A DNA stretch of 64,000 bases from Sedimentibacter sp. zth1 (GTDB lineage Bacteria; Bacillota; Clostridia; Tissierellales; Sedimentibacteraceae). Below, piece by piece: positions 1-64,000 of the stretch. The DNA lies in assembly GCF_017352195.1 (NCBI RefSeq), contig NZ_CP071445.1, positions 1,178,001 through 1,242,000 on the forward strand. The letters are read 5' to 3'. The stretch's first letter is position 1; the number at the start of each line of letters is the position of its first letter. The notes beneath the pieces are model-generated. The model saw only the letters and a list, made by a program, of their open reading frames with translations, made no database searches and had not been told where the DNA came from. Position numbers and translations under genes: made by a program.

Positions 1-3003
<3,003 letters not shown>

Positions 3004-3180
3004 TCTGTTCTCAAGCTTACGCTTGGCACTAACTCTCGTTAGTTGTTGTTGTTTTTGTTTTTACTGTTTTTTGTTCTATTTCTATACTCTTGCGAGTACT
3101 GAAACTAAAGGTTGTTCTTATGCTGTTTTATTGTCTAAGGTTCATTTTTCAATGCTTTGCTGTCTCTCAACAGCTTTATT

Positions 3181-3209
3181 AGTTTACCATCTCTATCAAA
3201 GTTTGTCAA
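3181..3209 (-). promoter_or_regulatory. rrn promoter P2 (proximal)
   Basis: On the minus strand TTGACA (3209-3204) is followed, after exactly 17 bases, by TAAACT (3186-3181). The -35 box is a perfect consensus and the -10 box matches 4 of 6. The position about 180 bases before 16S fits an rRNA operon promoter. Confidence 0.75.
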
Positions 3210-3267
3210 GAACTTTTTTGAATTATTTTTCGTCTCATTACTAATATTCTTCGCTAGGGACTTACTT

Positions 3268-3296
3268 AATTTATCATATCTTTTGTATTTTGTCAA
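3268..3296 (-). promoter_or_regulatory. rrn promoter P1 (distal)
   Basis: A second perfect TTGACA (3296-3291) is followed after 17 bases by TAAATT (3273-3268). It lies 87 bases upstream of P2 and has the same geometry. Tandem promoters are usual for Firmicutes rRNA operons. Confidence 0.65.
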
Positions 3297-3452
3297 TACA
3301 TAAATAACTTTTTTCATTCGTTTTTTAACCATGCAACTTTTATTATGTGTTAAAATATCAATATATATCAAGACTAAAATATCTATATTAAATCATTAGA
3401 AAAGTTATATATACTAAAACTTATATTTCTAGATTATAAATAACAAATAGTA

Positions 3453-3977
3453 TTAACAAATAAAATTATATCTTTCTTTTTTAAAGTAGGCTACTAAGGA
3501 ACCTCTGAAATATCCATATCCTTCAAATTCCATACCTATATTTTCTAACGACTTCATTGATTTTTTATTTTCTGGGAGAGCCATAGCAATAATTTCTTTT
3601 AACCCTAATTCTGTAAATCCATACGTTAATAATGCTTTACCACTTTCAGTTGCATAACCCTTACTCCAATAATCAGGCAACAATCTAATCCCTATTTCTA
3701 CTGCGTTTAAATCTTTCAAATACCTATACCCTGTAATACCAATAAATTCTTTATTTTCTTCTAAAACCACACCCCATGTGTGAAGTCCACTATTATAACT
3801 ATATTTATTTATATGCTTTCTTAGGTTATCTCTGCACTCATTAAAAGTTGACCTATACATATTTGGTATATATTTTCTAACCTGAGGATCATTTTCTAAT
3901 TTATAAAAATCTATTAAATCACCTATAGTTAACTCTCTAATTATAAGCCTTTCTGTTATTATAATTTCATTATTCAT
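3453..3977 (-). CDS. GNAT family N-acetyltransferase (RimJ/RimL type)
   Basis: The protein (174 residues from the chosen start) begins MNNEIIITERLIIRELT, the usual opening of RimJ/RimL-type acetyltransferases (Acetyltransf_3). GIRLLPDYWSKGYATES is the acetyl-CoA binding region, and NKKSMKSLENIGMEFEG is the C-terminal motif. The family transfers acetyl from acetyl-CoA to protein N-termini or small amines; the substrate here is unknown. The frame stays open upstream to 4058, but AAGGAG lies 5 bases before the ATG at 3977, so I start there. A short gap follows the broken SPL-like gene on the same strand. Confidence 0.85.
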   Translation of the reverse strand: MNNEIIITERLIIRELTIGDLIDFYKLENDPQVRKYIPNMYRSTFNECRDNLRKHINKYSYNSGLHTWGVVLEENKEFIGITGYRYLKDLNAVEIGIRLLPDYWSKGYATESGKALLTYGFTELGLKEIIAMALPENKKSMKSLENIGMEFEGYGYFRGSLVAYFKKERYNFIC

Positions 3978-4057
3978 TATTACACTCCTTCTAAATATAA
4001 ATGCTATATATTTACTGGTTATACTAATAAATATATGAAAAATTACAACTTTTGACA

Positions 4058-5052
4058 TTATACTACATATAAAATATTCATATTCTCTAATTTTTTTAAA
4101 AGTTGCTTTCTTAGGAATTCCTCTACATCTACTCTAATTTCATTTTTATAGCAATACCTTCCCAGTCCTCTTACAGTCATTATTTCTTTATCATATAAAT
4201 CTACTGCATTTGGAAATGTATCTTGATTAATTACTTTATGAATAAAACTGTATGTCATAAATATTATTTCAATTGTTGCTTGGTTTTTAACTTTTTCTGA
4301 TAATTCATCAGCAAGCTGATCAATTAGTTTTGAATATAATTCCTTCCAATTATCAAGTAGTACAACAGGTGCAATCAATAATCCAACTTTATAACCTGCC
4401 TCACACAATTGATTTATAGCTTTAATTCTATTTTTAAGAGATGATGTACCAAATTCTACTTTTCTAATAATTTCTTCTGGATTTACGCTAATCCTTGCAA
4501 TTACTTTACCATTATGATTAAGTGGCAATAAAGGCTCAATCATATCAAATTTAGTTGGGAAAGTAATCAAACCTTTTTTACTCTTAGCAAAGTTCTCATA
4601 GTCCACACCAAATTATTTGTAATATTATTTTCCAATACTAAATCACTATTACTACCTATTTCAAATACTAAGTCTTTATCACTTTTATTTGAGAATTTTA
4701 TGAGTTTATCTAACATTTGCTCCCTATTTACAAATACTCTAAGATAGGAACATTTATTATAGTGACACATCAAATAGCAATATAAACACATAGCACTACA
4801 GCCAGATGATGTATATGGAACAATATAATTTGAAACTTTGAAGTTTTCAGTATATTTATGTGTTTTTCTAACCCCTATAATTAAATGTTGTTTCATATTA
4901 GGAAACTCTTTGTTTGAATTTGTTCTTAATTCTTCTATTTTGTTATGACTTTTTATTTCAATCCACTCTTTGTCCTTATATTTTTCTCTTAAATATTTAC
5001 CTAACTCATAAGTTATAATTTGTGGCTCAAAATATATTTTATCTGGGAACAT
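4058..5052 (-). pseudogene. Spore photoproduct lyase-like radical SAM protein, frameshifted
   Basis: Two overlapping frames together match one spore photoproduct lyase (SPL)-type protein of about 330 residues. The first (5052-4567) holds FEPQIITYELGK, VGVRKTHKY and the radical SAM cysteines C-x3-C-x2-C (CSAMCLYCY). The second (to 4058) holds TKFDMIEPLL, RISVNPEEIIRKVEFGTSSL, GLLIAPV and the C-terminal part. Collinearity breaks near 4606, where a -1 (or +2) shift is needed. SPL reverses thymine spore photoproducts during germination with an S-adenosylmethionine radical. The H-donor Cys of SPL (FEASCTSD in Bacillus subtilis) appears as Ser here (FEIGSNSD), so even an intact version may not be a classical SPL. 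A sequencing error remains possible. Confidence 0.75.
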
Positions 5053-5071
5053 ATAAACCTCATTTTTTTAC

Positions 5072-5968
5072 TTATTTATATCCACTAATAACTAAAACTG
5101 CTGTTGTTTTAAAATCCCAGATTTTTTCATTGTTTTTATATTGCTCAATTCTCTTATCAAATCTAATATTAATTAGTTCTATAAGTCTATCTTTTTCCTC
5201 TATTGTCAAGGAATTTGGAGACAGATTAAGTACTTTATACACACCTGACAAGGCTTCTAATCTATTATCGTTTATTTGATTAATTGCTGTTATTGGAGAT
5301 GTATTGTAATTATCCGGTGCATAGCTCATAATATTTAATAAATCTACATTGATATTTCTAAATCCTGCTTTTTCTAATTCTTTAGGATACTCATGCTCAT
5401 CCACTTCAAATTTGCCAATATCAAATTTTTCAAATATATCATCTGTATTTTTAAATGCCTTTTCACATAATAATTTTTCTTCTTTGCTAATATTTAATAA
5501 ATTGTCATACCTAATTTGAAGTTTTGGTCTAACTGAAAGCACTACTATTCTTCCATTATTTCGTAATATTCTATATTGCTCGTCGAAAAATAGTTTATGA
5601 GGTACGTGTTCTGCAACTGTATGTGAAAAACACAAGTCAAATGAATTATCTTCAAATGGCATGTTTGTAGCATCTCCAACAATAAATTTACAATTCAAGC
5701 CTAATTCCAAATTTTTATCCTTTGCATATTGAATATGCTGTTCATCACAATCAATACCTGTAATATGTACATCACCTACATATGAATTAATCCTATGACA
5801 GAATACTCCTCCTCCACATCCAACTTCCAATATATTCTGTTGGTTTCTTACGCCAATTGCATTTAACCACATTTCTTTATTATTGTCATTAAATCTAAGA
5901 CTTCTGTTATTGTACAGCTCTTCAGAAGTCTGAATATAATTTGACCAGTAATTACTCATGTTTTTCAC
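5072..5968 (-). CDS. Class I SAM-dependent methyltransferase
   Basis: This 298-residue protein has the Rossmann motif I ILEVGCGGGVF near residue 45. An acidic motif II end (GIDCDEQHIQYAK) follows, then VGDATNMPFEDNSFDLCFSH and a motif with HVPHKLFFDEQYRILRNNG. This is the Methyltransf_11/25 pattern of small-molecule methylases. The C-terminal 120 residues carry no motif I recognise and probably shape the substrate pocket. The acceptor is unknown. It ends 19 bases before the SPL-like gene, so the two may share a transcript. Confidence 0.85.
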   Translation of the reverse strand: MKNMSNYWSNYIQTSEELYNNRSLRFNDNNKEMWLNAIGVRNQQNILEVGCGGGVFCHRINSYVGDVHITGIDCDEQHIQYAKDKNLELGLNCKFIVGDATNMPFEDNSFDLCFSHTVAEHVPHKLFFDEQYRILRNNGRIVVLSVRPKLQIRYDNLLNISKEEKLLCEKAFKNTDDIFEKFDIGKFEVDEHEYPKELEKAGFRNINVDLLNIMSYAPDNYNTSPITAINQINDNRLEALSGVYKVLNLSPNSLTIEEKDRLIELINIRFDKRIEQYKNNEKIWDFKTTAVLVISGYK

Positions 5969-6083
5969 CCCAATTCGTTTATTTAATATTAATCATTATA
6001 ATATTTTGTTACTAAATAATAGTTAAATAATTATATCACAAGTAAATATATTGTATGTATATTTACTTGTATAAAGAATGATT

Positions 6084-7088
6084 TTATATACTAACAAAAT
6101 CATCTAATACCGTTACACATTTATTTGTTGCATCCAATTCTACTTCACATCCAATTGGCATGGTCAACATTGGATGCGTGTGACAACAATCAAATTCAGC
6201 AAGCACAGGAAAATCTACATTTCCCATTACTTCTTTTAACACATCATATGGTTTCCTATTTGTTTTTAAATCATCAAATAATTCGTGCTTTCCCAATATC
6301 AAACCTCCGATTTTATCAAAAACACCGCTAAGTTTTAACAATGAAAAACTGCGTTCAATAGTTGCTATATCTTTTAGAGAATCTTCAATAAACAATATAT
6401 CTCCGCATTTTATTTCTGGCATGTATTCTGTATTCCAAATTCCTTGCATAGTGTTTAGATTACCACCAATTATTCTTCCTTTTGCTTTGCCTTCATTTAA
6501 GGTTATTAAAGTGTTTTTATTTGGAGTTTTTCCTCTATCTTGAGTTTTCCAATCTAAAAATTCGTCAGTCCAGCACTCAGGTGTAGGCATAATATATGGT
6601 ACATGCGATTTTCCCATTGTAACATTTGAAAAATACTGAAATGTTTCATTTACAAATGGTGGAAATTCTCCAAAAGATGCAACAACAGCAGGTCCATAAT
6701 AAGTAACTAAGTCTGTTTTAGCATAAATCGCCAATAGTAATGCAGTAACATCTGAATAACCAATTATTATTTTAGGATTTTCTTTTAATGCTTGATAATC
6801 TACATAAGGTAAAATTGAATTAGAATTCATTCCTCCAATAGCTGCCATAATACATTTTACATTTGGATTATATATAAGTTCATTCAATTCAGTAGCACGC
6901 TCCAAAATACTTCCAGAGCGATAAAAATCTTGTTTTCCGGTAAGATATCCCTCAAAAAAATTAAAACCTTGACTTTCCAAAAATTGTTTTCCTCGTGAAT
7001 AGCGTTTTTTTACGGTTGCAGTTGCGGGTGAAGATGGAGAAAATACAGCAATAGTATCTCCCTTTTTTAATTTTGGTGCTAAAATCAT
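6084..7088 (-). CDS. S66 family peptidase (LD-carboxypeptidase / MccF-like)
   Basis: The 334-residue protein starts with LKKGDTIAVFSPSSPA and has IIGYSDVTALL, which carries the nucleophilic Ser of the S66 family. The catalytic Glu region (NLNTMQGIWNTEY and ILFIEDS) follows, and the catalytic His lies in FDCCHTHPM near the C-terminus. S66 enzymes are cytoplasmic serine carboxypeptidases. Some trim murein tetrapeptides at the L,D bond during wall recycling; others (MccF) cleave peptide-nucleotide antibiotics such as microcin C. Sequence alone does not separate these; the isolated setting, away from wall genes, slightly favours an MccF-like detoxifying role. It appears to be a single gene. Confidence 0.88.
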   Translation of the reverse strand: MILAPKLKKGDTIAVFSPSSPATATVKKRYSRGKQFLESQGFNFFEGYLTGKQDFYRSGSILERATELNELIYNPNVKCIMAAIGGMNSNSILPYVDYQALKENPKIIIGYSDVTALLLAIYAKTDLVTYYGPAVVASFGEFPPFVNETFQYFSNVTMGKSHVPYIMPTPECWTDEFLDWKTQDRGKTPNKNTLITLNEGKAKGRIIGGNLNTMQGIWNTEYMPEIKCGDILFIEDSLKDIATIERSFSLLKLSGVFDKIGGLILGKHELFDDLKTNRKPYDVLKEVMGNVDFPVLAEFDCCHTHPMLTMPIGCEVELDATNKCVTVLDDFVSI

Positions 7089-7140
7089 TCAATCACTTCT
7101 TTCTAATTATTTATATAAATAATAAGAATATTATAGCATA

Positions 7141-7177
7141 CAAAAAAAGAGTCGAAAAGTGTTATCTTTTCGACTCT
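7141..7177 (-). terminator. Rho-independent terminator after tRNA-Leu
   Basis: A perfect 11-bp stem (GAGTCGAAAAG / CTTTTCGACTC, 7149-7159 and 7166-7176) closes a 6-base loop. On the minus strand it is followed by seven T residues, just past the tRNA 3' end. T residues on the other side suggest it also works in reverse. Confidence 0.9.
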
Positions 7178-7186
7178 TTTTTTCTT

Positions 7187-7269
7187 TGGTACGGGTAGAG
7201 GGACTTGAACCCCCACGGTCTCCCACTAGATCCTAAGTCTAGCGCGTCTGCCAATTCCGCCATACCCGC
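7187..7269 (-). tRNA. tRNA-Leu (anticodon TAG)
   Basis: The minus strand folds as a class II tRNA. The acceptor GCGGGTA pairs with TACCCGT, the D arm holds GGAATTGGCAGAC, and the anticodon stem CTAGA/TCTAG closes loop CTTAGGA with anticodon TAG. A short variable arm (GTGGGAGACC region), T loop GTTCAAG, discriminator A and an encoded CCA follow. Its own terminator lies 10 bases downstream. Confidence 0.97.
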
Positions 7270-7407
7270 TTGGTTAGCTTTTAACAACAAAGATTATTAT
7301 ACATAACAGTTAGTTATTTGTCAACAATAATTTTAATTTTTTCTTTTATATAATCATATAACTATAAGTATTGTTATACTCCACTAGCCTCATCATATAA
7401 AAATTTA

Positions 7408-8745
7408 TTAAAACCTATACATCCAATCAGCCTTTAAGTAATAAATCAAAAATAGTATTGAGCTTAAAGACCATGTCAATGGATACGCCCAAAATATAAC
7501 TTTTATATCATTAATAAAATGAGTTGCAACTGTTATATATGATACTCTAATAATGCACCAACATATAAGCATTGTAAACATTGGTATTTTTGATTTGCCT
7601 GCTCCCCTTAAAATACCTGCTATACTGTGAGAAAAAGCCAAAAGAAAATAAAACAAAGAAATTGTTCTAGCTTGCTTAGTACCAATTAAAATAACCTCAG
7701 ATTCTTTGCTAAATAACCCAATAAATATCGGAGCAAATATAAAAAATATTAATCCTACTATTTCTGCTAAGGCAACAGACGTCATTATACCATATTTTGC
7801 TCCTTTCTTTACTCTTTCATATTGTTTTGCTCCTATATTTTGACTTGTAAATGTAGTCATAGACATAGCAAAACTTGTAATTGGTATAAATGCAAACCCT
7901 TCGATTTTAGAATATGAACCACATGCTGCCATTGCAACAGGTCCAAAACCATTTATATTCGACTGTACCACTAAATTTGCAAGTGCAATAACAGAATTCT
8001 GTATACCGGACGGGAAACCTATAAGTAACATTTCTTTTAATATTTCTTTGTCAATATGTATATTTTTAAATTCTACTTTATAAACATCTTTTACTTTTGT
8101 TAATCTATGAAATGCAAGTACAACACTTACTGCTTGAGAAATTACGGTAGCAAATGCAGCACCCATTACACCCATTTTTAAAATTGCAACAAAAAGCAAA
8201 TCTAACATTACATTTACTATTGATGATGTAATCAAAAAATAAAGTGGATGCTTACTATCGCCAACAGCTTGAAATATACCATTTGCGGTATTGTACATCA
8301 CAATAAAAATAGCCCCTGAGAAATATATTCTTACATATAATACTGCATTTGAAAATACAGATTCTGGAGTTCCCATAAGTCTAAGAATATGCGGAGTAAA
8401 CACAGTACCTACTATCGTTAAAATTACACCTGATATAATACCAAATGCCATAGCATTTCCTACCGACTTTTTTACATTTTCTAAATCTCTTGCACCAAAA
8501 TACTTTGATATAACAACACCTACTCCACTAAACACTCCTCCAAAAAAACCTACCATTAAAAATATTAACGAACCTGTGGAACTTATAGCTGCAAGTGCAT
8601 CTCTTCCTACGAAATTTCCTACAACTAAGGCATCAACAATATTGTATAGCTGTTGAAATAAGTTTCCCCAAAACATTGGCAATGCAAATTTGATTATTTT
8701 TGAATATATTTTACCTTCTGTCATTAATAAAGAGTTTGATTTCAA
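7408..8745 (-). CDS. MATE family multidrug efflux transporter
   Basis: At 445 residues with about 12 hydrophobic segments, the protein has the MATE repeat structure. The N-terminal half opens with FALPMFWGNLFQQLYNIVDA and GNFVGRDALAAISSTG; the second half repeats it with LLIGFPSGIQNSVIALANLV. MATE carriers export cationic drugs or metabolites in exchange for Na+ or H+. A second, only distantly similar MATE gene lies at 48.0 kb. No adjacent regulator is seen, so the substrate cannot be inferred. It reads as a single gene between the tRNA-Leu and the repeat-protein terminator. Confidence 0.92.
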   Translation of the reverse strand: MKSNSLLMTEGKIYSKIIKFALPMFWGNLFQQLYNIVDALVVGNFVGRDALAAISSTGSLIFLMVGFFGGVFSGVGVVISKYFGARDLENVKKSVGNAMAFGIISGVILTIVGTVFTPHILRLMGTPESVFSNAVLYVRIYFSGAIFIVMYNTANGIFQAVGDSKHPLYFLITSSIVNVMLDLLFVAILKMGVMGAAFATVISQAVSVVLAFHRLTKVKDVYKVEFKNIHIDKEILKEMLLIGFPSGIQNSVIALANLVVQSNINGFGPVAMAACGSYSKIEGFAFIPITSFAMSMTTFTSQNIGAKQYERVKKGAKYGIMTSVALAEIVGLIFFIFAPIFIGLFSKESEVILIGTKQARTISLFYFLLAFSHSIAGILRGAGKSKIPMFTMLICWCIIRVSYITVATHFINDIKVIFWAYPLTWSLSSILFLIYYLKADWMYRF

Positions 8746-8840
8746 TTAATTTTATCTCCATTTTATAGTAATTTTTATAGCATATGATACATATTATATC
8801 ATTATTTCAGTAACAAGCAATACAACATATAAAATAAGAT

Positions 8841-8880
8841 AAAAAATCACGGTCTAAGTAAATAACTCAAACCGTGATTT
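8841..8880 (-). terminator. Terminator of the repeat-protein gene
   Basis: AAATCACGGT (8844-8853) pairs with ACCGTGATTT (8871-8880) around a 17-base loop. On the minus strand a TTTTTT run follows, so it ends the transcript of the gene at 8936-9304. Confidence 0.8.
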
Positions 8881-8935
8881 CGTCCAACGTTACGATGGTA
8901 AATTTAAACTGCAATTGAAAAATTCCTTTGCTACT

Positions 8936-9304
8936 TTACTTTTTGCTGTCTGCTAAAGCTTGTTTGTATTCCTCTACTGTCATTCCTTTTTCTTCTGCTT
9001 GAGCTGCAAATTTCTCCGAAACTAGTGCTTTATACTCTTCAACAGTCATACCCTTTGCTGCTAATTGTGCTTCAAATTCTTCTTTAGTCATTTTTGGTTT
9101 AGCATCTTTTTTACTGTCTGCTAAAGCTTGTTTGTATTCCTCTACTGTCATTCCTTTTTCTTCTGCTTGAGCTGCAAATTCTTGAGCATATTCAGCTTTT
9201 GAATTCAACACTTTTCCTTCTTTTTCGCTTGTAGCTGCACTTGCAGACACTGTTCCGATTACGACAAGCATTATTGCCATTGCTAAAATAAATACTTTTT
9301 TCAT
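8936..9304 (-). CDS. Small secreted repeat protein (KGMTVEEYK repeats)
   Basis: This is a 122-residue protein with a clear Sec signal peptide (MKKVFILAMAIMLVVIGTVSASAA, likely cut after ASA). The mature part is very charged and mostly helical, with three copies of KGMTVEEYK. The first and third copies sit in near-identical 24-residue units that share 67 identical bases. I do not recognise the family. ATG at 9304 is chosen because AAAGGTG lies 6 bases upstream; an in-frame GTG 9 bases earlier overlaps the binding site. It has its own terminator and lies 108 bases downstream of the histidine kinase stop, so that two-component system may control it. Function unknown. Confidence 0.8.
   Translation of the reverse strand: MKKVFILAMAIMLVVIGTVSASAATSEKEGKVLNSKAEYAQEFAAQAEEKGMTVEEYKQALADSKKDAKPKMTKEEFEAQLAAKGMTVEEYKALVSEKFAAQAEEKGMTVEEYKQALADSKK
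8946..9180. repeat. Perfect 67-base direct repeat, 168-base period
   Basis: Bases 8946-9012 and 9114-9180 are identical over 67 positions, inside the coding region of the secreted repeat protein. The spacing is a multiple of three (168 bases, 56 codons). Copy number could therefore change in frame. Confidence 0.95.
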
Positions 9305-9412
9305 TGATATCACCTTTCTTGTTTGTATTCATCAACTATTGTTAATGTACAATTAGTATATCAATTAAATTGGTAATAAAAACGTTCTAATTATGGCATA
9401 ATTATGGCATTA

Positions 9413-10792
9413 TCAGAATTGCTTGTGTGGAAGTTTTACAATAAAGACTGCACCACCTTCAGACTTATTTCTCAAAGTAATCATTCCATTGTGTCCATCA
9501 ATAACTTTTTTAATAATAGATAATCCAATACCAGATCCTTCTTTCTCACCAATTATTGATCGAGAAAATGGATTTTGTAATAAAGATTCACTAAACCCTT
9601 TTCCATTATCTGAAACCTCTATTTTTATAAATTTATCCACGTTTTCAATAGAGATATAGATAGAATCTTTTGTATATTTGATGCAATTTGAAATAATATT
9701 AATAAATGCTCTAGTCACTTTTTCTTCATCTGCATTTAGACATAATTTTTCTACCGGTTCAAAAAATACATCAAGGTCATTTATGATAATCAGACTATCA
9801 AGTTTATCCAGAACATTAGTGATAATTTTATTAATACTTACTTTTTGAAAATTAAAAGCATCTTTAACTGTATCTAGTTTACTTAAGTATATAATATTTT
9901 CTATTTGTTTCTTTAAACAATTACATTCATTTGTGATAATATCAAGTGCTTTATCATTATCTTCAATAATATTAGTTTTGATTCCCTGAGCATATCCACT
10001 AATAACAGTCAAAGGTGTTTTTAACTCATGTGAAATATTTTCATAAAACTTTCTTTGCTCAACATCTTGCTTCTTAAGGCTTTCAGCCATGTCATTAATA
10101 GCAAATGCCAACGTTTCGAATTCATCACCAGTTTGCAAAACTACTTTTTCATCAAAGTGCCTTAAAGCAAATTTTTCTGTTGTCTTTATTAATACATCTA
10201 TTGGACGAGTTATCATTCTTTCTGAAAACCTATTTATAATCACTATTAAAATACTAATAGCAACTATAGCAATAATCAAAACATAAACAATTTGATTTAC
10301 AATCATTTTAACATTTTCATTGGATATTAAAGTTACAACTAAAAGAGTATATTTATCTCCTTCATAGCTTATTTCAACTGAATCATTATATGCTAGAAAA
10401 GACTTTCCCAAAATTCTAATCTCATATATTTGCTTTATATCTTTGTTATACATATTTTTAAGTTCATTATCCGGTATATTTAATTTTGAAATTATACTTG
10501 AAGTATTTATCAGTTCAGGATTTTCATTCATATTGAAAATTGCAGATACAACTGGTAATTTTTGATTTTTATCAAAATACCTTAAATTTACTGAAATAGC
10601 ACCATTATTATATTTTATATATTTATTATATGAAAGGGCTTCTACAATAGTTTTATTATCCTTAATAATATCACTTGCAATTCCATCCTCAATATAATTA
10701 CTTACAATAGCTGAGATAATAATAGATAGTATAATCATACTAATTGAAGTAACAAGGAAATTCGATAATATTAGTTTTTTTCCTATTTTCAT
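9413..10792 (-). CDS. Sensor histidine kinase
   Basis: The protein (459 residues) has a membrane segment near residues 10-33, an extracytoplasmic sensor of about 135 residues and a second membrane segment near 170-190. A HAMP domain follows. HisKA has the phospho-acceptor His in ENISHELKTPL (about residue 253). The HATPase domain has NCIKYT (N box), VSDNGKGF (G1) and GSGIGLSIIKKV (G2). It autophosphorylates and should pass phosphate to the regulator encoded just upstream. Only one base separates the regulator stop from the ATG at 10792, so the pair is co-translated. The signal is unknown; the repeat-protein gene next downstream is a candidate target. Confidence 0.93.
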   Translation of the reverse strand: MKIGKKLILSNFLVTSISMIILSIIISAIVSNYIEDGIASDIIKDNKTIVEALSYNKYIKYNNGAISVNLRYFDKNQKLPVVSAIFNMNENPELINTSSIISKLNIPDNELKNMYNKDIKQIYEIRILGKSFLAYNDSVEISYEGDKYTLLVVTLISNENVKMIVNQIVYVLIIAIVAISILIVIINRFSERMITRPIDVLIKTTEKFALRHFDEKVVLQTGDEFETLAFAINDMAESLKKQDVEQRKFYENISHELKTPLTVISGYAQGIKTNIIEDNDKALDIITNECNCLKKQIENIIYLSKLDTVKDAFNFQKVSINKIITNVLDKLDSLIIINDLDVFFEPVEKLCLNADEEKVTRAFINIISNCIKYTKDSIYISIENVDKFIKIEVSDNGKGFSESLLQNPFSRSIIGEKEGSGIGLSIIKKVIDGHNGMITLRNKSEGGAVFIVKLPHKQF

Positions 10793-10793
10793 A

Positions 10794-11468
10794 CTAATCA
10801 CTCACCTTGTAACCGTATCCCCATATGGTCTCAATTTTACATTCTATTTCAGCTAAAAGCATTTTCTTCCTTAATCTCTTAATAAGGTGATCAACTTGTC
10901 TAGTATCTCCAAAATAATCATAACCCCATACTTTTTTAATAATTTTTTCTCTGGAAAAAGCCTGATTTTTATTTGCTATTAATAATTCAAGCAAGTCATA
11001 TTCTTTGACTGTAGTAATAAACTCTTCTCCGTGAATTAAAACCACCCTATTTGATTTAATAATCTCAACATCTTTGCAAAACAAACGATTATCAGTATTA
11101 CATAAAAAATTATTATTTACTCGGTGTAACATATTTCGGACTTTTATAGATATTTCTCTAAGACTAAATGGCTTAGAAATATAATCATCACTCCCAAGTT
11201 CTAATCCAAGAATCCTATCAATTTCTTCATCTTTTGCTGAAATCATTATTATAGGTATATCACTAATTTTCCTAATCTCTTTACACAACTCATAACCAGA
11301 TATTTTTGGCATCATAATATCAGTGATAACAAGATCACATGAATTTTGCAAAAATTTTGATAGTAAGCTATTTGCATCATAGAATGTCTCAACCAAGTAA
11401 TTTTCGCTTAAAAGTTGACTCTTTAATAGCTGACAAACATTTTTATCATCATCGGCAATATATATCAA
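10794..11468 (-). CDS. OmpR/PhoB family response regulator
   Basis: This regulator of about 224 residues has a receiver domain with acidic pocket ADDDKN, phospho-acceptor D50 (LVITDIMMPK), the Ser in IMISAKDEE and Lys in SKPFSLREI. A winged-helix DNA-binding domain follows, with EYDLLELLIANKNQAFSRE and DTRQVDHLIKRLRKK. It pairs with the kinase one base downstream. The start is uncertain. The frame opens at TTG 11468, but a strong AGGAGG lies 18 bases upstream of it. That site is ideally spaced (about 7 bases) from an in-frame ATT at 11480, giving a longer N-terminus (IKDKLIYIADDD). Confidence 0.92.
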   Translation of the reverse strand: MIYIADDDKNVCQLLKSQLLSENYLVETFYDANSLLSKFLQNSCDLVITDIMMPKISGYELCKEIRKISDIPIIMISAKDEEIDRILGLELGSDDYISKPFSLREISIKVRNMLHRVNNNFLCNTDNRLFCKDVEIIKSNRVVLIHGEEFITTVKEYDLLELLIANKNQAFSREKIIKKVWGYDYFGDTRQVDHLIKRLRKKMLLAEIECKIETIWGYGYKVSD

Positions 11469-11762
11469 TTTATCTTTAATAAAAATCCCTCCTATCTAAA
11501 ATCTTATTATATCATATAAAATTCCATTTAGAATAATATAAATGTGGCAATTATATGTCATTTTAGTTATAACCTATCGAGTAATTATATTAGTATAACC
11601 TTGCAGCTTTAAATCTACTATTTAGAAAATAATGCCATACAGTAGATTATAGTCGACTGAAAAGGTGATTATTCCCTGTGAAAATACAATTTTTATAATG
11701 ATTTGATAATAAAATATATTCATAAAATCCATATATAAATTCAAGTCCCTATGTTTTAAACA

Positions 11763-11790
11763 CAAAAAAAGCAGTCTCTCGACTGTTTTT
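11763..11790 (-). terminator. Terminator after tRNA-Leu (CAG)
   Basis: CAGTC/GACTG stem with a TCTC loop on the plus strand. On the minus strand it is followed by C and seven T residues, immediately after the tRNA 3' end. Confidence 0.85.
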
Positions 11791-11795
11791 TCTTG

Positions 11796-11882
11796 TGGTG
11801 CGGGTAACAGGACTTGAACCTGCATAGCTAAAAAGCCATTAGAACCTGAATCTAACGCGTCTGCCAATTCCGCCATACCCGC
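11796..11882 (-). tRNA. tRNA-Leu (anticodon CAG)
   Basis: A class II tRNA of 87 bases with acceptor GCGGGTA/TACCCGC. The anticodon stem TTAGA/TCTAA closes loop TTCAGGT (anticodon CAG). A long variable arm (TGGCTTTTTAGCTA), T loop GTTCAAG and encoded CCA follow. It shares the acceptor and D arm sequence with the other tRNA-Leu at 7187. The reading frame across it, starting MAELADALDSG, is a well-known artefact of tRNA-Leu genes. Confidence 0.97.
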
Positions 11883-11937
11883 ATAACCTTATGCAAAATA
11901 ATATCGCTTAACATAATATTTTATAAAATACAAATCT

Positions 11938-13494
11938 TTATCTACTTTTATGCTCTTTAAGCCACTCACAAAACTTATTAAAAGGCATAGGCTTACCATA
12001 TAAAAAGCCTTGAGCATACTTACAATTCATTTTTCTCAAATAATTTTCTTGTTCCTTAGTTTCAATGCCTTCCCAAATTATAATTATATCATTGCTATGT
12101 GAAATATCTACAATACTTTTTATAATAGCTCCTTCTATTCCATCTAATGCACCAATTTCAATGACACTTCTATCCATTTTCAACACATCTATTGGTAACT
12201 TATATAATAACTGTAGAGACGAATTGCCACTACAAAAATCGTCAACTGAAATCCTCATCCCAGCATTTTTGAATTGTTTAGCGTGTTTTATTACTGATTC
12301 AATTTCATCAATTTCGCCAACCTCTGTAAGTTCAATTTCAAATAATGACGGACTAAGATTATATTTTTTAACCATTTCCGCATATAAAAGTGGTGGTTTA
12401 TCGCTTTGCAATTGCTGTCTTGAATAGTTACTTGAAATAATTATATTATGCCCATCTTCAACTAATTTTTTTTGGTGTTTGCAAAGTTGCTCAAAAACAA
12501 ACAAATCCAATTTACATACAAAACCATTCTTTTCAAAAAACGGAATAAATATATTAGGCATCAACAATCCCTTTTGATGATGATTCCATCTTACTAATGC
12601 TTCAGCACCCACAATATATCCTGTTTCTATATCAACCTTTGGCTGATAATATACTTCAAACTCTTCTGACTCTAAAGCTGCATACATATCCTGCTCTAAT
12701 TGTTTTTCAAGTTCTAATTTTTTATGCATTTTATTATTAAAAAAATATGTACCATGACTGTGCACAGTACCAATCTTTTTTTGTGCAAATATTGCGTAAT
12801 CAATTGCTGTATCAATATCTATTTTTCTGTTACCAATAAAATACACACCTCTTCTAAAAATAATTGGATAACAGTCACATACTTTTATTACAGCATTCCT
12901 CAATACATTAAGCATTCCGTAGCAACGTTTCTTAAACAAATTTACTGTTTCATATTTGGTAAGTACAACAAAATTGCCCCCACCTGTTCTTGCTACAATT
13001 TCACCATCACTCATTAGATTATAAATTTCCTTATTTATACATATTAATAACTTATCACCCATTTTTCTGCCATACTTATCGTTTATATATTTTAAATTTT
13101 GTATATCCCAATAAACAAGTACATATAAATTATTTTCGTTGTTTTTTATAATTTTTTTTGCATCAATTCTAAATTTTTCAAAGTTTGGGTATCCTGTAAT
13201 TCTATCTGTATACAGTGCATTCTCTAGCGACATAGCATAATTTGTCCTCTTTCTTATTAAAACTATACTTGCAATTATCATTATAGCAATAACTATTCCA
13301 ATTACAATAGTTTTTTCAATTGTTATATCGCAAAAAACACCATTATTTTGAAACAATACACCCCCTATTATATTGTTTTCATATAATTTATCATTTGTAC
13401 AACTTCCTGTGTATGAAAAAACTAACATATTACTACACAAAATAAAATTCAAAACTATAATAATATATACACAATGCCTAATTACTTTTTTCAT
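11938..13494 (-). CDS. Membrane GGDEF-EAL protein; GGDEF degenerate, EAL motifs kept
   Basis: This 518-residue protein has an N-terminal hydrophobic segment, about 30 external residues, a second membrane segment near 63-83, then GGDEF and EAL domains. The GGDEF signature reads GGGNF (about residue 171), which should abolish diguanylate cyclase activity. The EAL domain keeps EALVRW (about 298), ELTE, VDDFCSG, LKMD and EGIET, so c-di-GMP phosphodiesterase activity is plausible. The degenerate GGDEF could bind GTP as an activator, as known in some members. It follows tRNA-Leu with no partner gene nearby, and its targets are unknown. Confidence 0.9.
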   Translation of the reverse strand: MKKVIRHCVYIIIVLNFILCSNMLVFSYTGSCTNDKLYENNIIGGVLFQNNGVFCDITIEKTIVIGIVIAIMIIASIVLIRKRTNYAMSLENALYTDRITGYPNFEKFRIDAKKIIKNNENNLYVLVYWDIQNLKYINDKYGRKMGDKLLICINKEIYNLMSDGEIVARTGGGNFVVLTKYETVNLFKKRCYGMLNVLRNAVIKVCDCYPIIFRRGVYFIGNRKIDIDTAIDYAIFAQKKIGTVHSHGTYFFNNKMHKKLELEKQLEQDMYAALESEEFEVYYQPKVDIETGYIVGAEALVRWNHHQKGLLMPNIFIPFFEKNGFVCKLDLFVFEQLCKHQKKLVEDGHNIIISSNYSRQQLQSDKPPLLYAEMVKKYNLSPSLFEIELTEVGEIDEIESVIKHAKQFKNAGMRISVDDFCSGNSSLQLLYKLPIDVLKMDRSVIEIGALDGIEGAIIKSIVDISHSNDIIIIWEGIETKEQENYLRKMNCKYAQGFLYGKPMPFNKFCEWLKEHKSR

Positions 13495-13600
13495 AGCAGA
13501 ATCTCCTCAACATTTATTATGCCATTTAAATAATTTTTACCCTCAAAACTGTTAAGTAAACATCTGTTTTTAAATTTCAAATATTTTAAAACTGAATAAT

Positions 13601-13632
13601 AAAAAAGACTATCATAAAGATAATCTTTTTTA
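13601..13632 (-). terminator. Terminator of the mmd operon
   Basis: AAAAAGACTATC pairs with GATAATCTTTTT around loop ATAAA. On the minus strand a T run follows the stem, 11 bases past the mmdB stop. Confidence 0.8.
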
Positions 13633-13642
13633 TTTATTTGAA

Positions 13643-14815
13643 TTAACTAAAGAACATTAACATAATTCCTGCTGCAACTGCTGAACCTATAACACCTGCA
13701 ACGTTCGGTCCCATTGCATGCATTAATAAGAAATTTGCAGGATTGTATCTTTGTCCCTCTTTTTGAACTACTCTAGCTGCCATTGGTACTGCTGAAACCC
13801 CAGCTGCTCCAATAAGCGGGTTAATTTTACCATGTGAAAGCTTGCACATAAGCTTTCCTAACAATACTCCTGATGCAGTACCTATAGAAAAAGCAATAAG
13901 TCCTAATAATATTATTTCTAATGTTTCAGCTCTTAAAAACATTTCCGCACTAGCTTTTGCACCAACTGTAAGTCCAAGTAAAATAGAAACTATGTACATT
14001 AAAGAATTTTGTATACAATCAACTAATTTTGGTACAACACCTGATTCTTTCAATAAGTTACCAAGCATTAACATGCCTATTAAAGCTGCTGCTGAAGGAA
14101 GTAATAATACAACAAATATTGTAACTATAATAGGGAAAAGTATTTTTTCAGTTTTACTAACAACTCTTAACTGTTCCATTTTAATTTTTCTTTCCTTCTC
14201 AGTAGTCAAAGCCTTCATTATAGGTGGCTGAATAATTGGAACTAATGCCATATATGAATAAGCCGCTATAGCTATTGGACCTAATAATTTAGGTGCAAGC
14301 TGTGATGTTAAATATAATGCTGTTGGACCGTCTGCTCCACCAATTATACCAATAGATGCTGCTTCATAACCAGTAAATCCTAATGCTATTGCACCTATAA
14401 ATGTAGTAAATATACCAAACTGTGCTGCTGCCCCTAGAAGTAAACTTCTAGGATTAGCTATTAACGGACCAAAGTCAGTTCCAGCACCTATACATAAAAA
14501 TATCAACGGAGGATAAATACCTAAATTGGTACCTTGATATAAATAATACAATAATCCACCGTTTTGTGTACCTTCCGGCTTTACCATAAGATCAGCAAAA
14601 GGAAAGTTTACAAGCAACATACCAAATGCTATTGGTATCAATAAGTATGGTTCGTATCCTTTTTTGATAGCTAAATATAGGAAAACGCAAGCAATACCTA
14701 TCATTATTAATTCTCCTGGTAGCATAATACCGAATAACTCTGTATCTAATTGAAACAACTGAGATAAGCCTGTACCAACCCAGAATTGTTTTAATATCTC
14801 TAATATCTCTGACAT
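13643..14815 (-). CDS. mmdB: Na+-translocating decarboxylase beta subunit (MmdB)
   Basis: At 390 residues this very hydrophobic protein matches the OadB/GcdB/MmdB family. It has [21 protein letters not shown], whose Asp is the conserved Na+/proton site of the family, and the C-terminal [15 protein letters not shown]. The subunit takes the carboxyl group from carboxybiotin, releases CO2 and couples this to pumping Na+ out of the cell. It is the last gene of mmdADCB and is preceded by AAGGAGGGG. The carboxyltransferase subunit upstream points to methylmalonyl-CoA as substrate. Confidence 0.94.
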
Positions 14816-14834
14816 TAAAGTCCCCTCCTTTTGA

Positions 14835-15209
14835 CTATCCTAATGTTACTAATGCGTCACCTGTACTTACAGCTGCTCCTTTTGAAGTATGAATTTTAAC
14901 AACCTTTCCATCTGAAGGTGCTACTATTTCATTTTCCATTTTCATTGCTTCAAGAATCATTAATACGTCTCCTGCTTTAACAGATTGACCTTCTGAAACT
15001 TTTATATCCACTATAGTTCCAGGCATTGGAGAAGCCATAGCACCTTGTACTGGAGCTGCTTTTGGTGCAGCTGCTGTTGGAGCTGCCACTGGTGTTGGAG
15101 CTGCCACTGGTGCTGGTTTTGCTGGTGTGAATGATGCATTTGAAGCACCCACTTCTTCTACTTCTACTTGATACATTTTTCCATTTACATTTATATTATA
15201 TTTTTTCAT
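14835..15209 (-). CDS. mmdC: Biotin carrier subunit of decarboxylase (MmdC)
   Basis: This 124-residue protein has a short N-terminal segment, an Ala/Pro-rich flexible hinge (residues about 28-55) and a biotinyl domain. The biotinylation motif is EAMKMEN with Lys90. The carboxyl group moves from the substrate on MmdA to this biotin and then to MmdB. The hinge lets the biotin swing between the soluble and membrane subunits. It sits 19 bases upstream of mmdB and 22 bases after mmdD, behind AGGAGG. Confidence 0.95.
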
Positions 15210-15231
15210 TTAATTAATCCTCCTACTCTTA

Positions 15232-15585
15232 TTATCTCATAAGTTCTATTTTACCTGTTTTTGACCAAGCTCCATCTAAATCTGGTAACTTTTTTATATT
15301 CCTTACAACTAAACCACTTGCACTTTTACCTGTCATTGCAGCAATTGCCGCAGTTATAACTGCAACCAATTCAGTATCATCTTGCTCTACAATTTCTTCA
15401 ACAACAGCTTGTGCTGGTTGAGTAGGAACATTAGTTACATTTTTCTTATCTTTTCTAGTTATACATACTCTCATTAAATCAATAATATAAGATATAGCTA
15501 GCAATGTTAAGAAAACTAAAACCATACTGAAAATAGTAATAAATACAGTTTCAGACATTGTTAAATTCGTTAAGTCTTTAATCAT
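15232..15585 (-). CDS. mmdD: Decarboxylase small membrane subunit (OadG/MmdD family)
   Basis: The protein (117 residues) has one N-terminal membrane helix (TVFITIFSMVLVFLTLLAISYI), a charged and acidic linker, and a C-terminal segment. That segment (ELVAVITAAIAAMTGKSA then VVRNIKKLPDLDGAWSKTG) is typical of the OadG/MmdD/GcdD family. It holds the complex together at the membrane. Its place between the carboxyltransferase and biotin carrier genes matches the Veillonella mmd order. GAGGTG lies 5 bases before the ATG. Confidence 0.88.
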   Translation of the reverse strand: MIKDLTNLTMSETVFITIFSMVLVFLTLLAISYIIDLMRVCITRKDKKNVTNVPTQPAQAVVEEIVEQDDTELVAVITAAIAAMTGKSASGLVVRNIKKLPDLDGAWSKTGKIELMR

Positions 15586-15599
15586 TTTTTCACCTCATT

Positions 15600-17147
15600 T
15601 TACAATGGAATATTTCCATGTCTTTTTGTAGGTCTTTGAACTCTTTTACTTTCAAGCATATTGAATGCAGAAATAATTCTTTGTCTTGTAGTAGATGGTT
15701 CAATAACATCATCTATATAACCTCTTGCTGCTGCAATATATGGATTTGCTACAGTATCTCTATACTCATCAATTTTTTCTTTTCTCTTAGCATTCTTATC
15801 TTCTGCAGATGCTATATCTTTTCTAAATATAATATTTGCAGCTCCATCTGGACCCATTACCGCTATTTGTGCAGTTGGCCATGCATAAACAACGTCTGCT
15901 CCTAAATCTCTAGAACACATTGCTAAATAAGAACCACCGTAAGCTTTTCTTGTTATAACTGTTACCTTTGGAACTGTTGCTTCACTATACGCATAAAGCA
16001 TTTTTGCACCATGTCTTATTATTCCACCAAATTCTTGATTAGTTCCTGGTAAGAAACCTGGTACATCAACTAATGTTAATAATGGAATATTAAATGCATC
16101 ACAAGTTCTAATAAATTTAGAAGCTTTATCAGATGCGCTTATATCTAAGCATCCTGCTAATCTATTAGGTTGGTTAGCTATAACTCCAACACTTTTACCA
16201 TTAATTCTCATAAATCCAGTTATGATATTTTCTGCAAAATATGGTTGGTATTCTAAGAATTCACCTCTATCAGCAAGTGTAAAAATAACTTCTTTCATGT
16301 CATATGCCTTATTTGTATTATCAGGTATAATAGAATTTAATTTTTCATCAATTCTATTTAGGTCATCTTGACAATCAAATGCAGGTGCATTTTCTAAATT
16401 ATTTTGTGGTAAGAAGCTTAGTAATAATTTAATTCTTTCAATACAGGCATCTTCACTATCATCTACAAAATGTGCAACACCACTCACTTTATTGTGTGTC
16501 ATTGCTCCACCAAGTTGTTCAGCTGAAACTTTTTCACCTGTTACAGTTTCAATAACTTGTGGACCTGTTATAAACATTTTACTTACGTTTTGCACCATGA
16601 ATATAAAATCTGTTAATGCTGGTGAATATACAGCTCCACCTGCACAAGGTCCTAGAATAACTGAAATTTGTGGTATAACACCTGAAGCTAAAGTATTATT
16701 GTAGAATATTTTTCCATAACCTGATAAAGCATCAACACCTTCTTGAATTCTTGCTCCGCCTGAATCATTGATTCCTATTATTGGAGCTCCTACTTTCAAT
16801 GCAGCTTGTTGTGCTTTTGCAATTTTTGCTGCATGCATTTCTCCCAAAGAACCACCTATTACAGTAAAATCTTCTGCAAACACATATACCAATCTTCCGT
16901 CTATAGTGCCATAGCCTGTTACAACACCTTCACCTGGTGCTGTTTTTTTCTCCATGCCGAAGTTTACACATCTATGTTCAACAAATGTATCCATTTCAAC
17001 AAAACTATTTGCATCTAACAACTTTAGTAATCTTTCTCTGGCTGTAAGTTTTCCGCTATCATGTTGTTTTTTTATAGCTTTTTCTCCGCCGCCTAGTTCA
17101 ACTATTTTTCTTTTTTCGATTAACTCATTAAGCTTATCATTAGACAA
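15600..17147 (-). CDS. mmdA: Methylmalonyl-CoA decarboxylase alpha (carboxyltransferase) subunit
   Basis: At 515 residues this is a biotin-dependent carboxyltransferase of the acyl-CoA carboxylase beta type. It has GKLTARERLLKLLD, VIGGSLGEMHAAKI, GINDSGGARIQEGVDALSGYG, GPCAGGAVYSPALTDFI and DVPGFLPGTNQEFGGIIRHGAK. Length and sequence fit MmdA better than the longer GcdA (about 590), so I infer methylmalonyl-CoA to propionyl-CoA decarboxylation rather than glutaconyl-CoA. The start is TTG at 17147, with AGGAGGT 7 bases upstream. It heads the mmdADCB operon, which would conserve energy as a sodium gradient during propionate formation. Confidence 0.92.
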   Translation of the reverse strand: MSNDKLNELIEKRKIVELGGGEKAIKKQHDSGKLTARERLLKLLDANSFVEMDTFVEHRCVNFGMEKKTAPGEGVVTGYGTIDGRLVYVFAEDFTVIGGSLGEMHAAKIAKAQQAALKVGAPIIGINDSGGARIQEGVDALSGYGKIFYNNTLASGVIPQISVILGPCAGGAVYSPALTDFIFMVQNVSKMFITGPQVIETVTGEKVSAEQLGGAMTHNKVSGVAHFVDDSEDACIERIKLLLSFLPQNNLENAPAFDCQDDLNRIDEKLNSIIPDNTNKAYDMKEVIFTLADRGEFLEYQPYFAENIITGFMRINGKSVGVIANQPNRLAGCLDISASDKASKFIRTCDAFNIPLLTLVDVPGFLPGTNQEFGGIIRHGAKMLYAYSEATVPKVTVITRKAYGGSYLAMCSRDLGADVVYAWPTAQIAVMGPDGAANIIFRKDIASAEDKNAKRKEKIDEYRDTVANPYIAAARGYIDDVIEPSTTRQRIISAFNMLESKRVQRPTKRHGNIPL

Positions 17148-17182
17148 TTTATTTACCTCCTACTTATTTCTTTACCTATTAT

Positions 17183-17211
17183 AAAATATATAATTTTTCG
17201 TGTAAAGTCAA
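17183..17211 (-). promoter_or_regulatory. Possible mmd operon promoter
   Basis: TTGACT (17211-17206) is followed after 17 bases by TATTTT (17188-17183) on the minus strand, 36 bases before the mmdA start. The -35 box is good and the -10 box is weak; TATATT at 15-base spacing is an alternative. Confidence 0.4.
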
Positions 17212-17387
17212 TACCTTTTATTAATTTGCAAGTAAAATTTATATAATTTCAAAATTAACTAATTAAAACTAAGTAACATATTTTATTTCCTTGATTTAAT
17301 CATTTATTTTATTTTATTTTTTTTATTAATTCGCAAGTTTTTTTCATAATAATTCCTTTTTTTTGATTGTGTTTTAGCATATTAGCC

Positions 17388-18587
17388 TTACATTGTATAT
17401 ATTTTACATAACATTTTAAACAATTCATCAAATTTGTCTGAACTTTTACTTGTTCCTTGAATCATTCTATTATTTCCTCCGCCTTTCAAACCCACCAAAG
17501 AAGAACATTCTTTAAAAACACTTTTTATATCTAAATTTAAATTTAAAGATTGAGCAATTATTAAATTTAAATTATTACCATTTTTAATTACAAATCCACA
17601 TAAAAAATTATCATTTTCGATAATTTTTGATATAATCATCCTATCTTCTTTAATATCATTATCTTTATTTTGTACAAAAATATATTTTATATTTCCTAAA
17701 ACTTTTGCATTATCTATATATTCTTTAGCTTTATAATCATATAACTTATTTTGAAGAGAATTTATTTTTTTAAGAGCTACTGAGTTTTCTAATCTATGCT
17801 TTTCTATATTTTCAACAAGCTTAGTATTATGACAAGAAAAACTATTTGCTAACTTATTTATATCTAAATTTTTATTTATATAATCTATTAATGCTCTTTT
17901 CCCACATAAAAATTCTACTCTTGTTCCAGATTTGTATTTTTCATATTTAACAATTTTAACTATTCCTATCTCTCCTGTAAAATTCACATGTGTACCACAA
18001 CAAGCAACATTATCTTTTTCTCCGATTTTAACAACCCTAATCAATTTATCATCAACAGGTTGCTTTCTAAGTCCGGTTTTCATTGCATCTTCATGTGATA
18101 ATATTTTTGTTTCAACTTTTAAATTATCATAAATAATTTGATTTGCATAAAACTCAACATCTTTTATCATATCATTTGTAAAAAAATCAACGTCTAAATC
18201 TATTGTTGTGTACTCACCACTTAAATGAAAGCCAATAGTTTTAGCGTTAAATAAATGTGCAAATGAACAAGATAATAAATGTTGCCCCGTATGCTGTTGC
18301 ATATGGTCAAATCTTTTATCAAAATCTATTTTTAATAATACCTCACCTTCTACATAATTATCTAGTATATGGATTACTTCTTCATCTTTTTCATAAACGT
18401 CTAGTACCTTTAAACCATTTATAGTTCCATTATCCTTTGGTTGACCACCTAACATATCTGGATAAAAAATAGTTTTATCTAATATTACTTCAAATTGTTG
18501 ATTATCATTTAATTTACAACTTGTAACCTTAGTTCTAAACTTATCTTTATATGAATCATATATATATTCTTTTTTATCAAAGCTCAT
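17388..18587 (-). CDS. Alanyl-tRNA editing protein (AlaX type) with DHHA1 domain
   Basis: The 399-residue protein resembles the editing half of AlaRS. An N-terminal domain has FYPDMLGGQPKDNGTI. The zinc-binding site is formed by HMQQHTGQHLLS (HxxxH, near 95) and CCGTHVNFTGEIG (C and H). A coiled linker and a C-terminal DHHA1 domain (KGGGNNRMIQG) follow. Such free-standing proteins hydrolyse Ser or Gly mischarged on tRNA-Ala. It has its own promoter, divergent from nrdR, and AGGAG before the ATG. The length fits the long AlaX class. Confidence 0.88.
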   Translation of the reverse strand: MSFDKKEYIYDSYKDKFRTKVTSCKLNDNQQFEVILDKTIFYPDMLGGQPKDNGTINGLKVLDVYEKDEEVIHILDNYVEGEVLLKIDFDKRFDHMQQHTGQHLLSCSFAHLFNAKTIGFHLSGEYTTIDLDVDFFTNDMIKDVEFYANQIIYDNLKVETKILSHEDAMKTGLRKQPVDDKLIRVVKIGEKDNVACCGTHVNFTGEIGIVKIVKYEKYKSGTRVEFLCGKRALIDYINKNLDINKLANSFSCHNTKLVENIEKHRLENSVALKKINSLQNKLYDYKAKEYIDNAKVLGNIKYIFVQNKDNDIKEDRMIISKIIENDNFLCGFVIKNGNNLNLIIAQSLNLNLDIKSVFKECSSLVGLKGGGNNRMIQGTSKSSDKFDELFKMLCKIYTM

Positions 18588-18632
18588 TATAAATCTCCTA
18601 CTATATATTTTTTAAAATAAAAACTTATTTTC

Positions 18633-18661
18633 ATTATAGTTAATATTACATAATAATACAA
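18633..18661 (-). promoter_or_regulatory. Promoter of the AlaX-type gene
   Basis: TTGTAT (18661-18656), a 17-base spacer and a perfect TATAAT (18638-18633) lie on the minus strand 46 bases before the start codon. It is back to back with the nrdR promoter. Confidence 0.65.
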
Positions 18662-18669
18662 AACTTTTA

Positions 18670-18698
18670 TTTACAAATTGATAATTTTTTAGTAAAAT
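18670..18698 (+). promoter_or_regulatory. nrdR promoter
   Basis: TTTACA (18670-18675), a 17-base spacer and TAAAAT (18693-18698) lie 20 bases before the nrdR start codon. AAGGAGTG follows as ribosome binding site. Confidence 0.65.
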
Positions 18699-18717
18699 CT
18701 AAATAAGGAGTGATGTT

Positions 18718-19188
18718 ATGCGTTGTCCAAAATGCAATTATTTTGAAACAAAAGTTATAGATTCAAGACAAACTGATGATGGATTTAAAATTAGAAGAAG
18801 AAGAGAATGTATTTCTTGTGGACAAAGATTTACAACATACGAAAAAATAGAAGAAATGCAACTTGTCGTAATTAAACGTGATGGAAATAGACAAGGTTAC
18901 AATAAAGATAAAATTATAAATGGCTTAATTAGAGCTTGTGAAAAAAGACCAGTATCATTAAGGAAAATAGAATCAATAACTGAAAATGTAGAAAAGCAAC
19001 TCTATAATAATTTCCAAACCGAAGTATCCACTGAGTTAATTGGTGAACTTGTTATGAATGAGCTAAAATATGTAGATGATGTAGCTTATGTTAGGTTTGC
19101 TTCAGTTTACCGACAATTTAAAGATATTAACACATTTATGGATGAATTAAAACGTATTCTCGATGATAGAAAGAATCATAAAAATTAA
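18718..19188 (+). CDS. nrdR: Transcriptional repressor NrdR
   Basis: The protein is 156 residues, the normal length. It starts [17 protein letters not shown] and has a four-cysteine zinc ribbon (CPKC near residue 3 and CISCGQRF near 31). The ATP-cone domain follows ([20 protein letters not shown] to about 140). NrdR binds (d)ATP and represses ribonucleotide reductase genes through paired NrdR boxes. No reductase gene is in the window, so it acts in trans here. It is one of few plus-strand genes and has its own promoter and terminator. Confidence 0.97.
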
Positions 19189-19200
19189 TAATAAAATATA

Positions 19201-19241
19201 AAATCTGATTTAATCATACAGTAATTAAATCAGATTTTTTT
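19201..19241. terminator. Bidirectional terminator between nrdR and yjiH-like gene
   Basis: A perfect 14-bp stem (AAATCTGATTTAAT / ATTAAATCAGATTT) closes a 9-base loop and is followed by TTTTTT on the plus strand. It separates two convergent genes and probably serves both. Confidence 0.88.
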
Positions 19242-19256
19242 ATATATAATTTCAAA

Positions 19257-20621
19257 TTAGATTAGATGTAATATAAATCTTCCTATCATAGTTGCTATAA
19301 CTAAGCTAATTATTGTTCTTTCTATAAATATAATAAATAATTCCCATAGCTTAACTGGTAGCTTAGAGCTAATAATTAACGAGCCCACTTCAGACATATA
19401 TATCAACTGTGTAACTGAAACAACTGCTATAACAAATCTCGTTAATTCACTAGTTATTCTTGAACCAATAATTGCTGGTGTAAGCATATCTCCAAAACCT
19501 ACTAGCATACATGTTGATGCTATATCAGGCTCTGGTAGCTTTAATAACTCCAACAAAGGAATAAATGGCTTTCCAAGTATTGAAAAAACAGGAGTATATT
19601 CTGCTATAACAAGTATAATAGTCCCTATAGCCATAACCGTTGGTAAAACCCCTAGCCACATATCCAAAGCGTTTTTACTTCCATTTATGATAAATTGCTT
19701 AGTACCTTTGCTTGAACTAGATTTTATTAATGCTTTTTCCAATGCCCAGCTAAAAGTTGAATGTCCTGACGGTATACTCTCATCTGGTTTTTCAGCATCA
19801 TTATAATACTCATCTTTTTTAAGTGATAGTGGTGGTATACGAGGAACAATAACAGCTATAACGAATCCTATTACACATATACTTAAGTAAAACGGAACAA
19901 ACATATTTGTCATATTAACCGTTTCTATTACAACTAAGCAAAATGTAATTGATACTGCTGAGAATGTAGTAGCTATGACTGCAGCTTCACGTTTAGAGTA
20001 ATATCCATCTTTGTATTGCTTCGCTGTTAACATAACGCCTAAAGTTCCATCTCCTAACCACGATGTTATGCAATCCACTGCTGAACGTCCCGGCAATTTA
20101 AATATTGGTCTCATAATCTTTACTAATAATGTTCCTATGTATTCCAATAATCCAAAATCTAATAAAAGAGGTAGTAACAAACCAGCAAAAACAAATATAA
20201 TCACAAGAACTGTTAATAAATCATTAAGTATAAATGTTCCTGTAGCACCCGATAATATATGCTCTGGACCAATACCTGAAACGACCATTATTGCTAATAC
20301 CATGCCAATAACTCTAACTATAAGCCATACAGGCTTTAGATAAAATAAATCTTTTAGCATTTGATTATTCATCATAAATTTCGGTTTGAAAATAGTAGCA
20401 ATAATAGAACCTATTGCTGATATTGAAATTATAATAACACACATTTGAGGTAAAACTGAATTAATAAGTGAAGATATGTAGTCAGACACTACTTTTATTG
20501 GAATAGTAAATTGTCCATCATATTTTATAGGTACCATAAATAAAATTATACCAATAATCGAAGGAATAATAAATTTTGCTAGGTTCGCTTTCGAGCGAGA
20601 CTTTTCTACATTACTTGACAT
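19257..20621 (-). CDS. YjiH family nucleoside-recognition (Gate) membrane protein
   Basis: At 454 residues this polytopic protein begins with FIIPSIIGIILFMVPIKYDG, the usual start of YjiH-type proteins. It carries a Gate-like core (DFGLLEYIGTLLVKIMRPIF, DCITSWLGDGTLGVMLTAKQY). The family is thought to transport small solutes; no substrate is established. ATG at 20621 is chosen over GTG at 20630 because AAAGGTG overlaps the latter. About 3 kb away (23436-23590) lies a decayed copy of the 3' part, so a paralogue once existed nearby. Confidence 0.82.
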   Translation of the reverse strand: MSSNVEKSRSKANLAKFIIPSIIGIILFMVPIKYDGQFTIPIKVVSDYISSLINSVLPQMCVIIISISAIGSIIATIFKPKFMMNNQMLKDLFYLKPVWLIVRVIGMVLAIMVVSGIGPEHILSGATGTFILNDLLTVLVIIFVFAGLLLPLLLDFGLLEYIGTLLVKIMRPIFKLPGRSAVDCITSWLGDGTLGVMLTAKQYKDGYYSKREAAVIATTFSAVSITFCLVVIETVNMTNMFVPFYLSICVIGFVIAVIVPRIPPLSLKKDEYYNDAEKPDESIPSGHSTFSWALEKALIKSSSSKGTKQFIINGSKNALDMWLGVLPTVMAIGTIILVIAEYTPVFSILGKPFIPLLELLKLPEPDIASTCMLVGFGDMLTPAIIGSRITSELTRFVIAVVSVTQLIYMSEVGSLIISSKLPVKLWELFIIFIERTIISLVIATMIGRFILHLI

Positions 20622-20924
20622 TTTAAACACCTTTCTTTCTAGTAATTTGTCATGTATTTACAAACAACCTTATATTTTTCATTATTATACATTATGTTGT
20701 TATATAATGCAACAACAAATTTATTTTGTTATGCATAATTTTATGTCTTTATACTAATTTTCAATGTCTAACGTTTTCATTTTATATTAGTAATAGTATC
20801 ATCATAAGCATATTTATTCACTTATGCATTTAGCAATGGTGTTTTATAACAACGTTCATGCTGGGCGCACCAAAAAAAGATAGCATAGTTTTATATGCTA
20901 TCTTTTTTGCTGTTACAATAATAG
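20622..20924. other. Intergenic region
   Basis: This AT-rich stretch upstream of the YjiH-like gene carries only one clear element, the hairpin terminator at 20872-20908 belonging to the lipoprotein genes. I see no gene in it. Confidence 0.6.
20872..20908. terminator. Terminator facing both directions
   Basis: AAAAAAGATAGCATA pairs with TATGCTATCTTTTTT around a short loop. A/T runs on both sides allow function on either strand. On the minus strand it lies within a leader rather than after a stop; on the plus strand no gene precedes it, so its natural use is unclear. Confidence 0.6.
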
Positions 20925-21911
20925 TTATTTTTTACTCAATACTTCTTCTATACTTGTCCATGTAAAACTTTTCACCATGCCATTTTCATCCAAAGTATAT
21001 TTATATAGCTCAAAGGTTTTTTCTCTATCAAAAAATAAACTTACCATATATTCTGCAAAATTATAGTACACTGGTTCTTCAAATGTATATGTTCCAGTTT
21101 TTGAGTTTATATTTTCACCTAAAAATTTATAGAATTTTTTATAATCATCTAAAAATTGGTTGTATATTCTTTCAAAACCTTCATCACTTATTTTTTGTTC
21201 AACATATTTTGTATAGTACTGATATGCAGGCTCAGTTGAACTTGTAAATATACCTACTAGATCAAAATCATAAATATTTTTAACTAACTTATAAACATAA
21301 TCCCATTCTTTTAACTTTGCCTGACCATAATAAAATTTATAATTTAATTTTATCTTATATTCTTCATTGAATAGATTAGCAAAATAGTGCTTTTGAAAAT
21401 CTGTAAGATCATTAAATCCTTCTATATCATTATACATTTTATTTAATGTATCTATATATAATTTTTCTCTCTTGTCTATTTGTTCTTGAGTAAAATATAT
21501 CCATTCTACATTTTGATCTGTTATTTCGTCCTTATTCTCTTCAGGTACTTTTATTATACTTGCATAATCTGTTTTATTACCTTTATACCACATACCTTGT
21601 GTTGCTAAAGTATATTTAGGTATGTTTAATAATTCTATCCCTAATTCTTTTATTGTATTTAGGTCACGTTCTAACATTGGTATTTGCAAATATAAATAAT
21701 CATAGTACCTATAGTTATCATTAACTAAAAAGTTTAATACTTGTTTTTGCTGAGTGTTAAATTTATTATAGCTTTCGACTATTTCCTTTTGCCTTTCAGT
21801 TAAATTATAAATCTTTTCTTCTTTATTATTTATTTTATCTGCTTTGTTGCACGCGCTTTGACATATCAACATTACTAGCATTAAAACTATTAATATTTTT
21901 CTTTTCATCAC
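20925..21911 (-). CDS. Unrecognised lipoprotein
   Basis: The protein has 328 residues. The N-terminus (KRKILIVLMLVMLICQSAC) is a signal peptide ending in Cys that fits lipoprotein processing, although the residue at -3 (Gln) is unusual. The mature part is soluble, rich in Tyr, Lys and Asn, and mostly helical by appearance. I recognise no domain. It starts 10 bases after the stop of the other lipoprotein gene, behind a GGGGG-type site, so the two are surely co-transcribed and may act together outside the membrane. Confidence 0.75.
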   Translation of the reverse strand: MMKRKILIVLMLVMLICQSACNKADKINNKEEKIYNLTERQKEIVESYNKFNTQQKQVLNFLVNDNYRYYDYLYLQIPMLERDLNTIKELGIELLNIPKYTLATQGMWYKGNKTDYASIIKVPEENKDEITDQNVEWIYFTQEQIDKREKLYIDTLNKMYNDIEGFNDLTDFQKHYFANLFNEEYKIKLNYKFYYGQAKLKEWDYVYKLVKNIYDFDLVGIFTSSTEPAYQYYTKYVEQKISDEGFERIYNQFLDDYKKFYKFLGENINSKTGTYTFEEPVYYNFAEYMVSLFFDREKTFELYKYTLDENGMVKSFTWTSIEEVLSKK

Positions 21912-21921
21912 AACTTCCCCC

Positions 21922-23214
21922 TTATAAACTTAATTTGATTTTTTTTATAAAATTATCTAAATTTATGTCTATAAATTCTTCTGTTTTTTCTTCTCCTCTA
22001 TTTATATTGAATAATTGTGCATTCATAATAAAACATTCCATTAAACTATTCATACCTAACGTTTTATATGATAATTCATTTATAAACTCTTCACTTATAT
22101 TTCCGTTTAATATATTTCTTTCCATTATTTCATTTATACGCTTAAGCTCTGTCTCATTTTCCTTGTAATATTCTTCTATTGCCACATTATTATTTACTAT
22201 ATTCATATACATATTATCAGCACAATCATTTTTTAATGTGTAACATGAAAATGCTATATTTTCACCTAATAATTCACTGTCAAGCATATAATTAGCTAAC
22301 TTATATGTACTTTCATTTGTTATTTTATCATTTATGTATATTGCATATCTTATCATGTCAGGTTCAAACAATACTATTGTATCCTTTAAACTTTTAAGCA
22401 ATGTGTTTTTGTTAAAATCAGTATAATAACAATTATCTTCTCTACAATACGAACCATAACCTATGTCTAAAGTAAGATTAGTTTTTTTGTCTATAATAGT
22501 TTTGCTACATCCTAAGGCAATATTTGTTCTATCTTTACTTTTTTCAACGAATTTTCTAATTGCATTAGCTAAATTATTTCTATATTCTTCATCTATTTCA
22601 CTTTCCTTGGTAGTATTATTTAAATTTAAATTGTACTCATACATTAAATTAGTTACACATGCATTGTTAATTGCGCTATCATTACTTAAATCTGCCCCAT
22701 TCTCTAATAGTCTAAATATAATATTTCTATAGTCTGTAGGTGACATTATATCTTTATCAAAATTAATATCATAAACATCTAATAAATTTTTGTTAATTAA
22801 TCTAATGTTGTAAGTATATGCTACTAGCATGTATGGTAAATTTTTGCATGGTTTTGCTATATTTTTATAGTTTTCTATATTTTCATAGTTCGCGTGTTCA
22901 CTATTTAGATTTCTCATTTCGTTATAGTTACCGCAGACTATGGAATTATTTTTTTCAAGATTTATATTTCTTTTCAAAATATAATCATCATATGACATCT
23001 CTGATTTATAATAGCAATGTATTTGAAGTGGTATACCATTATTTTCACAATATCTCTCTATGTCGGGTATTAACATTGCTATTTGATCGTTTTGGTCTCT
23101 TTGGTACATCCACAAATGAACTGTATTTGGGTCTGCTTTTTTGCATGATGTAGTAATACTAATAATTAGTATAAATATTAAGAATAATAAAATATATCTT
23201 TTCTTGTTTTTCAT
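21922..23214 (-). CDS. Unrecognised lipoprotein, possibly solute-binding-like
   Basis: The 430-residue protein begins MKNKKRYILLFLIFILIISI, then TTSC as a lipobox. The following segment (VHLWMYQRDQNDQIAMLIPD, then IPLQIHCYYKS) loosely resembles the first lobe of extracellular solute-binding proteins. I see no permease or ATPase beside it, and the similarity is weak. ATG at 23214 is chosen because GGAGGATGGG lies directly upstream; the frame stays open 36 bases further. It is the first gene of a two-gene lipoprotein operon. Function unknown. Confidence 0.75.
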   Translation of the reverse strand: MKNKKRYILLFLIFILIISITTSCKKADPNTVHLWMYQRDQNDQIAMLIPDIERYCENNGIPLQIHCYYKSEMSYDDYILKRNINLEKNNSIVCGNYNEMRNLNSEHANYENIENYKNIAKPCKNLPYMLVAYTYNIRLINKNLLDVYDINFDKDIMSPTDYRNIIFRLLENGADLSNDSAINNACVTNLMYEYNLNLNNTTKESEIDEEYRNNLANAIRKFVEKSKDRTNIALGCSKTIIDKKTNLTLDIGYGSYCREDNCYYTDFNKNTLLKSLKDTIVLFEPDMIRYAIYINDKITNESTYKLANYMLDSELLGENIAFSCYTLKNDCADNMYMNIVNNNVAIEEYYKENETELKRINEIMERNILNGNISEEFINELSYKTLGMNSLMECFIMNAQLFNINRGEEKTEEFIDINLDNFIKKIKLSL

Positions 23215-23435
23215 CCCATCCTCCATTTTTAAAATTATACTTGTACCCATATTCTTACATTATATACCTTTATAATAAAACATGATATTACAATTTTGTT
23301 ATATTTACATTAATTTATATTATTTTTCCATTTTACTTATTTTTCTACAATATTCGACATTAGTAATGCATTTGTTTTTTTCCTATCGAGTAGAGCTAAA
23401 TAATTAGTATACCGTGGTACTATAAAGGTACGCTC

Positions 23436-23590
23436 GGGTCTTTCTATGAAAATTACAAATTTTTTCCCAGAATTCAACAGGGAATTTTGAGCTTAATATC
23501 AATGAACCAACCTCAGACATATATATCAACTGTGTAACTGATATAACTGCTACAACAAATCATTTAATATAAATGTTTCATTTGCGACTA
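23436..23590 (-). pseudogene. Decayed fragment of a second YjiH-family gene
   Basis: On the minus strand this region translates as SVTQLIYMSEVGSLILSSKF then PVEFWEK, nearly identical to the intact protein's C-terminal SVTQLIYMSEVGSLIISSKL and PVKLWEL. At DNA level 23512-23560 matches 19389-19437 closely. Beyond 23560 the text jumps to sequence like that at about 20217 of the intact gene (AAATCATT...TATAAATGTT). This implies an internal deletion of about 780 bases at a shared AAATC. There is no start or open frame, so it is a relic. Confidence 0.8.
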
Positions 23591-23872
23591 AAACGCTATT
23601 ATAGCCTTGTTTAAGTAGAAATATGTATATTAAGTCAATAGCATACACATCATCGCTTAAAGAGTAATATAAAGGGCTAAAATTACCAGATATTTTTGTA
23701 AAACCTAACACTAATATTTTTCAATTATACCTATGCAAATATTTTTAATAATAATAATTTATAAACTGTGAATAAATTTTGTAAATTATGTTAAATTATA
23801 ATTAAATATTTATTATATTAGTTTTATATAATTGTTAGCTAATATTTCACAATTTTTTTATTATTAAAAATA
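23591..23872. other. Intergenic region, no gene seen
   Basis: Very AT-rich sequence between the YjiH relic and the DUF4241 promoter. It may contain further unrecognisable relic sequence. I found no coding region with a ribosome binding site. Confidence 0.5.
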
Positions 23873-23901
23873 TTGAAAAAAAGCTAATAACCATATATAC
23901 T
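23873..23901 (+). promoter_or_regulatory. Promoter of the DUF4241 gene
   Basis: TTGAAA (23873-23878), a 17-base spacer and TATACT (23896-23901) lie on the plus strand 35 bases before the first ATG. Confidence 0.6.
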
Positions 23902-23936
23902 ATACTTATAAAAATATATCGCAAATTTTTTTTAAA

Positions 23937-24581
23937 ATGAGGTATCCTATGTATATAAATAATTATGCCCTAAATTTAACCAATGAACAATCATTGGATA
24001 TAGAAACAGACTTTGGAAAAGCAACAATGATAAGACATAATATAGGAAAATTAATATTGAAAACAGGAAATATAATTGCAACTGATCCTATACTTTTATA
24101 TGATGATCAACCTTACTATATAAAAGTAAAACCAGCAGAATATCCAGTTTATGTTTTTACTGCTAATTTTGAAAATGGAGAAAATAAAACTGCATTATCA
24201 AAAATTGAATTTAGCAAAGAAAAACCTGTAAAATGGGAAATGGCCCTTTATGAAGGCGAAAGGTCTAACAATTTGAAAAATGATGAATATTTAGGCTTTG
24301 ATGTTGAAAATGGAATATGTGCTTATATGGATGATAGTATTATGGAAGAATTAGATACGTTGTTTGAAAAAGATTTAGAAGAATATGAAAATTTAATTAA
24401 AGCAAATGTTATATATAACAAAAAAGAATTAAAATATCAAAGTATCAGTTATGGTAATAACGGATGTAACATAATTGTATTTACATCTGGCTGGAAAGAT
24501 GGAACTTTCCCTTCTTATTATGGCTATGATAAAAACAATAAAGTTTGTTGCTTGGTAACAGATTTCATGGTATTTGAATAA
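23937..24581 (+). CDS. DUF4241 domain protein
   Basis: At 214 residues the protein has the DUF4241 pattern. It reads LKTGNIIATDPI, then AEYPVYVF with alternating strands, and LGFDVENGICAYMDD. The C-terminal part has IIVFTSGWKDGTFPSYYGYD and VCCLVTDFMV. The biochemical role of the family is unknown; members often occur as orphan accessory genes. No good Shine-Dalgarno precedes the ATG at 23937 and a second ATG lies at 23949. It is a lone plus-strand gene with its own promoter and terminator among minus-strand genes, which suggests acquisition. No toxin partner is seen beside it. Confidence 0.75.
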   Translation: MRYPMYINNYALNLTNEQSLDIETDFGKATMIRHNIGKLILKTGNIIATDPILLYDDQPYYIKVKPAEYPVYVFTANFENGENKTALSKIEFSKEKPVKWEMALYEGERSNNLKNDEYLGFDVENGICAYMDDSIMEELDTLFEKDLEEYENLIKANVIYNKKELKYQSISYGNNGCNIIVFTSGWKDGTFPSYYGYDKNNKVCCLVTDFMVFE

Positions 24582-24601
24582 AATATTTCAAAATTGCAAG
24601 C

Positions 24602-24653
24602 TAAAAAGCAGACATTAGTAATAACTAAACTTTACTAATTGCCTGCTTTTTTA
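24602..24653. terminator. Bidirectional terminator between DUF4241 and mscS-like genes
   Basis: AAAAAGCAG with CATTAGTAA pairs with TTACTAATTG and CTGCTTTTTT, with one or two mismatches, around a short loop. Runs of A and T on both sides fit termination of the two convergent genes. Confidence 0.8.
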
Positions 24654-24665
24654 TTATCAATTCTA

Positions 24666-25724
24666 TTATTTTTCCATATATACACTAACACTTGGAAATG
24701 CAAATTCAACTTGTTCATTTTCAAATATAGACATTATTTCGAAATTGACTTCTTCTTTAATTTTTAAATACTCATTAAAATCTGATGTATTTATTCTGTA
24801 CATAACAATTATATCTAAACTACTACTTCCAAAACCATCAAACTTAACATTAACAGTATCATTCAGTACCATTGGGTGATTATTTAAAAATGTATCTATT
24901 GTTTTAATAATAGTTTTCAATTTAATTGAGCTTGTAGAGTAAGTAGCACCTAAAACCTGTTTTACTCTCCTTGTTCCACGCTTTGAATAGTTCAAAACAG
25001 CACCATCTACAAACTTTGAATTAGGAACAACAATTAATTCTTGTTCTAAGGTTCTAACCTTGGTACTCCTAATTCCAACTTCTTCAACTATACCTTCATT
25101 CGATTCAATTTTTATAAAATCTCCTGTATTAAATGAACGGTCTGTCAATATAATAAATCCGCCAAAGATGTTTTTCAATAAATCTTGTGCTGCCATTGCA
25201 ACTGCTAAACCACCTATTCCAACACCTGCAAGCAAACTTTTCAATTCACTAAATCCTAATTGTACAGAAACAATAACGACTATTATTATAACTATGAAAA
25301 ACTTAATACCTTTTATGATAAGTGGAAAAAGAGTTTTAAAAACCGGTTTTCTCTCAAATAATTCAGTATTTTGTTTTATAATACTATTGTATGTGTCTAG
25401 TATTCTTAACGCTCCACTACCAATAACAACAATCATAAATATAGTATAAATTTTTTCAATAAATCCATCAATAGTGTCATTAAATGGAATAATTATCAAT
25501 GCTATATACAATGTACTAACAAGTAAAATAATATTTAATGGTTTTTCTAATGATTCAAGCGCCATTGAAATATTTTTTTTATTCCATTTATCTGCTAATT
25601 TTTTCATTGAATTGATTATAAACTTAACAACAAACTTTCTTAATATCACATATACTACAAATACAATTAACAAGCTAAATATTGTATTAATCGATATTGA
25701 TTTTACAAAAATATCTTCAAACAT
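24666..25724 (-). CDS. MscS family small-conductance mechanosensitive channel
   Basis: The protein has 352 residues. It has several N-terminal membrane helices, then the pore-lining helix and beta domain (LLAGVGIGGLAVAMAAQDLL, then NIFGGFIILTDRSFNTGDFI, about residues 165-210). A C-terminal alpha/beta domain follows. MscS channels open on membrane tension to release solutes in osmotic down-shock. It is the last of four close genes and lies 24 bases after the ABC permease, so it is probably co-expressed with the exporter. A regulatory link is not evident. Confidence 0.92.
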   Translation of the reverse strand: MFEDIFVKSISINTIFSLLIVFVVYVILRKFVVKFIINSMKKLADKWNKKNISMALESLEKPLNIILLVSTLYIALIIIPFNDTIDGFIEKIYTIFMIVVIGSGALRILDTYNSIIKQNTELFERKPVFKTLFPLIIKGIKFFIVIIIVVIVSVQLGFSELKSLLAGVGIGGLAVAMAAQDLLKNIFGGFIILTDRSFNTGDFIKIESNEGIVEEVGIRSTKVRTLEQELIVVPNSKFVDGAVLNYSKRGTRRVKQVLGATYSTSSIKLKTIIKTIDTFLNNHPMVLNDTVNVKFDGFGSSSLDIIVMYRINTSDFNEYLKIKEEVNFEIMSIFENEQVEFAFPSVSVYMEK

Positions 25725-25748
25725 GTATACTCCTAAAATTAATTTTTA

Positions 25749-27092
25749 TTATCTTTTTAAAGCTTCTACTGGAGGTAATGATGATGCATTGATTGCTGGA
25801 TATACACCAAACAATAAACCTGAAGATAATGCAACGCCTATTGCAATCTTAATTGATTTAGCATTCAATGCAGCTTCTAATCCATATGAAGAAACTATCC
25901 TAATCGCCCATGCACCTAGTGCAATACCAACTATACATCCTATTATACTAACATATATTGCTTCTAGCAAGAATTGAATTAATAAATCCTCCTGCTTAGC
26001 ACCTAATGCTCTTCTAACACCTATTTCACTTGTTCTTTCAGTAACAGCAACAAGCATGATGTTCATGATACCAATACCACCAACCAACAATGATACGGCC
26101 GCTATACCACCAAGCAATACAGTCATTATTCTGTTAGCTTGGTCGGCTTGTTGAACCAATTGATTTAAACTTGTTATAGTTATAGGCTCTTCACCTTTTT
26201 TAAAAACATTTGTCTCTTCTATTGGTTCTTCTGTCGGTTCTTCAATTTCCGAATCTTGATTCATGCCACCGTCAATAATACCTTTATCTCCACCCTCTCC
26301 AGGGTTTGGCTGTTCCTCTGAACCTGGGGGAGTAATAACTGTACCTTTAATTTTATTATTAAATATTCTACCTAGTTGAACCATTGAAAGGTCAACATCA
26401 ATAGTAGTATCACATTTCGCCCATATCTCTTTTATATTTTTTTCTTCAGTTATCCTTAGTGCAGATGTATAAGGTATAATTATTTTATCATCTATTCCAT
26501 CTCCATTTCCTTCACCCTTTGGAGACAAAACACCAATGATTCTATAGTTCATACCATTAATTTTCATAGTTTGCCCTACGGGGCTTCTACCATTCAGAAG
26601 TGATACACCAACATTATAACCAAGCACTACAACTGGAGCTCTTTGTTTAGCATGCAACGAAGTAAAAAAATTACCTGAGGCTACTTGGTGATCTCTAATA
26701 GCAGGATAATTATTATTTACACCTAATATTTCTAGCTCGCTATCATCCCTTCTCCATCTAATGTCTGCTTTTGTATATACTACAGGAGTTGTCAATTGTA
26801 TGTTGTCAACTCTATCTTGCAAATCTCTTGCATCTTCCATTTCAAAGTTATACTCATCAAAATTTGATTTTACTAGTATAACATTCTGTCCTAAACTTTC
26901 AAATTGTGCAACAACAGCCTGTCTAGCGCCTTCTCCTATTCCCATAAGACTGACAACAGCGGCAACACCTATTGCAATACCTAAAACTGTTAAAAATGTT
27001 CTAAGCAAGTTAGATGTTATACCATTTGCAGCCATTTGTGCTGAGAATTTCAAACGAACAAGAAAGGATGTTATGATACCCTTTTTTTTCAT
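25749..27092 (-). CDS. MacB-type ABC transporter permease
   Basis: At 447 residues the protein has the MacB/FtsX layout. The first membrane helix (NLLRTFLTVLGIAIGVAAVV) is followed by a large external MacB_PCD-like domain of about 250 residues with an acidic Pro/Glu-rich insert near 270-295. Three C-terminal helices follow (ITSLNQLVQQADQANRIMTV, then GGIGIMNIMLVAVTERTSEI). The ATPase is a separate gene. With the adaptor upstream it should form a mechanotransmission-type exporter of peptides, antibiotics or lipoproteins. It lies 18 bases after the adaptor gene. Confidence 0.93.
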   Translation of the reverse strand: MKKKGIITSFLVRLKFSAQMAANGITSNLLRTFLTVLGIAIGVAAVVSLMGIGEGARQAVVAQFESLGQNVILVKSNFDEYNFEMEDARDLQDRVDNIQLTTPVVYTKADIRWRRDDSELEILGVNNNYPAIRDHQVASGNFFTSLHAKQRAPVVVLGYNVGVSLLNGRSPVGQTMKINGMNYRIIGVLSPKGEGNGDGIDDKIIIPYTSALRITEEKNIKEIWAKCDTTIDVDLSMVQLGRIFNNKIKGTVITPPGSEEQPNPGEGGDKGIIDGGMNQDSEIEEPTEEPIEETNVFKKGEEPITITSLNQLVQQADQANRIMTVLLGGIAAVSLLVGGIGIMNIMLVAVTERTSEIGVRRALGAKQEDLLIQFLLEAIYVSIIGCIVGIALGAWAIRIVSSYGLEAALNAKSIKIAIGVALSSGLLFGVYPAINASSLPPVEALKR

Positions 27093-27110
27093 AGTACTAC
27101 CTCCTAAGTT

Positions 27111-28850
27111 CTATTCGTTTTTCCCAGGCAATAAAGAATTATTTTTCTCCACTTTTTGACTTGGCATTAAGTCTTGTGTACTACCAGTAACTACTTTTTG
27201 ACCTTCTTTAAGTCCACTTAAAACCTCAACGAATCTATCATTCATCAAACCAATTTCTATTTCAACAGCCTCAACTACTCCATCATCGTTTAATACTTCT
27301 ACTTTTTGTTTATAATCATCCTCAAATACTGATTCAATTGGTACTAACAATGTATCTTCTGATTTTCCAGCATCAACAAAACAGTTTGAATTCATACCAG
27401 GTCTAAGTCCGTCACCACCGGTAACACTAATTTGAACACGATATACAACTTTTCCATTATCAGTATATTGATACATTCTACCAACTGTACCTTCAAATTT
27501 TTTGTTAGGTAAAGCATCTACTGTTACTTCAACACTTGAGCCAACTTGAATATAGTTAACATCTAAATCACTTACTTGAGTGTAAATATCCATTTGATTA
27601 GCATTATAAACTTCAACTATTTGTGAACTCCATCTATCGGCATTTGCAGACACCTCAAACTCATCCCCAACGTTATGTCTAATATAAGAAATTATACCGT
27701 CATTTGGTGCATATACAGTCAAATCTTCGCCAAAAGTATTTAGTGAAGCTACATCTTGTTGTAATTTTGATAATTCATCCTGCATCGTTTTTATATTATC
27801 TATCGTTGCTTGTAAGTCATTTGTTACATCATTACCAGCAATTCTTACAATTGGTTGACCAGCTTTAATCATTGCATTATTTTTGACAAATACTTCTGTT
27901 GCAAGATATGTTTTATTTTCGCCCAAAATATAATTTACTTTTGATTCGTCTAAATAAGATTCAACTGTTCCTACATATTCTAAAGGAGTGGATGCCGAAC
28001 CATTTGTATTTAAATAAACACCTACACTTGAATCCGACTTAATTAATCCGGGATTTTCAACCTGAATAACACCGGTATGTACGTAATAATCCTTTGAAAC
28101 ATCATGAAACCCATCACCCTTAATGTTAGGTACTTTTCTTGTAATTGTTGTGGTTGATGGATTTTCTTCTAATTCTGTTATTTCAGCTTCATAATATCCT
28201 TCATAACCAATAAATGATATTAAAATTTTATTATCATTTGCTACAAGCATAGGGTATTCATCAGGTTTAACCATAAATGATATCTTAAGTGTACTATCAT
28301 TTATAATATTTGCAATATAATAATTTGTAATTTTTTCTCCCTCTTTAACTTGTAAATCTGTAACCTTGCCATCAATCGGAGCAGATATAACTATACCATC
28401 TGATGGATTTACATCATATACGCTTGAAATATCTTTATTTACTTTTAATCCTAATGCTTTTACAGCCTCATTAATTTCTTCTTGTTTTTTATGTATTAAA
28501 TCATTCTTATCAGAAATTAATTTTGGTAAGTTTGTAGATGATAATCTAACAATTTTGTCACCTTTTTTTATAGCATCATTTTCACCAACAAAAACTTCTT
28601 CAACTTTAAAGTTCATACTTGCTTCTAATCCTTCAATTGTAGGAGCTGAAATTGTTCCTCCGTAGTTTGCTTGCAACTGCCCTGTAATATTTACACCTAC
28701 TTGTATATCACCTCTTGTTACATCTTTTGTTGCATAAACTGGTCCTGAATTTGTTTCAGTGTCTTCAGGCAAAAGCTGTAAACAAGTAAAATATCCTCCT
28801 GCAAAAACTAGAGCAAATACTATAACTATTGAAATAATTTTTTTAACCAT
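27111..28850 (-). CDS. MacA/HlyD-type adaptor protein, enlarged
   Basis: The protein has 579 residues, longer than typical MacA (about 370-400). It has an N-terminal membrane anchor (IISIVIVFALVFAGGYFTCL). Two lipoyl-like half-motifs are visible (SAPIDGKVTDLQVKEGEK near 155 and YAPNDGIISYIRHNVGDEF near 375). A short coiled coil lies between (about 345-370), then beta-barrel and membrane-proximal parts (LRPGMNSNCFVDAG, LVPIESVFEDD). It should connect the permease to substrate outside the membrane. The second half alone resembles a normal adaptor, so the first half may be an internal duplication. Operon with the ATPase 11 bases upstream. Confidence 0.88.
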   Translation of the reverse strand: MVKKIISIVIVFALVFAGGYFTCLQLLPEDTETNSGPVYATKDVTRGDIQVGVNITGQLQANYGGTISAPTIEGLEASMNFKVEEVFVGENDAIKKGDKIVRLSSTNLPKLISDKNDLIHKKQEEINEAVKALGLKVNKDISSVYDVNPSDGIVISAPIDGKVTDLQVKEGEKITNYYIANIINDSTLKISFMVKPDEYPMLVANDNKILISFIGYEGYYEAEITELEENPSTTTITRKVPNIKGDGFHDVSKDYYVHTGVIQVENPGLIKSDSSVGVYLNTNGSASTPLEYVGTVESYLDESKVNYILGENKTYLATEVFVKNNAMIKAGQPIVRIAGNDVTNDLQATIDNIKTMQDELSKLQQDVASLNTFGEDLTVYAPNDGIISYIRHNVGDEFEVSANADRWSSQIVEVYNANQMDIYTQVSDLDVNYIQVGSSVEVTVDALPNKKFEGTVGRMYQYTDNGKVVYRVQISVTGGDGLRPGMNSNCFVDAGKSEDTLLVPIESVFEDDYKQKVEVLNDDGVVEAVEIEIGLMNDRFVEVLSGLKEGQKVVTGSTQDLMPSQKVEKNNSLLPGKNE

Positions 28851-28861
28851 TATACCCTCCT

Positions 28862-29545
28862 TTAGTTTCTTTTATCAGAAACTATCTCTCCATCTACTAG
28901 TCTTAATGTTCTGCTTCCAAAAGCAGCTATGTCTTCCTCATGTGTTACTTGAACTATTGTTATGCCTTTTTCTTTGTTAAGCTCAGTAAATAGTTCCATT
29001 ATTTTATTACCTGTCTTTGAATCTAGTGCACCAGTTGGTTCATCTGCTAAAATAAGTGCTGGACTACCTGCTAAAGCTCTTGCAATAGCAACCCTCTGCT
29101 GCTGACCACCAGAAAGTTGACTTGGCAAGTGATGCATTCTTTCTTTAAGTCCTACCAATTCTAAAGATTTTTCTGAAAGTTCTCTACGCATTTTGGCATT
29201 CATACCCCTATATATCAATGGTATTTCAACATTCTTTTGTGCAGATAAATTAGGTAATAAATGAAAATTTTGAAATACAAATCCCAAAAATTCATTTCTA
29301 ATTTCAGACATTTTTCCATCGCTAACTTTATTTACCTTGTGACCAGCTAGTTCATAGAAACCAGAATTAGCTTTGTCTAAACAACCTATTACATTTAATA
29401 GTGTTGATTTTCCAGAACCAGATGGACCCATAATTGAAACAAATTCACCACTAACGACATTAAAATTAATGTTTTTTAATGCTTCAACCTGTATTACACC
29501 AGATTTATAAAGCTTAACTATATTTTCCATCTTTATAATATCCAT
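28862..29545 (-). CDS. ABC transporter ATP-binding protein (MacB/LolD type)
   Basis: The protein has 227 residues. It has Walker A GPSGSGKSTLLN, Q-loop FVFQNFHLLPNLSA, signature LSGGQQQRVAIARAL, Walker B ALILADEPTGALDS and an H-loop in VTHEEDIA. This is the pattern of MacB/LolD/FtsE ATPases. It powers the MacB-like permease and adaptor encoded after it. AGAGGAAA before the ATG at 29545 supports the start. It is the first gene of the four-gene export operon. Confidence 0.96.
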   Translation of the reverse strand: MDIIKMENIVKLYKSGVIQVEALKNINFNVVSGEFVSIMGPSGSGKSTLLNVIGCLDKANSGFYELAGHKVNKVSDGKMSEIRNEFLGFVFQNFHLLPNLSAQKNVEIPLIYRGMNAKMRRELSEKSLELVGLKERMHHLPSQLSGGQQQRVAIARALAGSPALILADEPTGALDSKTGNKIMELFTELNKEKGITIVQVTHEEDIAAFGSRTLRLVDGEIVSDKRN

Positions 29546-29651
29546 ACTTTTCCTCTTTCTGCATTATTTATAACTACTACTATTTTACTTAGACGTAATA
29601 TTATATTAAAAGTTTCAAATTTTACCGATTTATTTTTATTTTTTTTATTTT

Positions 29652-31313
29652 TTATTTTTCTACATCAACTTTTATTGAATCCACCCAAATTTTATTATTG
29701 CCAATGTATTCGATATAAAGATTAATTCTGTCCACATCTCCAGTAATAACAGTTGCAGTTTTTACTGACCAAACATCATCATAAATTTGAATTTTACCAC
29801 TTTTACTATCCACACGTACTCCATCCTTATATACTTCTACAACAAGCTTAGCCTCAACATCTTTTTGAGCTTTGAACATTGCAGATATAACTACTTGATT
29901 ATTTTGCATTAATCTATATTTTTCATTTTTAAAGTCTATAACCGCAAACAGAGAATTAATGTTTGACTCAGTACTATTTTCAACTACTAGTGATGCATTT
30001 CCCTCGTTATAATTATCCGTACTTTCTTTAGCATATGGTCCAGTATAATTTATACTTTGTAAAATATCTTTGCTCAAGAAATCAGAAAATTCTCCAGAAA
30101 AGTCACCGTTTTGTTGTGTACTGTCTGATTGATCACTATCATCATTAGTTTGGCTATTGTTTGAATCATCTTCATTTGATGAATCATCATCTTTGTTATC
30201 TTCGTTATTATCTATACCTGTATTTTCACCCTGTGTATCTTGACCCAAAGTAGGTTCATCTTTATTATAAAGACTGTTTATAATAAAAAAGCTGAGTACT
30301 AATACTGCCACAATACAGATAGGTACAATTATTTTCAAAGCCTTATTACGATTATTATGATTTACTATTTCTTCCTTTTTATCATCTGCTTTATTAGAAT
30401 TATTTAAGTAAATATCGATTATATTTTGATTACTAACATCTTCTTCTATTTCACCAATTTCTTTTTCTTTAGAACTTGAATTATCTTCATTATTTTGATT
30501 ATGTAATTGGTTGTCCACATTTTTTTCAATGTTTGTATTCTCATTATCCAAAACTGTGCCTTTAACTGGGTTATCATTAATTATTTGATTACAAGTTATA
30601 TTTTCATTTTCTAAAGAATTTATGTCAGCAAGCTTTGCAATAGTAGACGGTCCTTCAATTTTACAATAAATCATCCCGTATACAGGAGAATTAATTAATT
30701 CTTTTAATATATCCTTTGGATGAAAATAATCTCTTGTTAAGCATTTTACTATAATCTTTAAAATATCAGGTGGTATTGAATCCGAAATATTGTAGTCTAC
30801 AACTTCCTCCTTAGAAAATAAATAATGAATCAAATTACCTAAATTTTTATATGTAAAATTATCTGATAAATCATACTCGTCCTTAAATTCAAAATAGCCA
30901 TTGAATATCAGCTTATTATCCTCTGTAACACTTAAATTATTAATATTCAAAATTTTAAACTGAAGTAAATCGCTTGTATTGTAAATATTTATAAATAGAT
31001 TTATTAATTGCTCAGTAATTAAGAATTGTTGCTTTAATGTTAAATCTTTATTATCTATATATTCTTTTATCATAGTTTGATTTTTAAGACTATGAGGTTT
31101 ACTTACTATATACAATCTATCTTCTGTCTTATATGTTCTTTCAATATTGGAATCTAAATTATTAAGAGTATTAATATCTATCAATTTAATAAGATTTTGA
31201 TTAATAATTGTATTATATATATAAATTTCTTCTGTTTTCTTATCTTTACATTCAACTATTCTTTGACAATCATTTTCATATAATATTTTTATTATTTCCA
31301 AGCTACTATCCAT
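29652..31313 (-). CDS. Pseudokinase-like / membrane / jelly-roll domain protein
   Basis: This 553-residue protein appears to have three parts. Residues 1-215 recall a degenerate protein-kinase fold. LYIVSKP is hinge-like and FKILNINNLSVTEDNKLIF replaces the HRDLKPSN catalytic loop. YKNLGNLIHYLF is like kinase helix F, and a helical end follows (IIVKCLTRDYFHPKDILKEL). Catalytic Asp and DFG are missing. One membrane helix (about 325-347, IIVPICIVAVLVLSFFIINS) and an Asn/Asp-rich linker come next. The C-terminal domain (about 415-553) resembles a carbohydrate-binding jelly roll, ending NKIWVDSIKVDVEK. The topology is cytoplasmic pseudokinase, external binding domain. It lies 145 bases after the TraG-like gene. 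Function unknown. Confidence 0.7.
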   Translation of the reverse strand: MDSSLEIIKILYENDCQRIVECKDKKTEEIYIYNTIINQNLIKLIDINTLNNLDSNIERTYKTEDRLYIVSKPHSLKNQTMIKEYIDNKDLTLKQQFLITEQLINLFINIYNTSDLLQFKILNINNLSVTEDNKLIFNGYFEFKDEYDLSDNFTYKNLGNLIHYLFSKEEVVDYNISDSIPPDILKIIVKCLTRDYFHPKDILKELINSPVYGMIYCKIEGPSTIAKLADINSLENENITCNQIINDNPVKGTVLDNENTNIEKNVDNQLHNQNNEDNSSSKEKEIGEIEEDVSNQNIIDIYLNNSNKADDKKEEIVNHNNRNKALKIIVPICIVAVLVLSFFIINSLYNKDEPTLGQDTQGENTGIDNNEDNKDDDSSNEDDSNNSQTNDDSDQSDSTQQNGDFSGEFSDFLSKDILQSINYTGPYAKESTDNYNEGNASLVVENSTESNINSLFAVIDFKNEKYRLMQNNQVVISAMFKAQKDVEAKLVVEVYKDGVRVDSKSGKIQIYDDVWSVKTATVITGDVDRINLYIEYIGNNKIWVDSIKVDVEK

Positions 31314-31457
31314 TCTTTCCTCCTCATAATAAGTCTAATATGTATTTATTAATTTTTTGTGAACAAATTTATTAATATTCTTTATATTAGTTATATTTTA
31401 CCACAATTAATTGAATAAATTAAGTAGTATTTTATTAAATTTACAAAAATACTAATT

Positions 31458-32990
31458 TTATTTAAAAGGTATATGTTTTATTCCATTTTTTATATCTTCA
31501 TACATTTTTTTCGGACTAATACTTATTGGTAGTTTACTTGAAATTTTAGACATCTCAAATGGTTTAGTTTTTTTAAAGCTATACTCATCAATATCAGCTA
31601 GTTCAGAAATAATAGGATATTGCCTACAATTAAATACTAAGGCTTCTCCTCTTTGCTTATTTAATCTTTGAAGCTGTGAAATTGAAATAAGTGGAGTTTC
31701 ATATTCAAAGTTGTCTCCATAGTGGAGTTTACCACTTAATTTACTTACCTCTTCTAAAAGAAGAACTTCTTTACTTGCCAAGAACACCCAATTATCACAA
31801 TTTCCTTTTATAGTCTGCGCATCATCATTATATTTCTTTTCTAATTGATGTACGCTCTGAATTACTAAGAAAAATCTCATATTACGACTTCTTGCTGCTG
31901 TAATCATTGAAGGCATATCCGGAAGTGCTGGAAGGTTTGCGAATTCGTCTAAAACAAAATTAACTCTAATATCGAGCTTTCTACTTTTATTATTTTGTGC
32001 TTCTTGTATTAACGTTTCATAGCATTGTTTTACAAAGGTTGTGGCAATAAAATGATATGTACTTTTCTCATCTGGTACAATAATATATATCGCTGTTTTT
32101 TCTTTTCCAATTTTTCTAACATCAAAACTATTACTTGACATGTTCCTTATAAGTTTATCTTGAGTCATAAAAACCTGGATAAGAGTAAATAACGTAGATT
32201 GTATATCCCCTCTTGCCTTATCACTTGAACCACTAATACCAAAATAGTTTAAATAGGCTATATTTTCATTGTCGGCTTCATTCATTAGTAAAGTTAAATA
32301 ATTTTTATTATCATCATTTGTGCTACCATTCGGAATATTGAACATAAAATTATCAGTAGTCTTTGAAAATTCAACACAAAACCTTGTGAAGGTTTTAAGA
32401 TTGCATTCCTCTTCACTACACTCATCAAGCATTAAAAGCAATATGGCAGTTGCTACAGAACGTGCAGCATTTACCCAAAATAAATCCTTAGTATTTTTAG
32501 TAAGCGGCTCAGATATTACATTTACAAAATCATTTATTCTAGCTACTGCATCATCTGTATACCCACTGTGATATAATTCATAAGGTAGAGCTAATGGATT
32601 CCAAGTATCCCCAAAGTTTAAATCTCTATAATTTAAAACAACAACATTATAGCCATGATCATTCACAAAACCTGAAGTATGATCAAACAGTTCGCCTTTT
32701 GGATCTGTAACGACAAATGATTCTCCAGCTCCTGCCATAATATTTATCATTGGCATGCAAAACAAGCGTGATTTTTTAGAACCAGTTGAGCCAAAAATCA
32801 AACTATGAGTATCTGTATTGTCTACCCATACATTATTACCATCACTAATTATAGGAAGTCCTGCAGCTGAATAGTTCTTATCTGTAATTTTTATAAAAGA
32901 TGTATTTGCTTTTATTTCATTAATATCTGCCCATCTTGTTTCTTGCTGTGATTTAGAGTATTTGGTGAATTTATAATATTCATCATTCAT
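31458..32990 (-). CDS. VirD4/TraG-like coupling ATPase, no conjugation genes nearby
   Basis: The 510-residue protein has the T4SS coupling protein layout. It shows a P-loop region (HSLIFGSTGSKKSRLFCMP), VVTDPKGELFDHTSGFV, and Walker B with TraM-recognition region (VNFVLDEFANLPALPDMPSM, then AARSRNMRFFLVIQS). SGKLHYGDN comes later. The P-loop reads GSTGSKKS, with Lys in place of the usual Gly before GKS/T. N-terminal membrane helices of classic VirD4 are absent, so it may be soluble. It overlaps the preceding AAA ATPase stop (TAATG), so the two are translationally coupled. VirD4 proteins feed substrates to secretion channels. No relaxase, mating-pair gene or integrase is present, so the partner is unknown. 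Confidence 0.85.
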   Translation of the reverse strand: MNDEYYKFTKYSKSQQETRWADINEIKANTSFIKITDKNYSAAGLPIISDGNNVWVDNTDTHSLIFGSTGSKKSRLFCMPMINIMAGAGESFVVTDPKGELFDHTSGFVNDHGYNVVVLNYRDLNFGDTWNPLALPYELYHSGYTDDAVARINDFVNVISEPLTKNTKDLFWVNAARSVATAILLLMLDECSEEECNLKTFTRFCVEFSKTTDNFMFNIPNGSTNDDNKNYLTLLMNEADNENIAYLNYFGISGSSDKARGDIQSTLFTLIQVFMTQDKLIRNMSSNSFDVRKIGKEKTAIYIIVPDEKSTYHFIATTFVKQCYETLIQEAQNNKSRKLDIRVNFVLDEFANLPALPDMPSMITAARSRNMRFFLVIQSVHQLEKKYNDDAQTIKGNCDNWVFLASKEVLLLEEVSKLSGKLHYGDNFEYETPLISISQLQRLNKQRGEALVFNCRQYPIISELADIDEYSFKKTKPFEMSKISSKLPISISPKKMYEDIKNGIKHIPFK

Positions 32991-33853
32991 TATTTATGTC
33001 CCCCAAATCCTATTCTTTTTATTGTTATTATTTCTTTCATACTTTGAACATACTCTCCATCTTTTGAATACCTTGAGATTTTAGTTGCATTAATCTTTTC
33101 GTCTTTAAATTTTTCTGACATGCAAATTTCAAATACAATATCTTGACACATCCTATTTATAGTTTTGTAGCCATCAAAATATTTAAACGCTTTTAGTTCT
33201 TCTACTGATTCTTTTATTGTATTAACTGCATCTTCTGTAAATTCTAAGCCATACTTACTTAATTTATCTATGATATACTTTGTTAAATCATTTGAAGATG
33301 GATAATCTAATTTAACTCTTCTGATTCTAAAAAAAGTTGAAAGTATATATTCAGCCTCTTTTAATTCATCTTCGGTAAAATTCTCAGCAATGAAAATTAT
33401 ACAAACTCTATCATCAATGCTTGACAAGTACTCCATTATTCTATTAAAATAAATTTCTTTATAGTGATTTTTCCATGCACTTATATCTAAGGCAAGCAAT
33501 CCACCATATTCACATCTAAAACCCGCTTTAGTATTAACTTCTCTAATTAATCTGGTTAACTCCATTAATTCAGTTCTAGGCTCGCAATAGTCTAATAAAA
33601 ATTCAAAATACTTTACATCACCGTAAAAATCTATTAACCTAACAGAATTTAAGTATTCTGACAATAATTTTAATAAATGCGTCTTTCCAGCACCCGAACG
33701 TGTATCCCACAATAAATCTGGCAATACTATGACCATATCATCTGGAATTTTTTTCAAATTAGTTGATACCTTGTGAAATTGTTTCAATAATTTTTTAATA
33801 TCATCTAACCCCGGCATTTCCATTATTTGATTATAGTATGGATTATTTTTCAT
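32990..33853 (-). CDS. AAA-type ATPase coupled to the TraG-like gene
   Basis: This 287-residue protein has a P-loop TRSGAGKTHLLKLL near residue 52, where the usual first Gly is Thr. A Walker B-like strand (GLLALDISAWKN) and a sensor-1-like strand (CIIFIAENFTEDEL) follow. A lid domain contains RRVKLDYPSSNDLTKYIIDK. This is the order of AAA+/DnaA-like ATPases. I do not recognise a named family. The gene has a strong promoter 52 bases upstream. Its stop overlaps the start of the VirD4/TraG-like gene by one base, so the two products are probably made in balance and may act as one machine. Confidence 0.75.
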   Translation of the reverse strand: MKNNPYYNQIMEMPGLDDIKKLLKQFHKVSTNLKKIPDDMVIVLPDLLWDTRSGAGKTHLLKLLSEYLNSVRLIDFYGDVKYFEFLLDYCEPRTELMELTRLIREVNTKAGFRCEYGGLLALDISAWKNHYKEIYFNRIMEYLSSIDDRVCIIFIAENFTEDELKEAEYILSTFFRIRRVKLDYPSSNDLTKYIIDKLSKYGLEFTEDAVNTIKESVEELKAFKYFDGYKTINRMCQDIVFEICMSEKFKDEKINATKISRYSKDGEYVQSMKEIITIKRIGFGGHK

Positions 33854-33904
33854 ATATTTCCCCTTGTTTAATTTATAAGTTTCTATTTTTTGACATTTAT
33901 ATTA

Positions 33905-33933
33905 ATTATAGTATGTTATAATATATATATCAA
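33905..33933 (-). promoter_or_regulatory. Promoter of the AAA-TraG gene pair
   Basis: TTGATA (33933-33928), a 17-base spacer and perfect TATAAT (33910-33905) lie on the minus strand about 52 bases before the AAA ATPase start codon. Confidence 0.75.
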
Positions 33934-33990
33934 GTATTAAAAAAAGTTAAGATTTTACATAGAAGGATGTAAATATCCAATTACTTTTCA

Positions 33991-34027
33991 AAAAAAAAGA
34001 TTAAGATAAACATCATCTTAATCTTTT
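33991..34027 (-). terminator. Terminator of the usp-DUF1232 genes
   Basis: A perfect 13-bp stem (AAAAGATTAAGAT / ATCTTAATCTTTT) closes a 7-base loop. On the minus strand it is followed by further T residues, and it overlaps the end of the DUF1232 gene. Confidence 0.85.
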
Positions 34028-34337
34028 ACTTATTATCATCAACTTTATATTCTACATCTTCAATAATTTCTTTACCATGTAAATCTTTTTTTGTCTTTTT
34101 ACTTTCAGTTGTATTATCTCCATAATACTTTTGAGTTTTATTTTGAATCATATGTAAAGTAAAAATAAGTACTACTAAGTCATCTATTAATGAGAATCCC
34201 AAAATCGGAAATGGAATTAAATCTATCGGACTTATAATATAAATGGCAGGTAAAATTATCCACCATTTGTCTCTTAGTGGTATGTTTTTGTCAAATAAAA
34301 ATTTAATCATTAATCTCAATCTCATAAAAATACTCAT
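34026..34337 (-). CDS. DUF1232 (YkvA-like) small membrane protein
   Basis: The protein has 103 residues. It contains IPLRDKWWIILPAIYIISPI then DLIPFPILGFSLIDDLVVLI, the DUF1232 signature of YkvA-type proteins, with the core SPIDLIP. The fold is a helical hairpin with amphipathic or membrane segments, and the C-terminal 35 residues are charged. The function of the family is not established. AAGGAT lies 7 bases before the ATG. It follows the universal stress protein gene by 12 bases, so the two form a small operon. Confidence 0.85.
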   Translation of the reverse strand: MSIFMRLRLMIKFLFDKNIPLRDKWWIILPAIYIISPIDLIPFPILGFSLIDDLVVLIFTLHMIQNKTQKYYGDNTTESKKTKKDLHGKEIIEDVEYKVDDNK

Positions 34338-34349
34338 TTTAAATATCCT

Positions 34350-34730
34350 TTACGATATAAATTTTACACTACTTATTTTTTTTCTAAGCTTTTGTTCAAA
34401 ATTTCTTGATGCTGTAATACCTGTTGTGTTACCTATAACAATATGTGTTATATTCTTATCCATTGCAAAATCTACTAAAGATGCTATTACATCCTTTGAC
34501 CTCTTAATCACTAAATCTGCACCCAACTCTTTAGTTATCTCAAATAAATATTCTAGAGCATCACCATCACTTAAATTAAATAAAAGTTTGTCATTTTCAT
34601 TTACAACGTGAATTACATATAATGCATTATTGTCATCAATTAAATCCTTTTTATACAACTCATACCCAGTTCTTATAAGTTTTTCGCAAGTTCTCTGTTG
34701 TGTCACACAAACCATTATATTTTTTTGCAT
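34350..34730 (-). CDS. Universal stress protein (UspA/KdpD-like)
   Basis: At 126 residues it has the Usp fold: NIMVCVTQQRTCEKLIRTGYEL as first strand and helix, LYVIHVV as second strand, and VDFAMDKNITHIVIGNTTG as the late strand and loop. A glycine-rich ATP-binding loop (GxxG...GS/T) is only partly present, so nucleotide binding is uncertain. It resembles the Usp domain found in KdpD sensors, but here it stands alone. Such proteins aid survival under stress. AAGGAG precedes the ATG. Confidence 0.8.
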   Translation of the reverse strand: MQKNIMVCVTQQRTCEKLIRTGYELYKKDLIDDNNALYVIHVVNENDKLLFNLSDGDALEYLFEITKELGADLVIKRSKDVIASLVDFAMDKNITHIVIGNTTGITASRNFEQKLRKKISSVKFIS

Positions 34731-35010
34731 ATTATCTCCTTATTTTAGGAATTATATTTATTCATCCAATACTTTGTTAATAATTAAACAATGAATTATA
34801 CATTCCTCATGTTTGTTACTATTGACTTATAATTTCATATACATTATATATTATTTCTATTTCTTTTTCAAGATTATTAAAATAATAATCTTAAATAATA
34901 TATATATTAAGTCAGTTAATTTTCATTGTAATATACACAACTATATGTATGTATTATAACATTCCAATCTTTAAGAAATATTTAAACTAAACAAAAGATA
35001 TTTAAACATA
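34731..35010. other. Intergenic region, no gene seen
   Basis: AT-rich spacer between the universal stress protein gene and the tRNA-Sec terminator. It should hold the usp promoter. I find no coding frame with a ribosome binding site. Confidence 0.5.
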
Positions 35011-35052
35011 AAAAAAAACTAAGAATATACTATAATAATCCTTAGCTTTTTC
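35011..35052 (-). terminator. Terminator after tRNA-Sec
   Basis: AAACTAAG pairs with CTTAGCTT across a loop of about 18 bases. On the minus strand a run of nine T residues follows the stem, a few bases past the tRNA 3' end. Confidence 0.75.
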
Positions 35053-35057
35053 CCTTT

Positions 35058-35154
35058 GGCGGGAATATGTGGGAATCGAACCCACCTAGGACGCTACTAA
35101 CGCCCAACACGCGGTGTTGAAGACCGGGGAGCACACCAGCACTCATCTACTCCC
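35058..35154 (-). tRNA. selC: Selenocysteine tRNA (anticodon TCA)
   Basis: The minus strand reads GGGAGTAGATGAGTGCTGGT and later CGGTCTTCAACACCG. It has a long acceptor arm, an extended D stem (GTGCTGG..), anticodon TCA in loop CTTCAAC and a very long variable arm. The T arm (GTGGGTTCGATTCCCAC), discriminator G and encoded CCA complete a 97-base molecule. The length and UCA anticodon identify tRNA-Sec. It lies about 1 kb downstream of selB on the same strand. Confidence 0.97.
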
Positions 35155-35235
35155 ATTACTTTGATAATATAACATATTTCCCTTGTACTATCAACTGTTA
35201 TTTTTTAGTAACTTTCCACTTTTTTTGCTTACTAC

Positions 35236-35922
35236 TTACTTCTTATTTCTAAAATAATATCCTGAGCCCCATTTTGTCAGTATATATTCATAGTTATGTG
35301 AATCTTTTTCTATTTTTTCTCTTAGTCTTCTAATATGAACATCTACTGTTCTTAAATCTCCAAAATACTCATATCCCCAAATTATTTCTAAAAGCTCCTC
35401 TCTTGAATAGATTTTACCTGGATTTGTAGCAAGTAAAAGCAATAAATCAAATTCCTTTGCAGTCAAATTAATATTCTTACTACCAATGCTAACTTTTCTA
35501 CCTAATGTATTAATTACAAAATCATCTGCAAGTATTGTTTGCTCATTTGGCTTTTGGTTATTAAATTTAGTTCTTCTGAGTATTGCTTTTATTCTTGCTT
35601 TTAATTCTAAAATATTGTATGGTTTAGTTAAATAATCATCCGCTCCGTATTCTAAACCTAAAATTTTATTCATATCTTCATTTTTTGAACTTAAAATAAT
35701 TATTGGTATATTATATTTTTCTCTTATTTTTTGGCATACTTCCAAACCATCAAAATCAGGTAAGATCAATTCTAGTATGATAATGTCAAATTCTTCAGTT
35801 GCAATAATATTTAGTGCCTCCTTACCTTCAAATACAGATACAACTTCATATTCGTCCTGTTCAAGGCTATATTTTAAGTTTTTAACTGAAATAAGTTCAT
35901 TATCTACTAACAGTACCTTCAT
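35236..35922 (-). CDS. Orphan OmpR-family response regulator with Asp-to-Glu phospho-site
   Basis: The 228-residue protein has a receiver domain and a C-terminal winged helix (EFDLLLLLATNPGKIYSREE and DLRTVDVHIRRLREKIE). In the receiver the phospho-acceptor position reads IILELILPDFDG, with Glu51 (codon GAA) where Asp is expected. The acidic pocket reads LLVDNE, with Asn for one Asp. The switch Ser (ILSSK) and Lys (LTKPY) are kept. Glu often mimics phospho-Asp, so the protein may be constitutively active. No histidine kinase is adjacent. It sits between selB and the tRNA-Sec gene, 198 bases after selB, and its own leader suggests separate control. Confidence 0.9.
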   Translation of the reverse strand: MKVLLVDNELISVKNLKYSLEQDEYEVVSVFEGKEALNIIATEEFDIIILELILPDFDGLEVCQKIREKYNIPIIILSSKNEDMNKILGLEYGADDYLTKPYNILELKARIKAILRRTKFNNQKPNEQTILADDFVINTLGRKVSIGSKNINLTAKEFDLLLLLATNPGKIYSREELLEIIWGYEYFGDLRTVDVHIRRLREKIEKDSHNYEYILTKWGSGYYFRNKK

Positions 35923-36120
35923 AATATATTCTCCTAATACTTCTCGATTTGCATTTATAGTATTTTATAACAATTTATAACATTTATATATATTATCATA
36001 ACTAATTAATACTTATTTTTTACAATTTTGTAGGATAGTTGTTACAAAAATTAAATTTTTATCATAATAGTACATTTATTTCATCTTATTTGTCAAGTAT
36101 TTTAATAATTTAAATTGAGT

Positions 36121-38037
36121 TTAGTTAAGCTTGTTTAAAATTCTATCATTTTCGATTCTTTTCGTAAATTTTATGCTATCAAAATATTCAAGTAGTGATA
36201 TTGCTGATTTTCTATTTGTATTAAGTATATCCCTACACTCACCTGCTGTTATTTTACCATTTTTCTCTAAGTATTCTGTGATACATGTCTTGGTATTTTC
36301 AATGATAGTTGATGATGTAAATGTATCTTCGCAAACTTTTACAATTTCTTCTGTATCAAGTAATAAATTTAGTATATCCTCTAAACTAATGTTATCACTA
36401 TCCAAAGCTAGTATTTCGCTTAATCTAACAAAATCCAACTTAGATTTATTTATTAAATTCACTATTTTTTTATAAAGTACATTATATTTATCGTCTTTTT
36501 TTATGATATATTCAGCTAAAAATAAATAATCTTTAAATTGACTGATTAGATTTTTGTTTATCATATTATTTATTATTTCATCAAAAACATTTTGCTTTAA
36601 TTTTAAAAAGAATTTACTTTTTATTTCAGATTTTTTAATACCATATTTATATGGGTTTGCAACATTATAGTCTCCGATAAATTTGCATATTTCATCCTCT
36701 ATCTGTCTTTCGTATCTTTTATGCCATATATACCTATCTTTTTTTAATTTGAATATAGTTATTTTGCCTTCTTCGTCAAGCTTCTTTATATTTTCACTCA
36801 TTTCTTCTAATGAAAGCGCTGTGATTTTAGCTAGTTCACCTATAGTTGGTATGTTTTTGCTATTTTCAAGAATTATATTCTCTATAACATCTGTATGAGA
36901 ACCTTGTTCTTTAATCTTCAAAATTTCAATTAATTCATTATCAAATCTCTTTTTTTTATTTGGAACTGGCTCTATTATTTCTCCTCCACCAACTGTCTCC
37001 ATAGGTGAATAAAATCTTACAATAAACTTGTCCCCTCTTCTAACCGCTATTTCCTCTTCAAGTCTTAATTGAGCATAGCAGCTTTCTCCAGGAGATAGCA
37101 ATTCTTTATCTAATAAAACAATCCTACACAATACTTCGCTTGTACCAGTATAAAGATGTAATCTACTCCTATTTTCTATAATACGCTTTGAAGACTTTAA
37201 CAAATTAATTTTAACATCAAGCATCATAGTATTTTTCATACTATTGATAGGTGCTAAAACACAACCTCTATATAATTCCTTTTTTTTGATATTTGATAAA
37301 TTTATAGCTGCTCTTTGACCTGCAAAACAACATTCCATATCAATTCCGTGTACTTGAATATTTCTAACTCGACATACTTTGTTTACAGGATAAATTTCGA
37401 GTTCATCACCTTTTTTTATTTGTCCTGAAATCAATGTTCCAGTTATAACAGTACCAAATCCAGAAATAGAAAATACTCTATCAATAGGTAATCTAGGAAT
37501 AGTAGTAATATCTCTTTCTTCTAAATTTTCACTTGTAAGTTCTTGAATTTTATTTATCAACTCATCAATTCCTTGTCTTGTTACAGAGGATACCTCTATC
37601 ATGGGTGAATCTTTAAAAAATGTATCTTCTAATTCATCCTTTATATCATCCTTAACAAGCTCTAACCATTCTTTATCTACCAAATCACATTTCGTTAAAA
37701 CAACTATACCATTTTTAATACCAAGTAAATTCAATATATTTATATGCTCCTCAGTTTGAGGCATAATACCTTCATCAGCAGCTATAACTAGTAAAACCAA
37801 ATCCATACCGATAACTCCAGCCAACATATTCTTTATAAATTTTTCATGACCTGGTACATCGATTATACCAATTCTGTTTTTGTTTGGAAGATCAAAATAA
37901 GCAAAACCTAAGTCAATAGTAATTCCTCTTTTTTTCTCTTCTTCCCATCTGTCTGTGTCTTTTCCTGTCATTGCTTTTATCAGAGTTGTCTTTCCGTGAT
38001 CAATATGGCCCGCAGTACCTACTATAATATTCTTCAT
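36121..38037 (-). CDS. selB: Selenocysteine-specific elongation factor SelB
   Basis: The protein has 638 residues, normal for SelB. An EF-Tu-like GTPase comes first (GTAGHIDHGKTTLIKAMTG, DVPGHEKFIKNML, VVLTKCDLVD). Beta-barrel domains 2 and 3 follow, and a C-terminal region of winged helices (about 380-638) binds the SECIS hairpin in mRNA. It delivers Sec-tRNA to in-frame UGA codons, one of which is in selD of this same operon. It begins 15 bases after selA. Confidence 0.97.
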   Translation of the reverse strand: MKNIIVGTAGHIDHGKTTLIKAMTGKDTDRWEEEKKRGITIDLGFAYFDLPNKNRIGIIDVPGHEKFIKNMLAGVIGMDLVLLVIAADEGIMPQTEEHINILNLLGIKNGIVVLTKCDLVDKEWLELVKDDIKDELEDTFFKDSPMIEVSSVTRQGIDELINKIQELTSENLEERDITTIPRLPIDRVFSISGFGTVITGTLISGQIKKGDELEIYPVNKVCRVRNIQVHGIDMECCFAGQRAAINLSNIKKKELYRGCVLAPINSMKNTMMLDVKINLLKSSKRIIENRSRLHLYTGTSEVLCRIVLLDKELLSPGESCYAQLRLEEEIAVRRGDKFIVRFYSPMETVGGGEIIEPVPNKKKRFDNELIEILKIKEQGSHTDVIENIILENSKNIPTIGELAKITALSLEEMSENIKKLDEEGKITIFKLKKDRYIWHKRYERQIEDEICKFIGDYNVANPYKYGIKKSEIKSKFFLKLKQNVFDEIINNMINKNLISQFKDYLFLAEYIIKKDDKYNVLYKKIVNLINKSKLDFVRLSEILALDSDNISLEDILNLLLDTEEIVKVCEDTFTSSTIIENTKTCITEYLEKNGKITAGECRDILNTNRKSAISLLEYFDSIKFTKRIENDRILNKLN

Positions 38038-38052
38038 AAATAATTCCTTCCG

Positions 38053-39450
38053 TTAAATAAATGCATTTTTTATAGTCTGTGAAAGTATTTCTATTTCATT
38101 TGTAGCTATTGTTCTCATATCTATTATGGCCTTATCATTAGCAATTCTAATAATAACTGGGATTTGAGAATTTCTAAGCCTATTTTCAAAAATTTGTGTT
38201 GTAATACTATTAGGTTTTATAGATATACACTTACTTTTTATTCTTTCAAGTGGTAATGAACCACCACCTATTTGTGATAAACAATCTTCTATTTCTATCG
38301 TTGCCTTTTCTTTACAGCCAGATAATTTTGTCATCAAACTTTCTGCTTGCTTTTCTATCTCTTTAATATCTCTTGTAATCATTGAAAGTACAGGTATATT
38401 TTTTATAGCACTTTCTTCATCTAGGTACTCATGAAAAACTGCTTCTAATGCTGTTGCTGTGAATTTATCTATCCTCATAGCACGAGTTAACGGGTTTTTC
38501 TTCATTTTGTTAATTAAATCTTTACGCCCAACAATAATTCCTGCCTGTGGGCCTCCAAGTAGTTTGTCGCCACTAAAGCATACTACATCAGCACCATTTC
38601 TTATTGACTCTTGTACAGTAGGCTCATAAGCCAAACCATATTTACTCAAATCTATCAAAACTCCACTCCCTATGTCCTCGATAACTGGCAAACTGTGTTT
38701 TTTACTTAATTCACTAAGTTCCTTGATTCCTACAGACTCTGTAAATCCAACTATTCTATAGTTACTAGTATGAACTTTTAGGAAAGCCTTCGTTTCCTCT
38801 GTTATAGCATTTTCATAGTCTGATAAATGTGTTTTATTGGTTGTACCAATCTCTACGAGCTTAGAACCACTTTGAATCATAACATCTGGCACCCTAAAAG
38901 AACCACCTATTTCAACTAATTCTCCTCTTGATACTATTACTTCATTGCCTTTAGCCATAGTACTAAGAATTAACATTACTGCTGCTGCATTATTGTTAAC
39001 TGCCATACATGCTTCAGCCCCAGTTATTCTGCATACAATATCCTCGAAATGAGAGTATCTTTCTCCCCTCTCGCCTTTTTCAATATCATACTCTAAATTA
39101 GAATAACCTGTAACAATTTCTTTAATTCTATCCGCTATTTTTTCAGATATTATAGCTCTTCCTAAATTAGTATGTAAAATAGTTCCTGTACCATTTATAA
39201 CCTTTTTCATGTTTAGTTCAGTTATTTTATTAACACTTTTTACTATATCTACGATTAGATTGGCTATTCTTTCTTCTATAGCTTGTTCACTGTCAGAATT
39301 GGTTATGAATTTTCTCAATTCATCAGTTCTTTCCCTAATAATTTCTATCACTAAATCTCTATCATTTTTTTTAATAATATTCTTTATTCTTTCATCTTCA
39401 ATAAGTATATCTACTTTTGGAATATTTCTAAAATAAGCATTCTTATTCAT
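38053..39450 (-). CDS. selA: L-seryl-tRNA(Sec) selenium transferase
   Basis: This 465-residue PLP enzyme has the SelA pattern: VINGTGTILHTNLGRAI, LEYDIEKGERGERY, AVNNNAAAVMLIL and the PLP lysine in CFSGDKLLGGPQAG (about residue 296). It converts Ser-tRNA(Sec) to Sec-tRNA(Sec) using selenophosphate from SelD. It lies 24 bases after selD and 15 bases before selB, forming a selDAB operon. The length is normal and I see nothing unusual. Confidence 0.97.
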   Translation of the reverse strand: MNKNAYFRNIPKVDILIEDERIKNIIKKNDRDLVIEIIRERTDELRKFITNSDSEQAIEERIANLIVDIVKSVNKITELNMKKVINGTGTILHTNLGRAIISEKIADRIKEIVTGYSNLEYDIEKGERGERYSHFEDIVCRITGAEACMAVNNNAAAVMLILSTMAKGNEVIVSRGELVEIGGSFRVPDVMIQSGSKLVEIGTTNKTHLSDYENAITEETKAFLKVHTSNYRIVGFTESVGIKELSELSKKHSLPVIEDIGSGVLIDLSKYGLAYEPTVQESIRNGADVVCFSGDKLLGGPQAGIIVGRKDLINKMKKNPLTRAMRIDKFTATALEAVFHEYLDEESAIKNIPVLSMITRDIKEIEKQAESLMTKLSGCKEKATIEIEDCLSQIGGGSLPLERIKSKCISIKPNSITTQIFENRLRNSQIPVIIRIANDKAIIDMRTIATNEIEILSQTIKNAFI

Positions 39451-39474
39451 TATTTAAATTATCCTTTTCTCATG

Positions 39475-40521
39475 TTAATTGTGTAAATTTATATATTTAT
39501 CCTGTTTTTCAACAACCTTTCCTATTATTGAAAATTTCGTATCAATACCTGATTTTTCTAAATCATTTATAATACTTTCGGCTTCATTTTCATTAACACT
39601 AACTAAAAGTCCACCTGATGTTTGTGGGTCAAACATTACATCTATATATTCTTCTTTTACTTCATTATAGTTAACTTTACCCTTAAAGTATGCTTGATTT
39701 TTATATGCCCCAGCAGGTATAAGCCCCATCTGTGCATATTCAATAATATTTGATATCATTGGAACATCTTTTATATTTATATCGAATGTAACATTGCTAC
39801 TTTCAGCCATTTCAATGCCATGACCTATCAAACCAAACCCTGTTATATCAGTACAACTACTAATATTGTATTTTTCAAATACTTCTTTTGCTTTTTTATT
39901 TAAAGATGTCATAACAATTATAGCTTCATCTACAATCTCTTTTGAAGCCATATCTGCCTTTGCTGCTGTGTTTACAATACCAGAACCTACCTGCTTTGTT
40001 AAGATTAATACATCACCTGGTTTCGCTCCATAATTCTTAAATATTCCTTTTGGATTTACAAATCCTGTCACACATAATCCATATTTCGGTTCATCATCCT
40101 CTATCGAATGTCCACCTGCCAATGTAGCACCTGCTTCAATAACTTTGGATGCTCCACCACTCAATATATCAGCCATAACTGACGGATCTAGGCAATTTGG
40201 AAACCCAATAATATTTAAAGCAAGTCTTGGCTCTCCTCCCATTGCATATACGTCACTTAATGAATTTGCTGCTGCAATTTGTCCAAATACATATGGATCA
40301 TCAACTACAGGTGTAAAAAAATCTACTGTTTGAATCATTGCTATTTCATCATTTATTTTATAAACTGCTGCATCGTCAGATGTTTCTAATCCAACTATTA
40401 ATTTATCATCCTTAAATTTAGGTAACTTACACAAAACTTGTGCAAGGGTCTCAGGACCAATTTTAGCTGCTCAGCCAGCAGTTTTTGTCATTTGTGTTAA
40501 TCTAACTTCTTTTTTGCTCAT
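39475..40521 (-). CDS. selD: Selenide, water dikinase SelD (selenoprotein, UGA at codon 17)
   Basis: The usual reading frame begins only at 40434, but the conserved N-terminus continues upstream through one in-frame TGA (40473-40471) to ATG at 40521. AAGGTGG lies 7 bases before that ATG. The N-terminus reads MSKKEVRLTQMTKTAG-Sec-AAKIGPET. Sec falls at position 17 and Lys at 20, exactly where Escherichia coli SelD has Cys17 and Lys20. The full protein is 348 residues with VGLETSDDAAVYKI, AGGHSIEDDEPKYG and FDPQTSGGLL. It makes selenophosphate from selenide and ATP for SelA. First of selDAB; comEA lies 23 bases upstream. Confidence 0.96.
40440..40473 (-). promoter_or_regulatory. UGA-Sec codon and candidate SECIS hairpin in selD
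   Basis: After the TGA, bases 16-27 (counting T as 1) form GGTC-CTGA-GACC, a 4-bp stem at the distance expected of a bacterial SECIS. A second hairpin (CTTGCACAA / TTGTGTAAG) follows directly. The exact SelB-binding fold is not certain. Confidence 0.6.
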
Positions 40522-40544
40522 AAATGTACCACCTTATAATATAT

Positions 40545-41186
40545 TTAATCGACTTTTATAAAGTCTTTTATATTTGCAAATCTTTTTTCGCCTATTCCAC
40601 TTACATTCATAATTTCTTCAATACTATTAAACTTATGTTTATTTCTATATTCAATAATTCTATCTGCATATGATTGACCTATACCATTTAGTGTCATAAG
40701 TTTTTCTTTCGAAGCAATATTAATGTCTATTTTATTGGTAATGCTTTTGTTATCTTCACAATTATCATTAGTTTTGCTGTTATTTTCAATAAACTTTATT
40801 TGATCTACATCATCATCCATATTTGGTAAGTATACCTTATCTTCATCCTCTAAAACTTTAGCCTTGTTTATATTCTGTGATATATAATCCGAATTTGCAT
40901 TTTCTGTAATTCCACCAGCCATTAGTATTAAATCATCTACCCTTGAACCATATTTCAATTCATACACACCTGGATTTTTAATTGCACCACCAATATCAAC
41001 TTTAATGGTTTGCTTTTGTTTTTCAGTATTTTCACTGTCTTCAATGTTTTTTTCTTCAATTTCACTATTACTTATAGATTCTACTTGTTGCTCTTCCTTA
41101 GATATATAGTACCCCACAATCGTTATTATAGCAATAATTATTAAACATAACAATACTAATCCTTTTTTATAAATATCATTTTTCAT
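40545..41186 (-). CDS. comEA: ComEA-type helix-hairpin-helix DNA-binding protein
   Basis: The protein has 213 residues. An N-terminal membrane anchor (GLVLLCLIIIAIITIVGYYI) is followed by an acidic linker and an SLBB domain (VDIGGAIKNPGVYELKYGSR to about 125). The C-terminal ComEA-type double HhH has KIDINIASKEKLMTLNGIG then EEIMNVSGIGEKRFANIKD. ComEA is the surface receptor that binds double-stranded DNA for uptake in competent bacteria. No comEC follows. Instead selD starts only 23 bases downstream, so comEA and selDAB may share a transcript. Confidence 0.92.
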   Translation of the reverse strand: MKNDIYKKGLVLLCLIIIAIITIVGYYISKEEQQVESISNSEIEEKNIEDSENTEKQKQTIKVDIGGAIKNPGVYELKYGSRVDDLILMAGGITENANSDYISQNINKAKVLEDEDKVYLPNMDDDVDQIKFIENNSKTNDNCEDNKSITNKIDINIASKEKLMTLNGIGQSYADRIIEYRNKHKFNSIEEIMNVSGIGEKRFANIKDFIKVD

Positions 41187-41277
41187 ACATACCCCTCCCT
41201 AAAACAAAATTCCCATCTAATTATACACAATATTATAAAAAATTACAAAAATTTTAATTTTATTTTTATAATTTTTC

Positions 41278-41286
41278 TGGTATAAT
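41278..41286 (+). promoter_or_regulatory. Extended -10 promoter of the dacF-type gene
   Basis: TGGTATAAT lies 53 bases before the ATG. The TGn extension and perfect -10 compensate for a weak -35 region. Confidence 0.55.
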
Positions 41287-41338
41287 ATTGTTTGTGTGCA
41301 ATTATTGTACATACACACATTAATATAGGAGCTAATTA

Positions 41339-42649
41339 ATGAAAAAAAAATTTTTTGCTTTTTTTATACTTATATCATTACTATTATCTAACTTAACCAA
41401 CATATACGCTTTAAGTACTAGTTGTGAAGCAATTTTACTATTCGATTTGAAAACACAAGATGTTTTATATAAAAAAAATTCTGATGTAAAAATGTATCCC
41501 GCAAGTATAACAAAGATAATGACTGCTACATTAGCTTTGGAACTTGGCAAGTTAGATGATGTCATAACCGTTGATGATAAAACACCATTTGAAATTTATG
41601 GCAGCCACGTAGCTCTTGAGCCTGGTGAGAAACTAACTCTTAAAAATTTACTATATGCACTACTGCTACCTTCTGCAAATGATGCCGCCGCTGTTATAGC
41701 AAAGCATTATGGTGGAAGTATCGAAGGTTTTGTAAAGCTAATGAATGACAAAGCTGTTGAATTAGGTGCTACAAATACACATTTCGTGAATCCACATGGA
41801 TTACATGATGATAACCACTATACAACAGCACAGGATTTGGCTAAAATTACTACATACGCTATGAAAAATGAAACATTTCGTGAAATAGTTAAAACTCCAA
41901 GGTATGAAATACCAGCTACTAATAAAAAGGAAGCCAGAAAAATTATAACTACTAACAATTTATTGTTAAATACTTCCCCTAATTATCTGTATATTGATGG
42001 AAAATATGTAACTCGTGAATACGAGGGTACTCTAGGAATTAAGAATGGATATACTTATGAAGCTGGTAATTGCTTAATATCTTACGTTAAGAAAAACGGA
42101 TTGTCGCTTGTTGCAATTGTACTAAAGGGTACTGGAGAACAATTGTACACAGATACGCATAATTTACTTAATTATGGATTCAACAATTTTAAAATTGTTA
42201 ATATAGTAAATGCAAATGAATTTGTTGATGAGATTTCTGTTTTAGATGATACAAAAAAAATACCAGTAGTTACTGAAACAAGCGTAAATATAGTACAAGC
42301 AAAAGATAGTACCTCGAATTTAACACCCAAAACTACAATATATAAAAATATTTCTTTACCTATAGAAAAAGGCGATATAGTTGGTAAAATTGAATACTTT
42401 AAAGATGGCAAATCTGTAGCGTCAACTAATGTTGTTTCTACTACAACAGTCAATCCTAAGTCTGTAACTACAAATACAATAGGAAATGAAGATAAATCCA
42501 ACACTACTAAAACAATATTAAGTATTTCATCTGGTTTGGTTATAGCATTCATAGTTTTTGCTATTTATAATAGAATAAGAATTAATATAATTAGAAAAAG
42601 AAAGAAAAAACAACGTGCTAAAAGAAGAAAAGAATATTTAAATAAATAA
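41339..42649 (+). CDS. dacF: D-alanyl-D-alanine carboxypeptidase (DacF-type, S11)
   Basis: At 436 residues the protein has a signal peptide (KKFFAFFILISLLLSNLTNI, end near YAL). The S11 peptidase domain has active Ser in PASITKIM (SxxK), then LPSANDAA (SxN). The third motif, usually KTG, reads KNG (GIKNGYT). A linker domain of about 100 residues, a C-terminal membrane helix (ILSISSGLVIAFIVFAIYN) and a basic tail follow. It trims the terminal D-Ala of peptidoglycan stem peptides. TAGGAG precedes the ATG. It is monocistronic with its own terminator. Whether it is sporulation-specific (dacF) or vegetative (dacA) cannot be told. Confidence 0.87.
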   Translation: MKKKFFAFFILISLLLSNLTNIYALSTSCEAILLFDLKTQDVLYKKNSDVKMYPASITKIMTATLALELGKLDDVITVDDKTPFEIYGSHVALEPGEKLTLKNLLYALLLPSANDAAAVIAKHYGGSIEGFVKLMNDKAVELGATNTHFVNPHGLHDDNHYTTAQDLAKITTYAMKNETFREIVKTPRYEIPATNKKEARKIITTNNLLLNTSPNYLYIDGKYVTREYEGTLGIKNGYTYEAGNCLISYVKKNGLSLVAIVLKGTGEQLYTDTHNLLNYGFNNFKIVNIVNANEFVDEISVLDDTKKIPVVTETSVNIVQAKDSTSNLTPKTTIYKNISLPIEKGDIVGKIEYFKDGKSVASTNVVSTTTVNPKSVTTNTIGNEDKSNTTKTILSISSGLVIAFIVFAIYNRIRINIIRKRKKKQRAKRRKEYLNK

Positions 42650-42675
42650 AAATCCGGCTATTAGCCGGATTTTTG
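42648..42675. terminator. Bidirectional terminator between dacF and rsfS
   Basis: A perfect stem (AAAATCCGGCTA / TAGCCGGATTTT) with a very short loop and flanking A/T runs lies between the two convergent genes. Confidence 0.9.
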
Positions 42676-42676
42676 T

Positions 42677-43045
42677 TTATTTCCAATTTTTAATTCCAAA
42701 TTCTTCAGAATCTATAAATTCACCTTCATTCCAAAGTGTATCTAAATCATAGATTTCTCTTTCATCCTTATGGAATACATGTACTATAATGTCACCCATA
42801 TCTATAAGTATCCATCTACCAGTATTCATTCCTTCTTTGTGGTATACCTCACAGCCTGCTTGCTCAGCTTTAAACTCTACCTCTTCTGCAATAGCCTGTG
42901 TTTGTCTATCACTACTACCATTGCATATCACAAAATAATCACATACTGAACTAACTTTTGAAATATCAATTACTGAAAAATTGTATCCTTTTTTATCATC
43001 ACATGCTTCTAATATCATTTTAATTTTGTCTTTTATATCTACCAA
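42677..43045 (-). CDS. rsfS: Ribosome silencing factor RsfS
   Basis: This 122-residue protein has the RsfS pattern: DKKGYNFSVIDISKVSSVCD, then YFVICNGSSDRQTQAIAEEV and GRWILIDMGDIIVHVFHKDE, ending in the RexYDLDTLW-like segment. RsfS binds ribosomal protein L14 and blocks subunit joining when nutrients run low. It is the last gene of nadD-yqeK-rsfS, a very common Firmicutes order, 40 bases after yqeK. Confidence 0.95.
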   Translation of the reverse strand: MVDIKDKIKMILEACDDKKGYNFSVIDISKVSSVCDYFVICNGSSDRQTQAIAEEVEFKAEQAGCEVYHKEGMNTGRWILIDMGDIIVHVFHKDEREIYDLDTLWNEGEFIDSEEFGIKNWK

Positions 43046-43085
43046 TATTTCCTCCTAATAATAAATATTATATATTTATTATATT

Positions 43086-43589
43086 TTATTTATTGCATTT
43101 CAGATACTCCAAGGTATCAATTGATTGTTTGTCTATTTCTATATCTTTAGATTTTAAATATGAAAATGTATTTTCCAGTGATTTAATAATTGCATAATCT
43201 ATATCATTATACACTAATTTTCTTAATTCTGCTACACCATAATAATGTCTATTTGGCTCAATTTTGTCAGAAATATATATTATTTTTTCAAGCATAGTCA
43301 TGTTTTTTCTTCCAGTTGTATGATAAAGTATGGCATCTAAAATTTCTTTATCTTCAATATTATATTCTGTGTTGGCTAACTTACTACCTAAAGCAGCATG
43401 TTCAAGAGAACCTATATTTTTTAGTTTCCCGCAATCATGTAATAATCCAGCAATAGAAGCCTGTTCAGTGTCCACACCATAAAATAATGCTAATTCTTTT
43501 GCTGTATTCATAGTATTGTTACAATGAAAAAACAATTTTTCTCCAATTTGAGTTTTTAATTTTATTTGCATTTGTTCTATATCCACCAT
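43086..43589 (-). CDS. yqeK: HD-domain diadenosine tetraphosphatase YqeK
   Basis: The protein has 167 residues. It carries FHCNNTMNTAKELALFYGVD (His of the first metal site), GLLHDCGKL (HD motif), HAALGSKLA and YISDKIEPNRHYYG. This is the YqeK subfamily, which hydrolyses Ap4A symmetrically. It lies 20 bases after nadD and is part of the same operon. Confidence 0.94.
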   Translation of the reverse strand: MVDIEQMQIKLKTQIGEKLFFHCNNTMNTAKELALFYGVDTEQASIAGLLHDCGKLKNIGSLEHAALGSKLANTEYNIEDKEILDAILYHTTGRKNMTMLEKIIYISDKIEPNRHYYGVAELRKLVYNDIDYAIIKSLENTFSYLKSKDIEIDKQSIDTLEYLKCNK

Positions 43590-43609
43590 TTTAACACCTC
43601 GTTAAATTA

Positions 43610-44215
43610 TTAGACATATAATTTGTTTTTTAGTATGTAATCATTAACTGAATCTGGTAATAAATATCTAACTGTTTTACCTTCTCTAACTCTTTGCCTA
43701 ATTTGAGTAGAAGACAAATTAATATCATGTCCATTTAACAAAAATATTTCTCCACCTAAATTATTTTTGATTATATTAATTTTATTTACTAAATTTTCAT
43801 CTACATAATTAGGTCTGTTTACAGAAACAAATTTACATAATGACAATAATTCACGTGGTTCTTTCCATGTTGGAAGCTCCAAAATAGCATCTGTACCTGT
43901 AATAAAATAAAACTCTATATCAGGATGATTTAATTTTAATTTTCTAATAGTATCTACAGAATAACTTACATTGCTATTTAAAACTTCTAAATCACTAACT
44001 AAAAAATTAGGATTATTTGATACAGCAAGCTTTGTCATAGTATATCTATGAAAAGCATCTATATTAATATTTTGTTTATGCGGTGGTGTTCCGGTAGGCA
44101 TGAATAAAATTTTATCTAATTTAAAGTTATCCAAAACCTCTTCTGCTATAAATAAATGTGCATAGTGTATCGGATTAAATGTTCCACCCATAATACCATA
44201 TTTTAATGTTGACAT
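43610..44215 (-). CDS. nadD: Nicotinate-nucleotide adenylyltransferase NadD
   Basis: At 201 residues it has the nucleotidyltransferase motif GGTFNPIHYAHL near the N-terminus, PTGTPPHKQ, the substrate loop FITGTDAILELPTWKEPREL, and the C-terminal LSSTQIRQRV. It makes deamido-NAD from nicotinate mononucleotide and ATP. It is the first gene of the nadD-yqeK-rsfS operon. No obg or yhbY homologue precedes it in this window. Confidence 0.96.
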   Translation of the reverse strand: MSTLKYGIMGGTFNPIHYAHLFIAEEVLDNFKLDKILFMPTGTPPHKQNINIDAFHRYTMTKLAVSNNPNFLVSDLEVLNSNVSYSVDTIRKLKLNHPDIEFYFITGTDAILELPTWKEPRELLSLCKFVSVNRPNYVDENLVNKINIIKNNLGGEIFLLNGHDINLSSTQIRQRVREGKTVRYLLPDSVNDYILKNKLYV

Positions 44216-44328
44216 ATTAACATCTCCTAAGTAAATTGCGATTTTTCTGAATTTTTATTATATATCATCTATTTAAAATATGCAAGATTGATTTTTAGAT
44301 GACTATTTAACAGCATTGTAAATTATAC

Positions 44329-45798
44329 TTAATTATTTTTAATTTTTCTGTTCTTGATAATATTATATAAAATACCGGTTGACCTAATTATAATTGTTAT
44401 ACCTATTGATATAAATAAGTCAGTCGCTCTAAGTTTTAAACTATTTATCAAAGCTAAAGAATTATAGGTAATCAATGCAAATAACACTATATTTATCAAA
44501 CTATAATTTCTTTTTATATGGCTTTGTTTTACTTCATTTATCCTATCCATTAAACCATTTTTTTGATTATAATACCCTTTTATAAAACCTGTGTAAGATA
44601 TATAAAGTATAACAAATGATAGTGCCAAAGCTGTAATAATAACACCATATATATTTTTATTAAATGCAAAGACAACACAAATACTAATAAAAATTGGTGT
44701 TAATACTGTTTGAGTAAATGAATCACCCAGACCTGATACAACTCCCATCATGCTTCTTTTTAGTGTATTTATATCTCCATTGTATTCATTTTTAGAAAAC
44801 TTTTCTTCAAGTGATATGACATAACCATGTATAGGTGTTCCCAAATTAGGCTCGGTATTAAAAAAATCTGTATAATATATTATTCTCTCAAGCCTTTTTT
44901 CTTTATCTATATATAATATATTGATAATATTTTTCATACAATGTGCAAATGCAAGTCCTTGCATTCTTTCAAAATTGTAGCAAGCATGAGAAAAATTCAT
45001 CCATACAACCCAAGATTTTAATAAATCTTTATATTTTATAGTATAATTATCATTTCTATTAGCTTTTTTAATCAATTTAAAATCCTTATACATTAAGTAT
45101 AATAAAAATCCAATGCATAAATAAAGTATACTAATTGATTTTGTAAAAACTAATACTAAAAGAGCAAATACAAATATAATAAGTAAATTTATTTTTTTAA
45201 TTTTTTTAATATTTGAAATTATAAAATTAAAAACTAAAACTAAACCTATTAACATCAAAATGTAAGTAAATACACCATAGCGTAAGTTTATTATTACCAT
45301 TAGTAATTTAATAATTACATAGCTAACTAATATAATAATTACACAAGACAATAACAAAAGTAACTGTGGATATAATACATTATATAGAAATATATTTGCT
45401 TTTTTATTGGCAGCTTTTTTAGAAAATTTACCAACAAAACATATATTCACCTTTAAACGATACTTCCAAATTAACACTCCTATAAATCCAACTGGCCATG
45501 CTATTGCTAACGCCTCTAACACTCCAATTTTTAATAAAATAGCACTTATAGCTGCTATTATTGCAGACAAGCATGGATCACCCTTTAAACTTCCACCAGT
45601 TGACACAAAATCTAAATATACTACATTTACAAGTGCTCCTACTAAAAAACCCGTTACTGCGTCACCAAATATTGCTCCAGCAAGCCCACCAGCAATTACA
45701 GGCCTATATAATGTATAATACCCTACTCCAAACGTCCAAGATGTACTACTTCCTAAAAAGTATATTAAACTAATTAATATGAAATTTACAATATTCAT
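44329..45798 (-). CDS. PTS mannose-family EIIC-EIID fusion
   Basis: The 489-residue protein joins two PTS proteins. Residues 1 to about 235 are EIIC-like (PVIAGGLAGAIFGDAVTGFL, GSLKGDPCLSAIIAA). Residues from about 245 are EIID-like (WMNFSHACYNFERMQGLAFA, NTEPNLGTPIHGYVISLEEK, VVSGLGDSFTQTVLTPI). In most mannose-family systems these are separate genes; here one frame covers both with no stop. Together they form the membrane channel that takes up and phosphorylates a sugar. It follows the EIIB gene by 2 bases. The sugar is unknown and no catabolic gene is adjacent. Confidence 0.88.
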   Translation of the reverse strand: MNIVNFILISLIYFLGSSTSWTFGVGYYTLYRPVIAGGLAGAIFGDAVTGFLVGALVNVVYLDFVSTGGSLKGDPCLSAIIAAISAILLKIGVLEALAIAWPVGFIGVLIWKYRLKVNICFVGKFSKKAANKKANIFLYNVLYPQLLLLLSCVIIILVSYVIIKLLMVIINLRYGVFTYILMLIGLVLVFNFIISNIKKIKKINLLIIFVFALLVLVFTKSISILYLCIGFLLYLMYKDFKLIKKANRNDNYTIKYKDLLKSWVVWMNFSHACYNFERMQGLAFAHCMKNIINILYIDKEKRLERIIYYTDFFNTEPNLGTPIHGYVISLEEKFSKNEYNGDINTLKRSMMGVVSGLGDSFTQTVLTPIFISICVVFAFNKNIYGVIITALALSFVILYISYTGFIKGYYNQKNGLMDRINEVKQSHIKRNYSLINIVLFALITYNSLALINSLKLRATDLFISIGITIIIRSTGILYNIIKNRKIKNN

Positions 45799-45800
45799 AA

Positions 45801-46283
45801 TTAACCCTTCAATAATTCACTAAGAATATATTTTTTATCATTTGGTACCATCTGTATTTCCAAACTGCATTTTTTACTTTTATCAAGCTCAATCAATAAA
45901 TTTTTTTCTTCATCATTTAGTGATATAAAATTCAAATATCTTGTTCTATCATTATTAAATCCTAATCCGCCAAGATTTATTCTATTAATATCAATATTAT
46001 TATTAATTAAAATACAAAGGTTAGAAATTTTTTTGGTAAGAATTAATATCTTTTCACCATTTGTTTGTTCACTTAAGTATGATATAGATTCATTAATTGT
46101 TAAAATATTTACTAAAATATTATCAGGAGCTGTAGCTTTGATTAGTTCCTTTAAAAATTCATCTTGTGCACTTTCATCGTCTATAACCAACACCTCGTTT
46201 ACATTTAATTTAGGTATCCATGACACTACAACTTGACCATGCAACAATCTGTCATCTATTCTTGCCAAAATAACATTTTTCAT
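45801..46283 (-). CDS. PTS mannose-family EIIB component
   Basis: This 160-residue protein has the EIIB signature LARIDDRLLHGQVVVSWIPK, with the phosphorylated His near residue 15. It continues VNEVLVIDDESAQDEFLK and ends with QMVPNDKKYILSELL. It accepts phosphate from EIIA and passes it to the sugar in EIIC-EIID. It lies 17 bases after the EIIA gene. The length is typical. Confidence 0.95.
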   Translation of the reverse strand: MKNVILARIDDRLLHGQVVVSWIPKLNVNEVLVIDDESAQDEFLKELIKATAPDNILVNILTINESISYLSEQTNGEKILILTKKISNLCILINNNIDINRINLGGLGFNNDRTRYLNFISLNDEEKNLLIELDKSKKCSLEIQMVPNDKKYILSELLKG

Positions 46284-46300
46284 TAATTTAATCCTCCGCT

Positions 46301-46699
46301 TTAGTCAAATGTAAATCTTTCATTTACAAACACTATACTTTTCTTACCATTTTTTATTACCTTTTGCGCAATTTCCTCTATTGAATATGAAGTTCTATTA
46401 ATTGCAATATCTATAAAAAGAGGGAAATTAATTCCTGTTAGATGATAAAAATTATTGTTTTTCATAAGTTTTGCTACTGCATTGAATGGGCTTCCACCAT
46501 ACATATCAGTAAACACTATCAAATCATCTTTATTTAGTCTTTCAACAGCTTCCTCTACACATTTTACTAGTTCATCATAGCTTTCACCTTTATTAAATGA
46601 AATTGATTCAGCATTATCTATCTTTCCAATAACCAATTCAGCGCTTTTAAGTAGCTCTTTTCCGAAATTTCCATGTGTCACTATTAATATATTTATCAT
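46301..46699 (-). CDS. PTS mannose-family EIIA component
   Basis: The protein has 132 residues. It starts with ILIVTHGNFGKELLKSAELV, with the phosphorylated His at residue 9. FTDMYGGSPFNAVAKLM and INFPLFIDIAI follow. It receives phosphate from HPr and passes it to EIIB. It is the first gene of the three-gene PTS operon. TATAAT-like elements occur in the AT-rich region upstream, which it shares with the divergent Cys-rich gene. No sigma-54-type activator is adjacent. Confidence 0.94.
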   Translation of the reverse strand: MINILIVTHGNFGKELLKSAELVIGKIDNAESISFNKGESYDELVKCVEEAVERLNKDDLIVFTDMYGGSPFNAVAKLMKNNNFYHLTGINFPLFIDIAINRTSYSIEEIAQKVIKNGKKSIVFVNERFTFD

Positions 46700-46831
46700 T
46701 ACATTTATCCTCCTGTATGTTTGTTTGATTTCTCAGTTATTCAAAATTTATTATAACATATAATTTCTTTTTTTAAAATTTAATGTTATAATAAATTATA
46801 AAAATATTTTTTTGACAATTTAGGAGGTTAT

Positions 46832-47137
46832 ATGTGTAAAGATAATTGTAAAAATAATTGTAATGATAGTAACAAGAAACAAACTGAGCATTATAAATTT
46901 TTTCAAAACAGAGAATGTGAATACTTTCCATGTCATAAAACTGATGATATAGAAAACTTTAACTGTCTATTTTGTTATTGTCCATTGTATATGCTAAAGG
47001 ACAAATGCGGTGGTAATTTCGTTAAAAACCACGATGTTAAAGATTGTTCAAATTGTTTAGTACCTCATGCCAAAGGTTCATATGAAAGAATAATGTCTAA
47101 AATGAAAGAAGTTTTAGATAATGGTAGTGATTTTTAA
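46832..47137 (+). CDS. Cysteine-rich small domain protein
   Basis: The protein has 101 residues and about 15 cysteines. After a Cys/Asn/Lys-rich N-terminus come YKFFQNRECEYFPCHKTDD, FNCLFCYCPLYMLKDKCGG and DCSNCLVPHAKGSYERIMSK. This matches the cysteine-rich small domain family (PF04071), sometimes found near cobalamin genes. It probably binds zinc or a metal cluster; its role is unknown. AGGAGGT lies 5 bases before the ATG. It stands alone on the plus strand with its own terminator. Confidence 0.87.
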   Translation: MCKDNCKNNCNDSNKKQTEHYKFFQNRECEYFPCHKTDDIENFNCLFCYCPLYMLKDKCGGNFVKNHDVKDCSNCLVPHAKGSYERIMSKMKEVLDNGSDF

Positions 47138-47143
47138 TACATA

Positions 47144-47171
47144 CAAAGGGAGGTAGTAACACCTCCCTTTT
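47144..47171. terminator. Terminator between Cys-rich gene and cwlD
   Basis: A 10-bp GC-rich stem (AAAGGGAGGT / ACCTCCCTTT) with a short loop lies between convergent genes. The T tract is short, but the stem is strong. Confidence 0.75.
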
Positions 47172-47203
47172 ATACATTTATTATGCAATTATTTTATATT
47201 AAT

Positions 47204-47929
47204 TTATTTTCCTGAAAAATATTCTAAAAGTCCAGAATATATAGCCCATGCAACTTTTTCTTGATATTCTTTCGTACAGAGTAATTTGCTTTCAGTTGGA
47301 TTTGAAACAAAACCACATTCAACTAGCACTATTGGTTTTGTCGCGCAGTCAATAATTCTAACGTCTCTTTTTATTTGAGGTACCCTATTGTTATTTTTGT
47401 CTAAAATATTTTTCATATTCTTTTGTATAATTTGTGCCGCTTTTTTACTATTTTCGTCCTTTGCTTTGTAAAATGTTTGTGCTCCATAGTACTTATCCTG
47501 TGAAAAAGCATTTAAATGTATGGATACAACAATATCGGCATTTGAATTATTGATTAATTCTACTCTATTCTTTAAGTCTTCATTTTTCTTTTCTCTAATT
47601 GTTGTATTTGCACCTTGATTATACAAAGCATCATCTGTGTATCTTGTCATTTCAACATTAAAACCAGTACTATCTAAAAATGACATTAGGTATTTTGATA
47701 TTTTTAAATTTAGAAATGCCTCGTGCTCTCCATACTTGTTAACAGCACCTGAATCAACACCTCCATGACCAGGATCTATTAATATGCTAATCTTATCTTC
47801 CACAACATCTACATTTGTTTTCTCTGTTTCAGTATTCTTATATACAAAATAAAACACTACATTTATTAACAATAATATAATTATGGCAATTAAAAATACT
47901 ATATTAACACTTTCTAATTTTTTCTCCAT
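47204..47929 (-). CDS. cwlD: N-acetylmuramoyl-L-alanine amidase (CwlD type)
   Basis: At 241 residues it has one N-terminal membrane or signal segment (VFLIAIIILLLINVVFYFVY). The Amidase_3 domain follows, with zinc ligands in ILIDPGHGGVDSGA, GEHEAFLNLKI (Glu) and VVSIHLNAFS, and the catalytic Glu in IVLVECGFVSNPTE. The size and single domain match CwlD of Bacillus and Clostridium. CwlD removes stem peptides during spore cortex formation so that germination enzymes can recognise muramic lactam. This supports a spore-forming host. A vegetative amidase role cannot be excluded. Confidence 0.88.
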   Translation of the reverse strand: MEKKLESVNIVFLIAIIILLLINVVFYFVYKNTETEKTNVDVVEDKISILIDPGHGGVDSGAVNKYGEHEAFLNLKISKYLMSFLDSTGFNVEMTRYTDDALYNQGANTTIREKKNEDLKNRVELINNSNADIVVSIHLNAFSQDKYYGAQTFYKAKDENSKKAAQIIQKNMKNILDKNNNRVPQIKRDVRIIDCATKPIVLVECGFVSNPTESKLLCTKEYQEKVAWAIYSGLLEYFSGK

Positions 47930-47938
47930 TACTCCTCC

Positions 47939-47974
47939 AAAAAAAAAGATTAATTATATCTATAATTAATCTTA
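47939..47974 (-). terminator. Terminator after second MATE gene
   Basis: AAGATTAATTAT pairs with ATAATTAATCTT around a short loop. On the minus strand a long T run follows, 40 bases past the MATE stop codon. Confidence 0.8.
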
Positions 47975-48014
47975 TGAGACTTTAGCTAGGTTAATGTATT
48001 AAATAATATACTTA

Positions 48015-49358
48015 CTATATATTATTTTTCTTAAGAAAATATACAAACATAGAAGGAAGTAAAATTCCTCTAATTACACTCGAAATAGTAAGTGCCCACC
48101 ATATTCCATTTAGTCCACCAAATAATTTAATTAAAACTATCGCCATAGGAATTCTGATAGCTGTAAACACAACATTTATTATTGAAGGAACAGTAGTCCT
48201 TCCAAATGCAGCAAAAGCACCACTTGTTACAATTTCTGTGCACATAAATAATTGTGAATATCCAAGTATTCTCAAATAATCGATACCTAAAGGTAAAAGC
48301 CCTTTTTCAGGTAAAAATATGTAAAAAATCGGTCCTGGTAAAAAAACTAAAAGTGAGGTTGTAAATAATCCTAAAATTATACTGATTTTGATAGATGTAT
48401 AATAACCTTCTTTAGCCCTTTCGTTGTTATTAGCCCCATAATTTTGAGATATAAACGAATTCAATGCACTGGCAAATCCATCGGCAGTCATCCAAGACAT
48501 TGATTCAATCTGCGAACCTACTTTTTGCACCGCTATAGCACTTGAACCAAAATCAGCAATTATTCTAGCTATTATAATAGCAATAATTGTAAACATTGCA
48601 CTTTGAACCCCTGGTGGCAATCCGATTTTTACTATATCATTTACTAATTTTGTCTTTATTTTAGAGAATACATTTAAATCTACAAATATTAAATTCTCAT
48701 TTCTCATATAATGTACATACAATGAAAAAACTATTCCTTGAGCTAAAACTGTTGCAATAGCAGCGCCTATCACACCTAAGCTTGGTATAATGCCTATACC
48801 AAATATCAAAATTGGGTCTAATATAATATTTACAACTAAGCCTACTGAATTAACCAGAAATGGTGTTTTACTATTGCCCGTTGCTGTTATCAAACCCGTA
48901 ATTATTTGATTTAAGAATGTAAAAACAAGACCAATACTAATGTATATCAAGTATATTCTTGCATCATTAATTACATCTATTTCAGAAAAATTAAAAAATC
49001 CTATAAGTGGCTTTGAAAACACAATCATAACTAAAGTATATAACAATGCCAAAATCGCACCCATTTGTATAGCAGTTTTTGTATAGTCCTTCGCAAGATT
49101 AATATCGTTAGCACCAAGTGACTGTCCAACCTTAACTTGTCCACCTATTCTACATAATGTTATTAATCCCTGTGATAGCCACATAAACATTCCTGCGGTA
49201 CCTACTGCAGCTAAAGCTTTACTACCTACTCTACCTATCCAAATCATATCTGTCATATTATAAGCCATTTGAATAAGTGAAGTACCCATAATAGGAATTG
49301 CTAATTTCGTTAATGTCGATAATATGTTACCTTTTAATAAGTCAATTCTTTCTTTCAT
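48015..49358 (-). CDS. MATE family efflux transporter
   Basis: The 447-residue protein has 12 hydrophobic segments. The N-terminal repeat has LAIPIMGTSLIQMAYNMTDM then IWIGRVGSKALAAVGTAGMF. The second half has VKIGLPPGVQSAMFTIIAII. This is the MATE family, exchanging Na+ or H+ for cationic compounds. It differs clearly from the MATE at 7.4 kb, so the two are not recent duplicates. It is a single gene with its own terminator. Confidence 0.92.
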   Translation of the reverse strand: MKERIDLLKGNILSTLTKLAIPIMGTSLIQMAYNMTDMIWIGRVGSKALAAVGTAGMFMWLSQGLITLCRIGGQVKVGQSLGANDINLAKDYTKTAIQMGAILALLYTLVMIVFSKPLIGFFNFSEIDVINDARIYLIYISIGLVFTFLNQIITGLITATGNSKTPFLVNSVGLVVNIILDPILIFGIGIIPSLGVIGAAIATVLAQGIVFSLYVHYMRNENLIFVDLNVFSKIKTKLVNDIVKIGLPPGVQSAMFTIIAIIIARIIADFGSSAIAVQKVGSQIESMSWMTADGFASALNSFISQNYGANNNERAKEGYYTSIKISIILGLFTTSLLVFLPGPIFYIFLPEKGLLPLGIDYLRILGYSQLFMCTEIVTSGAFAAFGRTTVPSIINVVFTAIRIPMAIVLIKLFGGLNGIWWALTISSVIRGILLPSMFVYFLKKNNI

Positions 49359-49433
49359 GTCTCCCCTTCATACGTTGTAAACTAAAAATTATTTTTTAGT
49401 GTTTAAAAATAATTAGTCCAATATCCTACTATT

Positions 49434-50300
49434 TTATAATCCTTTTAATGAATTTGATATAAAGTTTTTATCATTTTTAATTTTTATAAGTTTATTCAAT
49501 AATATTTCTTTATCTTTATTTAAAGTACCTTTTAGTATTACATGATTTGATATATGGTTTGCTCTAAAAATACAGTTTGTTAATTCTAAATTCTTTAGCA
49601 TTATAATGTTTTCTTCAACAATTTCTTTTGGACTAAGCAATATAAATCTCTTGTCCTCGATATCCTTCATTAAATCGGATTCTTTATCAAGAGTTAAGCT
49701 TAATAACCCAAAATAGTCAGGATTAATTGCTGAAATTACTCTTGCTGACTCTATGGCATGTTCTTGAAAGTATTTTTTTCCACCAAGTCCTGAAATTATC
49801 ATACACGATAAAATATATCCTGTATTTTTTGCTTTTCCACAACCTTCAATCATCTGAGATGAGTTTGCGCCTTTGTTGACATAAGATAAAACATTGTCAG
49901 AACCGCTCTCAACACCTATATATAACATACTTAAGCCTGCTTCCCTTATAATTGCTAAATCCTTACTTGATTTATTTATTAAATCATTTGCAGAACAATA
50001 AGAGCTTATTCTTTCAATTTCAGGAAAACTTAGTTTAACCTTGTTTATTATACTTAATATTCTTTCTATTTTAAGGCACATAAAGTTTCCATCTGCCAAA
50101 AACACCCTTTTTGGCGGAGTCTTATAATAATCTTTTAATTTTTCAAGGTGCGAATCTATTTCTTCATCAGATTTAACCCTAAAGGGCTTATTTTTGTACA
50201 TATAACAAAATCTGCACTTGTTATAAGAACATCCTTCTGTAATTTGAATAATAAGGCTATATGCCTCACTTGGTGGTCTGTATAATGGATATGAATACAC
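49434..50300 (-). CDS. Radical SAM protein (CxxxxCxxC type)
   Basis: At 288 residues it has the motif TEGCSYNKCRFCYMYKNKPF near residue 23. The first two cysteines are four apart, as in a known subgroup of B12-independent radical SAM proteins. Further regions are VFLADGNFMCLKI, LSMLYIGVESGSDNVLSYVN and IVEENIIMLKNLELTNCIFR. It should bind a 4Fe-4S cluster and generate a 5'-deoxyadenosyl radical. The substrate is unknown and the neighbours give no hint. Confidence 0.88.
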   Translation of the reverse strand: MYSYPLYRPPSEAYSLIIQITEGCSYNKCRFCYMYKNKPFRVKSDEEIDSHLEKLKDYYKTPPKRVFLADGNFMCLKIERILSIINKVKLSFPEIERISSYCSANDLINKSSKDLAIIREAGLSMLYIGVESGSDNVLSYVNKGANSSQMIEGCGKAKNTGYILSCMIISGLGGKKYFQEHAIESARVISAINPDYFGLLSLTLDKESDLMKDIEDKRFILLSPKEIVEENIIMLKNLELTNCIFRANHISNHVILKGTLNKDKEILLNKLIKIKNDKNFISNSLKGL

Positions 50301-50438
50301 GTTTCTTCCTTCCTGTCTATTATTTATTATTTTATACTAGCGTATATATTGTTATCTTAATTTATCACTATAATAATATCATAAATACTATAATTAGCAA
50401 CATTAAATTTAAGAGTTAATTAAGCAAAAAAACATAAT

Positions 50439-50479
50439 AAAATAGCAGGTAATTTATTAAAAACTATCCTGCTATTTTG
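50439..50479 (-). terminator. Terminator overlapping the helicase stop codon
   Basis: AAAATAGCAGG pairs with CCTGCTATTTT around a loop of about 17 bases. The helicase stop codon TAG lies inside the stem. T residues after the stem on the minus strand are modest. Confidence 0.6.
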
Positions 50480-52343
50480 CTTTTTTCTTCTTTGTTAACT
50501 CATCAACAAAAACTGATGGAACATATGGAGCTATAATATTTAATTTTTCTTTTGCTCTTGTTAGCCCTACATAAAAAATTCTTCTTTCCTCTTCTAACGA
50601 TTTCAAATATTCTTCAACTGATTCTTTTCGTCTATCTGGTGGAAATTCTCCATCAATATTGTCTATGAGGTAAACTATATCGTACTCAAGTCCTTTTGAG
50701 CTATGTATAGAGGACAAGGTTATTGCTGAATTTCTATTTTTAGATGATTCAGTTAATATACCTTGCAAACTATTAATCTTATCTTTAAATTCTTGTATAT
50801 CTCTACAGTAGCCTGCAATTTCGTCAAGTATTTCAAGAATAATCAACGTAGATGACAAATTGTTTCGACCATCGTCATCCAGTTTTTCAAGATAACCTAG
50901 ATACTCTAAATCTCTTTTTATGAATTTTATGATATCTTTCGGAGGTAGCTTTTCTAATTTTCTTATATCATACTCAAAATTTTCAATCCTATCTAACATA
51001 TAGTACTGTAAATTCGGACACCTTTTTAGTATAGAAAATACAGATAATTTATCATTATCATAGTTCAAAACAAAATTGCACATATTTTTATTAAAGTAAG
51101 TATAGCTTTTATAATATATTCTTGAAAATGCATCTCTATCTTTGCTGTTTATAGCAAGATTTATAAATGAAAGCACGTCATATAGTACAAAGCTTTTAAA
51201 AAATTTTGTTTTATTATCTTTTATATAAAAACTAATATTATTCTCATAAAGTGAATTTGCAATTATCAAAGAAGAAATATTGTTTCTGTACAAAATACCA
51301 ATGCTTTTGCCAGTTGTTTCTTTAATTTCTCTAATAATATATTTGCATTGTACTGCTCTACTAGTTGCTTTTATGATTTTCACTTCGTTTTTGCATTCTT
51401 TTATTGCTTCTATTGGTTTTTTATATCTTGTAGTATTATTTTCTATAAACCTTTTTGATATTTTAACTATATTTCCATCCGAACGATAATTATTGCTTAG
51501 ATAAAATACTTTACCATCTTTATAAATATTATTAAAATTCAACATATACTCTGGAAAGCTTCCTCTAAAAGAATATATTGATTGGTCATCATCTCCAACC
51601 ATAAACAAATTATTACTTGAAATTTGTCTTATAATAGCATGTTGAATTTTCGAAGTATCTTGCATTTCGTCAATTTGTATAAAATCATATTCATTGATTA
51701 GTTTATCTTTATAATAACTAACCTTAGATAAAAGCTTATATCCGTAATGTAATATATCATCAAAATCCATCAATAAATTTTTTCTCTTAAACTCATCATA
51801 TTTTAAGCATATATCTTTTAAATTTTTCACATCAAAGCCATAGGTATCAATATCATCATAAGAAATCATCATATTTTTAATAAAACTTATCTTTGATACT
51901 ATATTTTCAATTTCATCATCATTTACAGTACTAAAATATTCTCTTGAATATTGCTCTTTAAGTATTTGCCCAATAATCTTAAAGTTACTATCTAATAAGG
52001 TAAATTTTATGTTTTTCTTTCTGAAATAATCTAATATAATTTTATATAAAAAAGAATGAATAGTCGAAAAATATGTTTTGCTTCTAAAGCTATCATCAAA
52101 AACAAGGCTGAATCTACTCTTCATATCTTCAGCCGCCATTTTTGAAAATGTTATAGTTAAAATTTTCTTTTTTGAAATCTTTTCGTATATAAGTCTACCT
52201 GTTCTGGCAACTATAACTGTCGTTTTTCCAGAGCCTGCTGTAGAAAGTACTAATGCATTACCTTGATTAAAGCTAACAGCCTTTTTTTGCTCAGGATTAA
52301 GTTTTATTTTCTTATTTGTTTCTAAATACTCAAAATAATTCAT
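50472..52343 (-). CDS. UvrD/Rep-type superfamily 1 helicase
   Basis: This 623-residue helicase has motif Q/I (LNPEQKKAVSF, STAGSGKTTVIVARTG), Ia (ILTITFSKMA), II (DFIQIDEMQDTSKIQ), III (MVGDDDQSIYSFRGS), IV (NYRSDGNIV), V (SSIHSSKGLEYDIVYLID) and VI (RRIFYVGLTRAKEKL). All ATPase motifs are intact. It is shorter than PcrA (about 740) and lacks an obvious C-terminal RNAP-binding tail, so I do not call it pcrA. It should unwind DNA 3' to 5' in repair. It is a single gene. Confidence 0.92.
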   Translation of the reverse strand: MNYFEYLETNKKIKLNPEQKKAVSFNQGNALVLSTAGSGKTTVIVARTGRLIYEKISKKKILTITFSKMAAEDMKSRFSLVFDDSFRSKTYFSTIHSFLYKIILDYFRKKNIKFTLLDSNFKIIGQILKEQYSREYFSTVNDDEIENIVSKISFIKNMMISYDDIDTYGFDVKNLKDICLKYDEFKRKNLLMDFDDILHYGYKLLSKVSYYKDKLINEYDFIQIDEMQDTSKIQHAIIRQISSNNLFMVGDDDQSIYSFRGSFPEYMLNFNNIYKDGKVFYLSNNYRSDGNIVKISKRFIENNTTRYKKPIEAIKECKNEVKIIKATSRAVQCKYIIREIKETTGKSIGILYRNNISSLIIANSLYENNISFYIKDNKTKFFKSFVLYDVLSFINLAINSKDRDAFSRIYYKSYTYFNKNMCNFVLNYDNDKLSVFSILKRCPNLQYYMLDRIENFEYDIRKLEKLPPKDIIKFIKRDLEYLGYLEKLDDDGRNNLSSTLIILEILDEIAGYCRDIQEFKDKINSLQGILTESSKNRNSAITLSSIHSSKGLEYDIVYLIDNIDGEFPPDRRKESVEEYLKSLEEERRIFYVGLTRAKEKLNIIAPYVPSVFVDELTKKKKAK

Positions 52344-52427
52344 ATCATAATCTAAAAGTTAAAAAACTTTTAATATCCTTTATTACTGGTTAATTAATTT
52401 ACTTTAAAAAAATTATACTTTATTTTT

Positions 52428-52529
52428 TTAGAAAAATATTGCTAACCCCGATGCTACTACTGATAAAACCATTAGAGCTGCTAGTATAAAGCAAACAGCT
52501 TTTTTCATTTTTTGCATACCACCGTACAT
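52428..52529 (-). CDS. 33-residue single-helix membrane peptide
   Basis: An ATG at 52529 lies 6 bases after a strong GGAGGT and opens a frame of 33 codons. It starts MYGGMQKMKKAVCFILAALM and ends in a hydrophobic stretch finishing GLAIFF. It has a short basic head and one membrane helix. The size and pattern recall the small DUF4044-type membrane peptides of Firmicutes, but identity is uncertain. It lies between the helicase and HAD genes, 25 bases after the HAD stop, and may be co-transcribed with it. Confidence 0.7.
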   Translation of the reverse strand: MYGGMQKMKKAVCFILAALMVLSVVASGLAIFF

Positions 52530-52553
52530 AAAATAACCTCCAAACAATTTAAT

Positions 52554-53183
52554 TTAAACTATATTTGTTATATCCCATAAATTATCAATTACATAATCTA
52601 TTAAATATTTTCCTTTTAATTTATCAGCTCCTGAATGCCATCCAGTAAGTGCTGATAGAGTGCTTGCATTGTTTGCACACTCCATATCAAACTTTGAATC
52701 ACCTACATAAAGTGTGTTTTCATTGCTTACACCTAATAAAGTCATAGCTTTCATTAGTGGTTCTTTATGTGGTTTATGATTTTCAGTATCATCAACTGAA
52801 ATAATCACTTCAAAATATTGATTAATTTTTAATTCTTTCAAAGCATTTAAAATTGAATTTCTCATTCTAGATGTAACTACTGCCAATTTTATTTTTCTGT
52901 TTTTTAAATATTCTAATGTTTTTATTGCATTATCAAATAGTTTTACATCTATACTAAATTTCTCAGATTGATATTTTTTATATTTGTCAAATACTTCTTC
53001 AAAAGGTTCTTTGAATTCTCTTTCAATGGTTGTTTTCAATGGTTCCCCAAAAAATTCACTGATATACTCAGATGGTTTTTCTTCACCTTGAAACAATTTA
53101 TATACAGCTTGAAAAGAATTTAGTATAAATTCAGAAGTATCCGCTAACGTTCCATCAAAATCAAAAATTACTGCTTCTATCAT
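52554..53183 (-). CDS. HAD family phosphatase (PpaX/phosphoglycolate phosphatase-like)
   Basis: At 209 residues from the chosen start it has HAD motif I AVIFDFDGTLADT at the N-terminus, a helical cap, motif II VTSRMRN, Lys in NHKPHKEPLMKAM and motif IV VGDSKFDMECANNA. This is the Gph/PpaX type, which hydrolyses small phosphates such as pyrophosphate or phosphoglycolate. ATG at 53183 is preferred to TTG at 53195 because TTGGAG is the ribosome binding site. It follows tex at 12 bases, so the pair is co-transcribed. Confidence 0.88.
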   Translation of the reverse strand: MIEAVIFDFDGTLADTSEFILNSFQAVYKLFQGEEKPSEYISEFFGEPLKTTIEREFKEPFEEVFDKYKKYQSEKFSIDVKLFDNAIKTLEYLKNRKIKLAVVTSRMRNSILNALKELKINQYFEVIISVDDTENHKPHKEPLMKAMTLLGVSNENTLYVGDSKFDMECANNASTLSALTGWHSGADKLKGKYLIDYVIDNLWDITNIV

Positions 53184-53195
53184 TATAATCTCCAA

Positions 53196-55478
53196 TTAAT
53201 TAGTTTTCATTGTCAATGCAATTCTTTGTCTTTCAATATCTATTGATTTAATTTTAACAGTTACGTTATCGCCAACCTGCACTAATTCAAAAGGATGCTT
53301 TATGTATTTTTCAGACATTTCTGAAAGATGAACCAAACCATCATTTTTTAATCCTATATCTACAAATGCACCAAAATCGACAACATTTCTAACAGTACCT
53401 GATAAAATCATTCCTTCTTTTAAATCTCCAATTTTTAATATGTCGTTTCTAAATATAGGCTTTGGCATTTCATCTCTAACATCACGACCAGGCTTCTTAA
53501 GTTCAGCCACCATATCAATTAATGTTGGTACACCAATATTAAATTCGTCTGCTAATACTTTTATTCTTTCATCAAACATTTCTTTAGCAGATTTCTTTTC
53601 TTCTTTAACTTTTAATATTGCTAATGATTCAAGACCTTTCAATCTTTTACCATTTGATACAATTTTCGAGCTTTTATTTTTTTCTTCTATTTTCAAAGTT
53701 GCTATTCTTTGATTAATATCTCTAAGTCTACTTTGTTTAACATCATCTATTGTATAATTTAATCTTTTTAAAAGAGCTTTTGCAGTTTCATACGATTCTG
53801 GGTGAACAGAAGTTTTGTCTAAAGGATTTTCTCCATCGGAAATTCTCAAGAAACCTGCACATTGCTCAAATGCTTTTTCTCCTAATTGTTTAACGTCAAT
53901 TAATTGCTTTCTATCAGAAAATTTGCCATTCTTTTCTCTGTATTTAACCACATTTTTTGCAACTGATTTTGATACACCTGAAACATACTGTAATAATGCT
54001 GTAGAAGCTGTATTTAAATCAACGCCTATGCTATTTACGCAATCCTCTACAACTCCATCAAGCGCACCACCCAACTTATTTTGATTTACATCATGTTGAT
54101 ATTGACCAACACCTATGCTTTTAGGATCTATTTTAACAAGCTCAGCTAAAGGATCTTGTAATCTTCTCCCTATAGATATTGCACCCCTTATAGTAACATC
54201 TAAATCAGGATATTCCTCTTGAGCTAATTTTGAAGCTGAATAAACTGAAGCACCAGCCTCACTAACTATTGTATAAGTAACTTTTTTATCAATTTTACTT
54301 AACATATCAGCTACAACTTTTTCTGTTTCACGAGAAGCAGTTCCATTTCCTATTGTAATTATATCAATGTCATATTTATTAATCCAATCCGTCATTAGCT
54401 TTTGCGACTTTTCGACTTCATTTCTAGGCTCATTTGGGTATACAGCACAGTAATCCAATAGTTTACCCGTACCATCAAGTGCAGCAAGTTTACAACCTGT
54501 TCTAAAGCTTGGATCTACAGCAAGAACATTTACATCTTTAACTGGTGATATCAAAAGAAGATTTTTAGTATTTTTACCAAATACTTTTATTGCTTCTTCT
54601 TCAGCTTTATCAGTTAATATATTTCTAACTTCTCTCCCAATTGAAGGAGCAATAAGCCTTTTATAGCCATCTTCTATAGCTGATTTGTAAAACTTAAATG
54701 TTGACGCATTGTCATTATTAATTTCTTTTGTCAATAGATAATCTACTATTCTATCATCAGGAGTTTTAAGCTTAACTTTAAGCTTTTTCTCACTTTCTCC
54801 TCTATTTATAGCTAACACTCTATGATTCGCAATTGTTTTTACAGTTTCTTCATATTTATAATACATTTCATAAACTGTTTTTTCTTCTTCATCCACTGCT
54901 TCTGTAAAAATAGTACCATCTGCTAAATAAATTTCTCTGATTTTTTTCCTATACTCCGCATTATCCGAAACTTTTTCAGCTATAATATCCATAGCTCCAG
55001 CAAATGCTGCCTTAGTATTTTTGACTCCCTTGTCTACATCTACGAAAGGTCTAGCCATATCATCAAAATCTTCAGAAGTAGAATTTTGTTCTAAAATTAT
55101 TAGCGCCAGTGGTTCTAGTCCTTTTTCTTTTGCTTTTGATGCTCTAGTTGATTTTTTTTGTTTAAATGGTCTATATAAATCCTCTAGTCTCTGAAGAACT
55201 TCTGCTTTTAATATTTCATTTCTCAATTCTTCAGTTAATTTTCCTTGTTCATCAATTAATCTTATAATCTCAACTTTTCTATCTTCTAAATTTCTAAGAT
55301 AAATTAGTCTTTCATACAAATCTCTTAAAACAACATCATCTAAAGAACCAGTTTGCTCTTTTCTATATCTCGCAATAAAAGGTATAGTATTACCTTCATC
55401 AATTAATTTTACTGTATTTTCCACCTGCTGAAGTTTTAAATTAAATTCTTTACATAATAAGTTTATTATTTCCGACAT
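53196..55478 (-). CDS. Tex-type S1 RNA-binding protein
   Basis: At 760 residues it matches Tex. The N-terminal helical part has TIPFIARYRKEQTGSLDD. A YqgF-like RNase H fold follows (VLAVDPSFRTGCKLAALDGT). The helix-hairpin-helix region has LNTASTALLQYVSGVSKSVA, and the C-terminal S1 domain has GMILSGTVRNVVDFGAFVDI then GLKNDGLVHLSEMSEKYI. Tex binds nucleic acids and affects transcription and stress tolerance. It has the normal length, is preceded by AGGGAG and is followed by the HAD gene. Confidence 0.94.
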   Translation of the reverse strand: MSEIINLLCKEFNLKLQQVENTVKLIDEGNTIPFIARYRKEQTGSLDDVVLRDLYERLIYLRNLEDRKVEIIRLIDEQGKLTEELRNEILKAEVLQRLEDLYRPFKQKKSTRASKAKEKGLEPLALIILEQNSTSEDFDDMARPFVDVDKGVKNTKAAFAGAMDIIAEKVSDNAEYRKKIREIYLADGTIFTEAVDEEEKTVYEMYYKYEETVKTIANHRVLAINRGESEKKLKVKLKTPDDRIVDYLLTKEINNDNASTFKFYKSAIEDGYKRLIAPSIGREVRNILTDKAEEEAIKVFGKNTKNLLLISPVKDVNVLAVDPSFRTGCKLAALDGTGKLLDYCAVYPNEPRNEVEKSQKLMTDWINKYDIDIITIGNGTASRETEKVVADMLSKIDKKVTYTIVSEAGASVYSASKLAQEEYPDLDVTIRGAISIGRRLQDPLAELVKIDPKSIGVGQYQHDVNQNKLGGALDGVVEDCVNSIGVDLNTASTALLQYVSGVSKSVAKNVVKYREKNGKFSDRKQLIDVKQLGEKAFEQCAGFLRISDGENPLDKTSVHPESYETAKALLKRLNYTIDDVKQSRLRDINQRIATLKIEEKNKSSKIVSNGKRLKGLESLAILKVKEEKKSAKEMFDERIKVLADEFNIGVPTLIDMVAELKKPGRDVRDEMPKPIFRNDILKIGDLKEGMILSGTVRNVVDFGAFVDIGLKNDGLVHLSEMSEKYIKHPFELVQVGDNVTVKIKSIDIERQRIALTMKTN

Positions 55479-55506
55479 CTTAATTCTCCCTTGTTAATAA
55501 TTGCCT

Positions 55507-56617
55507 TTATTTACAAATACTTTTGTATTTCAAGTATTCATTAATAAATACATCTAAATTTCCATCCATAACAGATTGCGTATTAGCTATTTCTGTATTT
55601 GTTCTATGGTCTTTTACTAAACTATATGGATGAAAAACATATGACCTTATTTGGCTTCCCCAAGCTATTTGATTATATTTTCCTTGAATATCTTCTATTT
55701 TTTCTTTATGCTCAGTTTCTTTTATCTCAATAAGCTTGGCTTGTAGCATTTTCATTGCAAATTCTTTATTTTTGTGTTGTGATCTTTCATTCTGGCACGA
55801 AACAACTACACCAGTTGGAATATGCGTAATCCTTACAGCTGAATCTGTAGTATTTACAGACTGACCACCTGCACCACTCGAACGAAAAGTATCAATCCTT
55901 AAATCCGATTCATTTATATCAATTTTATCGGTATCCGCAATTTCTGGCATAACATCTACTGAAGCAAATGAAGTATGACGTCTATTATTTGAATCAAAAG
56001 GCGAAATTCTAACTAATCTATGCACACCTTTTTCACCTTTTAAATATCCATATACATTATCACCTGTTATAAGAATAGTAACACTTTTTATACCAGCTTC
56101 AGTATCTTTTAAAATATCCAGCATACTTATTTTATATCCATGAGACTCTGCCCATCTATTATACATTCTTAGTAGCATTTCAGCCCAATCTTGGGCCTCA
56201 GTTCCTCCAGCACCAGAATGTATAGATAAAATAGCATTATTATGGTCATATTCGCCATTTAACAGTGTTTTTAGTTTCATAGCTTCAAGCAACTTATCAA
56301 TAGATTTCATTTCTTTGTTTAATTCTTGTACTTGACTTTCATCGTCTTCTTCTTTTACTAAATCCAATAACAACTCAAAGTCTTCAACTTGAGATACCAT
56401 ATCTTCATATTGCTTTAAAGTATCACTATTGTACTTCAAATTTTGAGATATTTGCTGTGCCTTAGCTGTGTCATTCCAAAACTCAGGACTTTGCATAAAA
56501 TTTTCAAAATCTGCGTTATCCTCTTTTAACTTTGGAATGTCAAAGGGAAACACCTACCTCTTCTAAGATTATTTTAAATTTTTTCAATTTCTCAGTGAAC
56601 TCATATAAATCAATCAA
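55507..56617 (-). CDS. prfB: Peptide chain release factor 2, programmed +1 frameshift
   Basis: The protein is encoded in two frames. Frame one starts at TTG 56617 (AAGGAG 8 bases before) and reads MIDLYEFTEKLKKFKIILEE then VGVSL, ending at TGA 56542-56540 within CTTTGAC. A +1 shift skips the T at 56542 and continues DIPKLKEDNADF to 55507. The product is 369 residues, normal for RF2. It has SPF in VRISPFDSNNRRHTS (stop recognition) and GGQ in SSGAGGQSVNTTDSAV (peptide release). CTTTGAC with the upstream AGGTAGGTG is the classical autoregulatory site: low RF2 favours the shift. It lies between secA and tex on the same strand. Confidence 0.96.
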
Positions 56618-56635
56618 AATATCAACTCCTTAAAT

Positions 56636-59395
56636 CTATTCATTTTTACCACAACATTTTTTGTATTTCAATCCACTTCCACATGGGCACAAATCATTAC
56701 GACCAATTTTTTTCTCTTTTCTAACAACAGGCTTTTTCTTAACTTCACTATTTCCACTAGAATTAGTTCCAGTTATTTTAGCAACCGCTTTTCTTTGCAT
56801 TTGTTGTTGAGGCATTACTCTAAATAACATTTTAACTGTATCATTTTTGATATTTTCAATTAATTCCTCAAACATATCATATCCTTCAACTTGATATGCT
56901 CTAACTGGGTCTTCGTTTCCAAATGCTCTTAAACCAATTCCTTGTCTAAGCTGATCCATTGCATCAATATGATCCATCCAAAGTGTATCTACACATCTTA
57001 ACAGAACAATTCTTTCAACTTCTCTAAATTTATCTATACCAAATTCTTCTTCTTTTTTAGAATATATTGTGTCAGCAACTTGTCTGATCATTTTAAAAAG
57101 CTTATCCTTAGTCAAGGTTTCTATGTTTTCAATTTTCATATTGTAATTAATTGAAAATATCTCGCTTATATAAGCCTTTAAGCTTTCAAAATCCCATTCC
57201 TCAGGATATTTATCATCAGAAGTATACATTGCTATACCCTTATTGATTAAATCGTCTATCATACTGCTGATATTATCTTTAAGATTTTCACCAAGAAGTA
57301 CTTTTCTTCTCTCAGAATAGATTACTTCTCTTTGCTTGTTCATTACATTATCATATTGAAGTACATGCTTTCTTATGTTAAAGTTTCTACCTTCAACTCT
57401 TCCTTGAGCAGTTTCAATAGTTTTTGTTAACATTTTATGCTCTAATGGTTCATCTTCTGGCAATTTCAACGTTTCAACTAGCGTTCTTATCCTATCTCCA
57501 GCAAACAATCTAATTAAATCATCTTCTAAAGAAATAAAGAATTTAGAAGCTCCTGCATCACCTTGTCTACCAGCACGACCTCTTAATTGATTATCAATAC
57601 GTCTTGACTCATGTCTTTCAGTACCAATTATATATAAACCGCCTACTTCTTTAACCTTATCTTGTTCATCCTTAAGATCTTTTTTAGCTTGTTCTAAAAG
57701 CTCTTTATATACTTTTCTAACTTCTAAAACTTCTTCATCCTGAGATTCATTGAAACTATCGCAAACTGAAATCAACTCTTCACTGTAGCCTTTAGCTTTC
57801 ATTTTATGCTTAGCTAAAAACTCTGGATTACCTCCAAGAACAATATCTGTACCTCTACCAGCCATATTCGTTGCTATTGTTACAGAACCAAATCTTCCAG
57901 CTTGAGCAACTATATCAGCCTCTTTATCATGTTGCTTTGCATTTAATACTTCATGAGTAATTCCATCTCTTTTAAGCGTTCTACTTATAAGTTCAGATTT
58001 TTCAATTGAAATTGTACCAACTAATATCGGTTGACCCATTGCATGTTTTTCTTTAATTTCATTTACGATTGCTTTGAATTTTCCTTCTTCAGATTTATAA
58101 ACAACATCTGTTTTATCATTTCTAATAACAGGTTTATTAGTAGGTATTTCAATTACGTCAACACCATATATTTCCCTGAATTCTTCTTCTTCTGTTTTTG
58201 CTGTACCGGTCATACCTGAAAGTTTGTTATACATTCTAAAATAATTTTGAAATGTAATTGTTGCTAAAGTTTTAGATTCTTTTCTAACCTCTAATTTTTC
58301 TTTAGCTTCAATAGCTTGATGAAGACCATTAGAATATCTTCTACCATACATAAGTCTTCCTGTAAATTCATCAACTATTATTACTTCTCGGTCTTTAACT
58401 ATATAATCTGTATCTAATTTCATAGTATTGTGAGCTTTTAATGCTTGATTGATGTGGTGTGTTATTTCCATATTCTCAGAATCAGCTAAGTTTTGAACAT
58501 GGAAGAAATTTTCTGCTTTTTCTATACCTTTACTAGTTAATGTAACGTTTTTAGCTTTTTCATCAATTATAAAATCAAAATTGTCTTCTTCTTCATCAAC
58601 ATTGCCCATTAAATAATCCATCTTTGTTTTTTTATCTTCTGGAGTTTGAATTTTACCTTTAAGATATTTAACAAATGTATCTGCTAATGTATAAAGACTT
58701 GTAGATTTTTCTCCGTCTCCTGATATAATAAGAGGTGTTCTTGCTTCATCAATAAGTATACTATCTACTTCATCGACAATACAGAAGTTTAAATCTCTTT
58801 GAACCATTTCTTCTTTGTGAATAACCATATTATCTTTTAGATAGTCAAATCCAAATTCGTTATTTGTTCCATATGTTATATCAGCATCATAACTATCACG
58901 TCTTTCTTTTGAGGTTATTCCATGTATTATACAACCAACAGTTAATCCTAAAAAGTTATAGACCTTTCCCATCCACTCTTTTTGAGTTTTTGCAAGATAA
59001 TCATTTACAGTAATAACATGTACACCTTTACCCTCAAGTGCATTTAAATATACCGGTAATGTAGCCACTAATGTCTTACCTTCACCAGTTTTCATTTCTG
59101 CTATTCTTCCTTGATGTAAAACTACTCCACCAATAAGCTGTACTCTATATGCTTTTAAGCCTATGGTTCTACATGCAGCTTCTCTAACTGTTGCAAAAGC
59201 CTCTGGTAAAATATCATCCTTAGTTTCACCATTTTGCAATCTTTTTTTAAATTCATTAGTTTTTTCTTTTAGCTGTTCATCTGTCATACTTTTATAATCA
59301 TCTTCTAATTCAATAATTTTATCAACTATTGGTTCGATTCTTTTTACTTCTTTTTCGCTATATGAGCCAAAGATTTTTTCAAAAATGTTTTTCAT
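56636..59395 (-). CDS. secA: Preprotein translocase ATPase SecA
   Basis: At 919 residues it has all main SecA parts. These include Walker A ([20 protein letters not shown], about residue 100), [55 protein letters not shown] and [20 protein letters not shown]. The C-terminal zinc tail ([16 protein letters not shown]) binds SecB or ribosomes. An insert near 250-275 ([20 protein letters not shown]) resembles other clostridial SecA proteins. It drives secreted proteins through SecYEG. prfB follows 18 bases after the stop, so the two are probably co-transcribed. Confidence 0.97.
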
Positions 59396-59446
59396 TTAAC
59401 TCTCCTTAATATTTTATATTATGAATGTATATATTAAAGTTTAAAC

Positions 59447-60673
59447 TTATTTAGATGCATTATATCCTGCAATATATCCCGAACTCCATGCAAATTGTAA
59501 ATTAAATCCACCACAATCACCATCAATATCCAGAATTTCTCCTGCAAAATATAATCCTTTTACTTTTTTTGATTCAAATGTGTTAATATCTATATTTTCT
59601 AGTGAAACTCCACCAGCTGTCGTTTGAGCTTGATTCCATCCATTATGACCTATAACTCTAAATTTCCACTCTTTAAGTATATTTACTATAGAGTAAATTT
59701 GTTTCTTATTAAGTTTCGAGTAAGTTAAATCTTTATAATTATTCAAAGCTTCTGACAATACCACTGGTATTAGTTTTTTGTTGAGTAAACCAATAAGAGT
59801 ATCAGCTAAACTTCTATCCTTCAATTTTATAAACCTTTCTTTTAATAGTTCAAATAGTTCATTTTTTGATAAATTTGGAAAGCTATCGACTTGAAGATAT
59901 ACTTTTTGACCAGTATTTAATTTTTCTATAGTTTCTCTACTCAATTGCAATACTGGTGGACCTGATATACCATAATCAGTAAATAATATTTCTCCATCTT
60001 CTTTTCTTATAACTTTACTATTTACGAAAGAAGTAACCGCACCTTCATATCTAACACCAGAAATTTTTTTAAGAAATACTGATTCTAATTTTAATTGTAC
60101 TAATGCTGGAAACGTTGTAACAGTTTTATGACCTAAGCTATCTGCCATTTTATATCCATCACCACTACATCCAAATTGAGAACCTGCTCTCCCACCTGTA
60201 CATATAATTATTTTATCTGCATTGTATATTTTATCATCAGTAATTATATCAAATTGACCTTTTGATTTTCTTAAATTCCTAATATTACATTCTGTCAATT
60301 CTTTTACATTGTGTTTTACTGCCTCAAGTCTTAGATTATCTAAAACACTTGAAGCTTGTAATGAATAAGGATATACCTTTCCACTTTCATCAAAATAAGG
60401 ATAAATACCAATATCTTCAAAAAAGTCAAGAGTATTTTGTACACTAAAAATATCCAATACATCATTTATAATATCTACATTTTTGCCGTGATAATTATTT
60501 ACTGACGTATTAATATTTGTATAGTTACATCTTCCATTGCCAGTTGCAAGTATTTTTTTACCTACTCTATTCGATTTCTCATAAATTGTTACATCTGCAT
60601 TATTTTTTGCAGCTACGATAGCCGCCATCAATCCAGATGCACCACCACCAATGATAGCTACTCTTGTTTTCAT
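59447..60673 (-). CDS. HI0933/YhiN-type flavoprotein oxidoreductase
   Basis: The 408-residue protein has the FAD-binding motif AIIGGGASGLMAAIVAAKNN near residue 6. RVGKKILATGNGRCNYTN, IICTGGRAGSQFGCSGDGYK and a C-terminal GLYFAGEILDIDGDCGGFNL follow. This is the HI0933-like (BaiN/YhiN) family of FAD-dependent oxidoreductases; the substrate is unknown. It follows the next flavoprotein gene by 16 bases, so the two flavoproteins form an operon. Confidence 0.9.
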   Translation of the reverse strand: MKTRVAIIGGGASGLMAAIVAAKNNADVTIYEKSNRVGKKILATGNGRCNYTNINTSVNNYHGKNVDIINDVLDIFSVQNTLDFFEDIGIYPYFDESGKVYPYSLQASSVLDNLRLEAVKHNVKELTECNIRNLRKSKGQFDIITDDKIYNADKIIICTGGRAGSQFGCSGDGYKMADSLGHKTVTTFPALVQLKLESVFLKKISGVRYEGAVTSFVNSKVIRKEDGEILFTDYGISGPPVLQLSRETIEKLNTGQKVYLQVDSFPNLSKNELFELLKERFIKLKDRSLADTLIGLLNKKLIPVVLSEALNNYKDLTYSKLNKKQIYSIVNILKEWKFRVIGHNGWNQAQTTAGGVSLENIDINTFESKKVKGLYFAGEILDIDGDCGGFNLQFAWSSGYIAGYNASK

Positions 60674-60689
60674 ATAATCTCCTATTCAG

Positions 60690-62279
60690 TTATTTTGCAG
60701 GCTTATATTTTTTCATAATAGACTCTGCAACTTTTAAACCATCAATTGCAGCAGACATAATTCCTCCAGCGTAGCCAGCACCTTCACCGCATGGATATAT
60801 TCCTTTTATACTGCTTTCAAAATTTTCATCTCTAATAATTCTTATTGGAGATGATGTTCTAGTTTCAACACCTGTAAGTATAGCATCTTTTCTATTATAT
60901 CCCTCTATATAATTTCCAAACGCATTAATACCCTCAACTAAGCTCTCACATACATAATTAGGTAAGCATTCTCTTAAATTTGCAAATACTACACCTGGTC
61001 TGTAGGTAGGATATATTTTTCCAAAGCTTTTTGATAGTACATTATTAGCAAAATCTCCAAACAATTGAGCTGGAGCATTGTAATTTGAGCCTGCTATCTT
61101 ATATGCAAGTCTTTCATATTTTCTTTGAAATTCTATACCTGCAAGCGGACTATCTGAATCAAAATCCTCTGGATTAACAGTAACTATAAGAGCACTATTA
61201 GCATTTTCTAAATCTCTGTCATGATAACTCATTCCATTAGTTACAACTCCTTCAGCTTCTGATGCAGCACCAGTTACCATTCCACCCGGACACATACAGA
61301 AAGTATAAACGCTTCTTCCATTTTTACATTTATGAACAAATTTATAATCTGCCGATCCAAGCTTTGGATTATTAGCCATTTCTCCATATTGTGCTTCATC
61401 TATCATGCTCTGTGGGTGTTCAATTCTAACTCCTATAGCAAATGCTTTTTGCTCTAATGTAACTGATTCATTTAACATTTCAAATGTATCTCTAGCACTA
61501 TGCCCTATTGCAAATATAGCTACATTTGCATCCAATATGTCATTTTGTGTTATTAATCTCGTAAGCTTATTGTCTTTTGAGCATATGTCTAAAACTCTTT
61601 CCTCAAATCTAAATGTTCCACCAAGCTCAATAATTCTCTTTCTAATATTAACCAATATATTTCTTAGTATGTCTGTCCCTATATGGGGCTTATTTAAGTA
61701 CCTAATTTCTGATGGAGCACCTGCTTTTATAAACTCCTCTAAAACCTTTTTTCCTCTTTTTGATCTATCTTTTATTAAAGTATTTAATTTACCATCTGAA
61801 AAAGTACCCGCACCACCTTCACCGAACTGAATATTTGAACGTTCGTTTAGTATCCCAACACTCCAAAATTTCTCTATATCTTTAACTCTTTCTTCTACCA
61901 TTTTACCACGTTCGATGATAATTGGCTTATATCCTTTTTCAGCTAGCAATAAGCCACAAAACAATCCAGCTGGTCCGCTTCCAACAATTACTGGTTTGTT
62001 TTTAAGTTCTGTTTCTCCAGTAATTTCTACATTATATAAAAATGGTTCAACAACTGTAACACTTGTATTTTTCTTTGGTATTTTTATTTCTTCATTTAAT
62101 TCTATGTCAACTGTATATATAAATAGTATTTTGTCTTTTTTTCTTGCATCAATTGATTTTCTAAATATTTCAATGCTCTTTATTATATCTTCAGAAATTT
62201 TCAATGTAGAAGCAATTTTTGCCTTTAGGTCTTTTTCACTATGGTCAACAGGCAATTTTATCTGTTGAATTCTAAGCAT
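60690..62279 (-). CDS. COG2509-type FAD-dependent dehydrogenase
   Basis: This 529-residue protein has an N-terminal small domain (about 1-90). The FAD motif is PVIVGSGPAGLFCGLLLAEK near residue 98. IQFGEGGAGTFSDGKLNT, CMCPGGMVTGAASEAEGVVT and a C-terminal GIYPCGEGAGYAGGIMSAAI follow. These are the marks of the uncharacterised COG2509 flavoprotein family. It is the first gene of a two-flavoprotein operon. Its physiological substrate is unknown. Confidence 0.9.
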   Translation of the reverse strand: MLRIQQIKLPVDHSEKDLKAKIASTLKISEDIIKSIEIFRKSIDARKKDKILFIYTVDIELNEEIKIPKKNTSVTVVEPFLYNVEITGETELKNKPVIVGSGPAGLFCGLLLAEKGYKPIIIERGKMVEERVKDIEKFWSVGILNERSNIQFGEGGAGTFSDGKLNTLIKDRSKRGKKVLEEFIKAGAPSEIRYLNKPHIGTDILRNILVNIRKRIIELGGTFRFEERVLDICSKDNKLTRLITQNDILDANVAIFAIGHSARDTFEMLNESVTLEQKAFAIGVRIEHPQSMIDEAQYGEMANNPKLGSADYKFVHKCKNGRSVYTFCMCPGGMVTGAASEAEGVVTNGMSYHDRDLENANSALIVTVNPEDFDSDSPLAGIEFQRKYERLAYKIAGSNYNAPAQLFGDFANNVLSKSFGKIYPTYRPGVVFANLRECLPNYVCESLVEGINAFGNYIEGYNRKDAILTGVETRTSSPIRIIRDENFESSIKGIYPCGEGAGYAGGIMSAAIDGLKVAESIMKKYKPAK

Positions 62280-62506
62280 TTTGCACCTCTTTCAAAAAAT
62301 TAATAATGTTTTTTCAACTTTACTATTATAACACAATACTTCTACTTTTACGAATAATTTTTTTGTTTAAATAAAGCTATTTGCTATGCATTGACAATTT
62401 ATCCTGTTTTTCTTCTTAAAAACAAAATGCTTTAGTAGGATATTGTTTTTTATTAAATTTTCAATAGATGCATATAATAATAATACAAATTTCAAAGAAG
62501 GTAAAT

Positions 62507-63370
62507 ATGAAAAATATTAAGAACAAAACTATATCAATCGTATGTATGTTAATTTCAGCTTTGTCATTTTCAATTATTCAATTTTGTGTAAAAATAACAC
62601 CAAATATTTCATTAATGCAAAAAATATTTGCAAGAAATTTTTTTAGCCTTATCTTAGCTTTTTTTATACTTAAAAAAAATAAAATTTGTTTACTAGGTAA
62701 AAAAGAAAATCAAAAATACCTTTTATTTAGGTCTATCTGCGGTTTATTAGGTGTAATATTATTTTTTTACGGTGCAATGATGGTTGATTTATCAGATGGT
62801 GCAATATTAAATAAACTTTCTCCTTTTGTGATTATTATACTTGCTGCTATATTTTTAAAAGAAAAAATCAAAAAATTTCATATAATTGCATTTCTTTTAG
62901 CTCTTATTGGCTCATATCTAGTTATAAAGCCTAAATTTGACTTTTCAATAATACCTTATACTATATTGGTGATATCAGCAATACTGTCTGGAATTGCGTT
63001 TACATCATTAAGAGCTTTAGGCGATAAAGAAAACACATATACAATAGTATTTCATTATTCATTAATTTCTGTAGTTAGTAGTATTCCATTTGCTTTTTTA
63101 AACTTAAATTTTGAGAACTATATAAATATTTTAATATTATTAGGTGTAGGTATATTTGCATGTGTTGGACAAATAGCATTGACTTATGCTTTTAAATTTG
63201 GGAAAGCATCGGAAGTTTCTATATATGACTATTCAAATATTATTTTTTCTACATTGCTAGGTTATTTTTTTCTAAATGAAACACCTGATATTTGGGACAT
63301 GATTGGTGGTTTTATAATTATACTTTCTTCCATAATAATATATATTTTCAGTAAAAAGCGAAATATTTAA
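62507..63370 (+). CDS. EamA (DMT) family transporter
   Basis: The protein has 287 residues and ten hydrophobic segments in two EamA repeats. The first runs MLISALSFSIIQFCVKI to LVIKPKFDF; the second begins ILVISAILSGIAFTSLRALG and ends FFLNETPDIWDMIGGFIIIL. It probably exports or imports a small metabolite. ATG at 62507 is chosen because GAAGGTAAAT precedes it; an upstream in-frame ATG at 62468 lacks a binding site. It is a lone plus-strand gene with no obvious partner. Confidence 0.88.
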   Translation: MKNIKNKTISIVCMLISALSFSIIQFCVKITPNISLMQKIFARNFFSLILAFFILKKNKICLLGKKENQKYLLFRSICGLLGVILFFYGAMMVDLSDGAILNKLSPFVIIILAAIFLKEKIKKFHIIAFLLALIGSYLVIKPKFDFSIIPYTILVISAILSGIAFTSLRALGDKENTYTIVFHYSLISVVSSIPFAFLNLNFENYINILILLGVGIFACVGQIALTYAFKFGKASEVSIYDYSNIIFSTLLGYFFLNETPDIWDMIGGFIIILSSIIIYIFSKKRNI

Positions 63371-63371
63371 T

Positions 63372-63409
63372 CAAAAAAACTGAAACCTTATGAGAATAAA
63401 GTTTCAGTC
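63372..63409. terminator. Terminator between eamA-like and Lrp-type genes
   Basis: ACTGAAAC (63379-63386) pairs with GTTTCAGT (63401-63408). On the minus strand seven T residues follow, so it terminates the Lrp-type gene; it may also serve the convergent transporter gene. Confidence 0.8.
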
Positions 63410-63421
63410 TAAGTGTATAAT

Positions 63422-63847
63422 TTAAATAGGATTGTTTTCAATAGGACTTGATAATATAATGTATGTTTCAGTGTTACCGTAAGATTGAACTTTACCTACT
63501 AATTCTTCTAAATGAGCCATTTCTGTCAAATACGCTTTTAAAATCATACTATATGGTCCAGTTACATGATGGCATTCAACAATTTCCTTTGATTCCTTAG
63601 CAAATTTTAAAAATTTATCTTGTTTTTCTGGTTTAATAGCTGCATTAATAAGAGCGCATATTGGTTTTCCTACCTTACTATTGTTTATAATAGCTTTATA
63701 TCTCTCAATGATACCTGCTTCTTCTAATCTTTTAACTCTTTCTGCAACAGCAGGAGGACTTAATGAAACAGTTCTTCCCAAATCTTTCATAGATATTCTT
63801 CCATCTTTTTGTAGAATATCAACTATTCTTAAATCTGTAATATCCAA
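63422..63847 (-). CDS. Lrp/AsnC family transcriptional regulator
   Basis: At about 141 residues it has an N-terminal helix-turn-helix (DITDLRIVDILQKDGRISMK, then DLGRTVSLSPPAVAERVKRL). The C-terminal RAM/AsnC_trans domain contains ECHHVTGPYSMILKAYLTEM. Such regulators sense amino acids and often control a neighbouring transporter; here the convergent EamA gene is the nearest candidate. The frame opens at GTG 63859, but AAGGTGG followed by 8 bases and TTG at 63847 fits better and gives the usual short N-terminus. Confidence 0.9.
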   Translation of the reverse strand: MDITDLRIVDILQKDGRISMKDLGRTVSLSPPAVAERVKRLEEAGIIERYKAIINNSKVGKPICALINAAIKPEKQDKFLKFAKESKEIVECHHVTGPYSMILKAYLTEMAHLEELVGKVQSYGNTETYIILSSPIENNPI

Positions 63848-64000
63848 AATACTCACCACCTTATTAAATTAATTGTTTGTTTAAATATTGTTGTTTAATT
63901 TAGATTGATAATAAAAATAACTAATGTTTATTATGTACATATTAGCTATTACATGATATTATAGCTATAGTCATATTTTTTATATTATAACATAATTATA

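Follow-up and report, generated by a model that had tools for sequence, protein, structure and literature searches.

Introduction

According to a recent review of type IV secretion systems (T4SS), coupling proteins belong to the SpoIIIE/FtsK/HerA superfamily; the sections of that review drawn on here describe no stand-alone coupling protein paired with an AAA protein or with ClpP (PMC12857230). The stretch of Sedimentibacter sp. zth1 DNA analysed in this study (64,000 nucleotides; hereafter, the window) carries an adjacent AAA-like and TraG-like gene with no recognised conjugation genes, an arrangement that we refer to as the module. The TraG-like protein shares with VirD4/TraG coupling proteins (CD1115, NF045973; TrwB, Cag-beta) the ATPase fold, the all-alpha domain, PF02534, PF12696 and the Walker B motif, but it differs from them in having no membrane helices and a P-loop of the form GxTGSKK. 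In contrast to the coupling proteins, the pair has no linked relaxase, VirB4 or channel genes, and a CbxX/ClpX-like partner gene is a regular part of it.

The partner is related to AAA+ proteins of the CbxX/CfxQ type (CbbX; tandem clostridial forms of ~690 aa), whose N-terminal domain is homologous to the window AAA protein and which include its top PDB match, CbbX. Unlike these proteins, the window AAA protein stands alone, with no second intact AAA domain, and the TraG-like protein seems to take the role of the motor. The AAA+ unfoldase fold class is held in common with ClpXP and HslUV, and ClpP is found beside five related pairs, whereas an FtsK/HerA-class protein is the presumed motor here and no ClpP adjoins the window pair. 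The SIR2-HerA and DUF4297-HerA antiphage systems are likewise small, non-conjugative modules with a ring ATPase of the FtsK/HerA class, but the motor in the window belongs to the VirD4 branch rather than to HerA, and the window has no SIR2 or nuclease effector. In the open-access literature, we found no description of an AAA+TraG or a TraG+ClpP module, and the two conflict-system papers checked for VirD4 or TraG contained neither.

Results

Overlapping Genes for a TraG-Like ATPase and an AAA+-Fold Partner

The pair lies on the minus strand and consists of the gene for a VirD4/TraG-like (FtsK/HerA superfamily) ATPase of 510 aa (31458..32990), with the P-loop GSTGSKKS and the Walker B motif VLDEF, and that for an AAA+-fold partner of 287 aa (32990..33853), with the P-loop TRSGAGKT and a Walker B region reading LALDISAW. 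Both proteins are predicted to be soluble, and both open reading frames are intact. At the junction CATAAATAATG, the stop codon TAA of the AAA gene and the start codon ATG of the TraG-like gene have one base in common (TAATG, 32988..32992, minus strand), in agreement with the translational coupling proposed in an earlier note on this DNA. The same note had placed the two genes under one strong promoter. Upstream of the pair, a promoter-like TTGATA-17-TATAAT site (33933-33905, minus strand), a match to the consensus only, agrees with it at 11 of 12 positions, but promoter-like sites are as numerous in the region as in shuffled sequence, and a strong promoter is therefore only plausible. A perfect 13-bp inverted repeat (AAAAGATTAAGAT/ATCTTAATCTTTT; 33995..34027) is likely to be the terminator of the upstream DUF1232/Usp operon.

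A Discrete Two-Gene Insertion

The pair is flanked by a DUF1232 gene (34026-34337) on one side and a gene for a 553-aa protein (29652-31313) on the other. The upstream Usp-DUF1232 genes and the downstream 553-aa gene are syntenic across the family, and six relatives have the same gene order with the pair missing between the flanking genes, indicating a discrete, clean insertion of two genes (31314..34025); L099, one of the six, has a different small ORF at this place. No convincing direct repeats were found flanking the insertion. The GC content of the pair is 29.5%, as compared with 29.3% for the window, so that the insertion is not recent by this measure, and a recent foreign origin, judged by base composition, was rejected in view of the lack of deviation.

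The pseudokinase-like 553-aa gene was considered as a third component and rejected, since it is core in 24 of 27 family genomes and adjoins DUF1232 without the pair in the relatives. Its product is a single-pass membrane protein, encoded next to an ABC/HlyD export operon in 24/27 family genomes, and the N-terminal part resembles a degenerate protein kinase, with no Pfam kinase match. About 1 kb from the insertion, a tRNA-Sec gene together with SelB, SelA and SelD (35057-40434) forms an ordinary selenocysteine locus.

The TraG-Like Protein

Pfam assigned the TraG-like protein to PF02534 (E = 4e-41) and PF12696 (E = 1e-24), and the protein passed the model NF045973, "VirD4-like conjugal transfer protein, CD1115 family", with 282.1 bits at a cut-off of 250. 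A direct sequence search of the PDB gave no match. The AF2 model (pLDDT 87) matched Cag-beta and TrwB and then HerA, including the SIR2-HerA and DUF4297-HerA antiphage complexes. In the N-terminal part, hydropathy over 19 residues peaks at 1.5, as compared with 2.3-2.8 in membrane-anchored TraGs, among which the second TraG of the same genome falls. By hydropathy and the AF2 model, the TraG-like protein has no membrane anchor, in contrast to the ICE TraGs checked, and hydropathy revealed none in any pair-linked member. The absence of N-terminal membrane helices, as described in the earlier note, is thus upheld.

The protein departs from the canonical P-loop GxxxxGK[ST], with lysine in place of the last glycine (GSTGSKKS). 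We found the form G-x-[TS]-[GA]-S-K-K in all eight loci of the window's subfamily, across which the motif lysine and the Walker B D-E are retained; without the glycine, ATP turnover could be weak or absent. The P-loop of L056 (GGSGSKKN) ends in N and has lost the S/T, and the glycine is retained in the nested L066 (GGTGSGKS) and in the outlier L060 (normal P-loop). In the phylogenetic tree, which has long branches and leaves the placement of L066 unsure, L066 groups inside with L022 (support 98/96), so that this tree does not show the change from glycine to lysine as one clean event. The pair-linked TraGs cluster together (96/95), separate from the ICE TraGs. In the class search, the window-subfamily TraGs scored 549-770 bits, as compared with at most 280 bits for other TraGs; the TraG of G666, identified later, scored 449 bits. 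Plasmid and phage records contained no close relative of the TraG-like protein, with all matches below 60% identity and the best among those listed at ~34%; nearly all the plasmid matches listed are annotated as conjugal TraGs. PADLOC returned a weak mad8 match and nothing else.

The AAA+ Partner

Pfam matches of the AAA protein were sub-threshold only (AAA_22, KAP_NTPase), and PADLOC named no known system for it. Its AF2 model (pLDDT 85) has an AAA+ fold with a lid, and the top PDB matches are CbbX, ClpX and HslU, with modest Foldseek TM-scores of 0.45-0.54. The P-loop ends in GKT in the window and in GRT in L005 and L006, and is lost in most other members, while the sequence at the Walker B site is D-I-S-[AE]-W or close to it (DISAW/DISEW), with the usual glutamate absent; intact Walker A and Walker B (hhhhDE) motifs of AAA+ ATPases are not preserved across the family. 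The earlier note had described both P-loops of the window as deviant, and the two motifs do read as it gave them, but the deviation of TRSGAGKT is mild, since GxGKT is kept. The same AAA domain also forms the N-terminal half of CbxX-type AAA+ proteins of ~690 aa (profile E 3e-25, L008), the second half of which has AAA and AAA_lid_6 matches in Pfam.

Distribution and Conjugation Context

An AAA scan of genome contigs showed that two MAGs of the Oscillospiraceae, L005 and L006, also have the pair, in each case amid metabolic and housekeeping genes. The identities are 39% for AAA and 54% and 50% for TraG, a conservation that goes beyond chance. Profile searches of 391 class genomes gave more diverged pairs in G574, G500, G550 and G512, and further diverged pairs were found in G666, where the gene order is inverted (TraG then AAA), and in L066, a viral-collection contig (IMG/VR). 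L066 was the one pair among the viral contigs, narrower queries of which gave none. The window's subfamily was present in 5 of the 391 class genomes and, in the phylum sample, in 1 of 398, which is the genome under study. Among the 249 genomes of the order search, this genome alone had a convincing AAA match, the other 248 having none; a second match, with 25% identity, lies inside a 2,731-codon open frame. The subfamily is rare and scattered, and the pair, with 10 loci known, is not strain-specific.

Reading the ORF list of the window by eye, we recognised neither a relaxase nor VirB4, and no conjugation genes were seen within 10 kb of the L005 and L006 pairs. ORF lists and partial Pfam scans likewise gave no recognisable relaxase, VirB4 or channel gene beside any pair. 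The genome's sole PF03432 relaxase lies about 560 kb from the pair, and an ordinary TraG is located at 2,554,636. These results support the intact, chromosomal, non-conjugative two-gene module proposed in the earlier note, and it recurs in distant Clostridia outside ICEs, conserved in two distant genomes and diverged in others; the pair is neither limited to this strain nor always inside ICEs, the two outcomes that the note had set against its own proposal. Its further suggestion of translocation or substrate secretion found no support, as both proteins are predicted to be soluble, linked channel genes were seen in none of the loci, and the recurrent neighbours are instead ClpP, CHAT, TIR, kinase, Card1-like and Sel1-repeat genes. 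Secretion or conjugation is unsupported.

Neighbouring Genes

ClpP adjoins 5 of the 10 pair loci, immediately downstream in L022, L023, L024 and L066 and upstream in L060 (Pfam-confirmed for L024, by BLAST similarity for the other loci), and is not adjacent in the window, L005, L006, L056 or L065. In L057 and L058, ClpP is next to a CbxX-type protein bearing the same AAA domain. The one ClpP match found in the window's own genome lies about 98 kb from the pair and is 49% identical to the ClpP of L024. CHAT, TIR, Card1-like and similar genes are typical of prokaryotic conflict systems. CHAT proteins are present in L022 and L056 (mutual BLAST E 1e-78; Pfam for L022), TIR, kinase and Card1-like domains in L024, GAP1-M in L065, and Sel1-repeat genes adjacent to the pair or in its vicinity in L065 and L005 (sub-threshold in L005).

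In two of these loci, the genes form a single array. That of L060 (8080-18593), a larger relative of the pair module, comprises ClpP, AAA-like, TraG-like (normal P-loop), FHA/zinc-ribbon, ClpB-like AAA_2 and protein kinase genes, together with an apparent radical-SAM activase and an apparent PP2C. That of L057 (8034-20000) encodes ClpP, a Card1-like nuclease, a Tubulin_2 protein and a secreted protein that is vWA-like, as well as the CbxX-type AAA protein, whose N-terminal domain is the one described above. Near the AAA-TraG-ClpP genes of L022 (2867-3928) and L023 (4305-5384), we also observed membrane proteins that are related to each other (BLAST E 7e-6) and carry an HExxH-like metallopeptidase motif.

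Discussion

We give an even chance to the hypothesis that the pair was acquired horizontally and is an accessory module of the AAA/ClpP-type conflict or stress kind, into which a VirD4-family motor has been recruited. In such a module, the TraG-like protein would be a soluble VirD4-family ring motor and would work alongside a CbxX/ClpX-type AAA+ partner that is translated with it and has eroded catalytic motifs, and clostridial stress or conflict modules would join the same AAA+ domain to either a CbxX AAA+ motor or a TraG-like motor, often beside ClpP. The AAA+ partner may recognise or position a target, which the TraG-like ring may thread, probably as a protein, to a protease or effector; the effector would be ClpP in the ClpP-bearing loci and, in the window, host ClpP or another effector. 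It appears that the CbxX AAA+ and TraG-like motors can substitute for each other next to ClpP and the shared pseudo-AAA domain, and we therefore infer a protein-processing module in preference to DNA export. VirD4-family motors are known mainly for DNA, and the protein substrate is thus a guess; since no ClpP adjoins the window pair, its substrate and output are inferred. The ring assembly, the heteromer and the defence or stress role are likewise presumed. Several points count against a protein-processing module: only five of the ten known loci carry ClpP, the set of conflict genes varies from locus to locus and may include bystanders, the P-loop glycine is lost, the TM-scores of the AAA model are modest, and PADLOC gave the AAA protein no known system. 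More specifically, a VirD4-family DNA-export motor may have been rebuilt as a ring that threads proteins in the cytosol; together with a pseudo-AAA+ adaptor, it would take the place of the usual AAA+ unfoldase ahead of ClpP or a different effector, and the clostridial immunity or stress system so formed would be a new one. We hold this idea tentatively and consider it rather doubtful.

A defence module acting on DNA, in which the TraG-like ring is a HerA-like DNA-sensing or threading motor that activates its partner without proteolysis, is consistent with the sporadic distribution, the clean insertion and the TIR, CHAT and Card1-like genes near some members. The structural search did return HerA antiphage complexes, but these matches come after VirD4/TrwB and are weaker, no nuclease or NADase gene lies beside the window pair, and ClpP is the commonest linked gene among the diverged members; we regard this possibility as somewhat unlikely. 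It is distinctly less probable that both ATPases are pseudo-enzymes and that the pair is a nucleotide-independent scaffold, or regulatory assembly. The lysine at the P-loop glycine in 8/8 subfamily loci, the additional loss of S/T in L056 (GGSGSKKN), the loss of the P-loop lysine or the whole motif from the AAA partner in most members and its missing Walker B glutamate would all fit a scaffold, but the TraG-like P-loop lysine and Walker B D/E are conserved and one nested member keeps GGTGSGKS, so that ATP use is probably kept or altered, not lost.

We think it very unlikely that the pair is an orphan coupling protein serving a conjugation or mobilisation system encoded elsewhere and recruiting DNA to its channel. 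The passing of the NF045973 cut-off, the fold resembling TrwB and Cag-beta, and the PF03432 relaxase and second TraG of the genome speak for it; against it stand the lack of a membrane anchor in any member, the altered P-loop, the clade separate from ICE TraGs, and the fact that conjugation genes were seen beside no member. Moreover, an ordinary TraG is already present, and a CbxX/ClpX-type AAA partner is not a known part of a relaxosome. A decaying remnant of an integrative element, which the earlier note had raised as its alternative, is also very unlikely. Within its order, the genome under study alone carries the pair, as a remnant might suggest, but the frames are intact, the motifs and the pairing are common to unrelated genomes and contexts, the insertion is discrete, no other element genes are present, and the base composition is that of the host.

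If the protein-processing module is real, coupling-protein motors also operate outside conjugation, together with a partner resembling an unfoldase and, in several of the genomes, with ClpP. Clp-type proteolysis would then gain a second motor class, or the pair would be a small defence system of a new kind. A further consequence would be that a gene reaching the cut-off for "VirD4-like conjugal transfer protein, CD1115 family" need not be conjugative, because the window protein does reach it.

Elsewhere in the window, two overlapping ORFs of 161 and 182 aa (4058-5052), in different frames, each resemble one half of a spore photoproduct lyase-type protein, which suggests a frameshift, and a small secreted protein with repeats of AAQAEEKGMTVEEYKQALADSKK is encoded at 8936-9313.
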